Origin: Pseudomonadota bacterium
GTDB taxonomy: Bacteria; Pseudomonadota; Gammaproteobacteria; QQUJ01
Reading direction: 5' to 3'
NCBI GenBank assembly: GCA_008501635.1
Contig: QQUJ01000017.1
Span: 62,001-126,000 of the forward strand
Length of the DNA stretch: 64,000 nt
Of this stretch, positions 1-64,000 are shown piece by piece. The position numbers were made by a program, and so were the translations under genes. The notes beneath the pieces are model-generated. The model did no database searches. It saw only the letters and a list, made by a program, of their open reading frames with translations, and was not told the origin of the DNA. Numbering within the stretch: position 1 is the first letter of the stretch; every line of letters starts with the position of its first letter.

Positions 1-1
1 C

Positions 2-448
2 GATGACTTCGATTACATCATCATCGACTGCCCGCCGTCGCTCAATATGCTCACCGTCAACGCGCTGGTCGCGGCGCAGGGGGTGCTGATCCCCATGCAG
101 TGCGAATACTACGCGCTCGAGGGTCTGACCGCGTTGCTGCAGACTGTCGAAAAGATCCGCGCCGCAGCCAATCCCGGGCTGAAGATAGAGGGACTGCTGC
201 GCACCATGTACGATCCGCGCAACAACCTTTCCACTGACGTCGCCGCGCAGCTCGAAGAGCACTTCGGCGACAAGGTTTACCGCACCATCGTGCCGCGCAA
301 TGTGCGCCTGGCCGAGGCACCGAGTCACGGTGTTCCCGTGCTTCTCTATGACAAAACCTCACGCGGGGCCCTGGCCTATCTTTCCCTGGCCCGGGAGCTG
401 CTGCAACGCAATGGTGAGTTGCCACCCGTCGCCGAAGCCAGCGCGTGA
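2..448 (+). CDS. parA: ParA/Soj chromosome-partitioning ATPase, C-terminal part
   Basis: The frame is open from the first bases of the window and ends at a TGA, so only the C-terminal 148 residues are present. The first residues read DDFDYIIIDCPPSLNML, the switch II (deviant Walker A) signature of ParA/Soj/MinD ATPases. Later the conserved segment RNVRLAEAPSHGVPVLLYD appears, typical of chromosomal Soj. ParA binds DNA nonspecifically as an ATP dimer and moves ParB-parS complexes to segregate origins. parB follows after 46 bases, as in most chromosomal par operons. An internal ATG at 47 also gives an open frame, but conserved family residues lie upstream of it. The family assignment is secure; the start lies outside the window. 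Confidence 0.95.
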   Translation, partial: DDFDYIIIDCPPSLNMLTVNALVAAQGVLIPMQCEYYALEGLTALLQTVEKIRAAANPGLKIEGLLRTMYDPRNNLSTDVAAQLEEHFGDKVYRTIVPRNVRLAEAPSHGVPVLLYDKTSRGALAYLSLARELLQRNGELPPVAEASA

Positions 449-494
449 CACACTCCGGTTCCTCCACCCAACGAGCTTTGATGCAGGGTTCAAC

Positions 495-1373
495 ATGACA
501 ACGAAGAAACGTCGCCTGGGGCGCGGACTCGATGCCTTACTGGCCGGTGTCAGCCCGCCAGCCCAAGGATCGGGCAGTGAGGGTGCGTCTGTCGATGGCG
601 AGCTGCGCAACCTGTCGGTGGACCTCCTGCAGCGCGGCAAATACCAGCCGCGCCATAACATGCACAAAGAGAGCCTTGAGGACCTGGCCAGCTCGATAAA
701 GGCCCAGGGCGTGGTGCAGCCGATCGTGGTACGGCCCATCGAGGGGAGTCGCTTCGAGATCATCGCGGGTGAGCGTCGCTGGCGGGCGGCCCAACTGGCG
801 GGGTTGCAGGAAGTGCCGGTCGTGGTGCGTCACGTGCCCGATCAGGCAGCGATCGCCATGTCGCTGATCGAGAACATCCAGCGTGAGAATCTCAACCCAC
901 TGGAGGAGGCTCAGGCACTGGATCGTCTCATCGATGAGTTCGGCCTGACCCACCAGGAGGCGGCCGATGCGGTGGGCCGTTCCCGCGCCGCGGTCTCCAA
1001 TCTACTGCGCTTGCTGGATCTCAATGAAGACGTGAAGCGCTTGGTCGAGGCCGGAGAGCTGGAAATGGGCCATGCCCGGGCGCTGTTGGGTCTGAACGGG
1101 CGCCAGCAGAGCGAAGTCGCGCGCAAGGTGGCAGCACGCGGCTCGTCGGTGCGTGAAACCGAACAGCTGGTGCGCAAGCTGCAGAGAGAGGCCGAACAAC
1201 CGGCCAGGCAGCCGGCGCGGGTCGATCCCGACATCCTGCGGCTGCAGGATGATCTGGCCGAACGGCTGGGTGCCAAGGTCAATATCCAGCATGCGGCCAG
1301 CGGCCGGGGGAAGCTGGTGATCCAGTACAACAGCGTGGATGAACTGGACGGGATTCTGAATCATCTCAAGTAG
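495..1373 (+). CDS. parB: ParB/Spo0J chromosome-partitioning protein
   Basis: This is a 292-residue protein starting MTTKKRRLGRGLDALL, the N-terminal box that contacts and stimulates ParA. Next come the ParB/sulfiredoxin-type nuclease fold with the CTP-binding motif GERRWRA (about residues 92-98), the ENIQRENLNPLEEA segment, and a helix-turn-helix (GLTHQEAADAVGRSRAAVSNLL) that reads parS. The C-terminal dimerisation region ends in LVIQYNSVDELDGILNHLK. An in-frame upstream ATG at 300 would add 65 residues that match nothing in the family and overlap parA, so the start at 495 is preferred. It forms the par operon with the upstream ATPase. Family length is normal. Confidence 0.96.
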   Translation: MTTKKRRLGRGLDALLAGVSPPAQGSGSEGASVDGELRNLSVDLLQRGKYQPRHNMHKESLEDLASSIKAQGVVQPIVVRPIEGSRFEIIAGERRWRAAQLAGLQEVPVVVRHVPDQAAIAMSLIENIQRENLNPLEEAQALDRLIDEFGLTHQEAADAVGRSRAAVSNLLRLLDLNEDVKRLVEAGELEMGHARALLGLNGRQQSEVARKVAARGSSVRETEQLVRKLQREAEQPARQPARVDPDILRLQDDLAERLGAKVNIQHAASGRGKLVIQYNSVDELDGILNHLK

Positions 1374-1499
1374 AACTGCTGCACCTCACCATCGTACCGC
1401 CGAGCGGCGTAGTGTTCGAAAAACGGTCATTTTGTGCCCCGTTTGCCCCACGATGAGCGCCATCTGGGGCAATTATGAAGGGTTTTTATACCCTCATTA

Positions 1500-1528
1500 T
1501 TGACCTCATGTTGCAGTGCACTTATACT
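1500..1528 (+). promoter_or_regulatory. Predicted sigma-70 promoter of the atp operon
   Basis: TTGACC (1500-1505) and TATACT (1523-1528) are separated by exactly 17 bases, close to the sigma-70 consensus. The site lies about 85 bases upstream of atpI and downstream of parB, where the ATP synthase operon promoter is expected. A small inverted repeat, AGGGT-N6-ACCCT, lies just upstream near 1479-1494. No experimental start site is known. Confidence 0.6.
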
Positions 1529-1611
1529 TCGCGCGCCGGAAACGTGGTCCATTTCGACCTCGCTTTTCAAATGAAATCTTGTCGTTGCCCCGCGCTCCAG
1601 GACTTGCGCAG

Positions 1612-1995
1612 ATGACTATCGAGGCGCACGCCCTGCAAAGCCGTTTGCGCCGCCTGTTGTTGACTCAGTTGGTCCTGCTGGGTGTGGTGGCAACGATCTA
1701 TTTTGCCCTGAAAGGGGTGGCGGAAGCGGCTGCTGCGGCCTATGGCGGCGGTATCGCATGCGCCAACTCCGGTCTGCTGGCGTGGCGCGCGACGCAGACC
1801 GCGAAGGGCAAGGTACTGAACGCGCATCAAAGTATGCGGGTTCTGATCCGTACGGTTATCGAGCGCTACCTGCTGGTCGGGATGCTGTTTGCGCTGGGTA
1901 TGGGGGTGCTGAAGTTGATGCCTCTGCCGCTGATGGTTGGTTTCGCGGTAGGGCTGATGGCACTGTTTGGGCTAGGCAAATCGACGCACGGTTGA
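1612..1995 (+). CDS. atpI: ATP synthase subunit I
   Basis: A 127-residue membrane protein, MTIEAHALQSRLRRLL..., with about four hydrophobic segments. It is the first gene of the atp operon, the usual place of atpI. AtpI (UncI) assists assembly of the c-ring and is not part of the finished enzyme. An in-frame start at 1516 would overlap the predicted promoter's transcribed leader and adds an arginine-rich stretch of no known meaning, so the ATG at 1612 is chosen. The subunit I family is poorly conserved in sequence. The call rests on topology, length, the GKSTHG-type C-terminus and, above all, the 8-base spacing to atpB. Confidence 0.85.
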   Translation: MTIEAHALQSRLRRLLLTQLVLLGVVATIYFALKGVAEAAAAAYGGGIACANSGLLAWRATQTAKGKVLNAHQSMRVLIRTVIERYLLVGMLFALGMGVLKLMPLPLMVGFAVGLMALFGLGKSTHG

Positions 1996-2000
1996 ACTGA

Positions 2001-2876
<876 letters not shown>

Positions 2877-2883
2877 TTACTGA

Positions 2884-3159
<276 letters not shown>

Positions 3160-3204
3160 CGAATCGCTCCGATATCCCTCGGGCAATGATTACGAGGTTA
3201 GCGC

Positions 3205-3675
3205 ATGAATATTAATCTGACGCTTTTTGGCCAGACGATCGCGTTCATCGTCTTCGTCTGGTTCTGTATGAAGTTTGTCTGGCCGCCGGTCGTCAATGCG
3301 CTCGAGGAGCGCAAGAAGCGCATCGCCGATGGCCTGGCTGCCGCCGAGCGCGGACAGCACGAGCAGAAGCTGGCCGAGCAACGCGTGGCAGAAAAGTTGC
3401 GCGAGGCCAAAGAGAAGGCGCAGGAGATCATTGCGCAGGCTGAACGCCGTGCGTCTGAAGTCGTGGAAGAGTCAAAGGGTCAGGCGCGTGCCGAAGGCGC
3501 GCGGCTGCTGGAGGCCGCCAAAGCCGAGATCGAGCAGGAGTACAACCGGGCCCGCGAAACGCTGCGCGCTCAGGTGGTGACCCTGGCGGTGGCCGGCGCC
3601 GGCAAGGTCCTGGCACGGGAGATCGATCCCAAGGCGCACGACGATCTGCTCAATGAACTCGCCGGGAATCTCTAG
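3205..3675 (+). CDS. atpF: ATP synthase Fo subunit b
   Basis: A 156-residue peripheral stalk subunit. One N-terminal membrane helix (about residues 3-26, ending [11 protein letters not shown]) is followed by a long, charged, alanine-rich coiled coil, as in E. coli b (156 residues). The FVWPP motif after the helix is diagnostic. As a homodimer it links subunit a to F1 through delta. It starts 45 bases after atpE and ends 22 bases before atpH. Confidence 0.97.
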
Positions 3676-3697
3676 TCAACCCAAGGGCTGAACGCAA

Positions 3698-4234
3698 ATG
3701 GCAGAACAAGTTACCGTAGCCCGTCCTTACGCCCAGGCCGTTTTCGAGATGGCCGGGGCCGGCAAGGATCTGCAGGGTTGGTCCGGGATGCTCGGCCTGC
3801 TGGTCGAAATCGTCTCGGTCAACGAGGTCTGGGAGGTCATCAACAGTCCGCGTCTGACTCGCGCCGCCATTGCTGATCTGTTGAACGAGATCGGCGGTAA
3901 GCGGTTCAACAAGGAGTTCAGGAACTTCGTACGGGTTTTGGCCGAGAACCGCCGTCTGGTGGTGGTCCCTGAGATCGCTGCGCTCTACGAGCAGCTGCGT
4001 GCCGATGCCGAAAGCCGGATTTCGGCCGAGGTGATTTCGGCACAGACACTTAGTGATGAGCAGAAGGTGAAGATTGCCGATTCACTGCGTAAGCGATTGG
4101 GTCGGGAAGTGGAATTATCCTGTTCGGTTGACGCATCCCTGCTGGGGGGTGCGGTCATACGGGCCGGTGACTTGGTCATCGATGGTTCGGCGCGCGGCAA
4201 GCTCGAGAAGCTGGCCGCACAGCTGGGCGGCTAA
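3698..4234 (+). CDS. atpH: ATP synthase F1 subunit delta
   Basis: A 178-residue OSCP/delta-family protein that joins the b dimer to the top of the alpha-beta hexamer. The N-terminal six-helix domain begins [13 protein letters not shown]. The C-terminal conserved patch [25 protein letters not shown] is characteristic of delta. Length matches E. coli (177). It sits between atpF and atpA, with 14 bases to atpA. Confidence 0.97.
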
Positions 4235-4248
4235 TAAAGAGAGAAATC

Positions 4249-5796
4249 ATGGCGACGCAACTCAATCCCTCCGAGATCAGCGATCTCATCAAAGAGCGTA
4301 TCAAGAACTTCGAGGCCGTCACCGAGGCGCGCAGCGAAGGTACCGTGGTGAGTCTCACCGACGGTATCGTGCGTGTTCACGGTCTGGCTGATGCCATGTC
4401 CTACGAGATGCTGGAGTTCCCCGGCAATACGTATGGGCTGGCGTTGAACCTGGAGCGTGATTCGGTCGGTGCGGTGGTACTCGGCGAGTACAAGCATCTT
4501 TCCGAAGGCGACAGCGTCAAATGCACCGGCCGCGTGCTTGAGGTGCCGGTAGGCCCCGAACTGCTCGGGCGCGTGGTGAATTCGCTGGGCGAGCCGATCG
4601 ACGGCAAAGGTCCGATCAATGCCAAGTTGAGCGACCCCATCGAGAAGGTGGCCCCGGGCGTTATCTCGCGTAAATCGGTCGATCAGCCGATGCAGACCGG
4701 CTACAAGGCGCTCGACGCCATGGTGCCCGTCGGCCGCGGTCAGCGCGAGCTGATCATCGGTGACCGCCAGACCGGTAAGTCGGCGATCGCCATCGACACC
4801 ATCATCAACCAGAAGGGCACCGGCGTTAAGTGTATCTACGTCGCCGTCGGCCAGAAGAACTCCTCCATCGCGCAGGTGGTGCGCAAGCTCGAAGAGCATG
4901 GCGCCATGGAGCACACCATCGTGGTGGCCGCCGCCGCCGCCGAATCGGCCGCGCTGCAGTTCATCGCGCCCTATGCCGGTGCGACCATGGGCGAGTACTT
5001 CCGCGATCGTGGCGAAGACGCGCTGATCATCTACGACGATCTGACCAAGCAGGCGTGGGCCTACCGTCAGGTGTCGTTGCTGCTGCGCCGTCCGCCGGGC
5101 CGCGAAGCATACCCCGGTGACGTCTTCTATCTGCACTCGCGTCTGCTCGAGCGCGCCGCGCGCGTCAACGCCGACTACGTGGAGAAATTCACCAACGGCG
5201 AAGTGAAGGGCAAGACCGGTTCGCTCACCGCGCTGCCGATCATCGAGACCCAGGCGGGTGACGTGTCGGCCTTTGTGCCCACCAATGTCATCTCGATCAC
5301 CGACGGTCAGATCTTCCTCGAGTCCGACCTCTTCAACTCCGGTATCCGCCCGGCCATCAACGCCGGTCTGTCGGTCTCCCGTGTCGGTGGTGCCGCACAG
5401 ACCCCGATCATCAAGAAACTCGGTGGCGGTGTGCGTCTGGCGCTGGCCCAGTACCGCGAGCTGGCGGCCTTCGCGCAGTTCGCCTCCGATCTCGACGAGA
5501 CCACCCGCAAGCAGCTCGAACGCGGTCAGCGCGTCACCGAGATGATGAAGCAAGCGCAGTACGCGCCCATGTCGGTGGCCGAGCAGGCGGTGGTGCTGTA
5601 TGCCGCGAGCCAGGGCTACGTCGACGATGTGCCGCTGAAGAAGGTGGTGGATTTCGAGCGCGCCCTGATCAGTTACGCCCGTTCGGAAAAGAGCGAGCTG
5701 CTGGCCAAGATCAACGCCGATCCGGCTTACAATGACGACGTGCAGGCTACGCTGAAGGATCTGCTCGAGTCCTTCAAGTCCAACCACGCCTACTAA
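4249..5796 (+). CDS. atpA: ATP synthase F1 subunit alpha
   Basis: A 515-residue nucleotide-binding subunit. The Walker A motif GDRQTGKS is at about residues 171-178, and [16 protein letters not shown] follows (Walker B region). The arginine finger region [10 protein letters not shown] is present. The N-terminal [18 protein letters not shown] aligns with the E. coli alpha start, offset by two residues. Alpha carries the non-catalytic sites and supplies the arginine finger to beta. Codon use is strongly biased, as in highly expressed genes. Confidence 0.98.
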
Positions 5797-5808
5797 GCGG
5801 GGACGGTC

Positions 5809-6669
5809 ATGGCAGTCGGAAAAGAGATTCGCACCAAGATCAAGAGTATCCAGAGTACTCAGAAGATCACCCGTGCGATGGAGATGGTCGCGGCCTCGAA
5901 GATGCGCAAGGCCCAGGAGCGCATGCTGGCCTCGCGACCGTATGCCGAGAAGATGGCCGCGGTAATCGGCCATCTCGCCCACGCCCATCCCGAGTACCGC
6001 CATCCTTATCTGGTGGAGCGTGAAACCAAACGCATCGGCATCATCATCGTCAGCACCGATCGCGGTCTCTGCGGTGGTCTCAATGCCAACCTGTTCCGCT
6101 CGTCGTTGCGCGAGTTGAAGGAGTGGCAGAACAAAGGGGTCGAAGTGGATTTCTGCGTCTTTGGACGCAAGGGCGCCGGTTTCTATAAACGGATCGGCGG
6201 CCACATCGTGGCGCAGACCGAGCACTTGGGCGATGCCCCGTCGATTCAGGATTTGATCGGTTCCATCCGTGTGATGCTCGATGCCTACGATGAGGGGCGC
6301 ATCGACCGGCTCTACCTGTACAACAACCGCTTCGTCAGCACCATGACACAGGAGCCGGAGTTCAATCAGCTGCTTCCCATCACCGGTGCGGAGGAAGAGA
6401 ACCTCACGCATCACTGGGATTACATTTACGAGCCCGATGCCAAACAGGTGCTCGATGAACTGCTGATGCGTTTTATCGAGTCCCTGGTTTATCAAGGGGT
6501 GGTCGAGAACAATGCCTGTGAACAGGCGGCGCGCATGGTGGCGATGAAGGCGGCCTCCGATAACGCGGGCGAGCTGATCGACGAGCTGCAACTGGTCTAT
6601 AACAAGGCGCGCCAGGCGGCAATCACGCAGGAAATTTCCGAGATCGTAAGCGGTGCTGCGGCTGTTTGA
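5809..6669 (+). CDS. atpG: ATP synthase F1 subunit gamma
   Basis: A 286-residue central stalk subunit. The N-terminal helix ([20 protein letters not shown] followed by [10 protein letters not shown]) and the C-terminal helix ([17 protein letters not shown]) form the coiled-coil rotor in the alpha-beta hexamer. The middle contains the conserved [12 protein letters not shown]-type segment (here [17 protein letters not shown]). Length equals E. coli gamma (287). It follows atpA after 12 bases. Confidence 0.98.
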
Positions 6670-6713
6670 TGGCGCAGGGCTGCAAAGAGCGAATTCATAG
6701 AGTTTTCAGTTAG

Positions 6714-8105
<1,392 letters not shown>

Positions 8106-8141
8106 CACTGCAACTGCCACCATCACGGGGGTAGGCTAGAG

Positions 8142-8564
8142 ATGGCTATGACAATACATGTGGATATCGTCAGCGCTGAGACCTCGATCTATTCGGGGCC
8201 GGCCGAAATGGTGTTCGCGCCGGCCGTCATGGGCGAATTGGGCATCGCTCCGCGACATGCGCCGTTGATGACCCGCCTCAAGCCGGGCGCCGTACGCATT
8301 CAGGTACCGGGCGGCGAAGAGGAGAGCGTGTTTATCTCCGGTGGGATGTTGGAGATCCAGCCCCATGTTGTTACGGTGTTGGCTGATACGGCGATTCGCG
8401 CCCACGATCTGGATGAGGCCGCAGCGCTGGAGGCCAAGCAGCTGGCGGAGAAGAACCTGTCCGATCGCAAGTCCAACATCGATTACGCCAAGGCTCAGGC
8501 CGAGCTGGCCGAAGCGGTCGCTCAGCTGCAAGCCATAGCGGCACTGCGCAAGAAGCGGCGCTAG
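8142..8564 (+). CDS. atpC: ATP synthase F1 subunit epsilon
   Basis: A 140-residue subunit starting [13 protein letters not shown], very like E. coli MAMTYHLDVVSAE. The N-terminal beta sandwich is followed by a helical hairpin ([16 protein letters not shown]...[12 protein letters not shown]) that can insert into the hexamer and inhibit hydrolysis. It is the last gene of the operon; a strong terminator follows 20 bases later. Confidence 0.97.
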
Positions 8565-8583
8565 TCGTCAATGTAATCGGGGA

Positions 8584-8611
8584 GGCGGGTCTCGCGACCC
8601 GCCTTTTTTTT
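8584..8611 (+). terminator. Rho-independent terminator of the atp operon
   Basis: A perfect 8-base stem, GGCGGGTC (8584-8591) paired with GACCCGCC (8596-8603), has a 4-base loop and is followed directly by eight T residues. It ends the atpIBEFHAGDC transcript 20 bases after atpC. Confidence 0.92.
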
Positions 8612-8660
8612 GCCAATGGGGTGGTCAGGCTGGGCACCCTGGCGTACCGGGATAGGAACC

Positions 8661-9140
8661 ATGACCGATCAGAGTGCCGTCGTCGCCACCGGAAAAGCGG
8701 TGAGCTTGACGTACACGATACACGAGGTGGGCGGGGGTTTGCTGGAGCAGGTGGATACGCCGGTCACCTATCTGCACGGCTCCGGGCGGCTGCTACCCAA
8801 AGTGGAAGCGGCGCTGAACGGTAAATTGGCGGGAGACAGCCTATCCGTGGAGGTCAGCAGTAGTGAGGCTTTCGGTCCCCACGACAGGGAACTCACCTTC
8901 GTCGACGATCTTGACAACGTCCCCGACCAGTTTCGCCATCTCGGAGCCGAGGTCGAGATGACCAACGACAGGGGCCAGAAGCGTACCTTTGTCGTCACGG
9001 TGATTGAAGATGGCAAGCTGACGCTCGATGGCAACCATCCCTACGCCGGTAAAACCCTGCAGTTCCATGTCACCATCCTGGAAGTGCGTGATCCCACGTC
9101 ACAGGAACTCGAATCCCTGGGCGGTGTTACCCGCCACTGA
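8661..9140 (+). CDS. FKBP-type peptidyl-prolyl isomerase, SlyD-like
   Basis: A 159-residue protein with the SlyD/SlpA layout. An FKBP fold (VSLTYTIHEVGGGLLEQ, then YLHGSGRLLPKVEAALNG) is split by an inserted chaperone flap (about residues 70-120), then closed by the strand GNHPYAGKTLQFHVTILEV. SlyD proteins catalyse proline isomerisation and act as holdase chaperones. The histidine- and cysteine-rich metal-binding tail of E. coli SlyD is absent; the protein ends ELESLGGVTRH. An upstream in-frame start at 8610 lies in the atp terminator, so 8661 is chosen. It stands alone between atpC and glmU. Confidence 0.88.
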   Translation: MTDQSAVVATGKAVSLTYTIHEVGGGLLEQVDTPVTYLHGSGRLLPKVEAALNGKLAGDSLSVEVSSSEAFGPHDRELTFVDDLDNVPDQFRHLGAEVEMTNDRGQKRTFVVTVIEDGKLTLDGNHPYAGKTLQFHVTILEVRDPTSQELESLGGVTRH

Positions 9141-9199
9141 GTGACCCGCTTTCAGGAACCGCCCTTTCGCCGCTCAGGCTGCCCCCTTACAATGCGGCC

Positions 9200-10588
9200 A
9201 TGACCGAAGCACAGCGCTCTCCCCTCAGTGTCGTGATCCTGGCCGCCGGCCAGGGAACCCGCATGCGCTCCCATCTGCCCAAAGTGCTTCACGGCCTGGC
9301 CGGGCGTCCGCTGCTGGGGCATGTCATCGGTACTGCCCAGGCGCTTGATGCTGCCGCGATTCACGTTGTTTATGGTCACGGTGGGGAACAGGTGCGTGAG
9401 GTGTTGGGATTGCCCGCCGTGAATTGGATCGAGCAGACTGAGCAACTCGGAACCGGTCATGCGGTGGCCCAGGCCACGCCCGCAGTGCCGGCCGATCACC
9501 GGGTACTCGTGCTCTACGGCGATGTACCGCTGATCACGGCAGAGACCTTGCGGCATCTGGTGGCGGCCGGCGGGTCGGGAGCGGTCAGCCTGCTTACCGC
9601 CGAGTTGGCGGATCCCCAAGGGTACGGACGAATAGTGCGCGGTGTGGACGGCAATGTGCTGGGTATCGTCGAGCAGAAGGAGGCAACACCACAGCAGTTG
9701 GCGATCCACGAGATCAATACGGGAATGATGAGTGTACCGGCGAAAAGTCTTCAGCAGTGGCTTGCGCGCTTGGGCAATGACAATGCCCAGGGCGAATACT
9801 ATCTCACCGACATCATCGCCATGGCGGTCGCCGATGGGGTGGCGGTGCATACGGTGCGCGCACCATCGGAAGATGAAATACTCGGCGTCAACGACCGGGT
9901 ACAGCTCGCTTACCTGGAGCGTCGTTATCAACTCCGCCAGGCGGAAAAACTGATGCGCGCCGGGGTAACGCTGAGCGATCCGGCGCGCATCGATATTCGC
10001 GGCACGGTGGAGGCTGGTCTTGATGTCGTGGTCGATATCGATGTGATCCTCGAGGGACGCGTGGTGCTTGGCGACAACGTTCGGGTGGGCGCGCACTGCC
10101 TGCTGAAAGAGACCGAGGTCGGTGCCGGCGCCGTGATTCATCCGCACAGCGTCGTCGAGCAGGCGGTCATCGGACCCGGCTGTCAGGTTGGTCCGTTTGC
10201 CCGGATTCGTCCCGACACGGTGCTCGAGGCGGGCGCGCGTGTTGGTAATTTTGTCGAAATCAAAAAAAGCACCGTCGGCGAAGGCAGCAAGATCAATCAT
10301 CTTTCCTACGTCGGTGATGCGATCATCGGCCGCGAGGCCAACATCGGCGCAGGATGTATTACCTGCAACTATGACGGCGCCAACAAGCATCAAACGGTTG
10401 TCGGCGATCGCGCCTTTATCGGTTCCGATACCCAATTGGTAGCGCCGGTCGAGGTGGGTGCGGATGCGGTAATTGGTGCCGGCTCGACCATCACGCGCGC
10501 CGCGCCGCCGGGTGAGTTGACCGTCAGCCGGGCCCGGCAAACCACGATCCGCGGTTGGAAGCGGCCGCAGAAAAAGCCTTCCCGGTAA
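9200..10588 (+). CDS. glmU: Bifunctional GlmU: GlcN-1-P acetyltransferase and UDP-GlcNAc pyrophosphorylase
   Basis: A 462-residue enzyme making UDP-N-acetylglucosamine from GlcN-1-P. The N-terminal pyrophosphorylase domain opens VVILAAGQGTRMRSHLPKV, the nucleotidyl-transfer signature with the catalytic arginine and lysine. YGDVPLI holds the metal-binding aspartate. From about residue 250 a left-handed beta helix of hexapeptide repeats (VGAGAVIHPHSVVE, IGPGCQVGPF, VGNFVEIKKS) forms the acetyltransferase domain, which contains NHLSYVGDA and GAGCITCNYDGANKH. Length fits E. coli (456). glmS follows 47 bases downstream. Confidence 0.97.
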   Translation: MTEAQRSPLSVVILAAGQGTRMRSHLPKVLHGLAGRPLLGHVIGTAQALDAAAIHVVYGHGGEQVREVLGLPAVNWIEQTEQLGTGHAVAQATPAVPADHRVLVLYGDVPLITAETLRHLVAAGGSGAVSLLTAELADPQGYGRIVRGVDGNVLGIVEQKEATPQQLAIHEINTGMMSVPAKSLQQWLARLGNDNAQGEYYLTDIIAMAVADGVAVHTVRAPSEDEILGVNDRVQLAYLERRYQLRQAEKLMRAGVTLSDPARIDIRGTVEAGLDVVVDIDVILEGRVVLGDNVRVGAHCLLKETEVGAGAVIHPHSVVEQAVIGPGCQVGPFARIRPDTVLEAGARVGNFVEIKKSTVGEGSKINHLSYVGDAIIGREANIGAGCITCNYDGANKHQTVVGDRAFIGSDTQLVAPVEVGADAVIGAGSTITRAAPPGELTVSRARQTTIRGWKRPQKKPSR

Positions 10589-10635
10589 AACTTTCAGGTC
10601 GACTACCCGCCGGCAATCGGTAAAAGGGATCTTGT

Positions 10636-12462
10636 ATGTGTGGAATCGTCGGCGCGATCGCGCAGCGTAACATTACCCCGATACTGGTGGAGGGGCTGAG
10701 GCGCCTGGAGTATCGCGGCTATGATTCCGCGGGTATCGCAGTGCGTGATGACTCTGCGCGCCTGCAGCGCATTCGTTCCGTCGGCAAGGTCGCCGCACTG
10801 GAAGAGATGCTCGAGAAGACCCCGGTGGTGGGATCACTGGGTATCGCGCATACGCGCTGGGCAACCCATGGCATGCCGGCAGAGCGCAATGCCCACCCGC
10901 ACATGAGTGGTGAGCAGGTGGCAATCGTTCACAACGGCATCATTGAAAACCACGCCGAGCTGCGCGCCGAACTTGCTGCAAAAGGCTACGTGTTTTCCTC
11001 GGAAACGGATACCGAGGTAATTGCCCATCTGCTCGCCGAGTTGCTCACACATGCGCCGACTCTGCTGGAAGCGGTGCGCGCCGCGATCGCAAAGCTGGTG
11101 GGGGCTTATGCGCTGGCCGTGATTTGTCCCAATGATCCCGATCATCTGGTGGTGGCGCGTGCCGGCAGTCCGTTGGTCATCGGTTTGGGCGATGGCGAGC
11201 ATTTCGCCGCCTCCGATGTCTTCGCGCTGCTGCCACATACTCAGCGCTTTATGTTTCTCGAAGAGGGTGATGTTGCCGAGATTCGCCGCGATGGCGTTAC
11301 GATCATCGATGCCGAGGGCCTACCGGTCGAACGTGCCGTCAAGGTGTCACAGGTCTCGGGTGCCGCGGCGGAAAAAGGTCCCTATCGCCACTACATGCTC
11401 AAGGAGATCTTTGAGCAACCGGCGGTCATCGCGGAAACTCTGGAAGGCCGTATCTTCAAAGGACGTCTGCTCGAAGAGAGTTTCGGTCACGATGCAAAAC
11501 TCTTGCTCGACCAGACCCGGCACGTGCAGATTGTCGCCTGCGGGACCAGCTATCACGCCGGACTGGTGGCGCGTTACTGGCTGGAGGAAATCGGCATATC
11601 CTGCAGCGTCGAGGTGGCGAGCGAGTTTCGCTATCGCTCCGCACATGTACCGCAAGGTTCGCTGTTCGTCACCATCTCGCAATCGGGTGAGACCGCCGAT
11701 ACGCTCGCCGCCCTGCGCGGATCCAGGCAGATGGGCTATCTCGGCAGCCTCAGCATCTGCAACGTGGCGGAGAGCTCTCTCGATCGTGAATCCGACGTCA
11801 CGCTCATGACCCGCGCCGGTCCGGAAATCGGGGTCGCTTCCACCAAGGCCTTTACCACCCAGCTGGCTGCACTACGCTTGCTCACCATCGCGCTGGCGCG
11901 TCGTTGCGGGATGAGCGGCGCAAGAGAGCGCGAACTGGTCGAGGAGTTACACGCGCTGCCGCGTCAGATCGAAGTGGTACTCAGCCTCAATGATGCGATT
12001 GCGGAGATGGCCAATGCCTTTGCCGACAAGCAGCATGCGCTGTTTCTTGGGCGTGGCTGTTTCTATCCCATCGCGATGGAGGGCGCGCTGAAGCTGAAGG
12101 AGATCTCCTACATCCATGCCGAAGCCTATCCCGCAGGCGAGCTCAAGCATGGTCCGTTGGCGTTGGTGGATGCGGAGATGCCGGTGGTCTGCGCCCTGCC
12201 CTTCGATCCGCTGCTGGAGAAGGTGCTCTCCAATCTTCAGGAAGTCAGGGCTCGCGGTGGTGAGCTGTTCCTGTTCAGCGACCAGCGCATCACGATCAAT
12301 CTCGACAAGTATCAGAAGCTCACTCTGGCGGACATCCATCCCAGTACCGCCCCGATCGTCTACACGGTTCCGCTGCAGTTGCTCTCATATCACGTGGCAA
12401 TACTTAAAGGCACCGATGTCGACCAGCCGCGCAACCTTGCGAAGTCGGTTACCGTTGAGTAG
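10636..12462 (+). CDS. glmS: Glutamine-fructose-6-phosphate aminotransferase
   Basis: A 608-residue enzyme that commits fructose-6-P to the hexosamine pathway. The nucleophile Cys is at position 2 of MCGIVGAIA, exposed after Met removal. The class II glutaminase domain contains [14 protein letters not shown] and HTRWATHG. Two SIS sugar isomerase domains follow ([28 protein letters not shown]), and the C-terminus [13 protein letters not shown] is the conserved tail that closes the sugar site. Length equals E. coli (609). With glmU it forms a UDP-GlcNAc supply unit. Confidence 0.97.
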
Positions 12463-12497
12463 CTGAACCTGCGTATCAAGCCCAGGAAGCGTCTCGT

Positions 12498-12517
12498 GCG
12501 GGAGGAACCCGCTTTTT
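12498..12517 (+). terminator. Probable terminator after glmS
   Basis: A 5-base stem, GCGGG (12498-12502) with CCCGC (12508-12512), has a 5-base loop and is followed by five T residues. It is a short but plausible intrinsic terminator 35 bases after the glmS stop. Confidence 0.55.
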
Positions 12518-12567
12518 CCATGATTAATGGCGTCCGGGCGAGGGGAAGCCTTAGCGAAAAGGCCAGA

Positions 12568-12587
12568 ATGACCAGTATTCTGGTCAT
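12568..12587. repeat. Perfect palindrome ATGACCAG-N4-CTGGTCAT
   Basis: Two 8-base arms are perfectly complementary around TATT. There is no following T tract, so it does not look like a terminator. It lies 125 bases upstream of the hipB-like start, and could be a distal operator for that regulator, a remnant boundary of the accessory island, or simply a hairpin. Confidence 0.4.
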
Positions 12588-12656
12588 GAGAGCTCTTCAT
12601 GGCTATTATCGCAGTCATTTTCTGTTGACTTTTCTTTAGAAAATGGCTACTAAAAC

Positions 12657-12679
12657 AGTCACGAAACTATTTTGTGACT
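12657..12679. promoter_or_regulatory. Candidate HipB operator
   Basis: AGTCACGAAA (12657-12666) and TTTTGTGACT (12670-12679) form a 10-base inverted repeat with one mismatch around a 3-base centre. It lies 32 bases upstream of the hipB-like start. HipB and other Xre antitoxins repress their own operons by binding such palindromes. The assignment is by position and symmetry only. Confidence 0.5.
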
Positions 12680-12711
12680 ATTTCAGCGGTCATTATTGAT
12701 TGAGTTAGCAA

Positions 12712-13044
12712 ATGGCAAAGGAAAGGACATATTCGCGATACACGCGTGAGGCGGCCGTCTTGCTGGGCAAGCAGGTCCGGCTAGGGCGCAAGCAGCGTAA
12801 ATGGACCGAGCTGGAACTCGCCGACCGCGCCGGTATTTCGCGGGCGACGTTACAGAAGATTGAAAAGGGCGATCTTAATGTTGCCATCGGGCTCGCGTTC
12901 GAAGTTGCTGCACTCGTCGGGGTCAGACTATTCGATGAGGAGCGTACGTCGCTGCCGGCCCATCTTGCCCGAACCGAGGATAAACTGGCGCTGCTGCCTG
13001 CCGCTGTCCGCAGGCATAGAAAGACGGTAGATGATGACTTCTAA
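12712..13044 (+). CDS. HipB-like Xre-family antitoxin/regulator
   Basis: A 110-residue DNA-binding protein. A helix-turn-helix spans about residues 21-75 (VRLGRKQRKWTELELADRAG, then ISRATLQKIEKGDLNVAIG), the Xre/HTH_3 pattern. Its stop overlaps the start of the HipA-like gene by 14 bases, so the two are translationally coupled. HipB proteins bind HipA and repress the operon. A palindromic candidate operator lies just upstream. The neighbouring glm genes look core, while this pair looks like an insertion. Confidence 0.85.
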   Translation: MAKERTYSRYTREAAVLLGKQVRLGRKQRKWTELELADRAGISRATLQKIEKGDLNVAIGLAFEVAALVGVRLFDEERTSLPAHLARTEDKLALLPAAVRRHRKTVDDDF

Positions 13045-14338
13045 CGGAGCTTACCGAGAAGCCTATGTCTGGATATGGCTGCCTGGCGAAACTACGCCGG
13101 TCGTGGCAGGCAAGCTTAGCGCCGACGGCGATAACCTTATATTCAATTACGGCAAGAGTTATCTGGCGCGGTCTGACGCCGTCGCCATCTACGAACCCGA
13201 ACTTCCTTTGCAGACAGGGGCCATCCCTTTGCAGGCGGGATTGGACATGCCTGCCTGTATTCGGGATGCCTCACCCGACGGCTGGGGGCGGCGTGTCATT
13301 GTCAACAGAAAGCTTGGCCACAAGGGTGCGCAGGCCGACACACAGAACTTCGATGAGTTGACCTATCTTCTGGAGTCCGGCTCAGATCGTATGGGGGCGC
13401 TGGATTTTCAGCGTTCCGCCACCACATACGAACCGCGTGAAATGGGCAAGGCTACACTGGAAGAACTCGTGCAGGCCGCCGACCTTGTTGAGAAGGGCTT
13501 GCCGCTGAGCCCGGAGCTCGACCAGGCTTTGCGGCATGGGACGTCCCTGGGCGGAGCGCGGCCAAAGGCGCAGATCAACGATGGTGATAAGAAATACATC
13601 GCAAAATTCTCGTCAACGACCGATCTGTATAGCCTTGTAAAGGCAGAGTTCATTGCTATGCGACTGGCATCGCGTGCAGGACTCAATGTTGCATCCGTAT
13701 CGCTGACCAGCTCTTTGAACAAAGACGTACTGCTGATCGAGCGTTTTGATCGCATACATGCGGCGGCAGGGTGGCGGCGTAAAATGATGGTCTCTGCCCT
13801 CACCATGCTCGCCCTCGATGAAATGATGGCGCGCTATGCCAGCTACGAAGACCTCGCGGAAATCATTCGTCACCGCTTTGCCGATGCGCGCACCACGTTG
13901 CGGGAGCTTTACTCACGGCTTGTCTTCAACATCCTGTGCGGCAATACAGACGATCACGCGCGTAATCACGCCGCCTTTTGGGACGGCAGAGAGCTTACCT
14001 TGACCCCGGCCTACGATATCTGTCCGCAAGGCCGGACCGGTAATGAAGCTTCGCAGGCCATGCTGATAGCCGGTGAGAACCGTATGAGTCGGATCTCTTC
14101 CTGCCTGAGTGCCATGAGACATTTTATGCTGTCCCGCGAGGAGGCCGTTGCCATCGTTGAAAATCAACTCTCTCTTATCATCAATCATTGGCATGTCGTT
14201 TGTGACGAGGCTGTTCTCAGCGTTACCGATCGTGCGTTCCTATGGGGCCGCCAGTTCCTTAATCCTTTTGCCTTTGAGGACCTCGATGGCGACGTCGCCC
14301 ACCTGAAAGCCATAGCCGACAAGGCACGCGCTCAGTAG
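13031..14338 (+). CDS. HipA-like serine/threonine kinase toxin
   Basis: A 435-residue HipA-family kinase. The N-terminal subdomain contains the small-fold segment YGKSYLARSDAVAIYEPELP. The family motifs GTSLGGARPKA (Gly-rich loop), KYIAKFSS (ATP-binding lysine region) and CGNTDDHARNHAAFWDG (catalytic loop with the metal-binding Asp/Asn) are all present, so it appears intact. Known HipA toxins phosphorylate aminoacyl-tRNA synthetases such as GltX and induce dormancy; the target here cannot be told. Two adjacent ATGs (13031, 13034) could start it. The pair may be a toxin-antitoxin module. Confidence 0.88.
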   Translation: MMTSNGAYREAYVWIWLPGETTPVVAGKLSADGDNLIFNYGKSYLARSDAVAIYEPELPLQTGAIPLQAGLDMPACIRDASPDGWGRRVIVNRKLGHKGAQADTQNFDELTYLLESGSDRMGALDFQRSATTYEPREMGKATLEELVQAADLVEKGLPLSPELDQALRHGTSLGGARPKAQINDGDKKYIAKFSSTTDLYSLVKAEFIAMRLASRAGLNVASVSLTSSLNKDVLLIERFDRIHAAAGWRRKMMVSALTMLALDEMMARYASYEDLAEIIRHRFADARTTLRELYSRLVFNILCGNTDDHARNHAAFWDGRELTLTPAYDICPQGRTGNEASQAMLIAGENRMSRISSCLSAMRHFMLSREEAVAIVENQLSLIINHWHVVCDEAVLSVTDRAFLWGRQFLNPFAFEDLDGDVAHLKAIADKARAQ

Positions 14339-14433
14339 TTTCTCCACTCACCGGATTTTCGCGTAGCCGCCTGCAACCCCCTTTACGGGCATACAACTTC
14401 TTCCGGGAGGGATGCGGTGTTTCATCAAGGCAT

Positions 14434-14841
14434 TCATACGAGATCTCCGCCAGTGATCGTTACGCCATACAAAGACAGTTCGCCTTTATGTGCCATGAAT
14501 GCCAACACTTTCGAGACAAAGCGAGGTTGATAAGAAACCCAAATTTCATTGAAGCAGGCGTACCAATCGATGAGTTTGCGCAACGCATGCTCCTCTGAAA
14601 CACGGATGTAGTGTACCTGCTGTCCGCCCCTAAGGCGCGGCGCATTTTTGGCACTGTAAAAACCGGGACACCCATTAGCCGGCTCCAGGCGGGCGGCCAA
14701 GCTGTGTGTGGTTGAGCGGTATACTCGACAATTCACGAGTCTGATCAAGGAAGTAAATGTCATCAGGGCACCGTAGAGTTCAAGTTCTGTTCTGTGAATG
14801 GTGGCTTTGCCTTTGACACTACGTCGTAAGAAACCGCTCAT
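14434..14841 (-). CDS. Unrecognised small protein downstream of the HNH gene
   Basis: An open frame reads MSGFLRRSVKGKATIHRTEL... and ends ELSLYGVTITGGDLV. Starting at 14841 gives 135 residues and a 23-base overlap with the HNH gene; starting at the internal ATG at 14763 gives 109 residues. Neither start has a clear Shine-Dalgarno sequence. The part beyond the HNH gene has a balanced composition with plausible alternation of hydrophobic and polar residues (HALRKLIDWYACFNEIWVSY). I do not recognise the family. It could be an immunity or partner protein, or a chance frame. Confidence 0.35.
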   Translation of the reverse strand: MSGFLRRSVKGKATIHRTELELYGALMTFTSLIRLVNCRVYRSTTHSLAARLEPANGCPGFYSAKNAPRLRGGQQVHYIRVSEEHALRKLIDWYACFNEIWVSYQPRFVSKVLAFMAHKGELSLYGVTITGGDLV

Positions 14842-15751
14842 ACCGTTGCGCGAGCAAGGCGGCATCAGGTTGTAGGTCCTTGGAACGCGGAACCCATAGC
14901 TTCTGCTCGTGCATCCCCTTGAGACCGTGCAACAGCATAGGACCATCGCTTTCCTCAAGAATGCTCTTTCTGACCTCAATGACGTAATCCGGCCGGATGC
15001 CGATGAACTGCCGATCAAAGGCGGCGTGGTGAAGCTTGCAGAGGGCGAGGCCGTTGCGTACCAACGGTTCGCCGCCCGGGGCGGAATCGGGAATGATGTG
15101 GGCGGCATCCAGGAGCTCTTCGTGGCGCAGCCGGCACATGGCGCATTGCTCTTGGTAGGCACGCAATACTCGCTCCCGGAATGAACGCTGGTGCAGGCGC
15201 TGCCGAACCGAAGCCGTGATGTAGGAGCGCCGTGCTGCCGTCGCGTCATCCTCGATACGGTATTCAGCCACCTGTTGGCCGAAGCCGGGGCTCATATACT
15301 GTGCGTCATCCACCTCGACCATGAAGGTCAGTGTCTCTGGATTGTCGCCGACGATAAACACAGGCCACACTGCCAAATATTTCGCTTTGACGATGCGGAA
15401 GAAATACACCAGCGGGATGCGATGCAGCATCGCGTGACGGAGTCCGCGGTTGTCTACATGCTCGGGATTGGTACCGCGATAGCGATAGCGCAGCAGTCCG
15501 TCGGTAGAGAACCCGTCTTCATAGGGACCGGAGGGAATGGTGGTGATGGAGAGCGGAACGCCCATGATCCGTGGTTTGAATATCCCCTGTGGTCCCAACA
15601 ACGGTACGCGCTCGCCGCGAAAATCGAAGCCCTGCGCCAGCACATTTCTCGGCAGGACGTCTCCGTGGAGCGCGAGCTGCTGGCTCAGCCAGTCGAAGGC
15701 TGCGCGGCGGATGTAGGAGTCTGTCATCCGGTCAGGCATTCGGAGCTCCAA
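14819..15751 (-). CDS. HNH endonuclease, putative restriction-type
   Basis: A 310-residue protein. The C-terminal third holds an HNH nuclease: CAMCRLRH, then DAAHIIPDSAPGGEPLVRNG, then LALCKLHHAAFD, which gives the paired cysteines and the His-Asn-His active site. The N-terminal 200 residues have no motif I can name; similar architectures are annotated as HNH restriction endonucleases. No methyltransferase is adjacent, so it may be a type IV-like or other stand-alone defence nuclease. Its neighbours are a HipBA-like pair and a small unknown gene, forming an accessory island. An alternative in-frame start, ATGACAGAC, would remove eight residues. Confidence 0.8.
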   Translation of the reverse strand: MELRMPDRMTDSYIRRAAFDWLSQQLALHGDVLPRNVLAQGFDFRGERVPLLGPQGIFKPRIMGVPLSITTIPSGPYEDGFSTDGLLRYRYRGTNPEHVDNRGLRHAMLHRIPLVYFFRIVKAKYLAVWPVFIVGDNPETLTFMVEVDDAQYMSPGFGQQVAEYRIEDDATAARRSYITASVRQRLHQRSFRERVLRAYQEQCAMCRLRHEELLDAAHIIPDSAPGGEPLVRNGLALCKLHHAAFDRQFIGIRPDYVIEVRKSILEESDGPMLLHGLKGMHEQKLWVPRSKDLQPDAALLAQRYERFLTT

Positions 15752-16217
15752 TCATTTCAGTCCTGCGAAAATTCGTATTCCAGAACTTTGGGATCGCACC
15801 TCGCGATAGTACCGCGAAGGCGACTAGAGTGCCGAGATTGGCGGAGATCGAGATCGAAACCGCGCAACCTCTCGGTGTGGCGAAACAACCTGTTTTTCGA
15901 TATTGGGTAGATAGTCGCTCGCAAGCACCTTTTCCACCGCATTAAGCGCACTCAAAGATCGGAGGCGGCATGGCGTACGCAATGCCGCAGAGCCAGCAGA
16001 CCTTTGCGTTGATGGGTGCGGCGGTACACATGCCATCCCGTTATAGCGCCTAGCGTTGGCCGGCACGATGATCGGGGGTGGCCATCGCCCTGTTCGCCTA
16101 ACGAGCGCGTATCCCGACTGACACACTTTCCCGACCGGGGTATTCAAACGTCTATCTCCAACGTGATATTTTGCAAGAAGATGCGCCCCGCTTGGGGCAC
16201 CGAGCGTGGGATGATCC
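15752..16217. other. 466-base gap with possible decayed coding sequence
   Basis: No complete gene is convincing here. A minus-strand frame in about 15824-15960 encodes a protein-like stretch (SALNAVEKVLASDYLPNIEK), but it lacks a credible start and runs into low-quality sequence, so it may be the remnant of a lost gene. A short GC hairpin, GCCCC-N4-GGGGC, is near 16184-16197. I see no clear promoter for the thioredoxin gene that follows. Confidence 0.3.
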
Positions 16218-16739
16218 ATGTCCATGACCATTCGCCATTCCCGTATTGCAGGGTTCCTCGTGGGTCTGTCGCTGTTCGTCGCGGCGAATGCGCAGGCCGC
16301 GGTCGAGGGGGTTCCGGAGGCGCGCGACCTGAGCGTGTTTTCCAGTCCCACAGCGCGCTCCGGGCTGCCGCTGCTGCTGGTCTTTACGGCAGACGGCTGC
16401 GGCTATTGCATACGGCTGGCGGACGAGGTATTGGTCCCGATGATCCGCAGCGGCGAGTACGACGAGCGGGCGACGATCCGTGCGGTCAATCTGAGCCGCG
16501 CATTGCTGGTCGATTTTACCGGGGCCAGTGTCGCTCCGTGGGAGTTCGCGCGCCGATATGACGTCAAGGTCACTCCCACCCTGATCGTGGTCGATCGTGA
16601 GGGAACACCGCTCGCCAAGCCGCTGGTGGGGTTGGGGACCAGTGAGTACTTCGAGCTGAGCATCGCCGAGGTGCTCGATGAGGCGGCTGGAGTTCTCGCG
16701 CGACGCGGAGCCTTACCGGCAGTGCGCGGATCGCCATAA
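16218..16739 (+). CDS. Secreted thioredoxin-like protein with CGYC motif
   Basis: A 173-residue protein with a signal peptide (hydrophobic core about residues 11-24, cleavage likely after AQA at 27). The thioredoxin-fold segment LLLVFTADGCGYCIRLADEV has redox cysteines Cys61 and Cys64, followed by the cis-proline region VTPTLIVVDREG. It is likely periplasmic. Its stop overlaps the start of the sensor kinase gene by one base (TAATG), so it belongs to the same operon as the two-component system. It may keep a periplasmic sulfur protein or the sensor itself reduced; SoxW-type roles are an inference from the neighbouring sox genes. Confidence 0.82.
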   Translation: MSMTIRHSRIAGFLVGLSLFVAANAQAAVEGVPEARDLSVFSSPTARSGLPLLLVFTADGCGYCIRLADEVLVPMIRSGEYDERATIRAVNLSRALLVDFTGASVAPWEFARRYDVKVTPTLIVVDREGTPLAKPLVGLGTSEYFELSIAEVLDEAAGVLARRGALPAVRGSP

Positions 16740-18892
16740 TGATCGGTCTGCGCGCCTGGATCGCGGTGTTCGTGCTGCTGGGCGGCACCGCGGTGTCGGC
16801 CGCCGAGCAACTGGTCTCGATCGGGATACTGACTCACCGCGGCAAGGAGCCGACGCTGGCCGCCTGGGCGCCGACGGCCCAGTATCTCAGCGAACAGGTG
16901 CCTGGACATCGTTTCGTGGTCACCCCGCTCGGTTTCGATGACGTCGATCCCGCGGTGGCGGCACTGGCAGTCGATTTCATCCTGGCCAACTCCGGTATGT
17001 ATGTCGATCTGGAGGTGCGCCACGGCGTATCGCGCATTGCCACACTCTACAATCGGCGCAGCGACAATCAGCGTTACAACGTGTTTGGCGGGGTGGTTTT
17101 CACCCGCGCCGATCGCAGCGATCTCGAGGGGCTGAAGGAGTTGCGCGGTAGTCGATTCGCCGCGGTACACCCCATTTCACTGGGCGGTTACCAGATGTCT
17201 TTGCGTGAACTGCACGCATTGGGAATCGATCCGCAGGAGGACTTTCAGGTCCTGGATTTTCTTGATGTACACGATCGCGTGGTTCGGGGTGTGCTCGATG
17301 GCACGTACGATGCCGGTACGGTACGTACCGATATCCTTGAGCGCATGGTGCTGGACGGCAAGATCGAGGAGAAACAGTACCGCGTCATCAACCCGCAACC
17401 GTATTCGGAGGACTTCCCCTTCGTCCGCAGCACGCGCCTCTATCCCGAGTGGCCTTTTGCCAAGGCGCGCCACACCAGCAACGAACTGGCCCAGAAAGTG
17501 GCGGTCGCGCTGCTCAGCATGCCGCGCGACCATCCGGCGGCGCTGGCCGGGCGCTACGCGGGTTGGACAGTTCCGCTGGATTATCAGCCGGTGCACGAAC
17601 TTTTCAAGGAGCTCAATCTGGGCCCCTACGCTACCCTGGAGAGGGTGACCCCTGAGGCCGTGTGGCGTAAATACTGGTACTGGATAGTCGCCGCCATGCT
17701 GCTGCTGTTGGCAGCGGTCAGCATCGCGACGTGGATCATGCGCCTGAACCGCGAGTTGGAACGCGCCAAGGCGGGTCTTGAGCGCCGCCATGAGTCGATA
17801 TTGAGTTCGGTTGGCGAAGGCGTTTATGGAGTTGACCTGGAGGGCCGCTCAACCTTTGTCAACCCGGCCATGGAGCGCCTGACCGGGTGGAGCGCCGAGG
17901 AGCTGATCGGGCAGAAGCAGCACGACCTGTTGCATCACACCAAGGCAGATGGCAGCGCGCACCCACGCGAAGAGTGCCCGGTCTATCTCACCATGCGCGA
18001 CGGCCGGCAGCGCCAGGTGGAGGATATCTTCTGGCGTAAGGAAGGCACCAGTTTTCCGGTGGAGTTCACCAGCGCACCGGTCAAAGACCTAAAAGGTAAG
18101 ATCGTCGGTTCCGTGGTCGTGTTTCGCGACATTACCGAACGCCGCGAGGCGGAGGCGGCCGAACGCAACCGCCAGACCGAAATCGCCCATGCCGCGCGCC
18201 TCAGCACCATGGGCGAGATGGCCACCGGAATTGCCCATGAGGTCAACCAGCCGCTTTCGGCCATCGCCAATTACACGGCCGCGTGCATCCGCATGCTCAA
18301 CTCGGAAGAGTACTCGCGCGAATCGTTGTTACAGGCCATGCAGCTGACCGCGCGTCAGGCACGGCGGGCGGGTGAGATCATCCGCCGCATCCGTGCCTAT
18401 ATCCGCAAAGCGGGGCCGGCGCCCAAACCGGTGGACATCAACGCGCTGGTTCGAGAAGTGGTGGGGCTGCTGACGCCCGACAGCCAAAGACAGGGTATCG
18501 TGATCGACCTGATGCTGGATCCCGGTCTGCCGCGTGTGCCGGCCCACGCGATCGAGATTGAGCAAGTCACGCTCAATCTGGCGCGCAACGCCATCGATGC
18601 CATGGCCGGCGCCGAACAGGATCCAATGATCCTGACGATCTCTACCCTGATGGGCGGTGACCGGGAGGTGGAGGTCAGGGTCAGCGATTGTGGCGTAGGA
18701 TTTCACGGTTCGGACAGCGAGGCGGTCTTCACTCCCTTTTTCACCACCAAATCCTCCGGAATGGGGCTTGGACTTTCCATCAGCCGGCGCATAGTGGAAT
18801 CTCATGGTGGTCGATTGTGGGCTACCGCCAATGAGGATCGCGGTGCCACCTTTCACTTTTCCCTCCCCCTTAGAGAACAGGTCGCGGCATGA
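16739..18892 (+). CDS. TtrS-like sensor histidine kinase with PhnD-type periplasmic domain
   Basis: A 717-residue sensor. A signal peptide or first helix (residues 1-22) is followed by a PhnD/phosphate-phosphonate-binding-like periplasmic domain (about 25-300; SIGILTHRGKEPTLAAWAPT opens it), a membrane helix (about 311-333), a PAS domain (about 345-470), a HisKA domain with His500 in GIAHEVNQPLSAIANY, and an HATPase domain ending with GMGLGLSISRRIVESHGG. This layout is that of TtrS, the tetrathionate sensor of Salmonella. Next to sox genes it probably senses thiosulfate, tetrathionate or another sulfur oxyanion. The response regulator gene overlaps by 4 bases. Confidence 0.88.
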   Translation: MIGLRAWIAVFVLLGGTAVSAAEQLVSIGILTHRGKEPTLAAWAPTAQYLSEQVPGHRFVVTPLGFDDVDPAVAALAVDFILANSGMYVDLEVRHGVSRIATLYNRRSDNQRYNVFGGVVFTRADRSDLEGLKELRGSRFAAVHPISLGGYQMSLRELHALGIDPQEDFQVLDFLDVHDRVVRGVLDGTYDAGTVRTDILERMVLDGKIEEKQYRVINPQPYSEDFPFVRSTRLYPEWPFAKARHTSNELAQKVAVALLSMPRDHPAALAGRYAGWTVPLDYQPVHELFKELNLGPYATLERVTPEAVWRKYWYWIVAAMLLLLAAVSIATWIMRLNRELERAKAGLERRHESILSSVGEGVYGVDLEGRSTFVNPAMERLTGWSAEELIGQKQHDLLHHTKADGSAHPREECPVYLTMRDGRQRQVEDIFWRKEGTSFPVEFTSAPVKDLKGKIVGSVVVFRDITERREAEAAERNRQTEIAHAARLSTMGEMATGIAHEVNQPLSAIANYTAACIRMLNSEEYSRESLLQAMQLTARQARRAGEIIRRIRAYIRKAGPAPKPVDINALVREVVGLLTPDSQRQGIVIDLMLDPGLPRVPAHAIEIEQVTLNLARNAIDAMAGAEQDPMILTISTLMGGDREVEVRVSDCGVGFHGSDSEAVFTPFFTTKSSGMGLGLSISRRIVESHGGRLWATANEDRGATFHFSLPLREQVAA

Positions 18893-19530
18893 GCGAAAAA
18901 CCGATCGTGTTTGTGGTCGATGACGATGAAGCGGCCCGGGATTCCCTGGGTTGGCTGGTACGCTCGGTAGGGCTCGAGGTGGTGACATCGGCATCCGCGG
19001 CGGAGTTTCTGAAACGTTTCGATCCGGGTCAGCCGGGGTGCCTGATCCTCGATATCCGCATGCCGGGCATGAGTGGGCTGGAGCTGCTGAACAGGCTGCA
19101 GGAGCTGCATGCCGTATTACCGGTGATCATAATCACCGGCCATGGCGACGTGCCGATGGCGGTGCGCGCCCTCAAGGCGGGTGCCATGGAGTTCATTGAG
19201 AAACCGTTCAACGATCAGGAACTGCTTGACTGCGTTCACAGGGGAATTCAGAAAGATGTCGAACGTCGCATCACGATCCAGCAGCGGCAACGGGTCATCG
19301 AGCGCTACGAACAGCTCACTCCGCGCGAGCGCGAGGTGATGTCCGGCGTGGTTGAAGGGCTGCCCAACAAAGTGATCGGTCGCAAGCTCGATATCAGCGT
19401 CAAGACGGTGGAGGCTCACCGCGCCCGCATCATGGAGAAGATGCAGGCCAGTTCGCTTTCTCAGCTGGTGCGCATGGCCTTGACACTGGAATCTCACGCC
19501 AGCGAGAGCAGCCACGCGACGCACGCCTGA
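18889..19530 (+). CDS. FixJ/TtrR-type response regulator
   Basis: A 213-residue regulator. The receiver domain has the acidic pocket VVDDDE (residues 10-14), phospho-acceptor Asp55 in LILDIRMPG, and Lys in EKPFNDQEL. A LuxR/NarL helix-turn-helix follows (LTPREREVMSGVVEGLPNKV, then IGRKLDISVKTVEAHRARIM). TtrR, TodT and FixJ share this layout. It is coupled to the kinase by an ATGA overlap and is transcribed toward soxY, 464 bases downstream, so the sox promoter is the natural candidate target. Confidence 0.9.
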   Translation: MSEKPIVFVVDDDEAARDSLGWLVRSVGLEVVTSASAAEFLKRFDPGQPGCLILDIRMPGMSGLELLNRLQELHAVLPVIIITGHGDVPMAVRALKAGAMEFIEKPFNDQELLDCVHRGIQKDVERRITIQQRQRVIERYEQLTPREREVMSGVVEGLPNKVIGRKLDISVKTVEAHRARIMEKMQASSLSQLVRMALTLESHASESSHATHA

Positions 19531-19765
19531 GGGGCGGGCAGTGTGGCCCGGCGCGTCTGTCCCGTTGGACGGGCACTGCGCTCGCCATACCATCTCGATG
19601 TTGGCCACTCGGCCAGTGCCACCTCCGGTTCTTACCCGACAGCCGCACCATAAGGGTTTTCCCTGATATCAGTACTGGAAAGCGCGCTAACGGTGTCGCG
19701 TTCCACCGGTTCAAACAAGTATTCACACCCCTGTATTCCCCGTCAAAGTTGGTCTTAACTACTAA

Positions 19766-19925
19766 GGAACCCCTGATTAAGTCTGGTTAGGCGAGAGTGT
19801 TGTTCAGAAGGCTCGAGTTCAAGGCGGAAGGCGCAGGTAATAGCGGGCTATTGCCAAGTTGTCCAACACCGAAATCGCACCTTCCGGGCAACAGAATCAC
19901 TGAGCAGGACTTGATCAGGGGTTCC
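19766..19925. mobile_element. MITE family A, copy 1 (160 bp) upstream of soxY
   Basis: Terminal inverted repeats GGAACCCCTGATTAAGTC (19766-19783) and GACTTGATCAGGGGTTCC (19908-19925) match with one mismatch over 18 bases. A second copy of the same 160-base length lies at 58022-58181 and a fragment at 40692-40726. Flanks are CTAA on the left and CCAA on the right, which fits a decayed 4-base YTAR target duplication. The centre carries a small hairpin AATAGC-GG-GCTATT. It has no coding capacity and would need a transposase in trans. It fills most of the space between the response regulator gene and soxY. Confidence 0.85.
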
Positions 19926-19994
19926 CCAAATACAGTCAGTAATCGATTGGCGGGAATACCGTTAATTTTCATGTCGCAGATCCGGGAGGAGAGT

Positions 19995-20465
19995 ATGGAC
20001 AAGTCACGCAGAGACGCACTAAAGGCCGGCGGCAGCATCGGCCTGCTTTCGGTGCTGGTAGGTTTAGGGTTGGTGAATCCGGGCGTTGCCCTGGGATCAG
20101 AGTGGCGCAAGGGTGTCTTCGGTACCAAGAACATCGCCGATGCGCTCAAGGAGCTGGGTGTGGCGCAGCCGGAGATGAGTGACGCGATCGTGATCACCGC
20201 GCCCGATATCGCCGAGAACGGTGCCATGGTGCCGATCGAGGCGGTCTCCAACATACCCAATACGCAGACCATCGCTTATCTCGTCGAGAACAATCCCACG
20301 ACGGTCGCGGCGGTGTTCGACATTCTCCCCGGCACCATGCCGGAGGTGCGTACACGCGTCAAAATGGCCAAGACCTCGAACGTCATGATTCTGGTCAAGG
20401 CGGATGGCAAGGTCTACGCCAACCAGAAGGAAGTCAAGGTGACGCGTGGCGGTTGCGGTGGTTGA
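19995..20465 (+). CDS. soxY: SoxY sulfur carrier protein
   Basis: A 156-residue protein with a Tat-type leader, MDKSRRDALKAGGSIGLLSV. The C-terminus is TRGGCGG, the swinging arm whose cysteine (Cys154) carries the sulfur substrate as a thioether or persulfide chain. SoxYZ is moved between SoxXA and SoxB in the periplasm. A strong ribosome site, GGGAGGAG, is 3-10 bases before the ATG at 19995. An upstream in-frame start at 19797 lies inside the MITE and is rejected. soxZ follows after 52 bases. Confidence 0.97.
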   Translation: MDKSRRDALKAGGSIGLLSVLVGLGLVNPGVALGSEWRKGVFGTKNIADALKELGVAQPEMSDAIVITAPDIAENGAMVPIEAVSNIPNTQTIAYLVENNPTTVAAVFDILPGTMPEVRTRVKMAKTSNVMILVKADGKVYANQKEVKVTRGGCGG

Positions 20466-20517
20466 CACACGCAATTGATTGCAACTTGAACTCAAGACAT
20501 CGCGAGAAGAGGCAGCT

Positions 20518-20829
20518 ATGGCAAATCCAATGAAAATCCGTGCAGCAGTGCAAGGCGACGTGACCGACGTCCGCGTGCTGATGGCACACGATATGGAAAC
20601 AGGTCTTCGTAAGGACTCCTCCGGTAGCCCCATCCCGGCTCACTTCATCCAGCTGGTCACTGTCAAGCACAACGGGAAAGATGTTTTCTCTGCCCAATGG
20701 GGTACGGCAATTGCCAAGAATCCCTTTGTCGCTTTCAAATTCAAGGGTGGCAAGGCGGGCGACAAGATTCAGGTGAACTGGGTGGACAATACGGGCGATA
20801 CGCGCACCGATGAAACGACCATCCGCTAA
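20518..20829 (+). CDS. soxZ: SoxZ, partner of SoxY
   Basis: A 103-residue immunoglobulin-like protein starting MANPMKIRAAVQGDVTDVRV and containing HFIQLVTVKHNGKDVFSAQW and NPFVAFKFKGGKAGDKI, diagnostic of SoxZ. It has no signal peptide because it is exported with SoxY through Tat. GAAGAGGCAG precedes the start. It belongs to the sox operon between soxY and soxA. Confidence 0.97.
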   Translation: MANPMKIRAAVQGDVTDVRVLMAHDMETGLRKDSSGSPIPAHFIQLVTVKHNGKDVFSAQWGTAIAKNPFVAFKFKGGKAGDKIQVNWVDNTGDTRTDETTIR

Positions 20830-20880
20830 CCGTTATCGCTGGGGTGTATTTCTACGTCTAAACAGATCTGGAGAGGCAGC

Positions 20881-21684
20881 ATGAAAACACTAAAAGCTTT
20901 AGTCGCCATGTGCGGCTTGCTGATAGCCGCCAATGCCAGCGCGCAGAGCGCGGTATCAGAGGAGTTTCAGAAGTTTCGCAGCATAATGGAAGAGGACAAC
21001 CCGGCCGAGTTGTTTGAAGCCATCGGCGAGGAGTACTGGTATACCAAGGCTGGACCCAGGAACGCATCGCTGGAGGCCTGCGATCTCGGTCTCGGCCCTG
21101 GCGTTATCAAAGGCGCCTACGCGCAAATGCCGCGCTATTTTGCCGATGTCGATCAGATCATGGATGCCGAGACCCGCATCGTTCACTGCATGGAGACCCT
21201 GCAGGGCTTCAGCCATGAAGAGGTCACCAAGCAGCCGTTCAGCAACGACAAAGGCACGCCCAACCATGTCTCGGTGCTCACCTATGTCGCCTCGCAGTCG
21301 AAAGGGATGCCGATCGCCCTTCCACAATCGCATCCCAAAGAGCGCGAGGCCTACGCGGTGGGCAAGGAGATGTTCAACTATCGTGCCGGCCCCTACGATT
21401 TCTCCTGCGCCACGTGCCACGGTACCGAAGGCAAGCGCATCCGTATGCAGGACCTGCCCAATCTCACCACCAGGGATGGCGCAGCCAAATCGGTCCTCGG
21501 CTGGCCGGGTTACCGCATCACCGGTGGGCGCATGCTGACTCTGCAGTGGCGCATGAATGACTGCTTCCGTCAGCAGCGTTTCCCGCAGCCGAAGTACGTT
21601 TCCGAAGCGGTTTCCGTCCTGTTGACCTACATGGGTGTAACCGCTAACGGCACGATGTATACCGGTCCCGGTATCAAGCGTTGA
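20881..21684 (+). CDS. soxA: SoxA, c-type cytochrome of the thiosulfate-binding SoxXA complex
   Basis: A 267-residue periplasmic cytochrome with a Sec signal (MKTLKALVAMCGLLIAANASA). It has one haem site, CATCH (residues 176-180), and the active-site cysteine is Cys228 in MNDCFRQQRFP. Two further cysteines (EACDLG and VHCMET) mark the remnant N-terminal domain that has lost its haem, so this is the monohaem type of SoxA. SoxXA couples thiosulfate oxidatively to SoxY. soxX starts 11 bases downstream. Confidence 0.96.
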   Translation: MKTLKALVAMCGLLIAANASAQSAVSEEFQKFRSIMEEDNPAELFEAIGEEYWYTKAGPRNASLEACDLGLGPGVIKGAYAQMPRYFADVDQIMDAETRIVHCMETLQGFSHEEVTKQPFSNDKGTPNHVSVLTYVASQSKGMPIALPQSHPKEREAYAVGKEMFNYRAGPYDFSCATCHGTEGKRIRMQDLPNLTTRDGAAKSVLGWPGYRITGGRMLTLQWRMNDCFRQQRFPQPKYVSEAVSVLLTYMGVTANGTMYTGPGIKR

Positions 21685-21695
21685 GGGTGGAGATC

Positions 21696-22328
21696 ATGAA
21701 AACATATAAGACACTGACCACAATTGCCTTAGCCGGTATCGTCGTTGTACTCGGTGCCTGCGCCAGCAATGGCGGGCAGAGCGACAAAGTAAGCCGCGAC
21801 AAGGCGATTGCTCTGATGAAGCGTGATTTCAAAGCCACGGGTATCGCTGGTCTGGAACGGCTCGACGAAGACCAGGTGCAGGCGACCTGTAATCACTCGG
21901 GAAACAATCCGCCCAGCGATGAACTGATACGGTTGCAGCAGGAGCAGCTGGCGACCATCAAACTCCCCGCTGACGGAAATCTGATGGGCGACTGGAAGAA
22001 CGGGGAAAAGATCGCTCAGAATGGCCGCGGGTTTACCTGGCGCGACAAGCCGGGCAACGCCCCGGGTGGCGGCTGCTATAACTGCCATCAGATCGGTCCG
22101 AATGAGGCATCGTTCGGCTCCATCGGCACGAGTCTCTACCAGTTTGGCAAGATCCGTGGTTACACGGCGGAGATGCAGAAATACGTCTACAGCAAGATCT
22201 ACAATGCCAAGGCGTTCAACCTCTGTTCCGAGATGCCGCGTTTCGGCTATGTCGGTGCATTGAGCGAAGCGCAGATCAAGGATCTTGTCGCGTTGCTGAT
22301 GGACCCCGAATCCGAGGTCAACAAATAG
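21696..22328 (+). CDS. soxX: SoxX, c-type cytochrome, predicted lipoprotein
   Basis: A 210-residue cytochrome with one haem site, GCYNCH (Cys127-His131), in a C-terminal cytochrome c domain. The distal region holds GSIGTSLYQFGKIRG and FNLCSEMPRFGYVGALSEAQI. The N-terminus has a lipobox VVLGAC with Cys22, so the protein is probably lipid-anchored. The ATG at 21696 follows a good Shine-Dalgarno sequence (GGGTGGAG); an in-frame TTG at 21681 overlaps soxA and is less likely. It is longer than classical SoxX, with an extra N-terminal domain; no separate soxK is seen. Confidence 0.94.
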   Translation: MKTYKTLTTIALAGIVVVLGACASNGGQSDKVSRDKAIALMKRDFKATGIAGLERLDEDQVQATCNHSGNNPPSDELIRLQQEQLATIKLPADGNLMGDWKNGEKIAQNGRGFTWRDKPGNAPGGGCYNCHQIGPNEASFGSIGTSLYQFGKIRGYTAEMQKYVYSKIYNAKAFNLCSEMPRFGYVGALSEAQIKDLVALLMDPESEVNK

Positions 22329-22500
22329 CTCCGGGGAAAGCGTCCGGGCAGGGTTGCGCCTGTCCGGACGTTTCTCTTCCCAGGCAGCGTAGGCGTACCC
22401 AATCGGGTTGGCGTTACGGGTTGCTGCACCACGCGCTGAGCGCCGATACCGGTATGTTGACCACGCGGCGATTGTCCGATCTGTAGAGGAGTTCTCGTAA

Positions 22501-24183
22501 ATGTTGACCCGTCGCGATTTTCTTCAGGTTGCCGCAGCAACTGCAGGCATGGGTTTGCTTAAAGGTGCCTGGGCGAGCACGAGCAACCGCCTGCGCTTTG
22601 AAGACCTCACCGCATTCGAACCGGTGGGTCAGGTCACGCTCCTCAATTTTACCGATATCCACGCGCAGTTGATGCCGCTCTATTATCGAGAGCCATCCAG
22701 CAACCTCGGTGTGGGCCACCTGCACGGTCTGCCGCCGCATATCACCGGCAAGGAATTGCTGCGGTACTTTGGTTTGAAGTCCGGAACCGCGGAGGCGTAT
22801 GCATTTACGCATGACGATTTCGAGCGCCTGGCGCGTGCTTACGGCCGCGTCGGAGGTGTTGCCCATCTGGCAACGCTGATCAAGGCGATACGGGCTGAAC
22901 GCACCGGCCGGACTCTGTTGGTTGATTGTGGAGACACGTGGCAGGGATCCTACACCGCGTTGAAGACCAGCGGGATGGACATGGTCGAAGTCATGAATGC
23001 CATGGGCGTCGAGCTGATGACGGCACACTGGGAATTCACTTATGGCGAAGCGCGGGTCAAAGAGCTTATCGCGGCGCTCAAGTTTCCTTTTCTCGCCGGC
23101 AACGTCGTCGATGTCGACTGGGAGGAGGACGTCTTCGCGCACACCGCGTTTTTCGAACGTGGGGGCGTCAAGATCGCCGTGATCGGCCAGGCGTTCCCTT
23201 ACACTCCGGTGGCCAATCCGCGCTACATGATGCCCAAATGGTCGTTCGGTATCCGCGAGGAAAAGGTGCAGCAGCGCGTTGACCAGGCCCGCGAAGCGGG
23301 CGCCGAGCTGGTGGTCCTTGCCAGTCACAACGGTTTCGAGGTCGATCGCAAACTGGCCGCCCGGGTCAACGGCATAGACGTCATTCTTACGGGTCACACG
23401 CACGATGCGATACCGGCGCTGATACCGGTAGGTGACACATTGCTGGTGGCGGCCGGGTCGCATGGGAAATTCCTCGCACGCCTCGATCTCGAGGTGAAGC
23501 ACAAACGCATCGTGCGTTACGGTTTTCGTCTGATTCCCGTTTTCTCCGATGCGATACCGGCGGATCAGGAGATCGCTGCGCTGGTCAACAAGATTAGAGA
23601 ACCCTACGCCAAAGCTCTCAACGAAGAGCTGGCAACCACCGATTCCCTGCTCTACCGTCGGGGTCATTTCAACGGCACGTTCGACGACCTGATCTGTAAC
23701 GCGATTTTGCAGGAACGTGATTGCGAAATCGCACTTTCGCCGGGATTCCGTTGGGGTTCGGCGCTGCTGTCCGGTGATTCCGTACGACTCGAAGATGTCT
23801 ACAGCCATACCGCGATCACTTATCCCAACTGCTATCGGCAGGCGATGAGCGGCGGGCGCATCAAAGAGATTCTTGAGGATGTGGCAGACAATCTGTTTAA
23901 TCCCGATCCCTATTATCAGCAGGGTGGTGATATGGTGCGTGTCGGCGGACTTGGTTACACTATCGACATCCGCAAGCCAATGGGCGATCGCATCAGCAAT
24001 ATGATTCATCTGACATCAGGTACAGCCATCGATCCACAACGCGACTATATGGTCGGGGGTTGGGCGTCGGTAAATCCCGATACCGCGGGTCCCCCCATCT
24101 ACGACCTGGTGGCAGACTATCTGCGTCGCGAAAAGCGCGTCAATCTGCAGGGGTACGAACACGTCAAGGTGCTCGGTGCGTAG
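22501..24183 (+). CDS. soxB: SoxB, di-manganese thiosulfohydrolase
   Basis: A 560-residue protein with a Tat signal, MLTRRDFLQVAAATAGMGLL. It has the metallophosphatase/5'-nucleotidase fold, with metal ligands in TDIHAQLMP, CGDTWQGS, the SoxB-specific AHWEFTYG, ASHNGFE and GHTHDAIP. It releases sulfate from the SoxY-bound sulfone. The C-terminal nucleotidase domain is complete (GGDMVRVGGLGYTIDI). It starts 172 bases after soxX. soxCD does not follow; ccdA and a thioredoxin gene do. Confidence 0.97.
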   Translation: MLTRRDFLQVAAATAGMGLLKGAWASTSNRLRFEDLTAFEPVGQVTLLNFTDIHAQLMPLYYREPSSNLGVGHLHGLPPHITGKELLRYFGLKSGTAEAYAFTHDDFERLARAYGRVGGVAHLATLIKAIRAERTGRTLLVDCGDTWQGSYTALKTSGMDMVEVMNAMGVELMTAHWEFTYGEARVKELIAALKFPFLAGNVVDVDWEEDVFAHTAFFERGGVKIAVIGQAFPYTPVANPRYMMPKWSFGIREEKVQQRVDQAREAGAELVVLASHNGFEVDRKLAARVNGIDVILTGHTHDAIPALIPVGDTLLVAAGSHGKFLARLDLEVKHKRIVRYGFRLIPVFSDAIPADQEIAALVNKIREPYAKALNEELATTDSLLYRRGHFNGTFDDLICNAILQERDCEIALSPGFRWGSALLSGDSVRLEDVYSHTAITYPNCYRQAMSGGRIKEILEDVADNLFNPDPYYQQGGDMVRVGGLGYTIDIRKPMGDRISNMIHLTSGTAIDPQRDYMVGGWASVNPDTAGPPIYDLVADYLRREKRVNLQGYEHVKVLGA

Positions 24184-24209
24184 TCTGTTTCCACTCGGGA
24201 AGATTTAAT

Positions 24210-24953
24210 GTGGAGAATTTCGATGTCACCTACCCCGGCGCCCTGCTGGGCGGATTGCTGAGTTTCTTCTCGCCCTGTGTCTTGCCGCTGATCCCTGCCT
24301 ATCTCTGCTTTCTCGGCGGCACTTCGCTGGAACGCCTGACAGCGGAGGAGGGTGTTAGCGCAGCACTGTCGCGACAGGTAATGCTCGCCTCAACATTCTT
24401 TGTGCTGGGATTCAGCACCGTCTTTATCGCTATGGGTGCTACCGCTACCACGTTGAGCCAGGCAATCGCTCAGAACTTCGGGGTGTTGAGCAAGATCGCC
24501 GGCGTGATCATCGTGTTGTTCGGATTTCATTACGCCGGCCTGTTGCGCATCGGCTTTCTAAACTTCGAAAAGCGTGTCCATCTGCAAAACCGTCCGGCGG
24601 GTCTCGCGGGGAGCTACGTACTGGGGCTTGCCTTCGCTTTTGGGTGGACACCTTGTGTCGGACCGATACTGGCGACCGTCCTGATGGTGGCGGCCACAGG
24701 CGAGAGCATCTGGAAGGGTGTATCTTTGCTAAGCTTCTATGCAGCTGGAATCGGCCTGCCGTTTCTGATCGCAGCATTTGCCGTGCGTCCATTCATGGCA
24801 TTCATGCGCCGCTTTCGCCGGCATATGCGCGCGGTCGAGCTGACGATCGGTTTTCTGTTGATCGGTACCGGTGTTCTCATCTTTACCGGGGGATTGGCCG
24901 ATATCGGGCAGTGGATGCTGGAGCACATTCCGGTGTTCAGTACAGTGGGATAG
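24210..24953 (+). CDS. CcdA/DsbD-type membrane thiol-electron transporter
   Basis: A 247-residue protein of about six membrane helices, from the GTG at 24210 (MENFDVTYPGALLGGLLSFF...). The paired redox cysteines are Cys23 in FFSPCVLPLIPAY and the cysteine in FGWTPCVGP, the CcdA signature. It passes reducing power from cytoplasmic thioredoxin to periplasmic thioredoxins. In sox clusters (as SoxV) it feeds SoxW. Upstream residues in the same frame overlap soxB and are out of family. The next gene, 34 bases on, encodes a thioredoxin, its likely partner. Confidence 0.9.
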   Translation: MENFDVTYPGALLGGLLSFFSPCVLPLIPAYLCFLGGTSLERLTAEEGVSAALSRQVMLASTFFVLGFSTVFIAMGATATTLSQAIAQNFGVLSKIAGVIIVLFGFHYAGLLRIGFLNFEKRVHLQNRPAGLAGSYVLGLAFAFGWTPCVGPILATVLMVAATGESIWKGVSLLSFYAAGIGLPFLIAAFAVRPFMAFMRRFRRHMRAVELTIGFLLIGTGVLIFTGGLADIGQWMLEHIPVFSTVG

Positions 24954-24987
24954 TGATTGCTTTCACGCCAGATGAGGAGTGTGTGTC

Positions 24988-25593
24988 GTGCGCAAAAACA
25001 GAGCGGGTACTAAAACATTGCTGGTGTGGGGATGGTTGCTCGCAGCGGGTACGCTTATCGCCGAAGAGCGGATCGAACCGATACTGGGTGATGACGGGCT
25101 TTACCACCAAAGTTGGTTTGCTCAGAGTTTCCTTGATATGCGCGAGGATCTGGCGGAGGCGCAGGCCGCCGGCAAGCGTTTCGCCGTAGTTTGGGAGCAG
25201 AAAGGTTGCCCCTACTGCCGTGATCTGCACACCATCAATTTTGCCGATCCGAAGATCAACAAATATGTACGCGAAAACTTCGTCATCCTGCAACTCAATC
25301 TGTGGGGGGATCGCGAAGTGACCGATTTCGACGGCAAGGCCCTACCCGAAAAGGAGATTGCGCGTAAGTGGGGCGTCCTGTTTACTCCTACTGTGCATTT
25401 CTTCGTGGAGAACAGCGAAGTTAAAGCCGGCAAAGGCGGGCGTGAGCAAATGGCCTGGATAATGCCGGGATATTTTCGCAAGACCCACTTCCTGGGCAGT
25501 TTCGAATACGTAAAAAATCGTATCTACGAGAAGCAGGACTTTCAGAAGTTTATCGCTGAAAAGCTGGCAACCGAGTCAAGCACGACACAGTAG
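24988..25593 (+). CDS. soxW: SoxW-like periplasmic thioredoxin
   Basis: A 201-residue protein from the GTG at 24988, which sits 8 bases after GAGGAG; a GTG at 24979 is also in frame but overlaps that ribosome site. A signal-like hydrophobic stretch covers about residues 10-25. The redox motif is Cys74-Pro-Tyr-Cys77 within WEQKGCPYCRDLH, and the cis-proline is in FTPTVHFF. The insertion between these motifs is typical of SoxW. It is likely kept reduced by the adjacent CcdA and in turn reduces oxidised SoxY. Confidence 0.88.
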   Translation: MRKNRAGTKTLLVWGWLLAAGTLIAEERIEPILGDDGLYHQSWFAQSFLDMREDLAEAQAAGKRFAVVWEQKGCPYCRDLHTINFADPKINKYVRENFVILQLNLWGDREVTDFDGKALPEKEIARKWGVLFTPTVHFFVENSEVKAGKGGREQMAWIMPGYFRKTHFLGSFEYVKNRIYEKQDFQKFIAEKLATESSTTQ

Positions 25594-25657
25594 AGTCACT
25601 GAATACGAGCTTTTTCCGGGGGAAAGGGGATCACACAACTGAGCAGAGGTGAGATCT

Positions 25658-25951
25658 ATGGCACTACCAGAGAGAGACGGTGACGGTTACCTGCAAGACC
25701 GCGACGAATGGACCCCCGAGATTGCGCGCGCTATGGCTGAGGTCGACGAAGTTGAGCTCGACGAGGAAAAATGGAGCCATATCGTCGGCGCTCGCAAATA
25801 CTACGAAGAGCATGCCGTTGTTCCGCCGATACGCAAATTTGCCAAATACCTCGGTGTGGACCAGAAGGGCATGTTCAATAAATGGATGTGTGGACCCATG
25901 AAGCCCATAACCAAATATGGCGGACTGCCAAAGCCGACAGGGTGCGTTTAG
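25658..25951 (+). CDS. DsrC/TusE-family sulfur-relay protein lacking the second cysteine
   Basis: A 97-residue protein ending YGGLPKPTGCV, the DsrC/TusE tail with the invariant penultimate Cys96. True DsrC has a second cysteine 11 residues before this; here that position is Thr85. Another cysteine, Cys78, is at a non-standard spacing. It therefore belongs with TusE-like or RspA-like members that can carry a persulfide but cannot form the DsrC trisulfide loop. WSHIVGARKYYEEHAVVPPI is the family core. It closes the sox gene run and is followed by a strong terminator. Likely roles are cytoplasmic sulfur relay or sulfur-linked regulation. Confidence 0.85.
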   Translation: MALPERDGDGYLQDRDEWTPEIARAMAEVDEVELDEEKWSHIVGARKYYEEHAVVPPIRKFAKYLGVDQKGMFNKWMCGPMKPITKYGGLPKPTGCV

Positions 25952-26064
25952 CGTTTGTTGTGAACCAGCTCATATTCTGAACCGAATGCATGGGTACCCT
26001 ATCAGCAATCGTTGATTGCTCGTAACCCAGGGCAGGGAAAGAATGACGGGAACCGGCCTCAAAG

Positions 26065-26099
26065 GAGAGACTGCGCGCGAGCGCGTCTCTCTTTTTTTT
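26065..26099 (+). terminator. Strong Rho-independent terminator ending the sox region
   Basis: GAGAGAC (26065-26071) pairs with GTCTCTC (26085-26091), and inside it GCGC pairs with GCGC around a GCGA loop, with one bulged T. Eight T residues follow. It lies 114 bases after the DsrC-like gene. Confidence 0.92.
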
Positions 26100-26169
26100 G
26101 CATGCAATGAACCGTGTTGGGGGGGCGGTCACCGGCGTTGTTGGGTTTGGAACCGGCAAAGGGGAAAAC

Positions 26170-26994
26170 ATGAAGAGCGTTTTGCGCGCAGTTTGCTGCG
26201 CATTGGGTCTGCTGAATGCTGGCCTGATTCAAGCCGATGAAGCGTCCAGAATCTATTTGGAGTTGTTGCACAACTCGGGAATGGAGGCACAGTATGAGCA
26301 AGCATCGGCGCTGATCGTTCACAACTTCAGGAAAGAGATCAACGCGCGTGGTCAGCGCAGTTTTACCCCGCAGGCAGTGAATGAGATTGGCCGTGAGATT
26401 CACAAGGCGTTTTCGCCGGGTGTGATGAAGGCGGTAACCGTTGCCTACCTCCGTGGTCATCTGTCCGAGCAGGACGCGCGACGTGCTCGGGATTGGACGA
26501 ACGCCCCGCTGGGGAGCAAGATCGCGCACCTGGATAAGCACGCCGGTACTGTCGAGGGTCAGGCCGCGATCGAAAAATTTGCCGCCTCACCCGATAAGAA
26601 CCCGATGTCAAAACAGCAGATTCAGCTCATCAAGGGCATTGCTGATGACACCCATGCGGTGGATAGGGTGCTCGACATTTCCCTCGCTATTCAAAAGGCG
26701 GTTGCGGCGGCCGCTCTGGCCGCCTCATCGCGGGATAATCTCGCCTCGCTGCCTGCGGTTTTTGCAAAAATCGATGAACGACGCGACGAGCTGAAAGGGT
26801 ACTTCGCAAAAACGGTGCTCATCTCGTTTCTGTACACCTATCAATCACTCACTATCGACGAGTTGCAACGTTATTCGCAATTCGTCAATTCCCCGTCGGG
26901 CAGCAATTTCCACAAGACGATGTTCGAAGCGATGCGCCAGGCGACCACCGAGGCAGCATTGCGCCTGGGGTTGGCATTGGGGAAGCATCGTTGA
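26170..26994 (+). CDS. Secreted protein of unknown function, DUF2059-like
   Basis: A 274-residue protein from the ATG at 26170, preceded by AAAGGGGAA. It has a signal peptide (MKSVLRAVCCALGLLNAGLI, cleavage after QA near 22). The body is almost all helical and alanine-rich, with segments (YLRGHLSEQDARRARDWTN; LDELQRYSQF-type ends, here IDELQRYSQFVNSPSGSNF) that resemble the repeated DUF2059 helices. No catalytic motif is seen. Its own terminator-separated position suggests it is transcribed apart from sox. Function unknown. Confidence 0.75.
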   Translation: MKSVLRAVCCALGLLNAGLIQADEASRIYLELLHNSGMEAQYEQASALIVHNFRKEINARGQRSFTPQAVNEIGREIHKAFSPGVMKAVTVAYLRGHLSEQDARRARDWTNAPLGSKIAHLDKHAGTVEGQAAIEKFAASPDKNPMSKQQIQLIKGIADDTHAVDRVLDISLAIQKAVAAAALAASSRDNLASLPAVFAKIDERRDELKGYFAKTVLISFLYTYQSLTIDELQRYSQFVNSPSGSNFHKTMFEAMRQATTEAALRLGLALGKHR

Positions 26995-27073
26995 TGCCGA
27001 GGGATCACGCAAAGCGCTCTAGTGCTCGACGTCGGGCTGTTGGCAAATCACGAACCGTCGCCGGCGGATCGGG

Positions 27074-28009
27074 TCATGCTCCCTTGCCAGGCGTCCGCGG
27101 TACCTCTTCAAGCGGCACCGCTTCCGCCCGGTTCACCAAATAGATGCCTAAAGCAACCAGCGTCAGGGCGATCAGCAGGGCGCGGGTTATGGGTTCATCG
27201 AGCAGCCATCCCCCCGCCGCGACACCGAACAGAGGCGTAAGAAAGGTAAATGACGCCAGCCTGGCCGCGGGGTAGTGGCGGATCAGCCAGAACCACAGCA
27301 GGTAGGTAATAAAGGCCACCCACACTGCCTGATAGACAAGGCTGCCAATGATCAGGGGCGTCAGTTGGATCACACCGGCCTCCCCCATGGCCAGCGATGC
27401 CAGGGGCAGGTACAGGGCCGAGACCCCCAGTTGGTAGAACAGGACTTTACTGGGTGGGCTGTGGATCAGTGGGCTGGCTTTGATGAGTACGGTGGTCGCA
27501 CCCCAGAGGACTGCTGCAGCGACCAGCATCGCATCGCCAATCAGCATTCGGGAATCGGGGAAACTCATCGATTCTCCAAAAGCCACAACGATACCGGCGA
27601 ACGCACAGGCCATGCCCAGGATCTGTTTGAAACGCAATCGTTCGCTGGGGAGAAAGAGCTGTGCCCCCAAGGCGACGATAAAGGGCGTCAGGTAGAGAAA
27701 GATAACCGCACGCGATGCATTGGTGAACTCAAGCCCCCAATAGATCAGTTGAAACTCCAACGCAAAAAGCAAACCCGCGCCGATACCCCACCACAAGGTC
27801 CCGTCGCGTTCCAGAACAGGAATCCTGCGCACCAGCATCCAGCCCCAGATCAACAGCGCTGCCCCCACGGAACGCAGACCGGCCTGCAGGATCGGGGTAA
27901 CACCCGGTATCGCAATTTTGATCGCGACTTGCTGTAGCCCCCAACTGGCGCAGAGCACGATCAAAATGATCATCGCGGTGGGTGTCAGGTGTGAGTGCTT
28001 GATAGGCAT
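27074..28009 (-). CDS. EamA/DMT-family transporter
   Basis: A 311-residue membrane protein with ten predicted helices arranged as two EamA repeats (CASWGLQQVAIKIAIPG at the start of the first; AAVLWGATTVLIKASPLI at the start of the second). Members export amino acids, purines or other metabolites; the substrate cannot be told. It is transcribed on the opposite strand between two secreted proteins and starts 118 bases from the divergent gene at 28127. Confidence 0.88.
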   Translation of the reverse strand: MPIKHSHLTPTAMIILIVLCASWGLQQVAIKIAIPGVTPILQAGLRSVGAALLIWGWMLVRRIPVLERDGTLWWGIGAGLLFALEFQLIYWGLEFTNASRAVIFLYLTPFIVALGAQLFLPSERLRFKQILGMACAFAGIVVAFGESMSFPDSRMLIGDAMLVAAAVLWGATTVLIKASPLIHSPPSKVLFYQLGVSALYLPLASLAMGEAGVIQLTPLIIGSLVYQAVWVAFITYLLWFWLIRHYPAARLASFTFLTPLFGVAAGGWLLDEPITRALLIALTLVALGIYLVNRAEAVPLEEVPRTPGKGA

Positions 28010-28126
28010 GGGCTAAGTAGGTGGATAGATTCGGGTGAGCGCCAAAGAGTTTACGTGAGAATGTGCCGGATCCGCAAAGTCGGCTTATAGTGAGATGAGG
28101 CAGGGGCTTTCGACGAGGGCTGCTTT

Positions 28127-28813
28127 ATGGGGCGTGGAAGAGCCACGGGTCTGGTGGGTTTGCTTTGCCTGCTCATCGCGGCGCAAGCGCACGCCGGATC
28201 CTTCCGATGTGATGCGCTCCCGGTCGAGGTGGAAGCGCCCGACGAGAGCCTTGTCGGGGAAATCTGCACGGCGTCGGTGCGGACGCTGAATTTTCTCGAA
28301 CGCTACGCATTGTACCCTGTACGGACGATACGCATCGGGGTGGTCGAGTATCCCCTGGAGTCCACGGGCCACCCGATCTATGGGCGATACGACAGCCGCT
28401 TCGATCGAATTCAGGTCATGTCTTTGGACGCGATTCTACAAAGCGTGACGGCGCCCACCCTTTACGAGGAGGCGCTTGATCTCGAACTCTACCGCAGCGT
28501 GATCGCTCACGAGGTGACGCACGCTGTGGTGCAACACAACAGCCACAGCGCTCAGATCACCACGACAGCGCAGGAGTATCTTGCCCACGCCACACAACTT
28601 GCGGTGCTCCCGGAAGCACGCCGCTCACGCATCATTTCTGCGGCCAATGTGGGGCCGTGGGAGTCGGGCGATGTCATCAGCGATGTCTATATGGCAATGG
28701 CGCTGACGCGATTTGCCGTGAAATGCTACTTGCACCTGACGGCGCATCAGGAGCCAATCGCCTTCGTGCAGATGCTTTTAGCGACCAAGTGGCGTTATGT
28801 GGGTGTGAACTGA
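28127..28813 (+). CDS. Secreted protein with HExxH metallopeptidase-like motif
   Basis: A 228-residue protein with a signal peptide (hydrophobic residues 7-21, cleavage after AHA). It contains HEVTH at residues 128-132, the zinc-binding and catalytic motif of gluzincin-type peptidases, inside YRSVIAHEVTHAVVQHN. A glutamate in AQEYLAH about 17 residues later could be the third ligand. The order resembles small uncharacterised periplasmic proteins annotated as DUF6639, but I cannot confirm the family. Peptidase activity is inferred only from the motif. Confidence 0.65.
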   Translation: MGRGRATGLVGLLCLLIAAQAHAGSFRCDALPVEVEAPDESLVGEICTASVRTLNFLERYALYPVRTIRIGVVEYPLESTGHPIYGRYDSRFDRIQVMSLDAILQSVTAPTLYEEALDLELYRSVIAHEVTHAVVQHNSHSAQITTTAQEYLAHATQLAVLPEARRSRIISAANVGPWESGDVISDVYMAMALTRFAVKCYLHLTAHQEPIAFVQMLLATKWRYVGVN

Positions 28814-28834
28814 CGGCTTACTGAATTCCTTGTT

Positions 28835-29104
28835 CTAGAACCTATCTCAAAATCCCGCGCGTGCTGTGTTGAGCCCCAGAGGTGCGCTGGGTAGGCCCGA
28901 AGGCGCAGCCAATAGCAGCGCTATTGGCAAGTCGAGAACACCGCCAGCGCACCTCTGGGGCCAACCCGAAGGGCCGGCCGCTCGCGGCTCCAGCGCGGTG
29001 TTGCGGCTCACTCATTGGGAGTGACCCAACCACCATCGCCGCGCCTTGCGCTGAAACCACGAGCGACCGGCACAGCTCGCGGGGGATTTTGAGATAGGTT
29101 CTAG
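28835..29104. mobile_element. MITE family B, full copy (270 bp with CTAG ends)
   Basis: The ends are perfect inverted repeats starting CTAGAACCTATCTCAAAATC (28835-28854) and ending with its complement (29085-29104). CTAG at both ends probably is a 4-base target duplication of the IS5-type YTAR kind. The centre has CAATAGC and GCTATTG as a hairpin, with larger arms CCCCAGAGGTGCGCTGG and CCAGCGCACCTCTGGGG flanking it. There is no open frame of note. A truncated copy is at 48131-48207. The right-hand CTAG supplies the stop codon of the octahaem cytochrome gene. Confidence 0.85.
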
Positions 29105-29895
29105 TCATCGTCGCGCTCTCGATGTTTGTCTTTCTCTGACCCACGTCGGAAATCACGCAGCTTAAAGTCACCCGATTTAGACTGCTTTGATCGCCACAGA
29201 TGCTTGGCTTCATCCTCGTCACCGCTGCGGTGACACTCCACGCAGTTCTCGTAGTTGAAGATACCCTCTTCGACATGCTCTTCGCGAATCTTGGAGCGGG
29301 AGTGCTCATGGCAGCCGTAACAGGTGTAGCTGCTGTAGTCATCGTTCACATGACAGGTGGCACACTCGGTGGTGTGATCCCGATCGAAGCGGAAGTACTG
29401 CTCGTGATCGAATGTCGCCGGTGTCCAGGCCTCCTGGGAATGGCACTCTCCGCAGTTGCCCTTGATCTTCTGGTGCAGGGCATCGCCGGGATTGCCATGG
29501 CAACTGTCGCACTGTTTCTGGAGCTGCGCCTCAAGCAGCAGGTGCGAGAACATATTGATGGGACGAAAGGCCTTCACTCCGCGGTGGTCGCTGTGACAGG
29601 AGACGCAGTCGTCCTCGATCAGCTGTTGGTGGAAGGCGACGTTTTTCGTCTCCTCGGCGATGGAACGCCCCTGAGTGGTCTTCAGTCCGATCTCCTCGAC
29701 CTTGTGGCATGCAATGCAATTGTCGGGCGTGCTGCCGATGAACGGAGTGTGACAGGCGAAACAGTCGTTGTTTAAATCCGCGTGGGCGTCGATGAGTTTG
29801 CCGGGCATGATCATCGGTTGCGGCATAAAGATCACCAGCAAAACCAGTACGGCCAGATTGGCCGCGACGACGAGCATGACGGTACGGTTCTTCAT
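29101..29895 (-). CDS. Membrane-anchored octahaem c-type cytochrome
   Basis: A 264-residue protein with an N-terminal anchor (MLVVAANLAVLVLLVIFMP) and eight CxxCH haem sites in order: CFACH, CIACH, CVSCH, CDSCH, CGECH, CATCH, CYGCH, CVECH. Many further histidines could be distal ligands, as in class III/NapC-NrfB-like multihaem wires. The charged tail (DFRRGSEKDKHRERDDD) ends at a TAG inside the MITE. The start at 29895 overlaps the cytochrome b gene by 4 bases, so the two are co-translated. It probably carries electrons in the periplasm; the terminal acceptor is unknown. Confidence 0.88.
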   Translation of the reverse strand: MKNRTVMLVVAANLAVLVLLVIFMPQPMIMPGKLIDAHADLNNDCFACHTPFIGSTPDNCIACHKVEEIGLKTTQGRSIAEETKNVAFHQQLIEDDCVSCHSDHRGVKAFRPINMFSHLLLEAQLQKQCDSCHGNPGDALHQKIKGNCGECHSQEAWTPATFDHEQYFRFDRDHTTECATCHVNDDYSSYTCYGCHEHSRSKIREEHVEEGIFNYENCVECHRSGDEDEAKHLWRSKQSKSGDFKLRDFRRGSEKDKHRERDDD

Positions 29896-30467
29896 TGCCA
29901 CTGCCAGAACAGGAAGATGCTGAAGATATGGGTGAGCGCGAGCACGCCGAAAGCCAGTGTGATGGGAAAGTGCACGGCACGCCACTTCTTCATCGCGTCC
30001 ACCGTGACCGAATCCCAGAACAGTTCCCGCTCCAGCGCTTCCCCGGAAAGCGCTTGTTCATACATCGTTTTCTTTTCGGCGAGGTGGCGCCGTGAACGAT
30101 CCAGAAGGTACTTGCCGGTCATGCCGCTCCCCACGTTGACCAGCATGGCCAGCAGCGCCAGCCAGGGCAGGATGGCGTAGACATGGATCCCGGCGTGAAC
30201 CATGACCATCAGCGCTCCCAACCAGGTCAGCGCCTCGTGCAGCGTCAGCAGGGTCTTGGGTCGACCGAACCTGATCAGCTTGCGTTTGCGCATGGAGTAA
30301 AAGAATGACAGCAGGATCAGGATCGTGCCGGGGATGCCCAGATAGCGGCCGATCCAGACCAGGTCGAAGAGGTGCAGCAGCGCATCGGCAATGATGGTGG
30401 CGGCGATCAGGCTGCCGAACATCACCAGGAAGGGCAGGACCTCTTTGCGTAGGATGGATCGGTGCAT
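29892..30467 (-). CDS. Small cytochrome b-like membrane protein
   Basis: A 191-residue protein with about five hydrophobic segments. Candidate b-haem histidines sit in paired helices: LLTLHEALTWLGALMVMVHA and IHVYAI in the middle, and WRAVHFPITLAFGVLALTHI near the C-terminus. This resembles cytochrome b561/ferric reductase-like helical bundles. It lies between a NAD(P)H-type reductase gene (2 bases upstream) and the octahaem cytochrome gene (4-base overlap), so it likely moves electrons across the membrane. The haem assignment is inferred from histidine placement. Confidence 0.75.
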   Translation of the reverse strand: MHRSILRKEVLPFLVMFGSLIAATIIADALLHLFDLVWIGRYLGIPGTILILLSFFYSMRKRKLIRFGRPKTLLTLHEALTWLGALMVMVHAGIHVYAILPWLALLAMLVNVGSGMTGKYLLDRSRRHLAEKKTMYEQALSGEALERELFWDSVTVDAMKKWRAVHFPITLAFGVLALTHIFSIFLFWQWQ

Positions 30468-30469
30468 GT

Positions 30470-31738
30470 CTATGCCGCCAGGGTGATGTCGCCGTCGGGT
30501 TTGGAAATACACAGCAGGCAATGGCCAGCCGCGATGTCCGCGTCGGGCTGCTGATTGTATATCACATCACCGGTTTCCAGTTCGGTCTGACAGCAGCCGC
30601 AGCTGCCGGCGCGGCAACCGGATTCCACCGCGATGCCGTTGCTCTCGGCAAACTCCAAGAGAGAGTCGGCATGCGCGTCCCAGTTCAAGGTCTTTCCGGT
30701 CCTGCGAAAAGTCACGGCGACGGCACGGCCAGCCTGTACTTGCGCCGTTAAATCCGGTTTTGCAGGTCTGACAAGCGTCGCGGGGCCGAAGGATTCGTAG
30801 TGGATGTCCCCGGTATCCACGCCCCACTCCTCGAGGGCCGGTACCAGGCTCTCCATCATCGGCTTGGGTCCGCAGACGTAGAATTGGTAGCGCGCCAGTT
30901 TGAGCGTCGCACGCAGTAACGCCACGTTGATGAATCCGGCGTGCTGATAGTCCATACCCGCCTCTTCCTCCCCTTGTGGGTTGCTGTAACAGAGGTGGAG
31001 GTGAAAATTCGGGTGCGCCGCAGCCAGTGCCCGAAGATGATCTGTCATCACCGGTTCGGTGCCGTCGCGTACGCCGTAGAAGAGCCATACCTCACGCGGG
31101 TCGCGTTGCTCAAACAGTGTGTTGACGATGCTCAGCATCGGAGTGATGCCAATCCCCCCGCCGATCAGGACGATGGGTAAAGGCGAATCCGTGAGATAGA
31201 AATGACCGGCAGGCGCTCTGATCTGCAGACGGCTGCCCTCCCGTACGTGGTCGTGAAAGTAGTTGGAGGATAGACCGGGAGGGGCGGTGGGTTGATCGGC
31301 CGGCGCCGGAATCCGTTTGATGGAGACTCGGTAATAGTCTGGACGCGGGCGATCCGACAGCGAGTAACAGCGCACCACGGTTTTGATTTCACCGGACTCC
31401 GGATCGGGAACAGGTAGTTTGAATGTCAGGTATTGGCCGGGTCGATAGGCCGGGAGCGGTTGTGAATCACTGGGTACCAAATAGAACGAACAGATCGATT
31501 GGGCGCCATCCTCGATGACCCGGCGCTGAACCACGAATTCCCGGTACCCCTCCCAACCAAGACCCTTGGGCGCGGGTGTCGTATCAACCTCCGCGCCGCC
31601 CGCCCTCGAATCAGCCCGGGGTGGCTGGAGTGGTGCGACGGCATCACGCCGAGCCCGATAGAGTATCCGCACGACCACCACAGCAACTTGTGCCAGGATG
31701 GCCGCCAAGATGATGAGTGCAAGGGTGGTGGTGGACAT
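30470..31738 (-). CDS. Membrane-anchored ferredoxin-NAD(P)H reductase with C-terminal 2Fe-2S domain
   Basis: A 422-residue flavoprotein. One N-terminal membrane helix (residues 3-25) precedes an FAD-binding barrel (YLTFKLPVPD; RCYSLSDRPRPDYYRVSIKR), a NAD(P)H domain (PIVLIGGGIGITPMLSIVNT), and a plant-type 2Fe-2S ferredoxin domain with GCRAGSCGCCQ and HCLLC as cluster ligands. This is the NqrF/oxygenase-reductase layout with a membrane anchor. It starts the operon leading to cytochrome b and the octahaem cytochrome. The ATG at 31738 is chosen because the helix begins there; upstream in-frame codons add no family sequence. Confidence 0.87.
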   Translation of the reverse strand: MSTTTLALIILAAILAQVAVVVVRILYRARRDAVAPLQPPRADSRAGGAEVDTTPAPKGLGWEGYREFVVQRRVIEDGAQSICSFYLVPSDSQPLPAYRPGQYLTFKLPVPDPESGEIKTVVRCYSLSDRPRPDYYRVSIKRIPAPADQPTAPPGLSSNYFHDHVREGSRLQIRAPAGHFYLTDSPLPIVLIGGGIGITPMLSIVNTLFEQRDPREVWLFYGVRDGTEPVMTDHLRALAAAHPNFHLHLCYSNPQGEEEAGMDYQHAGFINVALLRATLKLARYQFYVCGPKPMMESLVPALEEWGVDTGDIHYESFGPATLVRPAKPDLTAQVQAGRAVAVTFRRTGKTLNWDAHADSLLEFAESNGIAVESGCRAGSCGCCQTELETGDVIYNQQPDADIAAGHCLLCISKPDGDITLAA

Positions 31739-32009
31739 GGATGGTTGATGCTCCGCGATGAATTTGTGCCCGGGCGATTGTATCCTCTCGTGATGAAAAG
31801 AGTATTCCATTGTGCTGAAATGAAACTGAAACACACGCGTGCGGGATGGCGTGCTGCGGGGACCTCCCCGGATCGCTGGATTGGAATGGTTTCCCGCGTC
31901 CCGCTCGCCGCTGACAATGGGGTTGCGTGATCAACGCTGGACACGTTCGTTATATTATTGAGGCTCCTTCCGCCGTCTCCCATCGGCAGTGCAACTACAG
32001 GCAATAGAC

Positions 32010-32393
32010 ATGACACGCAGGAAATCAGCGCCGAACCCGGCAAACTCCGACCGCATCATCGCCGAAGCGCAACGCAATCGCTTGTCGCGCGAGAGCGGTT
32101 ATCGCGAACAGGCGCTCAAGCTCTACCCGTGGATCTGTGGACGTTGTGCACGTGAATTCACGCGCGAGAACGTACAGCAGCTGACCGTTCACCATCGGGA
32201 TCACAATCACGACAACAATCCGCCCGACGGCAGTAACTGGGAGCTGCTGTGCGTCTACTGCCACGACAACGAGCATGCCCGGTACCTGGAGCAGGCCGAG
32301 GCCACGACTGGGAAGGCGGGTGGTAAATCCGCCGTGGGTGCCACGCAGCAACCGTTCGCCGGACTGAAGGACCTGCTCAAGGGAGATTCATGA
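32010..32393 (+). CDS. yajD: YajD-family HNH nuclease
   Basis: A 127-residue protein closely matching E. coli YajD across its core: LYPWICGRCAREF, then LTVHHRDHNHDNNPPDGSNW, then ELLCVYCHDNEHARY. Zinc cysteines and the HNH histidines are all present. The biological role of YajD is not well known; nuclease activity is expected from the fold. It overlaps the GIY-YIG gene by 4 bases and so begins a small operon of three genes. Confidence 0.9.
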   Translation: MTRRKSAPNPANSDRIIAEAQRNRLSRESGYREQALKLYPWICGRCAREFTRENVQQLTVHHRDHNHDNNPPDGSNWELLCVYCHDNEHARYLEQAEATTGKAGGKSAVGATQQPFAGLKDLLKGDS

Positions 32394-32728
32394 ACGCGGC
32401 GAACCCCGCGGATCTGGGCGGTTGGCTGGTCTATATGCTGCGCTGCTCGGACGGTTCTCTCTACACCGGCATCACAACCGACATTGACCGCCGCATCGCC
32501 GAGCACGGTGACTCGAGGGGCGCAAAATATTGTCGTGGCCGGGAGCCGCTGGAGCTCGCCTATCTGGAGAGCGGCCATGATCGCAGCAGTGCCAGTCGCC
32601 GCGAGGCAGCCATCAAGGCACTGCCCAGAGTGGCCAAGGAGAGGCTGATCGCCGAGGATCGCGACCCGCTCGGCCGCGATTATCAGACCGGGTCGTCCCC
32701 GGCGGGAAGCACAGAGGAGAGCCCATGA
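32390..32728 (+). CDS. GIY-YIG nuclease-domain protein, YhbQ-like
   Basis: A 112-residue single-domain protein. WLVYMLRCSDGSLYTGITTD carries the paired tyrosines (here as VYMLR and LYTGIT), followed by the arginine in IDRRIAEH and a glutamate in SRREAAIKAL, the UvrC/YhbQ-type catalytic set. These small proteins are DNA repair-related nucleases of uncertain role. It has 4-base ATGA overlaps at both ends, with yajD and the cupin gene. Confidence 0.9.
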   Translation: MNAANPADLGGWLVYMLRCSDGSLYTGITTDIDRRIAEHGDSRGAKYCRGREPLELAYLESGHDRSSASRREAAIKALPRVAKERLIAEDRDPLGRDYQTGSSPAGSTEESP

Positions 32729-33099
32729 GCGTATCCATCGGTCAATGGCGCGAGGAGGACGAGTACTTCATCGAAGAGGGCTGCTTTATTCTGGAACTCG
32801 CCAACAGCGCGGAGGATCCCCAGCTTTCCATTGCGCGCGCACGGGTGATCCCGGGTGTCGCCACACGATGGCATCGCTTGCGTGACACCGCCGAACGCTA
32901 CCTGATACTCGAAGGTACCGGCAGTGTGGAGGTGGGCGAGGACAGCCCGCGGAATGTGAGCCCGGGTGACGTGGTGCTGATCCCGCCCATGATGCGCCAG
33001 CGCATCACCAACACCGGGGACATCGATCTGGTGTTCCTGGCGCTATGCACGCCGCGGTTCCTGCCCGAGAACTACGAGTCGGTGACCGCTGCCTGGTAG
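32725..33099 (+). CDS. Small cupin-domain protein
   Basis: A 124-residue protein of one cupin barrel. Motif 1 is degenerate (VIPGVATRWHRLRDTAERYLILEG, with a single clear His pair candidate and Glu). Motif 2 is SPGDVVLIPPMMRQRITNTG, lacking the usual histidine (Gln-Arg in its place). Metal binding is therefore uncertain. It may be a sugar- or metabolite-binding cupin. It ends the yajD-led operon. Confidence 0.8.
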   Translation: MSVSIGQWREEDEYFIEEGCFILELANSAEDPQLSIARARVIPGVATRWHRLRDTAERYLILEGTGSVEVGEDSPRNVSPGDVVLIPPMMRQRITNTGDIDLVFLALCTPRFLPENYESVTAAW

Positions 33100-33180
33100 T
33101 GGAATGCCGGGCGTGGCGCCCTCTCCTCACGGTCTATACTTTTCGATACCGTGGGGGAGATCGTACGGAGGAACCGGACC

Positions 33181-33426
33181 ATGGATACCTCGCCGCACAA
33201 CCTTGCCACGCTGTTCGCCCAGCTTGGACTGCCCAGCAGTGAGGCCGAGATCGAAAGCTTCATTCGCCATCATCAGCAGACTCTGACACCGCAGTTGCGC
33301 ATCGAACAGGCCGGATTCTGGACCAGCGCTCAGGCCGAGTTCCTGCACGAGGCGGTCGCAGAGGACTCCGATTGGTGCGAAGTGGTGGACGGACTCGACG
33401 TACTGCTGCGAACGTTGCCGCACTAA
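33181..33426 (+). CDS. DUF2789-family small protein
   Basis: An 81-residue acidic protein, MDTSPHNLATLFAQLGLPSS... with HHQQTLTPQLRIEQAGFWTSAQAEFLHEAV, which fits DUF2789, a small helical family common in gammaproteobacteria. The ATG at 33181 follows CGGAGGAACC. The function of the family is not known. Confidence 0.75.
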   Translation: MDTSPHNLATLFAQLGLPSSEAEIESFIRHHQQTLTPQLRIEQAGFWTSAQAEFLHEAVAEDSDWCEVVDGLDVLLRTLPH

Positions 33427-33528
33427 TGCTGGATCAGAATCAGGGCCGCTTTGTGCTTTCGCGAAAGTCTGCGATTCTCACCACCTGTCAGCCTCTGGCG
33501 ATCTGCGCTAACAAAACGGGCGCCAGAG

Positions 33529-34524
33529 TCACGCCGGTGCCCGCACCTCGATCGCGTGCTTTTTGATCAGACGCCGGAGTTGGTGATAGCTGAGTCCCAA
33601 TGCCTCGGCGGCCAACGTCTGGTTGTAACGGGACCTGTGCAGGGCGCTCTCCACCAAACCCTGCTCGTAGTGCGCGACAGCAGCCGCGAAATCCTGGTTT
33701 TCGGCAGGGGTTGTGGATTGCACCGGTGCGGCCGCGCTCGCACCGGGACGCCAGGGGCTGGCGAAGGGATCGAAAACGATTTCGCTGATGAGTTCGCTAT
33801 CGTTGCGATGCAGACAGACCGCCCGTTCGATGACGTTGCGCAGTTCGCGGACGTTTCCAGGCCATGAGTAGCCGCACAGGGCGTGCAGTGCGGCAGGCTC
33901 GAATCCCGGAAAGAGTTCGCGATCCAGGGTGCGGGTGATCTCCAGTGCGAAATGATTGGCCAACGGCAGGATATCGGCGGGGCGGGCGCGCAGTGGCGGG
34001 AGCGTAATCACATCGAAGGCGAGACGATCCAGCAGGTCGGCGCGGAAACCGCCCTCCGCGGCCATGCGTGGCAGATCGACGTTGGCCGCGCCGATGACCC
34101 GCACATCCACCCGCAATGTCTCGCCGCCGCCCACCCGTTCCAGCTCACCGTACTCGATAACCCGCAGCACCTTCTCCTGAACCGCCAGCGAGGCGTTGGC
34201 GATTTCATCCAGCACGAGGGTGCCGCCATGGGCACGCTCGAATCGCCCGATATGGCGCCGCTGTGCTCCGGTGAAGGCGCCCGCCTCGTGACCGAAGAGC
34301 TCCGATTCCAGCAGCGATTCGGTCAGGGTGGCACAGTTGATCTTGAGCAGCGGCCCGTCCCAGCGGCGCGACAGGTAGTGCAGGCGGCTGGTGATCAGCT
34401 CTTTGCCGGTGCCGCGCTCCCCCACCACCAGGCACGACTTGTCGATGGGGGCGAGCTGCGATACGCGCTCGACCACGTCGAGAAAGGCCGGGTCTTCGCC
34501 GATGAGATTAGGGAGGGATTCCAC
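33529..34524 (-). CDS. pspF: PspF, sigma-54 activator of the phage-shock-protein operon
   Basis: A 331-residue AAA+ enhancer-binding protein closely matching E. coli PspF (325). Walker A is GERGTGKE, the sigma-54 contact loop is ELFGHEAGAFTGAQ, Walker B is GGTLVLDEIA, and the C-terminal Fis-type helix-turn-helix is YNQTLAAEALGLSYHQLRRL. There is no receiver domain, as in PspF, which is held inactive by PspA. A GTG at 34524 gives the same N-terminal offset as E. coli PspF. An ATG at 34563 would translate through the palindromic enhancer site and is less likely. It is divergent from pspA. Confidence 0.94.
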   Translation of the reverse strand: MESLPNLIGEDPAFLDVVERVSQLAPIDKSCLVVGERGTGKELITSRLHYLSRRWDGPLLKINCATLTESLLESELFGHEAGAFTGAQRRHIGRFERAHGGTLVLDEIANASLAVQEKVLRVIEYGELERVGGGETLRVDVRVIGAANVDLPRMAAEGGFRADLLDRLAFDVITLPPLRARPADILPLANHFALEITRTLDRELFPGFEPAALHALCGYSWPGNVRELRNVIERAVCLHRNDSELISEIVFDPFASPWRPGASAAAPVQSTTPAENQDFAAAVAHYEQGLVESALHRSRYNQTLAAEALGLSYHQLRRLIKKHAIEVRAPA

Positions 34525-34527
34525 GCC

Positions 34528-34559
34528 GTTATGATAGCGTATTTCGCTAGCGCATAACG
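34528..34559. promoter_or_regulatory. Palindromic enhancer, candidate PspF-binding site
   Basis: An inner inverted repeat, TAGCG-TATTT-CGCTA (34535-34549), is enclosed by CGTTATG (34528-34534) and CATAACG (34553-34559). It lies about 100 bases upstream of the sigma-54 promoter of pspA and next to the pspF start, where E. coli has its PspF upstream activating sequences. Binding is inferred. Confidence 0.55.
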
Positions 34560-34633
34560 CCATTTCATGGTTATTTACGCCATTGACAAAGCACTGCTAT
34601 CTTCCAAGTCATTGATTTTTGGTGGCTAAGTAG

Positions 34634-34650
34634 TTGGCACGCTACCTGCT
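34634..34650 (+). promoter_or_regulatory. Sigma-54 promoter of pspABC
   Basis: TTGGCACGCTACCTGCT matches the -24/-12 consensus (TGGCACG-N4-TTGC) with GG at 34636-34637 and GC at 34648-34649. Transcription would start near 34660, about 34 bases before pspA. A PspF gene and a palindromic enhancer lie just upstream. Confidence 0.85.
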
Positions 34651-34693
34651 CTACCCTGGGTAGACAATCAGTTCTGACCATGGAGATTACGCA

Positions 34694-35365
34694 ATGGGTA
34701 TCTTTTCCCGCTTATCGGACATCATGAACTCCAACATCAACGCTTTGCTCGACCGTGCCGAAGATCCGCAGAAGATGGTGCGTCTGATGATCCAGGAGAT
34801 GGAGGACACTCTGGTGGAGGTGCGCTCGGCGGCCGTCAAGGCGATCGCCGACAAGAAAGAGCTGTCGCGCAAGCTCGAGAAACTGGAAGCCGGCCAACAG
34901 GAGTGGGAGGAGAAAGCGGAGTTCGCGCTCTCCAAGAATCGCGAAGATCTCGCCAAGGGCGCGCTGGGTGCCAAGGCGAAACTGGGCGAGCAGGTCGCTG
35001 CACTTCGTGAGGAACTCGTGCTGATCGAAGAGAGCCTGACCCGTTACAACGAAGATCTTTCCAGTCTGCAGACCAAGCTCAACGAAGCCAAAGCGAAGAA
35101 GAAGTCGTTCGAGATCCGCATGAACAGCGCCGAGAAGCGCGTTAAGATGCGTCGAACCCTCAACGATGGTCGAGTGGACGATGCTTTGGCGCGTTACGAT
35201 GTGCTGGAACGGCGTATCCATGAATTGGAGGCGGATGCCGAGTCCTATGATCTGGGTAAGACGAAATCACTGGAAGACGAGTTCGCCGAACTCAAGGTCG
35301 AGGCCGGCGTCGAACGCGAGCTTGAGCGGATGAAGGCACGCCTCAATCGTAGCCGCAGCGAATAG
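34694..35365 (+). CDS. pspA: PspA, membrane-stress effector
   Basis: A 223-residue PspA/IM30 protein: MGIFSRLSDIMNSNINALLDRAEDPQKMVRLMIQEMEDTL is cut here as two recognisable parts, the amphipathic N-terminal helix (residues 1-20) and the start of the long helical hairpin. PspA coats damaged inner membrane and inhibits PspF when unstressed. Length equals E. coli PspA (222). It is first in pspABC, driven by the sigma-54 promoter. Confidence 0.96.
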   Translation: MGIFSRLSDIMNSNINALLDRAEDPQKMVRLMIQEMEDTLVEVRSAAVKAIADKKELSRKLEKLEAGQQEWEEKAEFALSKNREDLAKGALGAKAKLGEQVAALREELVLIEESLTRYNEDLSSLQTKLNEAKAKKKSFEIRMNSAEKRVKMRRTLNDGRVDDALARYDVLERRIHELEADAESYDLGKTKSLEDEFAELKVEAGVERELERMKARLNRSRSE

Positions 35366-35420
35366 TCGCCCGGTCGCGCACTGTGAGAAAACGGCCGTTC
35401 ACTCAGGATGAAGAGGACTC

Positions 35421-35678
35421 ATGATCGACACGCACTTTATGTGGTACCTCTCCGTACCCGCCATCATCTTTCTCGCCCTCGTGCTGCCGCTGTGGATCTC
35501 CTTTCACTACCTCACCAAGTGGAAGCAGATGAAGCAGGGTGATCTGAGCGACGGGCGTATCGCCATCGACAGGAAAGAGTTGGTGCGGATGCGTGATACA
35601 GCCGAGAAACTGGGACAACGCATCGCTTCGCTGGAGAAGATCCTTGATGAAGAATCGCCCGGATGGAGAAACCGATGA
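35421..35678 (+). CDS. pspB: PspB, inner-membrane stress sensor
   Basis: An 85-residue protein with one N-terminal helix (WYLSVPAIIFLALVLPLWIS), then HYLTKWKQMKQGDLSDG and a cytoplasmic coiled coil (ELVRMRDTAEKLGQRIASLE). PspB acts with PspC to relieve PspA inhibition of PspF. Length is near the E. coli protein (74). Its stop overlaps the pspC start by 4 bases. Confidence 0.93.
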   Translation: MIDTHFMWYLSVPAIIFLALVLPLWISFHYLTKWKQMKQGDLSDGRIAIDRKELVRMRDTAEKLGQRIASLEKILDEESPGWRNR

Positions 35679-36154
35679 GCCACAGTTGTAGAAATTCAAA
35701 AAGAGACCACTCCCGCGACCGACACGAACATCCGGGTGTGGTGCGCCGTGTTACCCGGGGGTTGGCGGCAAAGTTCGGGGTACCGCGCAAGCTTGTGCTG
35801 GCCGGATTCATCGTCGGTCTCATCATCAACGTGCCGCTGACCATCGTCATCTTTCTGATCGCGTTGTACTGGGTCGATCACCCGGGCAAGCTGGAAAGCA
35901 AGATGGAGCGATTGGCGGAGAAGTCGCGGCGCGTCTGGTCCCGGTTTGGCGATAAACCCTCGACCCGACACGCTTATGCGGGTGGTGCTCAGCCCGAGGA
36001 CGACGGGGAGGATTTCAGTTTCACCGATCTTCGTCGTCAGTTCGATGATCTGGAGCGACGCGCCGGCGATATGGAGGCCCATGTCTCCTCCGGGGAGTTC
36101 CACCTCCACAAGGAGTTCGACCGGATGAGCAAGAGGGACAAAGATCGGCGGTAG
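35675..36154 (+). CDS. pspC: PspC-family membrane sensor
   Basis: A 159-residue protein with a PspC domain: VVRRVTRGLAAKFGVPRKLV, then a helix pair (VLAGFIVGLIINVPLTIVIF). The C-terminal half is a charged, possibly coiled-coil region (LRRQFDDLERRAGDMEAHVS). PspC senses envelope stress and binds PspA through PspB. Compared with E. coli (119) it has a longer C-terminal tail. The ATG at 35675 overlaps the pspB stop. Confidence 0.88.
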   Translation: MSHSCRNSKRDHSRDRHEHPGVVRRVTRGLAAKFGVPRKLVLAGFIVGLIINVPLTIVIFLIALYWVDHPGKLESKMERLAEKSRRVWSRFGDKPSTRHAYAGGAQPEDDGEDFSFTDLRRQFDDLERRAGDMEAHVSSGEFHLHKEFDRMSKRDKDRR

Positions 36155-36331
36155 CGCGGCTTCCTCCGATGGGATACAACGCGACACGCGGGGGATTGCG
36201 AGTCGGGTTCTTGTCTGGCCGACAGGATGTCGACTGCGGTAATTCGCCACGGAACAGCGTCGGCGGATTGATGATGCCGCATTCCCCGGTAAACTGTAGA
36301 AGACCCCGTAGCGGATAGGAAAGCGACCCTT

Positions 36332-36994
36332 GTGGCCCTCGAACTCAATACCCTCGAACTGCGTATCATCGGCTGCCTGATCGAGAAAGAGATCACCACC
36401 CCCGATCAGTACCCGTTGTCCCTCAATGCTTTGGTCAATGCCTGCAATCAGAAGAGCAACCGCGATCCGGTTTTGAGCCTGGACGAAGCCACGGTTCAAG
36501 AGGTGCTGGACGGGTTGCGCAAAAAACACCTGGTCCTGGAGAAATCCGGATTTGGCAGCCGGGTGTCGAAATACCAGCACCGCTTCTGCAACACCGAGTT
36601 CAGTGACCTTAAGTTCACCAGGCACGAGATCGCCATTCTCTGCGAACTGTTCCTGCGCGGCCCTCAGACGCCGGGAGAACTGCGGGCACGTGCCGGGCGC
36701 ATGAGCGCCTTCAAAGATGTGCACGAGGTTGAGCAGGCCCTGGAAGCGTTGCGCACGCGCGAGGGCGGTCCGCTGGTGATCAAGCTGCAGCGCGAACCCG
36801 GCAAACGTGAATCGCGCTACGCACATCTCTTTGGGGGTGAGGTAGACGACGCCGTATTGCCGTCATTGGCATCAGTGCCGGGGGAACCGAATCCCGGAGA
36901 GAGTGAGCGGATCGCAACCCTGGAAGCGGAGGTCGCCGCGCTGCATGCCGCATTGGAAACGCTGCAGCAAAGGTTCGATGCCCTGGATCGTTGA
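36332..36994 (+). CDS. yceH: YceH-family protein (UPF0502/DUF480)
   Basis: A 220-residue protein nearly superimposable on E. coli Yce[21 protein letters not shown], then [54 protein letters not shown] and [14 protein letters not shown]. The fold is two winged helices with a C-terminal coiled coil. The function is not established. A GTG at 36332 is the start; a TTG two bases before it is in another frame. Confidence 0.9.
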
Positions 36995-37047
36995 TCCCGC
37001 CCGCCGGCGCCCCCTACCGTGTTGACCCGACAGCCAAGAGGAACACC

Positions 37048-37533
37048 ATGACCGTATCAACCCCCGATCTTTGTGATGCCTACCCCGATCAGGTCAGAGT
37101 GCTGGAGCCGTTGTTTCGCATCTACGGCGGCAAACACCAGTTTGCCGGGCAGATCGCAACCGTAAAATGCTTCGACGACAACTCCCTGGTCAGGGAGTTT
37201 GCCGCGCAGGATGGCACGGGTAAGGTGTTGGTGGTCGACGGCGGCGGGTCGTTGCGTCGCGCTTTGCTTGGCGACATGATCGCCGCTGAACTGGTGAAGA
37301 ACGGTTGGGAAGGCATAGTAATCAATGGCTGCGTGCGCGATGTCGAGGCGTTGAATACACTGGACCTCGGAATTCGTGCCCTCAACAGCATCCCGGTCAA
37401 GACGGAGAAGCGCGGTCTGGGCGATGCCAACGCATTGGTGCGTTTTGCGAGTGTGGAGTTCAAACCCGGGCAATGGCTCTACGCCGATGAGTCCGGCATG
37501 GTGGTCAGTGACGAGCCTCTGAAAGCGGGTTGA
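37048..37533 (+). CDS. rraA: RraA-family protein (regulator of RNase E or HMG/CHA aldolase)
   Basis: A 161-residue protein, the same length as E. coli RraA. It has [42 protein letters not shown] and [14 protein letters not shown], the family signature. E. coli RraA binds and inhibits RNase E; related proteins are class II aldolases with the RD metal site seen here as GCVRD. Which applies is undecided. The ATG at 37048 follows AAGAGGAA. Confidence 0.9.
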
Positions 37534-37629
37534 CGCGTAATCACGCTGTGAACCGCCCAGCGGCGGGATCTCTTGCTGCTGAAACGGGTACTTTCGTGCT
37601 CTTTGCGTCCTCGCGCGAGACCCGTGTTT

Positions 37630-38364
37630 TTATCGTGCATTGTCGGACAAATGCACCAGCACGATCGCGCTGGGTTCATCCGCCTCGAAATGCAGACCGT
37701 CACTCCGCATCAGGTTGCCTTCGATCACCTCGCGTCCGTTGGCACTGCCGCTACCGCTCGCCAGGTACGCGAGCGTCGGGCCGCGGCTCGTAGCAGTTTG
37801 CTCGGAATCCAGCCATCCCACATCGATCAGGGTACCGGCCGGCAATGTTTCCACCTGATCCGCTTTGCCGCCGTAGACGCGCACCATTTTGCCCTGCGGT
37901 ACGGGGTAGTGGCGATAACCGGCTGGTTCGCCGCGCAGTTCGGGCAGTACCCATAACTGGAGCATACGGTTCTCGGTGTCATCGGGATTGATCTCATTGT
38001 GCTCGAAGCCTTCTCCGCCGGCGCGTTGCACCTGCACGTCGCCGACGCCCAGCTCCTGCCCATGCTCCAGCGAGCCCTGGTGCGCGATACGACCCGAGAG
38101 AATCACCGAAATCACGTCCACCTCACGGTGACTGTGCATTCTGGTCTCACCCCGGGGAACGAAGCGCGCGTCGGCAAGATAGACGAATCGGCCCAATCCG
38201 TTCCAGGCGCCAGGCGCGCCATGTTCGCCAAACAGCCGCGACTCTGTGACCAGGCGGTACTCGCGCACGCCCGCGAAACCTCCGAGTGGCAGATCGTCTC
38301 GATGCAGAATTTCCACGGCCCGTACCTCCGATGGTAACTCCCGGTTAGGTTGAGAGTAGACCAT
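37630..38364 (-). CDS. Pirin-family bicupin (YhhW-like)
   Basis: A 244-residue pirin. The N-terminal cupin holds the metal site: RFVPRGETRMHSHREVDVIS, with the histidine pair, followed by LEHGQELGVGDVQVQRAGGEGFEHNEIN. The C-terminal cupin is present. E. coli YhhW has quercetinase activity in vitro; other pirins are redox-linked regulators. The start at 38364 (MVYSQPNREL) lies before the first conserved strand; residues further upstream look like non-coding translation. Confidence 0.88.
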   Translation of the reverse strand: MVYSQPNRELPSEVRAVEILHRDDLPLGGFAGVREYRLVTESRLFGEHGAPGAWNGLGRFVYLADARFVPRGETRMHSHREVDVISVILSGRIAHQGSLEHGQELGVGDVQVQRAGGEGFEHNEINPDDTENRMLQLWVLPELRGEPAGYRHYPVPQGKMVRVYGGKADQVETLPAGTLIDVGWLDSEQTATSRGPTLAYLASGSGSANGREVIEGNLMRSDGLHFEADEPSAIVLVHLSDNAR

Positions 38365-38389
38365 CGGTGTCAAGCAAGGGGATAAGGTA

Positions 38390-39814
38390 TCAGGGCGATG
38401 CCGTCTTGCGATGTGCGAGGGTATTGGCGTAGTAGTGCAGAATGAGCAGCGACTCCTTCGGGACGGTATAGGTGTCATCCTCCTGCTCGATGATATGACG
38501 CAATGCCAGCATATCGAGCGCCGTTTTGAGATTGTGGGCCCGGGTCAGGCGCGGCAGTGTGACCAGAACGCCCTGCTGCTCCAGTGCGGCAATGTTCTCC
38601 ATTGCCTGATGCACAATCCCGGTACCCGGCATGGGTGTATCGGAGTGCTGAATGAGAACCTGCGCAATCACCGCGGTGGGCAGTACGGGAATCACCTCGG
38701 CAATGGCACTCATCAGATTTTCCGCCAGCCGCTGTACGTAAGTGAAGCGCTCATCGGTGCTCAGATGCCGGAAGTTGATGGCGTTCTCTGCGCAGAACGC
38801 GCGCGCCGATACCGGATAGCCAAAATTGACCTGAGCGAAACCAAGACGGTTCCAGCGGCTGCGCAGCATGAGGCTGAGATTGTGGCCGATAAAACGCAGT
38901 GTGGTTTTAACAACGAAAATTTTGCTGCGTCTCTCGGCATTCTCCTCCATTGCGCGCAGCAAGGTCCGGTCTTCGAACGTTCGGTCGTAGTTGAGTCCGA
39001 CGGGCACAAAAACGATCTCCCGGTCATGCTCCGGATCATAGTTGCGCATCATATAGTCGAGGATGCCCAGACGGGGTTCGCGCAGTGCGCCGTCACGGCT
39101 CAGACCGCCCTCCGGAAAAACCGCCTGACAAACGCCCTCCTGGGTAGCCATGGCGATGTAGCGTTCCAGAACACGGCGATAGAGCGCACTGCCTGAGTTG
39201 CGGCGGACGAAGAACGCGCCCATCGATCGCACCAGCGATTGCAGCAACCAGACGCGTGCCCATTCGCCCACCGCGTAGGAGAGCGCAGTCCGTTCTGCCA
39301 CCAGAAACGACACCAGTACATAGTCCATGTTGCTGCGATGGTTCATCACGAACACGACCGTTGCCTCGGGGTCGATGGCCTTCAGACAATCGTCCTCGAT
39401 AAAGCCGACGCGAACCCGGTAGAGCAGGCGGGCAAACCCCTTGGCCGCCCAATAGCCGACGCGAAAATAGATATAGGCATTGAAAGCAGGCACGATCTCG
39501 CGGGCGTACTCCAGTACCTTGGCCTGTACCACGTCGCGCGGCATGTTGTGCTCGGCGGCGTGTTGGTTGACTGCCTCGATGACCTTGGTGTCGTAGACCA
39601 GCCGGTCGATCAGCACCTGGCGCTTGGTGAGCTGAAAGGGGCGGATGCCGATGTCCAGAACCTTGCTGATTTCGTCCAGGACGCGATTGACGCGCCGGCG
39701 CAGAAACCAGCGTACGCTGGGTATCAGCAGGCGCGTCAGCAGCGCCCATAGCGTTGCCGCCACCATGAGCAACAGCAGCCAGAGGGGAATGGGGTAAGCC
39801 TGAGTGAGGTCCAT
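38390..39814 (-). CDS. Glycerol-3-phosphate acyltransferase-like membrane protein
   Basis: A 474-residue protein with an N-terminal membrane helix (LWLLLLMVAATLWALLTRLL) and a PlsB/PlsC acyltransferase domain. The HX4D catalytic motif is His159-Asp164 in MNHRSNMDYVLVS. Motif III appears as AVFPEGGLSRDG and the last motif as FVPVGLNYDR. It is about 330 residues shorter than E. coli PlsB, so it is a PlsB-like paralogue rather than the main enzyme. It likely acylates glycerol-3-P or a related lipid precursor. Confidence 0.85.
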   Translation of the reverse strand: MDLTQAYPIPLWLLLLMVAATLWALLTRLLIPSVRWFLRRRVNRVLDEISKVLDIGIRPFQLTKRQVLIDRLVYDTKVIEAVNQHAAEHNMPRDVVQAKVLEYAREIVPAFNAYIYFRVGYWAAKGFARLLYRVRVGFIEDDCLKAIDPEATVVFVMNHRSNMDYVLVSFLVAERTALSYAVGEWARVWLLQSLVRSMGAFFVRRNSGSALYRRVLERYIAMATQEGVCQAVFPEGGLSRDGALREPRLGILDYMMRNYDPEHDREIVFVPVGLNYDRTFEDRTLLRAMEENAERRSKIFVVKTTLRFIGHNLSLMLRSRWNRLGFAQVNFGYPVSARAFCAENAINFRHLSTDERFTYVQRLAENLMSAIAEVIPVLPTAVIAQVLIQHSDTPMPGTGIVHQAMENIAALEQQGVLVTLPRLTRAHNLKTALDMLALRHIIEQEDDTYTVPKESLLILHYYANTLAHRKTASP

Positions 39815-40086
39815 ATTGTTGTTATGCCGCCTCTGCTCCCGGGCGTGGCCTGCCGCGCCTTTTGGGACAAGATTAGCTGGTTTTCTAGGTGTTTACAGCC
39901 TCCTGCCTACGGCCTCCACGGTTGCCTGTACGAGATGGGTGTTCCCCTGTCACAGGTCCCGCCTTCTCCGCCGAGGTGTGAGTTGTTGTCAGTGCAGGCC
40001 GGGACTCTGGCTTGTGATGATGCGCGCCGCACTGTTTTAAGATAGGTTTCACCACTGGGGTATTGTTTGCGAAAGAGAGACCGGCT

Positions 40087-40656
40087 GTGCGGTTGGAACC
40101 TGAAAAGAATCTTGTGCTCATCGGCGGACGCGGCTGCGGCAAGAGCTCCATTGCGCGGCGTATCCGCAACCACAATAAAAACTTCACCCTCCTGGAACTG
40201 GATGCACTGATCCGTTACGAGTCCGGCGGACTGACCATTCCCGAACTGGTCGACCTGCATGGATGGAAACATTTCCGCGACCTTGAGTATGAGGTGGTGC
40301 GCAAGGTGGGGGCCTTTCGGCGAGGTGTGCTTGTCGATTGCGGCGGTGGCGTGGTGGTCGACCTCGACCAAGAGGGCAACGAGGTGTTCAGCAAGCGCAA
40401 GGTGCGGGCGCTTAAAGCCCATGGCCTGGTGGTCTATCTGCAGCGCGATATTCACTATCTGCTGAAGAAGATCAAGGGTGACAGCAACCGGCCCGCCTTG
40501 TCGGAAACCGCCTCGTTCAAAGAGATCATGGAACGCAGAGACCCCTGGTATCGTGAAGCCGCGGATGTGGTCATCGCCTGCGAGCGACTGACCAAACGCG
40601 AGCTGGCGGAAAAGGTGATGAACTGGTTCCAGACGAACTCAACTGTCGGAAGCTGA
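40087..40656 (+). CDS. Shikimate kinase-like P-loop protein
   Basis: A 189-residue protein from the GTG at 40087, preceded by GAGAG at a 7-base spacing. Walker A is LIGGRGCGKSSIARRI; LLELDALIRYESGGLTIPEL matches the shikimate-binding Asp region; FRDLEYEVVRKV and LVDCGGGVVVD match the GGG loop. The lid holds NRPAL and RDPWYREAADVVI. It fits aroK-type kinases, but it lies alone, without aroB. A TTG at 40063 is an alternative start. It may be a shikimate kinase paralogue. Confidence 0.8.
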   Translation: MRLEPEKNLVLIGGRGCGKSSIARRIRNHNKNFTLLELDALIRYESGGLTIPELVDLHGWKHFRDLEYEVVRKVGAFRRGVLVDCGGGVVVDLDQEGNEVFSKRKVRALKAHGLVVYLQRDIHYLLKKIKGDSNRPALSETASFKEIMERRDPWYREAADVVIACERLTKRELAEKVMNWFQTNSTVGS

Positions 40657-40691
40657 ATCTACCGCCAGGTCTGAAGAATAGATAGTGTGTT

Positions 40692-40726
40692 CAAGAATCA
40701 CTGGGCATGACTTGACCAGGGGTTCC
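40692..40726. mobile_element. MITE family A, terminal fragment
   Basis: The sequence matches the right end of the family A element (AGAATCACTG, then GACTTGACCAGGGGTTCC) and is followed by CTAA, the expected target sequence. The left 120 bases are missing, so it is a decayed remnant lying after the shikimate-kinase-like gene. Confidence 0.7.
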
Positions 40727-40754
40727 CTAAGCCGATCGCCCCGGACATCAACCT

Positions 40755-41558
40755 TCAAGTGCGACCGCGCGCTGCGTCCCGCCGCGTCACATAGAATCCA
40801 TAGATCACCAGATAGCCGGCCGCCACCGACAGGGCGATCACCGTGCCCCACCCGACCCCGAAACGCGGATAGCAGAACCATACTGTCGGTATGTAACAGA
40901 TGATCGCTCCCAATCCCTGGGAAAAGTTTTTCAGGATCGTGTGTGCGTGTTTCCGTTCGTAGGTGTAGTGGACGATCGCCAGCAAGGGCAGCAATGTGAA
41001 GGGGAAAGCCGCGAACAGCCCGGCCCACAAAGTTCCTAACCACTCCGCGGCACCGGTCACCACCACGATGACCGCGGCGGCCACCAGCGCACGGGCCAGC
41101 AGCACCTGGTGACTCAGCTGCACCCGCGCTTTGATCTCGTGGTTATCGATGTGATTGAACAGGTAGATGAAAAACGCCATCGAGACCAGCGCGATCAGCA
41201 ATCCTCCGAGCAATCCCACGCTGATGAAGTGCAGCAGCCAGGAGACGAGAAAAAACCCGGCCAATCCGCCTGCAGCGGAGAGCGGAACCGCGAACCGGCG
41301 GACTTTGGAAGAGGTGAGGTAGTAAAAAAGATTGAAACCCTGAATCGCAACCAGACCCACCAGCGTGTAGACCGCACTGTCGGCGGCGAACTCGGGCGAG
41401 ATCTCGTAACCGTAAAAAAACAGGGAGATACCCACCCCCAACGGGAAGCCCGACAGTACGCCCGCCACGCGCGGTTTGAGGTGTTCGGCCACCAACGACA
41501 ACCCCACTACGATGAAAACCGTCGCAGCGACCTTGATCAGAACGAGTGTATCGAGCAT
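40755..41558 (-). CDS. Polytopic membrane protein of unknown function
   Basis: A 267-residue protein with about eight membrane helices and short loops. Conserved-looking points include AEHLKPRVAGVLSGFPLGVG in the first third and LFAAFPFTLLPLLAIVHYTY in the second, two similar GxPxG/AxPF elements that suggest an internal repeat, as in small transporters. No substrate motif is recognised. It stands alone. Confidence 0.75.
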   Translation of the reverse strand: MLDTLVLIKVAATVFIVVGLSLVAEHLKPRVAGVLSGFPLGVGISLFFYGYEISPEFAADSAVYTLVGLVAIQGFNLFYYLTSSKVRRFAVPLSAAGGLAGFFLVSWLLHFISVGLLGGLLIALVSMAFFIYLFNHIDNHEIKARVQLSHQVLLARALVAAAVIVVVTGAAEWLGTLWAGLFAAFPFTLLPLLAIVHYTYERKHAHTILKNFSQGLGAIICYIPTVWFCYPRFGVGWGTVIALSVAAGYLVIYGFYVTRRDAARGRT

Positions 41559-41689
41559 TGGAGATTGAACAGACCGCAGAGAAAGACCAGACGATTGTAG
41601 TCAATGTTGGCTGCGCATGATTCAAGCTCTGCAAAACCTCCTCTCTCCGCGTCTTAGCGAGAGACAGATGAATTTTGAAATTCTCATGT

Positions 41690-41999
41690 CAGCGAATCCG
41701 CGGCCTGGTATCGGTGAGGATCAGCGCCGGATCAGAAAAAGGCGCCAGCCGTTCCACAAAGTCCATCATCTCCAGCACCGGTGAGCCAGATAGAAGCGCG
41801 TCGTCGGGCGATCCATCCATAGTCGATCAGAGTAGATCTGTACCGCATAGGGCGTGTCGCCGTAACCATCACCGTCCGCACCAAACCCTTCGTACCGGTC
41901 CCAGTAGTTGCCGCGCCACTCGTTGGCCAAAGCGCTGGACGAGGCGCTCACAAGCATTGATTCTTCCAGGGTATGGGAATAAGGTTTTACCGGAAACAA
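41690..41999 (-). pseudogene. Decayed C-terminal remnant of nosD
   Basis: One frame reads GNYWDRYEGFGADGDGYGDT followed by PYAVQIYSDRLWMDRPT and FYLA, the signature C-terminus of NosD, the copper-site maturation protein of nitrous oxide reductase. The frame then breaks. Dropping one base restores SPVLEMMDFVERLAPFSDPA and a proper end at about 41690, so a 1-base deletion near 41787 is likely. The upstream beta-helix part of nosD is absent and no other nos genes are nearby. It is a non-functional relic. Confidence 0.75.
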
Positions 42000-42184
42000 G
42001 GTGAGGCTGCAGGGAGCTAGGTTCTACAAAAGCAACAAGCGCATTCCCATTGTCGGCGAAGACGGGACAAAGAAACCGGGAGCTTGCAGATGGATCTGTT
42101 TCGTTTTTGCGGTAATCAACGACGCAACGTTGAGTCTGCCGTCCACGCCATCGGCGGGCCACAATACCGACAGGAGAAAAGAGC

Positions 42185-43147
42185 ATGGAAAAAACCGTTC
42201 GTGCCGCTGTCGTGCAGGCCAGCTCGGTGGTTTTCGATCCCGACAAAAGCATCGACAAGCTGCGGGAGCTTACCCGGGAGGCCGCCGCGAAAGGTGCGCA
42301 ACTGGTGGTCTTTCCCGAAGCGTTCATCTCAGCCTACCCCAAGGGGCTGGATTTCGGCGCGCGAGTCGGCAGTCGTCAGCCGGAAGGTCGTCTCGATTTT
42401 CGTCGATACTTCGAAAGTGCCATCGACGTGCCTGGGCCCCATGTGGAGCGCATCGGTGCCACGGCGAAAGAGGCCGGCGTCCACCTGGTGGCCGGGGTGA
42501 TCGAACGTGATATCGGCACGCTCTACTGCACCATCCTGTTCTTCGCCCCCGATGGCCGCTATCTCGGCAAACACCGCAAGCTGATGCCCACGGCGATGGA
42601 GCGTCTCATCTGGGGTTTCGGCGACGGCTCCACACTGCCGGTGTTCGATACCGAACTGGGCAAGCTCGGCGCCGTTATCTGCTGGGAGAACTTCATGCCG
42701 CTGCTGCGCACCGCCATGTACAGCAAGGGCATCCAGCTCTACTGCGCACCCACGGCGGACAGTCGCGATACATGGCTACCCGCCATGCAGATGGTGGCCA
42801 TGGAAGGGCGCTGTTTTGTGCTCTCCGCCTGTCAGTACCTGCAGCGCAAGGACTGCCCGGACGATTACGCCACCACCCAGGGTGACGCCCCGGACACCGT
42901 CATTATGCGCGGCGGCAGCGCCATTATCTCTCCTATGGGACAAGTGCTGGCGGGGCCGAACTTCGAGGGCGAGGGCATCCTGGTCGCAGATCTGGAGATG
43001 GGTGAGATCGCCGGGGGAAAATATGATTTTGATGTGGTGGGCCACTATGCCCGGCCCGATGTGTTTCAGTTGTACGTGAATGAGCGCCCGCAGCACAGTG
43101 TGGTGATGTCAAGTACGCCAACAGATGATCCCTATGCAGAAAAATAG
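42185..43147 (+). CDS. Nitrilase/aliphatic nitrilase-family hydrolase
   Basis: A 320-residue carbon-nitrogen hydrolase. The catalytic triad is Glu45 (VVFPEAF), Lys132 (KHRKLMPT) and Cys166 ([13 protein letters not shown]). The sequences around lysine and cysteine ([34 protein letters not shown]) are those of true nitrilases, which turn nitriles to acids and ammonia, rather than amidases. GAGAAAAGAG precedes the ATG. There are no clustered Nit1C genes beside it. Confidence 0.92.
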
Positions 43148-43366
43148 GAACAGCACCCCTCCGCGCAATAGCTTGTAGTAGGCGCAGGTGGTGTGAAACT
43201 GATCGGGTAAGGGTTTCTGTTACGAGCCGTCCAGGAACGGGTTGTTAAAATCGATTCTGCTGAGTTTTCCATGTGGCAATGCAAGCCCCACCCCTTTTTT
43301 GCATTACACAAAAAGCGTTGGATTCCATACGCTACGGATACCCGTAATGCCAAAAAACCAACAGGA

Positions 43367-44158
43367 ATGAACAAGCTCCTTCTGCTCCCGCTCGTTCTTT
43401 CTATGGGCTGCGCAAGCCTGCCCGGTGAAAAGATCAGCAAGATACAGAACAGGGAGATCGCCTACGTTATCAAGGGGGAAGGGAACCCCACCGTGGTTCT
43501 GGAGACGGGCCTCGGTCCAACCATGTCCACATGGGATGCGGTGTACGAAGATGTGGCTCGCGTTACGCGTGTGTTTGCCTATAACCGTCCGGGTTATGGT
43601 CGCAGTAGCGTCGGGAAAACTCCAGAATCGTTGCGCGACCTGGCGGATCAACTTCGTCAGAATCTTTTGAGTACCGGTCTCAAGCCGCCCTATGTTCTGG
43701 TCGGGCATTCAGCGGGTGGTTTATACGTCAACTATTACGCGCGGGTATATCCGCAAGAGGTGGCGGGTGCGGTCCTGATCGACTCCTCTCACCCAGCACA
43801 GTTCGAGTATTTCAAGAGTGAAAAACCGTTGATACACGCGCTGTTTGTAGTATCTACCTCGACCGGACGGACCAGTTACGAATCGCGAATTCTAAAAAAT
43901 ATGCACAACGAATTCAAAGAGGTGGGTCTTTTTCCGGATGTCCCTTTAGTAGTGCTTACAGCCGGTAAATCGTCCTTTGTCGAAACGCAGGAAATGCGTG
44001 AAAAATGGCTCACTTTCCAGCGCGATTTGGCTGCAATGTCTTCGCGCGCAACTCATACAATCGTGAAAGGCAGCGGTCATTTTATACAGAAGGACAAGCC
44101 GGATACGGTCATTGAGGCGATCAGGCACGTAGTCGAACAGGTCCGAAACAGGATGTAG
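43367..44158 (+). CDS. Lipoprotein alpha/beta hydrolase
   Basis: A 263-residue protein with a lipobox LSMGC (Cys15). The alpha/beta hydrolase fold has the nucleophile elbow VGHSAGG (serine), the oxyanion strand VVLETGLGPTMSTWD, and a C-terminal histidine in KGSGHFIQKDKPD. The acid may be in the VVLTAG strand region. Related proteins are esterases or lipases. The lipobox implies membrane anchoring on the periplasmic side. Base composition is lower in GC than that of its neighbours in places. Confidence 0.85.
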   Translation: MNKLLLLPLVLSMGCASLPGEKISKIQNREIAYVIKGEGNPTVVLETGLGPTMSTWDAVYEDVARVTRVFAYNRPGYGRSSVGKTPESLRDLADQLRQNLLSTGLKPPYVLVGHSAGGLYVNYYARVYPQEVAGAVLIDSSHPAQFEYFKSEKPLIHALFVVSTSTGRTSYESRILKNMHNEFKEVGLFPDVPLVVLTAGKSSFVETQEMREKWLTFQRDLAAMSSRATHTIVKGSGHFIQKDKPDTVIEAIRHVVEQVRNRM

Positions 44159-44222
44159 CCGAGACAGCGAAACGGAACTCGCTGCCTGTTGATCAGGCTG
44201 GGCGCCGACTCGACTGAGCAGG

Positions 44223-44762
44223 TCACTGCAGCGGAGAATCAGACAATTCCTGGACCAGTCGCAACAGATTCTTTTGCGTTGCGCCTTCGACGGCCATGAT
44301 GATGCGCGTGGCACCGGCAAAAGCCTCGTTCCACTCGACGTGATGGCGGGTGTTGATGCCTTTGCGCCATACCTCTTGGCCCGTGGCGGGGTCCACCAGC
44401 CAGTATTGAACAACAATGGCATATGTGGGGCTGATACCGCCTTCGGTCGTGACAGTGATGATTTCGCTGTGCAGATTCAGATCCGCGTCCGACGCCACAA
44501 TACCGGCAAACACCTGTGCATCGGCCAGCGTTTTGCTCAGCGCTTCGAAGTACTGCTCGTTGGTAATATAGGCTTCGCGACCGAACGATGAGGCGCGTCC
44601 GCCTTCGACGGGCATGACTTTGACGAATTTGCTGATCTGTCGTGTAGCCCTAATCGGCTGATCCGGAATCAATCCCGCAGTCTTGATACTGCATCCAATC
44701 AACAGCAGCGTAAGCATAAGGATCGTCAGGGTTGTTCTGCCACGTAGCTGTTCTCTATCCAT
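44223..44762 (-). CDS. Lipoprotein of unknown function
   Basis: A 179-residue protein from the ATG at 44762 (MDREQLRGRTTLTILMLTLL) with lipobox LLIGC. The body contains KFVKVMPVEGGRASSFGREA and TYAIVVQYWLVDPATGQEVW, a strand-rich pattern seen in outer-membrane auxiliary lipoproteins. Function unknown. It lies 32 bases after another exported protein gene on the same strand, so they probably act together. Confidence 0.65.
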   Translation of the reverse strand: MDREQLRGRTTLTILMLTLLLIGCSIKTAGLIPDQPIRATRQISKFVKVMPVEGGRASSFGREAYITNEQYFEALSKTLADAQVFAGIVASDADLNLHSEIITVTTEGGISPTYAIVVQYWLVDPATGQEVWRKGINTRHHVEWNEAFAGATRIIMAVEGATQKNLLRLVQELSDSPLQ

Positions 44763-44794
44763 AACTGCTCCCTGGTCGATACGTCGTACAATCA

Positions 44795-45460
44795 TCAGTA
44801 AGCTCTTTCTGGGAGGTCTTCAAACAGCGTGCTGAAGGCATTCTCGATGGCCACATGTTTGTCAGGCGTCAGCAGCATGCCGATGGGGCTGAAAATTTGC
44901 AGGATGTGCTCAGAAAACTCTTCCTCGACACGTCTACGCCACGCTACCGTACCGGTTTCTCGGTCGATTATCATTGCCGAAACTGCAGCGTTCGCGGATG
45001 TCTGAACCACATTGTTTGTCGAATCGATGCTCTCGATGAACAAGAAGGCGACATGTTCAGCCCGCGCAGGTGCGAGTGCCGCCAATTGATCGGGTGTCAT
45101 GTCCTTGAGCGTCTCGACATTCCATCCGGGCGGTACGGACCAACTTCGGGGCCGGTCGAGGACGTATCCCTTGAGCGCCAGCTTCCGAAGTAAAGCCTTG
45201 TAGATGTATTCGTCGAGCTTTCCGTAGAGGTTATCGAAGCGTTCTTCCCGGTCCTCATCGGTCTGCCCTTCAGGATAAACTACGGGCAGTATCATGATGC
45301 TTTCGACCTGCTGGAGCGCAGCTGTTCCCGCGTCGTCCGCTGCCAGGGCAGCACCCGTATCAGTCATGACCAAGCCCAGCAGCAGCGCAACCATAAGCGC
45401 CTTGTCGCGAGTGAGACTGATGAATCCTTGCTGTCTAGATTTGTCCGGTCCGTGAGCCAT
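44795..45460 (-). CDS. Secreted protein of unknown function
   Basis: A 221-residue protein with a signal peptide (hydrophobic core about residues 21-34, cleavage after ALA near 41). The body starts SIMILPVVYPEGQTDEDREE and includes DEYIYKALLRKLALKGYVLD and RAEHVAFLFIESID, a layout reminiscent of CsgG/LpoB/GNA1162-type periplasmic proteins, though I cannot name the family. Paired with the following lipoprotein gene in a two-gene operon. Confidence 0.65.
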   Translation of the reverse strand: MAHGPDKSRQQGFISLTRDKALMVALLLGLVMTDTGAALAADDAGTAALQQVESIMILPVVYPEGQTDEDREERFDNLYGKLDEYIYKALLRKLALKGYVLDRPRSWSVPPGWNVETLKDMTPDQLAALAPARAEHVAFLFIESIDSTNNVVQTSANAAVSAMIIDRETGTVAWRRRVEEEFSEHILQIFSPIGMLLTPDKHVAIENAFSTLFEDLPERAY

Positions 45461-45667
45461 ATTCTCCTAACCTTGTAACGAATCCCGTAGCGCCTCTTCC
45501 CAGTATAGTAACAATCGGGAAAAGACTCAGTTTCCTGTATTGCGGGGTTGAAGGGGCCTGATCCCTCCACCTGAGATAGAAGTACAGCGAGGTCCTGGGC
45601 ACGACTTCGGGACGGTCCCTGGGCTTTTCGTTCGTTCCAAAGGAGGGGAAGGCGCTACCCCGTCGAT

Positions 45668-45868
45668 CTAATGGACAACCACCATTGGCCAGGCGTAGAT
45701 TTCTACCTGATCGAAAGTGGCGGCACCCAGCAGCCAGTAGGTGTGTACGGGCTGGGTGGGCGGAGTTGAGGGAAGCGGGAAACTGATTGGAGCGAGCGTT
45801 TCGTCCTCGCTCGCTTGCACCCCGCTATGGAGTCCAGGCTTAGGACTTAACAGTACGGAGCTATAACG
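45668..45868 (-). other. 408-base gap (45461-45868) with a possible gene remnant
   Basis: No full gene is seen between 45461 and 45868. On the minus strand an open frame without a start, ending at TAG 45668-45670, encodes HTYWLLGAATFDQVEIYAWP near its end, which looks protein-like. It may be the 3' remnant of a lost exported protein. The remaining DNA holds nothing I recognise. Confidence 0.25.
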
Positions 45869-46276
45869 ATGAACAAGACCGTGACACTACTGGTGCTGGC
45901 TTTGCTATCGTGCGGCGTTGCGCTGGAAGCGCAAGGGGAGCAAAAGAGAGACTCATCGGACAACGCGCGTCAGCGGACCCGCGATACGTTGGATCGAAGC
46001 ACTGCGTATCGACAGATGCCGAAGGAGGATTCGCTGCGAAGCGACTGCACTTCGCGGAGCCTTGATTGCCCCGACTCGACGCCCTCGGAGCAGGGCGGGT
46101 CCCAAAGCAATGGTTCACAGACAACGGGCGGCGGGAACGGAGCGCCCCGGCCCGTATTGCCGGCCGCACGACAGCGCGTGCTGGACTCCTGTGTTCGTCA
46201 GCAGATGCGCCGAGCGGGCGTGACAGATACCGACGCGTACGCGTACTGCAAGGAGAAGTACTCGGAGCTTCAGTAG
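45869..46276 (+). CDS. Small secreted hypothetical protein
   Basis: A 135-residue protein with a signal peptide (MNKTVTLLVLALLSCGVALE; cleavage near AQG). The mature part is polar, rich in Ser, Asp, Arg and Gly, with a low-complexity middle (SQSNGSQTTGGGNGAP) and four cysteines, two as CTSRSLDC and two in the C-terminal ARQRVLDSCVRQQMRRAG and AYAYCKEKY. No family recognised; disulfides are likely. Confidence 0.6.
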   Translation: MNKTVTLLVLALLSCGVALEAQGEQKRDSSDNARQRTRDTLDRSTAYRQMPKEDSLRSDCTSRSLDCPDSTPSEQGGSQSNGSQTTGGGNGAPRPVLPAARQRVLDSCVRQQMRRAGVTDTDAYAYCKEKYSELQ

Positions 46277-46343
46277 TTGCAGATTGAGAACAATGGCAGT
46301 CGCTTTGTTCCCGGTTTTAAGTACTGCGGAAAAATAGAAACAT

Positions 46344-46751
46344 CTACTTGCACGCGACAAGTGTTTCGTTCAGATGCGGGATAGCCTGATCACGTACTTT
46401 CTTGTTATTTGAAAAACGAGACACCAGTCGATAAGTGGGGTTACCGAATCGCCATTTGATCTCGAAATGGTCAGCAACTCTGAATCTGCCAACGTTGTAT
46501 TCCAATGTGGCGCTTTTGAATCTGCCCAGAGAACTGTTTTCCATGGAATACCGGGTACTGGCAACGCTGCCTTTTCCATTTTTGTCAGTGCGACTCGTCC
46601 ATGTGACGGTATCCGCTGTTACCAGCAAACGTAGTGCATCTGGGCTGCATCCACCCGAAGCCGACCAACCCCATTCGCCTGTGAGATCCGCTTGGTATGT
46701 GCACCCGGATAGATGAGTAAAGATAATGATGAGTAGAAGATATCGAGACAC
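46344..46751 (-). CDS. Small lipoprotein of unknown function
   Basis: A 135-residue protein with a lipoprotein signal ending LSGC (Cys17). The mature part is beta-rich, with GEWGWSASGGCSPDALRLLV and DHFEIKWRFGNPTYRLVSRF. AT content is clearly higher than in neighbouring genes (for example around 46380-46480), which suggests recent acquisition. No family recognised. Confidence 0.6.
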   Translation of the reverse strand: MSRYLLLIIIFTHLSGCTYQADLTGEWGWSASGGCSPDALRLLVTADTVTWTSRTDKNGKGSVASTRYSMENSSLGRFKSATLEYNVGRFRVADHFEIKWRFGNPTYRLVSRFSNNKKVRDQAIPHLNETLVACK

Positions 46752-46856
46752 AATTCAGTATTCAGCAAAGAGAAAAAAGCCGTGTTATTGAAGAGGAAAA
46801 TGAAGGGTCAAAACCCTTCTCCTATCTCGGTTCGCGAGTTCTTACGCTATCGCCCC

Positions 46857-47978
46857 TTATCGACCACGATAACCAGGCGGCTTGAGCGCCTGGCACTGCC
46901 GTTGATAGTCGGCCTCGATCTGTCGATAGGTTCCGGACCAGGTTCCGTCGGTCGGGCGTTGGCCTGAACGCACCGCGCCGGAGTAGTAGGATGACGCGCG
47001 CTCCGAGGCTTCAAAAAAACAACTCTGATAGCGCTGAACCTGGAGTTGTCTCTGACAGAGATCGCCGTAGAAGTCGCAGAGCACGTTTGTCTCGCTCTGG
47101 GACAGAACCCGATCTTTCTTCGCTTGCTCGGCGAGTTGCGCCGCGTACTTGCGGCGCTGTTCCTCCTGCTTGGCCTGGCGGGCCCGTTTCTCGCTGTCCT
47201 CGGCCGCCTGGCGTGCCCTCCGCTCTTTGTCCGCGGCTTCCTGGCGCGCCCGTTCTTTGCGAGCCGCCTCCTTCCTGAGCTGGGCTGCCTTGCCGTCCAT
47301 GAGCGCTGCGCGCCAGAGCGGAGGCGTGTCGTTACCCGTATAGTTCGTCTCCTTCTTCTCGAAGGCGATTGCCCACGAAGCCTCCTCGCCGACGGACTCC
47401 CCACTTCTGGACTTAGCCAATAGGTTGCAGTAGCGGGTCGTGGCCTCCTCCTGGGCGTCAGCCTTGGTGAGAGTGAATCCGCCGATACGCCGCGCCCACT
47501 GCGCGGCCTGCTCCGGCGGGGCAGCGGGCAGGTGAGCCGGTACCGCAGGCGGTGTTAGTTTGGGGCCTGTTTTGTTGTTTCTGTTTTGGTAGCGTTTCAG
47601 GACGAAATCAGCGATCTGCCTGGCGTGATCGGTCAGCTGCTTGCCCAGTACCACGTTCTTCTCCAGCCCCTTGGGACCGGTACGCAAGCCCATACCGGCG
47701 AATGCGGAGATCTCCATATGGTCGCGCAGGCCCTCCTTACCGAGTAGCCGCCAGGCTTCGATACCCTGCGCATACAGCAGCGTTTTCTGGTCTTCATCGA
47801 GTGATTTGAACTGCCTTGTCGCCTTGGACATCGCCGCAATCAGCGTCCCAGCCCGTTTCTTGTCCTCCGCCGAGGCTTGGGTCTGCCGATTGCATTCGAT
47901 GGGGCCGGCGGCCGCCGTGCTGGAAATGGCGGTCAGTGCAAGGAGCGAGCACGCGGCCAGGAACGGGTATCGCATCAT
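46857..47978 (-). CDS. Secreted protein with a charged coiled-coil region
   Basis: A 373-residue protein with a signal peptide (MMRYPFLAACSLLALTAISS, cleavage after AAA near 24). The N-terminal half is helical (SKATRQFKSLDEDQKTLLYA). A proline-rich linker (PPAVPAHLPAAPPEQ) leads to a second domain, then a long arginine-, lysine-, glutamate- and alanine-rich helix (about residues 235-295). The C-terminus has several cysteines (VLCDFYGDLCQRQLQ; YQSCFFEASERAS). The first two codons are both ATG. Function unknown. Confidence 0.65.
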   Translation of the reverse strand: MMRYPFLAACSLLALTAISSTAAAGPIECNRQTQASAEDKKRAGTLIAAMSKATRQFKSLDEDQKTLLYAQGIEAWRLLGKEGLRDHMEISAFAGMGLRTGPKGLEKNVVLGKQLTDHARQIADFVLKRYQNRNNKTGPKLTPPAVPAHLPAAPPEQAAQWARRIGGFTLTKADAQEEATTRYCNLLAKSRSGESVGEEASWAIAFEKKETNYTGNDTPPLWRAALMDGKAAQLRKEAARKERARQEAADKERRARQAAEDSEKRARQAKQEEQRRKYAAQLAEQAKKDRVLSQSETNVLCDFYGDLCQRQLQVQRYQSCFFEASERASSYYSGAVRSGQRPTDGTWSGTYRQIEADYQRQCQALKPPGYRGR

Positions 47979-48130
47979 TCCTCTTCTCTTTCTTGTTTGA
48001 GGTCGCCGAGGGAGAGGGGGTGCTGCCCCTGACCTCCCGAGTCGTTGGCGTTACAGGTAGTTTTCGAACAAGGGTCGCAGCGGGCAATCCGTCTTACTTT
48101 ACGGAAAGGTGCGGCGTCGACCCCGCATCA

Positions 48131-48207
48131 ATGCTGCGCCTTCGGGCCTACCCAGTGCGTCTCTGGGGTACAACACAGCATCCGGGGGATTCTGAGATAG
48201 GTTCTAG
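48131..48207. mobile_element. MITE family B, truncated copy
   Basis: The sequence GCTGCGCCTTCGGGCCTACC and onward matches the inverted left part of the full copy at 28835-29104, ending GATTCTGAGATAGGTTCTAG with the terminal CTAG at 48204-48207. The opposite half is missing. As with the full copy, its CTAG end provides the TAG stop codon of the adjacent minus-strand gene. Confidence 0.75.
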
Positions 48208-48764
48208 CCGCCTTCGCTGGTGAGTCTCTTCAGCGCAAGCTTCGCCAATTCGCGCGCCTGCTCTGGTGTATCGGCGCGCGCATCAAGCACGAAGTTACCT
48301 TTGACCAGAACCATGACGGTCTTGAAGCTGCCCGAGCCCTCCTTCTCCAGATAGGCAGCGTCGCCCAGGCCCCCGATCTTCTCAATCTTGCCGGCCGCCG
48401 AGGGATCCCACATCTCCGGTGCGTATAGCCAGACCATCGCGTAATCCTTCGCACCCTCGTCACGCCGGATGGTGTACGTGCAATCGCTCGCGTAGGCCGT
48501 CATGGTCGCCTCCCCGGTAATCCGCTCCGGGGTTGAGGCCAGGATTCCTGCGACGGCGGCCGCCGGTACGCGTGCGCACACATCGAAACTTTTCAGATCA
48601 CGTTTGACGGTGGGCGGGGCGGTCTGCGCGGACGTGGTTTTGCCCTGTTTGCTCGCTGGCGCCGTGCTGCTCGATTCCTGACTGCAGCCGCCCAGCCCCG
48701 CCGCAACTATTAGCGCAGCAAGAACAAAGACGATACGGCTGGGTGCTTGGGGAGGGTGATCCAT
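48204..48764 (-). CDS. Lipoprotein of unknown function
   Basis: A 186-residue lipoprotein with lipobox LGGC (Cys27). After a Ser/Thr/Ala-rich linker the domain contains DLKSFDVCARVPAAAVAGIL, ASDCTYTIRR and KIGGLGDAAYLEKEGSGSF, with one cysteine pair. The pattern recalls DUF3558-type or other single-domain surface lipoproteins that bind small ligands, but this is uncertain. The stop codon lies in the end of a MITE fragment. Confidence 0.65.
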   Translation of the reverse strand: MDHPPQAPSRIVFVLAALIVAAGLGGCSQESSSTAPASKQGKTTSAQTAPPTVKRDLKSFDVCARVPAAAVAGILASTPERITGEATMTAYASDCTYTIRRDEGAKDYAMVWLYAPEMWDPSAAGKIEKIGGLGDAAYLEKEGSGSFKTVMVLVKGNFVLDARADTPEQARELAKLALKRLTSEGG

Positions 48765-49035
48765 AGTGCGTTGCCTCGTGAGGTTTACCTGCCATGGTGT
48801 TGGTGCTGACTATACAGCCCATCTTTACTCAAAATCACCTGCGCTGAAAGGGTGGGGAAGAAAAACGGAGAAAAACAATTGATCTCTCGCAGAGACGCAA
48901 GGATCGCAAAGTTTTGAACTCAAAAACAGTTTACCGAGTCTCTTTTTGGAGCCTTCCATTGGATCTGAAGGTCTTCCTGGCGCTCTCTGCGCCTTCGCGA
49001 GAGTTTTCGGTTTTGAACTACCGCATTGTCCGGAT

Positions 49036-51129
49036 TTATCGCTGAACACTCTGCGCCGGAAATCCTACCCGAAACTCCGCGCCAGGCCCCACGTTAACCA
49101 CATCCACCTTCCCCTTCATCGCCGCCGCCAACTGATTCACCAGCGCCAGGCCGATACCCGTTCCCACGGTCTCGCGTGTCAGTTCGTTCTCGGACCGGTA
49201 GAAAAGTCGAAAGATCTTTTTCATCTGATCTTTTGAAATTCCCGGTCCGTAGTCGCGCACCGTGAAGACGACGGTGTTGTCCTGTTGCTTGCGACAGGCG
49301 ATGTCGATGGCGCGCCGCTCCCCTTTGGCGGAGAACTTGATGGCGTTGTCCACGAGGTTGATGAGGATCTGGGTGAAGTAGTCCTGATCGACCTCCAGCA
49401 CCGCTGCTTCGCTATCGGCGGGGCAATCGAGTTTGAGCGCAAATCCCGCCCGCTCGATCTGCGAGGCGATCTTGGAGCGCACGATGTCCATCAGCTCGCC
49501 CACAGTGATCGGTTTGAGATTGACCTGCAGGTCGTTGCGCGTCATGCGCGCCAGTTGCAGCACGTTGTTGATCAGACGCGACAGGCGCTCGCTTTCGTCG
49601 TGGATAAAGCCGTAGTACTCACCCTTCTTCTCCTCCGGCGCCCAACCCTCGCGCAGCATCTCGCCGTACATGCGGATCGAAGTGAGCGGCGTCTTCAGTT
49701 CGTGACTGACGGCGGAGACGAAATCCTGCTGCTGGCGGGCGAGGGCGATCTGTCCGAGGCCCAGGCGGTACATCAGCAGAAAACCGCCGCAGAGCACCAG
49801 GGCGAGCACCACCGCCACCCAGGTGATGATGGTTCCGCCGGGGCCGGCGGGGAGGCGGTTGATGCTGAAGATGAGCTCCAGCGCGCCCAGCGGCGCATTG
49901 AGCCGGGTCTGATAGAGCAGTGCGCCGCGCAGCTCGCTGGTGCTGGCGAGGTAGTCGCGGGAGGCCGGGCCGCTGATGGCGGTGATTACCTCCCCCTGGT
50001 AGGCGACGATCAGGTCACTCATTTGTGAAAGCGCCGTCGTGCGGAAGGCGTCCTGCACCAGGCCCCTGAGAAACGCCTGCTGTTCGATGAGCAGGCCTTG
50101 AATGTAACGCTGCTCATCGCGCCATACTTTGCGAAACAGCACGAAGTGTCCGCTCTCGAGGCGACTGAATTCGAAGGGGTCGATTTCACTTTCGAAGGTA
50201 CGGATGCGCAGGTCGGCCAGCGCCGCCGGTGCCGTGATCGCGCTTTCCAGGGGCGCGGTAGCCTGCGGTTCCGCGACGGCGCTGATTTCCTTGCGCGCGC
50301 GACGTTCCGGCACCGTATCGGGTTTCTGCAACGCCAGTTGGCGCGATTGTTCCTCGAGGCGTTCAGCGGAGTAGCGCTGCTCCAGTTTGAGATCCTCGAC
50401 CCGGCCGAGTTTGCCGGTGGTTGCCTGCCTCTTCGCTTCGCCGCTGAGCACGGGTGCCCGATTGAGCCGGTCGAAGGCCGCTTGTCCCGCCGCCGGCTCT
50501 TCGGCTTCGCGCAAGGCCGGGGATGCAGCGGCCGGGGAGCGGGAGCTGAATAAGGCGACATCTTCATCCAGCCGCGAGGGGTGTGCCGGCGCGTCGGCAA
50601 TCGCGGCCGACCTTCCGCCCCCCGGCCCGCCCTCGCTGGCGTGGACCAGGCGGTTGCGATTAAGGATCGACTGGATGCGTTGCGCCAGCTCCTGGCGGCG
50701 CTCCAGTTCCTTGCCGCTGACGCCGAAGGCCGTTGCATCGGTTCCGGTAGCGGGCAACAGTGGTGTGCTGAAGGCCCCTGCGGTATCGACCTGGAAGTAA
50801 CCGACGACGCCGGGCAGTTCGCTGGCGGTGGGGTATCTGGAGAGCGGCGAGCGTTGCACGTAGTTGGTGGCGGGATCGCCGGTAACCACCAAAAAGGCGT
50901 AGTCGGCGAAACCGCGCAGCTCCTCGCTGGTCATGTGCTCGGCGATTTGCGCCTGGATGCGATTCGACAACTCCTCGGCCATCACGCGATGCTGGTGGAA
51001 GGCCTCCCACTTGAGCTGACTGTAGGCCTGATAGATGAGGACGCCGGTGGGCAGCGCGAGGGCGAGAAAAAAGATCACCAGCCACGCGCGCAGCCTTTTG
51101 GCACTCAGCCCTGCGAGGGAGTGTCGCAC
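49036..51129 (-). CDS. Sensor histidine kinase with large periplasmic domain
   Basis: A 697-residue kinase. The first helix (AWLVIFFLALALPTGVLIY) is followed by a periplasmic region of about 395 residues with a disordered Ala/Arg/Glu-rich middle, then a second helix (about residues 432-455). HisKA has His476 in VSAVSHELKTPLTSIRMYGE. The HATPase contains NLVDNAIKFSAKGERR, RDYGPGISKDQMKKIF and GTGIGLALVNQLAA. There is no HAMP domain. It starts 4 bases after its regulator gene. The signal is unknown; the divergent PspA-like operon hints at envelope stress. Confidence 0.88.
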   Translation of the reverse strand: MRHSLAGLSAKRLRAWLVIFFLALALPTGVLIYQAYSQLKWEAFHQHRVMAEELSNRIQAQIAEHMTSEELRGFADYAFLVVTGDPATNYVQRSPLSRYPTASELPGVVGYFQVDTAGAFSTPLLPATGTDATAFGVSGKELERRQELAQRIQSILNRNRLVHASEGGPGGGRSAAIADAPAHPSRLDEDVALFSSRSPAAASPALREAEEPAAGQAAFDRLNRAPVLSGEAKRQATTGKLGRVEDLKLEQRYSAERLEEQSRQLALQKPDTVPERRARKEISAVAEPQATAPLESAITAPAALADLRIRTFESEIDPFEFSRLESGHFVLFRKVWRDEQRYIQGLLIEQQAFLRGLVQDAFRTTALSQMSDLIVAYQGEVITAISGPASRDYLASTSELRGALLYQTRLNAPLGALELIFSINRLPAGPGGTIITWVAVVLALVLCGGFLLMYRLGLGQIALARQQQDFVSAVSHELKTPLTSIRMYGEMLREGWAPEEKKGEYYGFIHDESERLSRLINNVLQLARMTRNDLQVNLKPITVGELMDIVRSKIASQIERAGFALKLDCPADSEAAVLEVDQDYFTQILINLVDNAIKFSAKGERRAIDIACRKQQDNTVVFTVRDYGPGISKDQMKKIFRLFYRSENELTRETVGTGIGLALVNQLAAAMKGKVDVVNVGPGAEFRVGFPAQSVQR

Positions 51130-51133
51130 GCGC

Positions 51134-51835
51134 TCAGCTGCTCATCAGCCGGTAGCCAGCGCCGCGTACTGTGACCAGGTAACGTGGTTCGGCTGAATCC
51201 GGTTCGATCTTACGTCGCAGTTTTGCGATGTGGATATCGACGGTGCGGGTTTCCAGATCGAGATTCCTGGCGTAGCCCCACACCTTGTTGAGCAGCTCTT
51301 CGCGGGCGACTGGGCGTTCGTTGTTGGCATGCAGGTACCGCAGTATCTCCATCTCGCGGCGCGTGAAGGGGCAGGTCATGTCGCCGCGTCGCGCCTCCAG
51401 GTTGCGGGTATCGATGGTGATGTCGTCACCCAGTTGAATGGTGTGGCGCTCCTCTGTGTTACCGAGCGCGCGGCGCAACACCGCCTGCACCCGCAATACC
51501 AGCTGCGCGACCGAGAAGGGTTTGGCCACGTAGTCATCGGCGCCGAGTGACAGCCCATGGACGATGTCATCATCGCTGGTTTTGGCGGTGAGCATGATGA
51601 TGGGCTGGTCGCGATCCTGGGCGCGAATGCGATTGCAGATCTCAAAGCCGTCCATGCCCGGCAGCATCACGTCCAGCAGCACCATGTCGAAGGTGCCGGT
51701 AAGGGCCTTCTTCAGGCCGTCGGGACCTTCGGCGGCGCTGTCGACCTCGTAGCCGTGATAGACGAAGACATCGATCAGGCCGGAGCGGATGGCGGCTTCG
51801 TCTTCGACGATGAGGATGCGTGGTTTTTGGGTCAT
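51134..51835 (-). CDS. OmpR/PhoB-family response regulator
   Basis: A 233-residue regulator. The receiver domain has IVEDEAAIR, phospho-acceptor Asp55 in VLLDVMLPGMDG, Thr in MLTAKTSDDD and Lys in YVAKPFSVAQL. The winged helix has FTRREMEILRYLHAN and ETRTVDIHIAKLRRKI, ending YLVTVRGAGYRLM. It is followed by its kinase gene in the same operon. A tandem GTAAA site lies upstream in the divergent promoter region. Confidence 0.93.
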   Translation of the reverse strand: MTQKPRILIVEDEAAIRSGLIDVFVYHGYEVDSAAEGPDGLKKALTGTFDMVLLDVMLPGMDGFEICNRIRAQDRDQPIIMLTAKTSDDDIVHGLSLGADDYVAKPFSVAQLVLRVQAVLRRALGNTEERHTIQLGDDITIDTRNLEARRGDMTCPFTRREMEILRYLHANNERPVAREELLNKVWGYARNLDLETRTVDIHIAKLRRKIEPDSAEPRYLVTVRGAGYRLMSS

Positions 51836-52028
51836 CGTGCCTCGTTGTCAATGCGCGGGAGAGGGAATTCTATTCGCCCTTTCCAAACTCATCCCGTATG
51901 TCGTCATTCCCGCGCATGCGGGAAACTACGCCTTGGATACTGCTGGATTTCTGTCTGCGCGGGAAAGACGCAAGTTCAGAAGATCCACGCTTGGAACCTA
52001 GGGTAACAATTCTCCCTTCGCGGGAAAT

Positions 52029-52044
52029 GTAAATCTTTTGTAAA
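52029..52044 (+). promoter_or_regulatory. CpxR-like tandem box GTAAA-N6-GTAAA
   Basis: GTAAA at 52029-52033 and GTAAA at 52040-52044 are 11 bases apart, one helical turn, as expected for an OmpR-family dimer. The E. coli CpxR consensus is GTAAA-N(4-8)-GTAAA. The box lies in the 306-base region between the response regulator (start 51835) and the PspA-like gene (start 52142). The gap also contains a GCGGGAA-type palindromic scrap near 51910. Confidence 0.55.
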
Positions 52045-52141
52045 CAAACCCCGCAACGTTTTACCAAAGGCTGTCTACTTTTACAGCGCCTCGGTTCCTA
52101 AAGTGAGACCACGCAACCAGGACTCACTCAAGGAGCGCACC

Positions 52142-52690
52142 ATGGCACTGATTACACGCGTATCACGACTGTTCCGGGCCGACGTCAATGCGGTGCTGGA
52201 TTGTATGGAAGAACCGGAAATCCTGCTCAAGCAGGCGGTTCGCGAGATGGAGGAGGCACTGGCCGGCGACGAGCAGCGCGCCAAACTGATCGGTCTGGAG
52301 TTGAAGCAGATCGCTACACGCCATGCCGATCTCGGCAGTCGATTGCAGGAGATCGTTGAAGAGCTGGATCTCTGTTTCGACACCGGCAACGAGGATCTCG
52401 CCCGCGTTCTGCTAAAACGCAAACTGGAAGCAGAGCGCTTCGTGAAGTTTCTGATCCGCAAGCGCGAAGAGTTGCAGAGCGCAGCGGAGGAGTTGGCAAC
52501 GCGGATCGAAGAGAACCGCTCGCGGCTGGAGAGCATGCGCCAGAAGGCCGAACTGCTCGCCGGGCAGGATAGCCGTGATGAGTCTGCGTTGGCGTGGACC
52601 GAAACGGACTTTGCGCGTCAGTTCGCGGTCAGCGACGACGACATCGAACTTGCCTTCCTGCGCGAGCGGCAGAAGCGGGTGGCGCCATGA
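52142..52690 (+). CDS. Second PspA/IM30-family protein
   Basis: A 182-residue protein, clearly PspA-like at its N-terminus (ALITRVSRLFRADVNAVLDC, MEEPEILLKQAVREMEEALA) and helical throughout (FVKFLIRKREELQSAAEELA). It is about 40 residues shorter than PspA at 34694 and only moderately similar, so it is a distinct subfamily. AAGGAGCG precedes the start. It heads a three-gene operon with a membrane protein and a secreted vWA protein. It probably acts at the membrane under stress. Confidence 0.87.
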   Translation: MALITRVSRLFRADVNAVLDCMEEPEILLKQAVREMEEALAGDEQRAKLIGLELKQIATRHADLGSRLQEIVEELDLCFDTGNEDLARVLLKRKLEAERFVKFLIRKREELQSAAEELATRIEENRSRLESMRQKAELLAGQDSRDESALAWTETDFARQFAVSDDDIELAFLRERQKRVAP

Positions 52691-53256
52691 AGCGGCCGAG
52701 CTTTTTCGAAGGCGTGGGCGTGGCACTGGCCGCCAGTGCGGTGGGTAGCGTGCTCTTCACCGTGCTTGCAACACTGTTCGCCGGTGGCTTCGTGCTGCGG
52801 GTGCTGATTGCGGGCATGGGACTGCTCTACGTGCTCTACCTGCTGAGGCGCAGCCACGAGCGCGTGGGGCGCATCACCACGATCGCGCTGTGGCTGGTGG
52901 CAGCGGGGTCCATCTGGTTGCTGGATCTCGGTCTGCCGCTCTATCTGGCGGCGCACCTGGGGATCGTCTGGCTGGTGCGCTCGCTCTACTTCTATTCCAG
53001 TCTGTTGGCCGCCGCGGCTGATCTGGGCTTGATAGCTCTCGGAATTGCCGCCGCCTTCTGGGCGGTGCTGGCCACCGGTAACTGGTTTCTCGGTTTCTGG
53101 TGCTTCTTTCTGGTGCAGGCGCTGTTTGTCGTCATTCCCACCCGTTTCAGACGTCCCGGCAACCGTGGCGTTGTGAATCCCGTTGTCGAGGATCGCTTTC
53201 AGTACGCCCATCGCGTGGCCGAAGCGGCCCTGACCAAACTGTCCGCTGTTCGTTAA
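52687..53256 (+). CDS. Integral membrane protein next to PspA-like gene
   Basis: A 189-residue protein with about six membrane helices (GVALAASAVGSVLFTVLATL; TIALWLVAAGSIWLLDLGLP; LGIVWLVRSLYFYSSLLAAA). A soluble tail follows (VVEDRFQYAHRVAEAALTKL). It overlaps the PspA-like gene by 4 bases, so the two are coupled. It could anchor the PspA-like protein at the membrane. No family name can be given. Confidence 0.8.
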   Translation: MKRPSFFEGVGVALAASAVGSVLFTVLATLFAGGFVLRVLIAGMGLLYVLYLLRRSHERVGRITTIALWLVAAGSIWLLDLGLPLYLAAHLGIVWLVRSLYFYSSLLAAAADLGLIALGIAAAFWAVLATGNWFLGFWCFFLVQALFVVIPTRFRRPGNRGVVNPVVEDRFQYAHRVAEAALTKLSAVR

Positions 53257-53274
53257 TCGCAAAGGAGAAGGATC

Positions 53275-54492
53275 ATGAAATCGAAAATCATTGCCGCTGC
53301 ACTGTTTACCTTTACCGCCGGGGGTATCGCGTTCTACCCCGCCATCAAGAATGTCGGTGCCGTCGCCACGCCACCGCCGGATCCCATCGTGCACGTGCCC
53401 GTGGTCGACCCCGTGACCCAGAAGCGCCCCACGATCGAGGTGGTGTTCGCGCTGGACACCACCGGCAGCATGGGCGGCCTGATCCAGGCCGCCAAGGAGA
53501 AGATCTGGTCCATCGCCACCACCATGTCCCAGGCGCAACCGGCGCCGGAGATCCGCATGGGTCTGGTGGCCTACCGGGATCGCGGGGACGTGTACGTCAC
53601 CCAGGTCGTGGATCTCTCTGACGATCTCGACTCCATGTACGCGACGCTGATGGATTTTCGCGCCGGTGGCGGCGGTGATGGGCCGGAGAGCGTCAATCAG
53701 GCGTTGTACGACGCGGTGCACCGGATCTCGTGGAGCCAGGACAAGGATGCCTACCGGGTGGTGTTTCTGGTGGGCGATGCGCCGCCGCACATGGATTACC
53801 AGGACGATGTGAAGTATCCGCAGACCCTGGCGGTGGCCAAGTCCCGGGACATCGTGGTCAATACCATTCAGGCGGGCGACAGCAGAGCCACGCGTAATGT
53901 GTGGATGAAGATCGCCCAGGCGGGCTACGGACTCTACGCGCAGGTCGAGCAGACCGGCAATGCGGTGGCTATCGCGACGCCGTATGACAAGCGGCTCGCC
54001 GAGCTGTCGGCGAAAATGGACGAGACCCGCCTCTACTACGGCAGTGCCGCGGAGAAGGCCAAACGTCAGCTGAAACAGGATGCGGCCAGGAAACTGCATG
54101 AGTCCGCTTCGGTGGAATCCCGCGCCCGGCGGGCCACTTTCAATGCCACCAAAAGCGGCGAGAACAATTTTCTCGGCGAAGGCGAGCTGATCGAGGATGT
54201 GAGCAGCGGTCGCGTCGATCTCGACAGCCTGAAACCGGAATCGTTGCCGGCCCCCTTGCAGGCGATGGCGCCCGCCGAGCAGAAAGCGGCCATCGAGGAG
54301 GCTGCCGAGCGCCGCGCCGAGCTGAAGAGCGAGATCCAGGAGCTGGCCGCACAGCGTGCCGACTTCCTCAAGGAGAAGGTGAATGCGGTGGGCGGCGCCA
54401 GCGCCTCGCTGGATCACAAGCTCTACGGCGCGATCCGTGATCAGGCCGGCAAGAAAGGGATGCATTACGAGGCGGATACCCCGGCATACTAG
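53275..54492 (+). CDS. Secreted von Willebrand factor A-domain protein
   Basis: A 405-residue protein with a signal-like N-terminus (MKSKIIAAALFTFTAGGIAF). The vWA domain has an intact MIDAS: Asp61 in VVFALDTTGSMGG, Asp in LVAYRDRGD, and VVFLVGDAPPHMDYQ. After the vWA domain (to about residue 235) comes a long helical, charged region (AAERRAELKSEIQELAAQRA) that may pair in coiled coils. AAAGGAGAAGG precedes the start. The third gene of the PspA-like operon; it probably works in the periplasm through metal-dependent protein binding. Confidence 0.87.
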   Translation: MKSKIIAAALFTFTAGGIAFYPAIKNVGAVATPPPDPIVHVPVVDPVTQKRPTIEVVFALDTTGSMGGLIQAAKEKIWSIATTMSQAQPAPEIRMGLVAYRDRGDVYVTQVVDLSDDLDSMYATLMDFRAGGGGDGPESVNQALYDAVHRISWSQDKDAYRVVFLVGDAPPHMDYQDDVKYPQTLAVAKSRDIVVNTIQAGDSRATRNVWMKIAQAGYGLYAQVEQTGNAVAIATPYDKRLAELSAKMDETRLYYGSAAEKAKRQLKQDAARKLHESASVESRARRATFNATKSGENNFLGEGELIEDVSSGRVDLDSLKPESLPAPLQAMAPAEQKAAIEEAAERRAELKSEIQELAAQRADFLKEKVNAVGGASASLDHKLYGAIRDQAGKKGMHYEADTPAY

Positions 54493-54501
54493 CAGGCCAT
54501 A

Positions 54502-54537
54502 ATGAAACGGCCCGGTGATTCTGCCGGGCCGTTTCAT
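54502..54537. terminator. Bidirectional hairpin terminator
   Basis: A perfect 14-base stem, ATGAAACGGCCCGG (54502-54515) with CCGGGCCGTTTCAT (54524-54537), has an 8-base loop. It is placed between the converging vWA gene and the gene at 54556. T-rich tracts are short (GATTTTGG), so it may work as a hairpin block in both directions. Confidence 0.8.
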
Positions 54538-54555
54538 GATTTTGGTAAATGGAGT

Positions 54556-55107
54556 TCAGCGGCGCTTTCTGCGCCGCTTTTTGCTGCCGGCGTGGCTCTC
54601 CTCGTGGCGCGCCCTCTGCGCCTTGCGCTTCGACACACGGGCAGCGAACGAAAGCAGTACCACGATGGCGATCACCGCGCCGACATAATAGAACGCCGGC
54701 GGTATGACATAGCCGCTGCCGGCCTGACGTACGTCGCGCACCGCATCGGCGCCGAAATCCACCCGGTGGCTGCGGAAGGTCGTCTTGTCGCCGCGGGTAA
54801 AGCTCACCACGATCTCGGCGCGCCGGTCGCCGGAGCTGACCGTGAGCCGCCGACCCAGGTCCTCATCGTGAAAATGCAGTTGCATCCGGTAACGGCCGTC
54901 GCTACCGGTGGTCGCGGACTGCAGGAGGGTGCCGCCGTCATGTACCTGAACCAGCCTGTTGGCCACGGGGCGTTGGTCGGCATCGAGCACGGTGCCGAAG
55001 ACGACGTAGCGATGGTCGGCCTCGTGCTCGGCGTGGGCCGCCGGGGTAAGGACCGTGCATAGCATGACCAGTACCAGCAGTCTGTACGGGGTGACGGGTG
55101 GCTTCAT
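54556..55107 (-). CDS. Exported protein with carboxypeptidase-regulatory-like domain and membrane anchor
   Basis: A 183-residue protein with a signal peptide (cleavage after AHA near 26). A beta-sandwich follows, VFGTVLDADQRPVANRLVQV and SATTGSDGRYRMQLHF, the CarboxypepD_reg/transthyretin-like pattern. Then a membrane helix (IPPAFYYVGAVIAIVVLLSF) and a very basic tail (SKKRRRKRR). It would display a small domain in the periplasm. Function unknown. Confidence 0.75.
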   Translation of the reverse strand: MKPPVTPYRLLVLVMLCTVLTPAAHAEHEADHRYVVFGTVLDADQRPVANRLVQVHDGGTLLQSATTGSDGRYRMQLHFHDEDLGRRLTVSSGDRRAEIVVSFTRGDKTTFRSHRVDFGADAVRDVRQAGSGYVIPPAFYYVGAVIAIVVLLSFAARVSKRKAQRARHEESHAGSKKRRRKRR

Positions 55108-55201
55108 GGCGTCTCGCTTTCAGTCAGGCGGGTGGAGTGGCGGCGAAACTCCTGATGAAGATCAGGGTTGCTCCATCGCTAAGCGTAGCACCCGCGTTGC
55201 G

Positions 55202-55558
55202 CTATCGGCGCCGATAACGACCCAGATGGGCGCCGGATTCCGTCAACGTGCCGGTTGCTTCATCCTCCAACCCGAGGCGGTAGTTCAGGCGCCGTTCGGA
55301 AGGGTCGTTACGGATGCAGTCCATGTCGATGGTGGTGCGATTGAAGCTCGACCAGAAGCAGCGCACCTGGTGGTCCTCGCGCTCCGGGACGAAGAGGTAG
55401 GCTTTGCCGTCGAATTCGATCTGGATCCGGGCGTAGGCCGCTGGTGTGTCGGTAGTTGCCACCCATTCGCCCGCCGTGGGATGGGGGCCGCAGCCTGTCA
55501 GTAGCGAGGTGATCGCCAGTATAAGCAGTGTGGGCATGGCGAAGAACCTAAACATCAT
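55202..55558 (-). CDS. Small lipoprotein of unknown function
   Basis: A 118-residue lipoprotein with lipobox LLTGC (Cys23). The mature part is beta-rich and has two cysteines (QVRCFWSSFN; DMDCIRNDPSE). It ends SGAHLGRYRRR. No family recognised. The first two codons are both ATG. Confidence 0.6.
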   Translation of the reverse strand: MMFRFFAMPTLLILAITSLLTGCGPHPTAGEWVATTDTPAAYARIQIEFDGKAYLFVPEREDHQVRCFWSSFNRTTIDMDCIRNDPSERRLNYRLGLEDEATGTLTESGAHLGRYRRR

Positions 55559-55637
55559 GGAGTTTCCCGGTTGTTGACTGGAGCGATGTGGGACGAAGTA
55601 AGGACAGGCAGATCTTACCCGGTCTGCCTTTGACAGT

Positions 55638-55712
55638 TGTAGGTCGGGTTAGCGAAGCGTAACCCGACACACCCTGCATTCTTCGGGTTACGCTTCGCTA
55701 ACCCGACCTACA
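55638..55712. repeat. Large inverted repeat, REP-type (TGTAGGTCGGGTT)
   Basis: Arms of 30 bases (55638-55667 and 55683-55712) beginning TGTAGGTCGGGTTAGCGAAG are perfectly complementary around a 15-base loop. Such TGTAGGTCGGGTTA elements are widespread in proteobacterial intergenic DNA. The rest of the 470-base gap (55559-56028) before the ABC transporter shows nothing else I recognise. Confidence 0.8.
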
Positions 55713-56028
55713 TTACTTCGTTCTACCTCCTCCATCCAGGGTGTCATCCCGGGGAGGGAGATCTTCGATACATTGGTTTCGGTTGAATTTCATGCCCCGC
55801 CCGCCACCAGAGTTCGGTTTGCCCGGAAGTGACAACGTGCTGGCATGCGGTTACGAAATTGTCCTGGCGCATGATTTGCCGCAAGGGGGTCGCCAAAGTG
55901 CTTTCGACTTCCTGACGTTATCTGGAGGGGAGGAGAGACTGACACGTATCCAGAATTCGAATAGAAACCGACTGTCACCGATCATCCGTGTGAGCTACCC
56001 TTCTACTTTCGTTTCATTTGGCAATCCT

Positions 56029-56919
56029 ATGACCCCATCCCCCATCATCGAAGTGCGCAACCTGCGCAAGCAGTACCCCGGCGTGATCGCCGTCGACGGC
56101 GTCAGTTTCGCCATCCCGGAGGGGATCTGCTTCGGCATTCTGGGGCCCAATGGCGCGGGGAAAACCACCACCGTCGAGATCATGGAGGGTATCGTCACGC
56201 CCAGTTCGGGTGAGGTGCTCTATCGCGGTGTACCGCGCGGCCGACACTTCCAGGAGGAGGTGGGCATCCAGTTCCAGTCCACCGCGCTGCAGGATTTCCT
56301 CACGGTGCGCGAGACGCTGCGCCTGTTCCACAATCTCTACGAAAAAGCGGCGAATCTCGACGAGGTGATTCAGATCTGCGCGTTGGAAGAGTTGCTCGAT
56401 CGCGACAATCGCAAACTCTCCGGCGGGCAGCGCCAGCGTCTGCTGCTGGCCATCGCGCTGCTCAACGATCCGCAGATTCTGTTTCTCGACGAGCCCACCA
56501 CCGGGCTCGATCCGCAATCGCGGCAAAGTTTTTGGCACCTTGTTGAACAGATCAAGGAGGCCAAAAAAACCATCGTCCTCACCACCCACTACATGGAAGA
56601 GGCGTACCGGCTTTGTGACGAGATCATCATCATGGACCATGGGCGTATCATCGCCCAGGGTTCGCCCGAGGATCTGCTGGCCGAGCACTTCGGCGATACC
56701 ATCCTGCAGTTGCCGGCGGAGGATTTCACGGTCGACCATGAACAGTTGGGTTTTACGATTCTGCGCGGCGAGAATTACATCGAAATCTCTACCAAGAACG
56801 TGGACGGGGCGTTGAAACAGCTGTTGGCGAACAATGTTTCCCTGGCGCGTCTGCGAGTGCGTGCACGCACGCTCGACGACCTGTTCCTCGAGCTCACCGG
56901 CAAGGAGCTGCGCGCATGA
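56029..56919 (+). CDS. ABC exporter ATP-binding protein
   Basis: A 296-residue ATPase. Walker A is GPNGAGKTTTVEI, the signature is KLSGGQRQRLLLAIALL, Walker B is ILFLDEPTTGLDP, and the switch histidine is in VLTTHYMEEA. The C-terminal extension (LGFTILRGENYIEISTKNVD) is typical of DrrA/NatA-type drug or Nod factor exporters. In-frame sequence upstream of 56029 lacks conserved features. It overlaps the permease gene by 4 bases. Confidence 0.93.
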   Translation: MTPSPIIEVRNLRKQYPGVIAVDGVSFAIPEGICFGILGPNGAGKTTTVEIMEGIVTPSSGEVLYRGVPRGRHFQEEVGIQFQSTALQDFLTVRETLRLFHNLYEKAANLDEVIQICALEELLDRDNRKLSGGQRQRLLLAIALLNDPQILFLDEPTTGLDPQSRQSFWHLVEQIKEAKKTIVLTTHYMEEAYRLCDEIIIMDHGRIIAQGSPEDLLAEHFGDTILQLPAEDFTVDHEQLGFTILRGENYIEISTKNVDGALKQLLANNVSLARLRVRARTLDDLFLELTGKELRA

Positions 56920-57932
56920 TCCGGCGATTTCTTGCGGTACTGCATGCCCGGAATCTGGAGTTCGTGCGCGACCGTTCGTCGCTGGCATGGAACCTCGCCA
57001 TGCCGATCATGCTGGTTGCCGGCATGGCGTGGATCTTTGCCGACGGCGGGCGACCGCTGTTCCAGGTCGGCATATTATCCGAAGCGGAACAGGTAGAGGT
57101 CGCCGCGCACCGCTTCCTTGAAACAGAGCACATACACTTCTTCACTGTTGCCGACGAACGCGACGCAGTGCGCAAGGTGGAAAGGCATCAGATCGATATG
57201 TTGCTGCGCCTGGAGCACGATCCTACCTACTGGGTCAACACCGACTCACCTAAAGGCTACATTCTGGAAAAGATGCTGCTCGGCAGCACCGGACCGCCCC
57301 TCGCGCGCGCCACGGTCAGCGGCGAAGCGGTGCGTTACATCGACTGGCTGCTGCCGGGCGTACTGGGTATGAACATCATGTTCAGCAGTCTGTTTGGCGT
57401 CGGCTACGTGGTGGTGCGTTATCGTAAAAACGGGTTTCTCAAGCGCCTCAACGCCACACCGCTGCGCCCGGTCGAGTTTTTGCTGGCACAGATTCTCTCG
57501 CGCCTGATAATCAACCTGATTACCGCGACGATTCTCTATATCGGGGTGAGCCTGGCACTGGACATCCGCATGGAGGGGAGCTATCTGCAGCTCTATGTGA
57601 TCGCGATACTGGGCACCTTTTCCATGATCGCCCTGGGTTTGGTGATCGCTTCGCGCACCACCAGCGAAGAGCTGGCCGGTGGCCTGCTCAATGTACTGAC
57701 CTGGCCGATGATGGTGCTTTCCGGCGTCTGGTTTTCGCTGGAGGGGAGCGGCGAGCTGCTCCAAGCGGTAGCGCGACTCCTGCCGTTGACCCATATGCTG
57801 GAAGCCGCACGCGCGACCATGCTGGACGGCGCCGGGTGGTCGGAAGTGAGTGGAAATCTGCTGGTGCTGGCGGTCATGAGCGTGGCATTTATGGCGGTGG
57901 GTGCGTACACCTTCCGCTGGAAAGGTGACTGA
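56916..57932 (+). CDS. ABC-2-type permease
   Basis: A 338-residue permease. After the first helix (NLAMPIMLVAGMAWIFA) there is a large extracytoplasmic loop (about residues 45-150), then five helices (MNIMFSSLFGVGYVVVRYRK; LIINLITATILYIGVSLAL; MIALGLVIASRTTSEELAGG; LNVLTWPMMVLSGVWFSLEG; VLAVMSVAFMAVGAYTF). This is the ABC2_membrane_3 layout of YhhJ/DrrB-type exporters. It works with the ATPase encoded just upstream. The substrate is unknown. Confidence 0.9.
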   Translation: MIRRFLAVLHARNLEFVRDRSSLAWNLAMPIMLVAGMAWIFADGGRPLFQVGILSEAEQVEVAAHRFLETEHIHFFTVADERDAVRKVERHQIDMLLRLEHDPTYWVNTDSPKGYILEKMLLGSTGPPLARATVSGEAVRYIDWLLPGVLGMNIMFSSLFGVGYVVVRYRKNGFLKRLNATPLRPVEFLLAQILSRLIINLITATILYIGVSLALDIRMEGSYLQLYVIAILGTFSMIALGLVIASRTTSEELAGGLLNVLTWPMMVLSGVWFSLEGSGELLQAVARLLPLTHMLEAARATMLDGAGWSEVSGNLLVLAVMSVAFMAVGAYTFRWKGD

Positions 57933-58021
57933 GTTGAGCGCTTTCCCTGGTCCCACCAGTAGGAGTAGAGTGGGCTCGACTCCAACCACAATCTGATATT
58001 ACGTTGCCGAAGAATAACTAA

Positions 58022-58181
58022 GGAGCCTTTGATTAAGTCTGTTTAGATGAGAGTGTTGTTCAGAAGCGTCGAGTTCAAGGCGGAAAGTGCAGGTGATAGC
58101 CCGCTATTGCCAAGCTTTCCAACACCGAAATCGTCATTTCTGGGCAACAGAATCACTGAACACGATTTAATCAGAGGTTCC
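58022..58181. mobile_element. MITE family A, copy 2 (160 bp)
   Basis: The same 160-base length as copy 1, with ends GGAGCCTTTGATTAAGTC and GATTTAATCAGAGGTTCC. Flanks are CTAA on the left and CTGA on the right. Identity with copy 1 is high throughout, including GAGAGTGTTGTTCAGAAG and GGGCAACAGAATCACTGA. It lies between the ABC permease and the Yip1-like gene. Confidence 0.85.
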
Positions 58182-58200
58182 CTGACGAAGGGAGGCAATC

Positions 58201-59238
58201 ATGTTCGATCCAAATAAGACGCTTGCGTTGATCCAGGGCGGTTTGCTGGAGCCGCAGAAAACCTGGGCGAGTTACCATGAAGAGAATCGGGAGTGGAAAG
58301 ATACCGCCGCTCTGTTGACCGGGCCATTGATCCTCGCCTCTCTGGTGCTGGCCAGTCTGCTGGGGTGGGTGTTCAGCAGCCACTACATGATGATGCGTGG
58401 TTCCGGCGGATTGCTCGGGTTGATTCTGGGTTTGTTGTTTGCGGCCGTGGGCATCGCCATGGCGAGCTTTATCTTCAGTTACTTTGCCGGGATGTTCAAA
58501 GGCGAGGCAAATTTCAACAGGAGCTTCGCCGCGCTATCGCTGGCAGCGATTCCTGCCTACCTCGGCAACGTTCTCGGTACCCTGCCCTGGATCGGGTGGT
58601 TGTTGTCACTGGGGCTGGGTATCGTTTCGCTGGTGTTTCTCTACCAGATCATTCCGCTCTATCTGAAGGTGCCCGACGAGAAGCGCGTTCAGCACTATGC
58701 GGCATCGCTGGTGTGCACTCTGATCGCTTCATTGATCCTGGGAGCGTTGCTGGGCTTCGGCGCGATGGGCTCCTATCAGGCGGGGATGATGGGTGAACGT
58801 TCGGGCGGGTCATCGAATGTGATGTTTGGTGACCTTGGTCGTCAGGCCAGAGTGATGGAAGAGGCGGAACGGGATACCTTCGATCCGCCCCGCAACGGCA
58901 AAATCAACGAGACGCAGATGGAGCGCTATCTCGATGTCATCCAAAAAACTGCCGAACTGCGCCGCGAGCAGGGCGAAGCCTTTAAGCAGCTCGAGAAGAA
59001 GAGTGATAAAGACAGCGTCAGTCTCGGTGATTTGGGCAAGTTGACCGGTACGCTGATGGGGGCTGCGACCGCCGAGATGGACGTCGTCAAAACCGGCGGC
59101 GGCAACTGGGCCGAGCACATGTGGGTCAAAGAGCAACTGCACGTCGCCCGGATTCAGAAAGACATCAGTGATGCCGTGAAGCACAATTATGCGCTCTACA
59201 AGCAGTACGAGGAGCGGTTGTCGCAGGTCGACCAATAG
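58201..59238 (+). CDS. Yip1-domain membrane protein
   Basis: A 345-residue protein. The N-terminal 200 residues contain five membrane helices in a Yip1-like layout, with EPQKTWASYHEENREWKDTA before the first and GEANFNRSFAALSLAAIPAY between the second and third. The C-terminal 140 residues are soluble and charged (YLDVIQKTAELRREQGEAFK). AAGGGAGGC precedes the start. The function of bacterial Yip1 proteins is unclear. Confidence 0.8.
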   Translation: MFDPNKTLALIQGGLLEPQKTWASYHEENREWKDTAALLTGPLILASLVLASLLGWVFSSHYMMMRGSGGLLGLILGLLFAAVGIAMASFIFSYFAGMFKGEANFNRSFAALSLAAIPAYLGNVLGTLPWIGWLLSLGLGIVSLVFLYQIIPLYLKVPDEKRVQHYAASLVCTLIASLILGALLGFGAMGSYQAGMMGERSGGSSNVMFGDLGRQARVMEEAERDTFDPPRNGKINETQMERYLDVIQKTAELRREQGEAFKQLEKKSDKDSVSLGDLGKLTGTLMGAATAEMDVVKTGGGNWAEHMWVKEQLHVARIQKDISDAVKHNYALYKQYEERLSQVDQ

Positions 59239-59271
59239 GAGAGCGACACGGAAGATCTGGAGAGTCTCGGT

Positions 59272-59619
59272 CTAGTCTGAGATTCGCGAGTCGTCTTTGG
59301 TTTGTTGTTCCTGAAGCGTGTTGATCTGATCGAGTATTTTACTGAATTGTTCGCCGAAACTCGTAAGGTGATATTCGACATGCGGCGGGATTTCCGGAAA
59401 GATCTCTTTTGAAAGTATGCCGTAGCGGACCATTTTCGTCAGGCGTTCATTGAGCACTTTAGTGGAAATGCCGTCCAGCTCACGCTGCATGGCTCCGGGT
59501 CGGGTAACGTTTGCACGCACCACCTGGATGACCCCGAGCGACCACTTGCAGCCCACGATATCCTCCACCATGCGCGAAACCGAAGGTTTGCGTGATTTTT
59601 TTTCTGTCGTGTTTTCCAT
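59272..59619 (-). CDS. HxlR-family transcriptional regulator
   Basis: A 115-residue winged-helix regulator with the HxlR pattern: MVEDIVGCKWSLGVIQVV, then RPGAMQRELDGISTKVLNER, LTKMVRYGILSKEIFPEIPP and VEYHLTSFGEQF. One cysteine (Cys24) stands before the first DNA-binding helix, where redox-sensing HxlR proteins often have one. It is divergent from the cytochrome P460 gene with a 110-base shared promoter region. Confidence 0.88.
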   Translation of the reverse strand: MENTTEKKSRKPSVSRMVEDIVGCKWSLGVIQVVRANVTRPGAMQRELDGISTKVLNERLTKMVRYGILSKEIFPEIPPHVEYHLTSFGEQFSKILDQINTLQEQQTKDDSRISD

Positions 59620-59637
59620 AATTTAAACCGCTTGGTG

Positions 59638-59659
59638 AGTACCCTACCAAAAAGTACCC
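59638..59659. promoter_or_regulatory. Candidate HxlR operator with AGTACCC direct repeats
   Basis: AGTACCC occurs at 59638-59644 and 59653-59659, a 15-base period, in the short region between the divergent hxlR-like and cytochrome P460 genes. HxlR regulators often bind GTAC-containing repeats near their own promoters. The assignment is by position and motif only. Confidence 0.4.
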
Positions 59660-59729
59660 GCTTGTTTGGAGCAGTTCGCACGCCTACTTTGATGGTACGC
59701 AATGTGCGAAATCTGCAAAAGGAAACAAG

Positions 59730-60212
59730 ATGCTAAATCGTAGATCACTTTTGGGTGCTTTGTTGCTCGTGCTCGCAGGACCCGCAAACGCGGATGGTCA
59801 TGTGGTTGAGTACCCGCAAGGGTACCGCAACTGGGTGCATGTCAAAAGCATGATTATCGAGCCTGGTCATGGCCTTTATGAAACCTTTGGAGGAATTCAC
59901 CACCTCTACGCCAATTCTCAGGCGATGACCGGATATCGGACAGGAACGTTTCCGGACGACGCGGTGATTGTTTTCGATCTGCTTGAAGCAAACAAGGTGG
60001 ATGGTGCGGTTGTGGAAGGCGCCCGTAAGGTGGTCGGTGTGATGCAAAAAGATCGACGCCGGTTTGCAGCAACGGGTGGTTGGGGATTTGAAGGATTCGG
60101 ACAGGGAGATCCCGACCAACGCGTTGTGGGCGACAAAGCCGACACGGCCTGTTTTCAGTGCCACACGGCGCAACGGGACCAGGGGTATGTTTTCAGCGGT
60201 TACCGCGACTAG
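59730..60212 (+). CDS. Cytochrome P460-family protein
   Basis: A 160-residue periplasmic protein with a signal peptide (cleavage after ANA near 21). It contains RNWVHVKSMIIEPGHGLYET, GYRTGTFPDDAVIVFDLLEA and WGFEGFGQGDP, the P460 fold. The haem site is ACFQCHTAQRDQGYVFS. Family members oxidise hydroxylamine or handle NO, using a lysine-haem cross-link in Nitrosomonas, or detoxify nitrogen oxides (cytochrome c'-beta). Which applies here cannot be read from the sequence. Confidence 0.87.
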   Translation: MLNRRSLLGALLLVLAGPANADGHVVEYPQGYRNWVHVKSMIIEPGHGLYETFGGIHHLYANSQAMTGYRTGTFPDDAVIVFDLLEANKVDGAVVEGARKVVGVMQKDRRRFAATGGWGFEGFGQGDPDQRVVGDKADTACFQCHTAQRDQGYVFSGYRD

Positions 60213-60275
60213 CCCATTTCCGGCTGGCGCAAATCACGGTGATGAGGTCTTCGCTGTTTGCGGACTGTGGCGTCA

Positions 60276-62357
60276 TCACTTTGAGATTGGAAACGAAACG
60301 AGAAACTCGACCCCTGGAGCCTGAGGCAGGTTCTTCGCCGTCACGGTCGCGTGATGACGTTCGGCGATGAGCCTTACGATGTACAGTCCCAAGCCCAGAT
60401 GGGGCGCATCGTAGCGTTTTTCGCGGACGGTCACCATGGGGTCGAAGAGGCGGTTGCGCAGGGACGCAGGAAGTAAAGGGCCGTAGTTGATTATGCTTAA
60501 CAACACGCGATCCGATTCTTGATTGAGTCTGATCTGAATAGGCTGATCAGCGGGCGAAAAGCTCACCGCATTGTCGATGAGTTTGTCCAGCAACTGCGCG
60601 AGTAGATCGGGTTGTCCATTGATACGCAAATCCGTATCGATGCCGTTCAGTAGCAATTCGAATCGGCTTTCAGGGTAAGCGGTGCGATAACCGGCTACGC
60701 AACTCGCGAGCAATGCGCCGAGATCGACCGGCTCATCTTCTTCGTTATGTACTGCCTGCTCGACATTACCGGCTTCGCTCATAGCGGAAAGCAGACGACC
60801 GAGGCGTTCGGTTCCGTCGCGTGCGCGTTCGAGATAGGCGCCGGCCGTTTCGCCTTCGCGCAGTTGCTGGAGGTTTTCCAAAGAAGATTTGACCACGGCG
60901 AGCGGCGTGCGCAGTTCGTGGGAAAGAATCGAAGCGAGACGTCGCAGATAACCGGTGTAGTCACGCAATTCATCCAATAGATCGGCATAGCTGCGCGACA
61001 GGTCGCCCAACTCGTCGCGGCTGCGAGACCGCGGAAAATCATCGCGTATGGTGCCGTCTGCAGCCACAGCGTTTTCCGCGGCATCGCGCAAGCGTCGCAC
61101 CCGCCACGACAGCACCGAGGCGAAACCGAGCAGACCGACCACTACGATAAAGAGCACCAGCAGTGTGAGATAGAAAAGCCGGGTGAAGGCGAGCTCGGTG
61201 AGCGCCGCGACGAGATCGCTGGCCTGTTCGACAACGACCGTTCCGGCGATGCGGGTGCCGAGTTGAATGGGCGCTACAGCGACAATGACAGGCGTGTCGG
61301 TCCGGCGCTGACGAAACCAATCGCTTTCGCTGTTGCCGCCGAGCGCGGTATTCAACAGGCCGCCGCTCAACTGCCCGCTGCGATCGCGCAGAGGTGACGG
61401 CCGTGCCTCCTGTCCCAGACTCCAGCGCACCAACTGAATCAGTGCCGCATCCCACAGACCGCGCTGTTGGCTCTGTTCGCTCGCCGTGGCTTCACCGCGC
61501 CGATCCTGTTCGGCCAGCAGCCATCCCTGATTGTCGGTAACGCGTAATCGCAGCCCGCTCGGGGTGAAGGGTTTGAGCGCTTCGCCCAGTTCGCGCGAGG
61601 GATGTATGAGCGGAGTGGGTTTGGTCGAGGTACGCCAGTCCGCGGTACCCTGCCAACGGAATGTATCGCGGCTATGGCTGTCGACATCGATGAAAAAGAA
61701 ATCCAGGCCCCGTTCTGCGATGTCGAGTGGTAGCGCGATCTCCATGCGGTATCCCTCGCTGCGCTCCAGCCAATACCCTTGTATGCGGTAGTTGGGTTCG
61801 CCTATCTGATCCAGGCGGCGCCCGCCAAGACGTTGTGCGTTGAAATTTCCCGTGGCACTGCTGGCGATCAGGTAGTAGTCAAATGCGCTATCCGGCGCAA
61901 GCAACCGCAACACGACGCGATCCCCATTGGCTTGGGATTCCACGGGCCGGTAGTAGACTTTATCGCTGTCTTCGATCTCCAGAAGCAGGTACAGCCGCTC
62001 CTGGCGAATACCGATGCGGTAACTCAGTGTGGTGCTGCCGTCGACACCGCTGCCGAATTCGACGCTTTGGTAATCATGGGCATAGTTGGCCCAGTCGTCG
62101 GCGTAACCGTCGAGATTGATCGGATGCGGCAGCAACCCCGCGTAGAGCGGTGAGACCACCTCTGTGGTTGGTTCTGTTTGCGTGTCGAAGGCAGCTTGAC
62201 CGGCAAGCGCCTGGGCGACGGCCCTGCCGGTGGCGAGCAGCGCCTGTTGTTGCCCCTGGCGCAGCGCACCCTCCATCTCCTGCACATAGCGGTGGGCTGC
62301 CCACGGCAGCACCAGCACGAGCAGACTCACCAGCAGAAGTTGCAGCCGCAGCGGCAC
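60276..62357 (-). CDS. Sortase-system-type sensor histidine kinase (PdsS-like)
   Basis: A 693-residue kinase. The first helix (LLLVSLLVLVLPWAAHRYV) is followed by a large periplasmic region with a carbohydrate-binding-like domain (LPHPINLDGYADDWANYAHD; LYLLLEIEDSDKVYYRP), a second helix (about 391-415), a HAMP-like linker, HisKA with His480 in ILSHELRTPLAVVKSSLENL, and HATPase (KLIDNAVSFSPADQP; LGLGLYIVRLIAERHH). This architecture is that of the kinase of the proteobacterial dedicated sortase system (TIGR03785). No sortase gene is in the window. Confidence 0.8.
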   Translation of the reverse strand: MPLRLQLLLVSLLVLVLPWAAHRYVQEMEGALRQGQQQALLATGRAVAQALAGQAAFDTQTEPTTEVVSPLYAGLLPHPINLDGYADDWANYAHDYQSVEFGSGVDGSTTLSYRIGIRQERLYLLLEIEDSDKVYYRPVESQANGDRVVLRLLAPDSAFDYYLIASSATGNFNAQRLGGRRLDQIGEPNYRIQGYWLERSEGYRMEIALPLDIAERGLDFFFIDVDSHSRDTFRWQGTADWRTSTKPTPLIHPSRELGEALKPFTPSGLRLRVTDNQGWLLAEQDRRGEATASEQSQQRGLWDAALIQLVRWSLGQEARPSPLRDRSGQLSGGLLNTALGGNSESDWFRQRRTDTPVIVAVAPIQLGTRIAGTVVVEQASDLVAALTELAFTRLFYLTLLVLFIVVVGLLGFASVLSWRVRRLRDAAENAVAADGTIRDDFPRSRSRDELGDLSRSYADLLDELRDYTGYLRRLASILSHELRTPLAVVKSSLENLQQLREGETAGAYLERARDGTERLGRLLSAMSEAGNVEQAVHNEEDEPVDLGALLASCVAGYRTAYPESRFELLLNGIDTDLRINGQPDLLAQLLDKLIDNAVSFSPADQPIQIRLNQESDRVLLSIINYGPLLPASLRNRLFDPMVTVREKRYDAPHLGLGLYIVRLIAERHHATVTAKNLPQAPGVEFLVSFPISK

Positions 62358-62359
62358 CG

Positions 62360-63058
62360 TTACGCCTTCTGGGCGTTCCAGCGATAACCCGCGCCGTAAG
62401 CGGTCTGGATGGCGTCAAATTCGGGATCGATGCCCTGGAACTTCTTGCGAATGCGTTTGATGTGCGAAGTGATGGTGTGGTCGTCGAAGACGACGTTGGC
62501 GGCATCCATCAACTGCTGGCGGGTCTTGACGTGACCGGGATGGCGCGCCAGGGCGTGAATCATCCAGAACTCGGTAACGGTAAGCTCGACCGGGTGGCCG
62601 TCCCACTGTACGGTCATACGGTCAGGGTTCAGCGTCAGGCTGCCGCGCTGCAGAGAACTCTCCGATGATTCTTGCGTGGAAAAGGCATCGATACGGCGAA
62701 ACAGCGCGATGACCCGCGCGGCCAGGTGGTCGAGGCTGATCTCTTTGGTGAGGTAGTCGTCGGCGCCCAGCCTCAATCCCGAGACGATATCGATCTCGCT
62801 GTCGCGCGCCGTGAGAAAAATGATCGGCAGGCGCGGTGCCTGGGCGCGCAGCTCGCGGCACAGATCGAATCCACCCTCGGGTTCATCCTGCAGGCCGATA
62901 TCGATGATGACCAGCTCGGGCAAGCGTTGGCTGAACGCGTCCAGCGCTTCGCGCCGATTGGCGTAGAGATCCACGGCGTAACCGTAGCGTTGAAGTGCCG
63001 CGCGAAAGTTCTCGCGCAGTGCGGCCTCATCTTCAACGATAGCGATACGGCGTTTCAT
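62360..63058 (-). CDS. Sortase-system-type response regulator (PdsR-like)
   Basis: A 232-residue OmpR-family regulator. Receiver residues are AIVEDEAALR, Asp53 in VIIDIGLQDEPEGGFDLC, LTARDSEIDI and YLTKEISLDHL. The winged helix contains LTVTEFWMIHALARHPGHV and TITSHIKRIRKKFQ, ending AIQTAYGAGYRW. The insertion IGLQDEPEGG after the aspartate fits the sortase-system regulator. It precedes its kinase gene by 2 bases. Its start and upstream DNA lie in one copy of a 186-base tandem duplication. Confidence 0.82.
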   Translation of the reverse strand: MKRRIAIVEDEAALRENFRAALQRYGYAVDLYANRREALDAFSQRLPELVIIDIGLQDEPEGGFDLCRELRAQAPRLPIIFLTARDSEIDIVSGLRLGADDYLTKEISLDHLAARVIALFRRIDAFSTQESSESSLQRGSLTLNPDRMTVQWDGHPVELTVTEFWMIHALARHPGHVKTRQQLMDAANVVFDDHTITSHIKRIRKKFQGIDPEFDAIQTAYGAGYRWNAQKA

Positions 63059-63100
63059 CGGGTTCCTCGGACAGTCAACTGTAGAGATCGTTTCACCACA

Positions 63101-63130
63101 AAGTACACGAAGTACACGAAGTACACGAAG
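63101..63130. repeat. Short tandem repeat (TACACGAAG)n
   Basis: Three 9-base units of TACACGAAG type follow CACAAAG here. Two units recur at 63287-63308, and related strings lie at 63761-63787, 63868-63895 (inverted) and 63975-64000. They flank the GxxExxY gene on both sides. Such repeats are common in environmental genomes. Confidence 0.6.
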
Positions 63131-63152
63131 TTTCTACAACAAACAAGAACGG

Positions 63153-63236
63153 TCAATAAACTAGCCGCTTTATGCCGCCCTTCATACTGACGACGTTGAA
63201 GTTCAGCAGGAAGCCGAGTCGTAGATTGGTAAGCTT
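63153..63236 (-). pseudogene. Duplicated 3' fragment of the GxxExxY gene
   Basis: This stretch encodes LTNLRLGFLLNFNVVSMKGG and IKRLVY followed by a stop, matching the last 27 residues of the intact gene at 63330. It has no start or N-terminal part. It arose with the tandem duplication and is not a functional gene. Confidence 0.8.
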
Positions 63237-63329
63237 CGTGTCATCGGGTCCCTCGGATAGTCAACTGCAGAGATCGTTTCACCACAAAGTACACGAAGTA
63301 CACGAAGTTTCTACAACAAACAAGAACGT

Positions 63330-63725
63330 TCAATAAACTAACCGCTTTATACCGTCCTTCATACTGACGACGTTGAAGTTCAGCAGCAGGCTGAGTCGTA
63401 GATTGGCAAGCTTCAAATAGGATATGAGCTGTGCCTGGTGAATTGGTACGAGGGCATTTGCCGCCTTCGTTTCTACTATAACTTGTCCGCTCACCACCAT
63501 ATCCAGCCGTAAGCCCGGCGTCAGTTCTCGCCCGCGATACCGAATCAGTATTGCGACTTGCCGCAAGACTTCGATGCCCTGGGATTCCAATTCCCAGGTG
63601 AGACATGTCTCATAGACCGATTCCAACAGTCCTGGACCAAGCTCTGAATGAACGCGAAACGCGGCATCCAGAACGTGCTTTGCAACTGCCTCTGTTTCAG
63701 GATCGACTCCCCTAATCGCTTCCAT
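63330..63725 (-). CDS. GxxExxY-family protein
   Basis: A 131-residue protein of the GxxExxY family. The motif is GPGLLESVYETCL (GxxExxY). Further conserved parts are VLDAAFRVHSELGPGL, LDMVVSGQVIVETKAANALV (with the IVETKA strand) and QLISYLKLANLRLSLLLNFN. The fold is PD-(D/E)XK nuclease-like; the role is unknown, and the genes are patchily spread in environmental bacteria. The repeats around it suggest mobility. Confidence 0.9.
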   Translation of the reverse strand: MEAIRGVDPETEAVAKHVLDAAFRVHSELGPGLLESVYETCLTWELESQGIEVLRQVAILIRYRGRELTPGLRLDMVVSGQVIVETKAANALVPIHQAQLISYLKLANLRLSLLLNFNVVSMKDGIKRLVY

Positions 63726-64000
63726 GCTTTTTGCTCCTTGCCACTAGAAACACTTTTACCACGAAGTACACAAAGTACACTAAGTAAGCAATTCATTAAT
63801 AAAAGAAACAGGGAAATTACGTTGAGCGATTCGAACACACTGGTCCGGTCATTCTTTCAGATTGTTTAACTTTGTGAACTTCGTGTACTTTGTGGTTAAA
63901 AAAAGCTTTTCCCGATTTCGCATCAGTTATCAATTCCCAGCGTCGTATTCGCTTGATAGCTTTTAAAGGCGATTTACCACGAAGTACACGAAGTAAGCAA
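63726..64000. other. Gene-free repetitive tail of the window
   Basis: No coding frame is convincing. The region is AT-rich and contains a direct ACCACGAAGTACAC string at 63759 and 63975, and an inverted CGTGTACTTTGTGGT copy at 63882-63896. The window ends inside another such repeat. Confidence 0.6.

Follow-up and report, generated by a model that had tools for sequence, protein, structure and literature searches.

One of the questions raised by this locus is what three adjoining minus-strand genes, which encode a flavoprotein, a small membrane protein and a multihaem cytochrome, do together. They lie in a 64,000-nucleotide stretch of DNA (the window) from a sulfur-oxidising gammaproteobacterium. 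A first-pass annotation had described the genes as tightly packed, and direct reading of the minus strand gives exactly this arrangement (Table 1), with 2 bases (AC) between the reductase and b protein genes and a 4-base overlap (ATGA) between the b protein and octahaem cytochrome c genes. The domain make-up given there for the three proteins is borne out by Pfam, hydropathy and conserved residues, and so is the membrane anchoring, as hydropathy gives a single N-terminal hydrophobic segment in the reductase and in the cytochrome.

Table 1. Positions of the three genes and of their main features in the window.
Feature	Position	Strand	Remarks
Reductase gene	30470..31738	-	ATG at 31738, TAG ending 30470; 422 aa; membrane-anchored NAD(P)H-type flavoprotein
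Reductase membrane anchor	31670..31726	-	Residues 5-23, then RILYRARR; hydropathy
Reductase [2Fe-2S] domain	30497..30703	-	Pfam Fer2; alignment
b protein gene	29892..30467	-	ATG at 30467, TGA ending 29892; 191 aa; five-helix b-type cytochrome candidate
HX13H pair 1, His77 and His91 (helix 3)	30195..30239	-	Invariant in 52 aligned sequences
SGxxG motif, residues 114-118 (helix 4)	30114..30128	-	S114, G115 and G118 invariant in 52 sequences
HX13H pair 2, His166 and His180 (helix 5)	29928..29972	-	W162, H166 and H180 invariant in 52 sequences
Octahaem c gene	29101..29895	-	ATG at 29895, TAG ending 29101; 264 aa
Eight-haem region, first to last CxxCH	29230..29763	-	Nine other invariant His lie inside it or just ahead of it

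The reductase matches the Pfam families NAD_binding_1 (9e-21), Fer2 (5e-11) and FAD_binding_6 (2e-4), in the order N-terminal anchor, FAD, NAD(P) and C-terminal [2Fe-2S]. It contains the RCYSLS and GGGIGITP motifs, and its sequence matches in the PDB are flavohaemoglobin (4e-50) and NqrF (5e-23). Cys375, 380, 383 and 410 of the [2Fe-2S] domain are invariant in 41 aligned reductases. With its FAD, NAD(P) and 2Fe-2S domains and these four cysteines the protein is an FNR-like 2Fe-2S reductase, with the domain order of PaaE, Hcr (PRK10684) and glycine betaine monooxygenase reductase; its NCBIfam matches to such reductases fall below the cut-off. Unlike them, it has an N-terminal membrane anchor, and its genomic partners are haem proteins whereas theirs are oxygenases. 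Based on the positive-inside rule, the soluble part of the reductase is predicted to be cytoplasmic.

At the other end of the trio, the cytochrome matches Cytochrom_c3_2, Cytochrom_CIII and Cytochrome_C7 in Pfam and has eight CxxCH motifs, an N-terminal membrane anchor (hydrophobic segment 6-24) and an acidic C-terminal tail. The Cys and His of the CxxCH motifs and nine further His (38, 89, 104, 118, 141, 164, 174, 198 and 207) are conserved at 0.98-1.00 among 55 aligned cytochromes. Eight CxxCH with enough candidate distal His is the pattern of class III/c7 multihaem cytochromes. Since nine spare invariant His suffice for eight bis-His haems, this protein should be a wire or a store and not an enzyme.

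The b protein matches no Pfam or NCBIfam family at E<=0.1, and its earlier label 'cytochrome b-like' finds its support in the invariant histidines, which make b haems likely. The HX13H pattern alone is only mildly unlikely, because two disjoint pairs turn up 1901 times in 100000 when the single b sequence is shuffled at constant composition; the evidence for b haems is the invariance across 52 aligned sequences and not the mere presence of the pattern. Trp162 stands four residues before His166. The loop between residues 57 and 72 contains seven K+R and no D+E, and on these charges His77 and His166 are placed, by prediction, on the cytoplasmic side. An AF2 model of the protein has a mean pLDDT of 78.5, which the deeper 52-row alignment did not raise (76.5), and Foldseek with this model gave no match at E<=0.001.

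Can such an arrangement be due to chance? In named genomes we found 35 relatives of the b protein, and in 27 of these 35 loci a reductase gene, mostly 46-64% identical, stands upstream of the b and c genes, so the trio is not a chance arrangement, with the reservation that this and the following linkage counts ignore kinship: several loci are close relatives, which counts one inherited event several times, and some represent one and the same region of a genome (L056/L091, L057/L089 and L059/L090, for example). Among the 27, a contig end truncates two, the reductase gene of L033 is spread over two frames, and that of L032 is reduced to the anchor and the 2Fe-2S domain. Gene lists for the loci are approximate (home-made codon score), and only proteins put through Pfam or NCBIfam carry firm names. 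The first-pass annotation had proposed a conserved-neighbourhood search, with separation of the genes in relatives as the refuting outcome. The outcome is mixed. The b and c genes stay together, as tblastn placed the c gene after the b gene in each locus tested except L034, where the fetched stretch ends 175 bases past the b match. The reductase, in contrast, is absent beside the b–c pair in 8/35 named loci, where the rest of the genome holds only generic reductase paralogues (26-30% identity) or none; in 1/7 gammaproteobacterial genomes with a close b protein (it adjoins the pair in the other six); and in 12/24 Pseudomonadota genomes, the remaining 12 having it next to b–c. Five of these 24 genomes have a trio-type reductase that is unlinked and seven have none at E<=1e-12, two of the seven being less than 80% complete. 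All 10 regions read from the Bacteroidota phylum, and also G217, have the b–c pair with no neighbouring reductase. Since b–c pairs thus occur without it (8/35 loci, 10/10 Bacteroidota-phylum regions, G217 and 7/24 Pseudomonadota), the reductase is not obligatory, and the decayed pieces that remain of it in L110 and L113 indicate that it can be lost. The three-gene set is widely conserved and has been described only partly before.

Other loci give a hint of how the reductase is connected. The L032 reductase lacks the FAD and NAD domains, the gap being in frame, and consists of the anchor and the 2Fe-2S domain with its four Cys; this remnant suggests that the b protein has the 2Fe-2S domain as its partner. 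Unlinked reductase copies (L134, L135 and L136, in G392, G398 and G420) sit in a second multihaem cluster, where a cNMP/4Fe-4S protein and a further membrane protein, itself with HX13H, SGxxG and HX13H, come directly after the reductase; G420 carries an adjacent reductase besides its L136 copy.

How much of this was known? He et al. (2017; PMC5566968) described five-helix proteins with HX13H, to which they gave no name, next to multihaem cytochromes and frequently accompanied by 'another redox protein', in passages that name no reductase. The earlier remark that no named complex has this composition is therefore nearly right: the pairs are unnamed, but HX13H proteins with multihaem neighbours have been in print since 2017. 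The membrane proteins of such pairs and the PCC3/PCC4 inner-membrane proteins, for which the SGxxG motif was reported in the same paper (PMC5566968), resemble the b protein in having five helices, with SGxxG on the fourth and HX13H on the third and fifth, and in being encoded next to a multihaem cytochrome c. The b protein has the PCC3 features of five helices (in the model), SGxxG on helix 4 and two HX13H, and hhalign finds profile homology between it and 21 PCC3-type proteins (98.6%, E=4.8e-16, 86 columns). It differs from PCC3 in its length (191 aa, not about 300), in the eight haems of its cytochrome (not about 21), in the FNR-type reductase upstream and in its tryptophans, since PCC3 proteins have W four residues before both HX13H whereas residue 73, before H77, is Leu. 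Neither a porin nor an extracellular cytochrome was found beside the trio, whose neighbours, as run through Pfam, are EamA, DUF6639, HNH and others, and there is no second multi-CxxCH frame among the window's gene calls.

In the PCC3-type (21-haem) relatives the NAD(P)H-type flavoprotein is of another kind, consisting of an anchor, 2x4Fe-4S and Pyr_redox. It is present in 27/27 PCC3-type genomes at E<1e-100 versus 1/26 genomes without the b protein. Its distance from the b gene is at most about 2 kb in 21 of the 27 and at most about 12 kb in three, while in the other three it is on another contig; G239 and G263 hold both the trio and this flavoprotein. Compared directly, the profiles of the short b protein and of the L134-L136 membrane protein are only weakly linked (5%, E=0.007), and the connection runs through PCC3 (96%, E=4.7e-9). 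Judging by the open-access literature, the NAD(P)H module, the PCC3 profile homology and the PCC3-type flavoprotein in 27/27 genomes are apparently new. We can tentatively suggest, while thinking it more probably wrong than right, that the trio, the PCC3 clusters and the PCC4-like L134-L136 clusters belong to one conduit superfamily whose cytoplasmic end is wired to pyridine nucleotides, instead of or besides quinones, and whose shared b-haem core takes two or more unrelated flavoprotein/FeS dehydrogenases. If so, extracellular-electron clusters that are usually taken as uptake paths for iron oxidation would be NAD(P)H-powered exporters.

The mechanism that we favor, with a probability of about 0.55, is that the trio is a transmembrane NAD(P)H:multihaem-cytochrome-c oxidoreductase that exports electrons, a split, NOX-like conduit. 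In it, the anchored flavoprotein would take hydride from NAD(P)H onto FAD and pass single electrons to its [2Fe-2S] domain, which would reduce the cytoplasmic-side b haem (His77/His166) of the five-helix protein. The electron would hop to the periplasmic-side b haem (His91/His180) and then to the membrane-anchored octahaem c, from which periplasmic dihaem c/DUF1924 proteins, peroxide or metal oxides are candidate final acceptors. The conserved unit is consistent with the electron transfer from NAD(P)H to the periplasm that had been proposed for it, and the outward direction is predicted from the low potential of NAD(P)H as a donor and from the inside-negative membrane potential, which favors export. 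The genes, their domains, the conserved residues and the linkage are observed, and haem binding, topology, assembly into a complex, direction and acceptor are predictions. The gene linkage, the unlinked L134-L136 copies, the PCC3-type flavoproteins, the L032 remnant, the His pairs, the bis-His-capable cytochrome and the loop charges count for export, whereas the reductase-free b–c pairs, the double sets of G239 and G263 and the decay in L110 and L113 count against it. If right, many lineages, sulfur bacteria among them, have a simple three-protein valve through which the electrons of NAD(P)H are released into the periplasm without passing the quinones, and the membrane potential falls; the PCC3-type extracellular electron clusters gain an electron donor that can be tested and a probable direction of flow, and a Pfam-orphan b-cytochrome family gains a predicted partner and predicted haem ligands.

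The same reductase-free pairs would fit a conduit linked to the quinone pool, with which the b protein would exchange electrons while the reductase serves as an optional feeder, and the published PCC3/PCC4 model of He et al. draws such a pool (PMC5566968). Yet the b proteins are accompanied by NAD(P)H-type flavoproteins of their own, in two kinds that are unrelated to each other, and we consider this option rather improbable. The first-pass annotation had also suggested a reverse run that makes NADH in a sulfur oxidiser; electrons from sulfur oxidation would then enter through the octahaem c and make NAD(P)H. Here soxYZAXB lies close by (19797-24183), the hosts of the relatives include purple sulfur bacteria and Sedimenticola, and larger multihaem cytochromes of A. 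vinosum, two of them with 8 haems, were reported to rise on pyrite (PMC11267869), which we do not equate with the octahaem c gene of the trio. However, on bioenergetic grounds, electrons moving along a haem wire from the positive outside to the negative inside would be hindered and not driven by the pmf, and the trio has no proton-coupled unit, so that synthesis of NAD(P)H in this direction is very unlikely. The sox linkage was rejected as a key to the function, since L013, as the only other locus of 35, has matches to the window's sox genes close to its trio.

Another hypothesis is a stress system in which NAD(P)H drives the reduction of periplasmic Fe(III) or peroxide and expression is tied to metal transporters; it shares its electron path with the export mechanism and adds a defined acceptor. 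Cation-efflux genes occur in the fetched flank of L014, L015, L026, L033, L037 and L047 (6/35), at L090, and at L149 and L151 (2/10), all raw counts that stand without a background rate for random genes; those of L047, L090, L149 and L151 were tested with Pfam. VIT1 stands beside L129 and L043, and catalase-peroxidase is near L040, L129 and L152. Such genes are absent from the window and from most loci, and we regard a dedicated stress role as unlikely.

Which known systems does the exporter that we favor resemble? In NOX and in MsrQ-Fre, a FAD/NAD(P)H dehydrogenase supplies the electrons. Like NADPH oxidases, ferric reductases and MsrQ (PF01794), the b protein has two HX13H pairs on two helices (H77/H91 and H166/H180) and is predicted to hold two stacked b haems; unlike NOX and MsrQ, the trio carries its dehydrogenase as a separate, anchored polypeptide that has an additional 2Fe-2S, and its acceptor would be a multihaem c. 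On sequence, membership of the b protein in PF01794 was rejected (hhalign 0.4% against six MsrQ-like and 0.2% against three FRD-FNR proteins; no Pfam match at E<=0.1). Via fold comparison, csNOX5 (5o0t; Z 6.8, rmsd 4.2, 119 aligned) and STEAP1 (Z 7.2, rmsd 3.8, 124 aligned) stand amid unrelated helical bundles at Z 6-8, and a fold search with two b protein models gave nothing clear of helical bundles, with b6f, b561, superoxide oxidase, STEAP1 and NOX5 all at Z 6-9. The lack of PF01794 sequence similarity counts against a NOX-like nature, and no fold match that exceeds this noise speaks for it. Rnf with a multihaem cytochrome and Ndh-type extracellular electron export also bring electrons from NADH to an extracytoplasmic acceptor, as predicted for the trio, but through different proteins, and the trio shows neither an ion pump nor a quinone step. 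The genome's own PF01794 proteins lie elsewhere (L095 and L101).

The reductase, b protein and octahaem cytochrome genes have the positions and packing described by the first-pass annotation, and our reading of the sequence agrees with it: two bases separate the reductase and b genes, and the b and octahaem genes overlap via ATGA. The reductase contains Pfam oxidoreductase NAD-binding, 2Fe-2S and FAD-binding domains, its NCBIfam matches all being below cut-off; the octahaem cytochrome matches Pfam class III/c7 cytochrome families, and the b protein matches no Pfam family at E<=0.1. Since NCBIfam models place soxY, soxZ, soxA, soxX and soxB (19797-24183) and a TusE/DsrC-family gene near this trio, the host is, judged by its gene content, a sulfur oxidiser. 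The short element beside the octahaem gene looks like a non-coding mobile element. Its arms are 94% alike with CTAG at either end, its end overlaps the TAG stop of the octahaem gene, and an 18-base piece of its arm has 12 copies in the genome (reversed control, 0).

Genes of the trio and two neighbouring features of the window
Feature	Position	Strand	Basis
Reductase gene	31738-30470	minus	read from sequence
b protein gene	30467-29892	minus	read from sequence
Octahaem cytochrome gene	29895-29101	minus	read from sequence
TusE/DsrC-family gene, between soxB and trio	25649-25951		NCBIfam TIGR03342
Non-coding-looking mobile element, 270 bp	arms 28835-28868 and 29071-29104		34-nt terminal inverted repeats

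Scanning named genomes with the b protein as query identified 35 loci (L013-L047), in the purple sulfur bacteria Allochromatium, Thiocapsa, Lamprocystis and Thiodictyon and in Sedimenticola, Magnetococcales, Herbaspirillum, Bacteroidota, Vicinamibacteria and others. In 27 of them (L013-L038 and L047) the b-c pair is closely preceded, in the same orientation, by a reductase gene or its remnant (at a distance of 275 bases in L030), so the cluster is more than chance. The other eight (L039-L046) have the b-c pair without an adjoining reductase gene, so the expectation that the three genes stay together in relatives holds in part; the genomes of these eight contain at best distant FNR paralogues with 26-30% identity, or none at E<=1e-15. 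Among 369 genomes of the host's class, 29 have b-protein matches at E<=1e-10, namely seven close ones (host included), six of them with the reductase, and 22 that are longer and distant. In the seventh, genome G217, the b-c pair has no reductase and lies near a PepSY-like and a kinase-like gene. For the host's phylum, b-protein matches at E<=1e-20 occur in 24 of 398 genomes: the reductase adjoins the b gene in 12, the host being one, is located only elsewhere in five (G392, G398, G411, G436 and G465), and was not found at E<=1e-12 in seven (G386, G440, G448, G458, G468, G495 with 78% completeness and G534 with 65%). In the phylum of genome G370 the b protein occurs in 58/296 genomes; in each of the ten regions read the b gene is adjoined by a c-type match, with 10 to 18 c-haem motifs in the seven that have a gene-call count, and a reductase was seen in none of the ten.

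Alignment of 52 b proteins shows invariant His32, 77, 91, 95, 166 and 180, S114, G115, G118 and W162. His77/91 on helix 3 and His166/180 on helix 5 are each 13 residues apart (HX13H, putative b-haem ligands). The loop charges (seven basic and no acidic residues in 57-72, none in 95-101) predict cytoplasmic amino ends for both helices, and therefore a haem on the cytoplasmic side and another on the periplasmic side would each take one ligand from each of the two helices. AlphaFold2 predicts a helical protein at moderate confidence (pLDDT 78.5; 76.5 with 52 rows), and structural searches gave no match above helical-bundle noise. In 55 aligned c proteins every Cys and His of the eight CxxCH motifs, together with nine further His, is conserved at 0.98-1.00. 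Acidic residues close most of the tails, and in some relatives the motif count is 10 or 12. Because the nine additional His are enough to give all eight haems bis-His ligation and leave no open site, the octahaem cytochrome is read as a wire.

The porin-cytochrome gene clusters PCC3 and PCC4 include, according to He et al. (2017; PMC5566968), an inner-membrane protein with five helices, SGXXG and two WX3HX13H motifs, which was likened to a ferric reductase domain and proposed to exchange electrons with quinone. Shorter such proteins beside multihaem cytochromes are described there as mostly porin-less, often with another redox protein, and as having no significant homology with PCC3. Contrary to this last statement, the short b family is, by profile comparison, homologous to 21 PCC3-type proteins (98.6%, E=4.8e-16, helices 2-4), the type being assigned by length and motifs, irrespective of a porin, and in the six regions read also by neighbouring frames with 15-69 CxxCH. 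One such cluster, L049, has a 1704-aa open frame with 69 CxxCH motifs (157-5271). The HX13H protein of loci L134-L136 (in genomes G392, G398 and G420) has SGxxG and, like the PCC3/PCC4 protein, a Trp before both HX13H motifs; it matches the PCC3 profile (96%, E=4.7e-9) and is weakly linked to the short b family. MsrQ-like and FRD-FNR proteins were also considered as kin of the b protein, and profile comparison gave no link. The trio is probably an NAD(P)H-linked form of a class already outlined in the open-access literature.

The NAD(P)H-linked membrane conduit proposed in the first-pass annotation is retained as the best reading of the trio. That the partner at the cytoplasmic end is a pyridine nucleotide is indicated by three observations: the reductase linkage, the separate reductase copies in L134-L136, and a flavoprotein of PCC3-type genomes. 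These separate copies belong to the trio's reductase family and lie behind small multihaem cytochrome genes; downstream are a cNMP-binding/4Fe-4S protein and the HX13H protein, followed in L135 and L136 by a 10-11-haem frame. The L135 copy has FAD, NAD and Fer2 domains. The separate copies in L132, L133 and L138 speak against this pattern, as they have no neighbours of these kinds; the one in L137 has a cNMP/4Fe-4S protein and a 4-haem frame nearby. The flavoprotein, which is unrelated to the trio reductase and has no mention in the accessible part of He et al. (PMC5566968), combines a pyridine-nucleotide oxidoreductase domain with two 4Fe-4S motifs and a hydrophobic N-terminal stretch. At E<1e-100 it is present in 27/27 genomes with the long b protein (the 22 of the class and five more) and in 1/26 genomes without a b match; three more of these 26 have weak matches (~1e-31 to 1e-34), all inside larger frames. 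Two of the seven short-type genomes (G239 and G263) also have it. Natural deletions also fit this reading, although they come from single contigs of draft genomes where assembly errors are possible: in L032 (a Thiodictyon MAG, 7476-7982) an in-frame 168-codon gene upstream of b and c has lost the FAD and NAD domains and encodes the anchor and 2Fe-2S domain (Fer2 at 8e-8), and in L110 and L113 the reductase survives as decayed pieces only.

In such a conduit, electrons would pass from NAD(P)H to the FAD and then the 2Fe-2S centre of the reductase, on to the cytoplasmic-side b haem, the periplasmic-side b haem and finally the octahaem cytochrome. A reverse mode that makes NADH had been suggested as well. 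Across a haem wire the membrane potential favours outward electron flow and opposes inward flow, so that NADH could form only from a periplasmic donor with a potential far lower than that of the NAD couple; on these general bioenergetic grounds the reverse mode is unlikely. Expression of PCC3 gives opposing pointers in two reports: for both clusters of Sideroxydans ES-1, growth on thiosulfate is reported to give higher expression than growth on Fe(II) (PMC8788666), whereas in strain CL21 the inner-membrane gene of one PCC3 copy is reported to be up in iron-oxidation-competent cells (PMC12442390).

Another question is what role the module may have. In Thiocapsa (L014, L015 and L026) the trio is found with cytochrome b561, dihaem c (DHC), a DUF1924 protein, PepSY, two-component genes, an EB_dh protein and a cation-efflux gene, and the b561-DHC-DUF1924 part recurs in L021, L023 and L024 (for each family a single representative was tested). 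Similarly named A. vinosum genes (Alvin_0018-0025) are reported to be up on pyrite, and the larger multihaem cytochromes of that species, among them two of 8 haems that are at most candidate counterparts of the trio gene, are said to be enhanced (PMC11267869). A cation-efflux (CDF) gene lies near the b-c genes in distant lineages (L014, L015, L026, L033, L037, and, assigned by Pfam, L047, L090, L149 and L151), a VIT1 iron/manganese transporter gene adjoins the module in L129 (8270-9046) and L043 (9683-10780), and catalase-peroxidase genes are near it in L040, L129 and L152. The recurrence of these neighbours, as raw co-occurrence counts, hints at a role in metals or peroxide. A small secreted-looking protein, with no Pfam family in L047, is also encoded near the module in Herbaspirillum loci, Magnetococcales loci and genome G436 (L047 5957-6454, L037 6274-6780 and L123 6583-7071).
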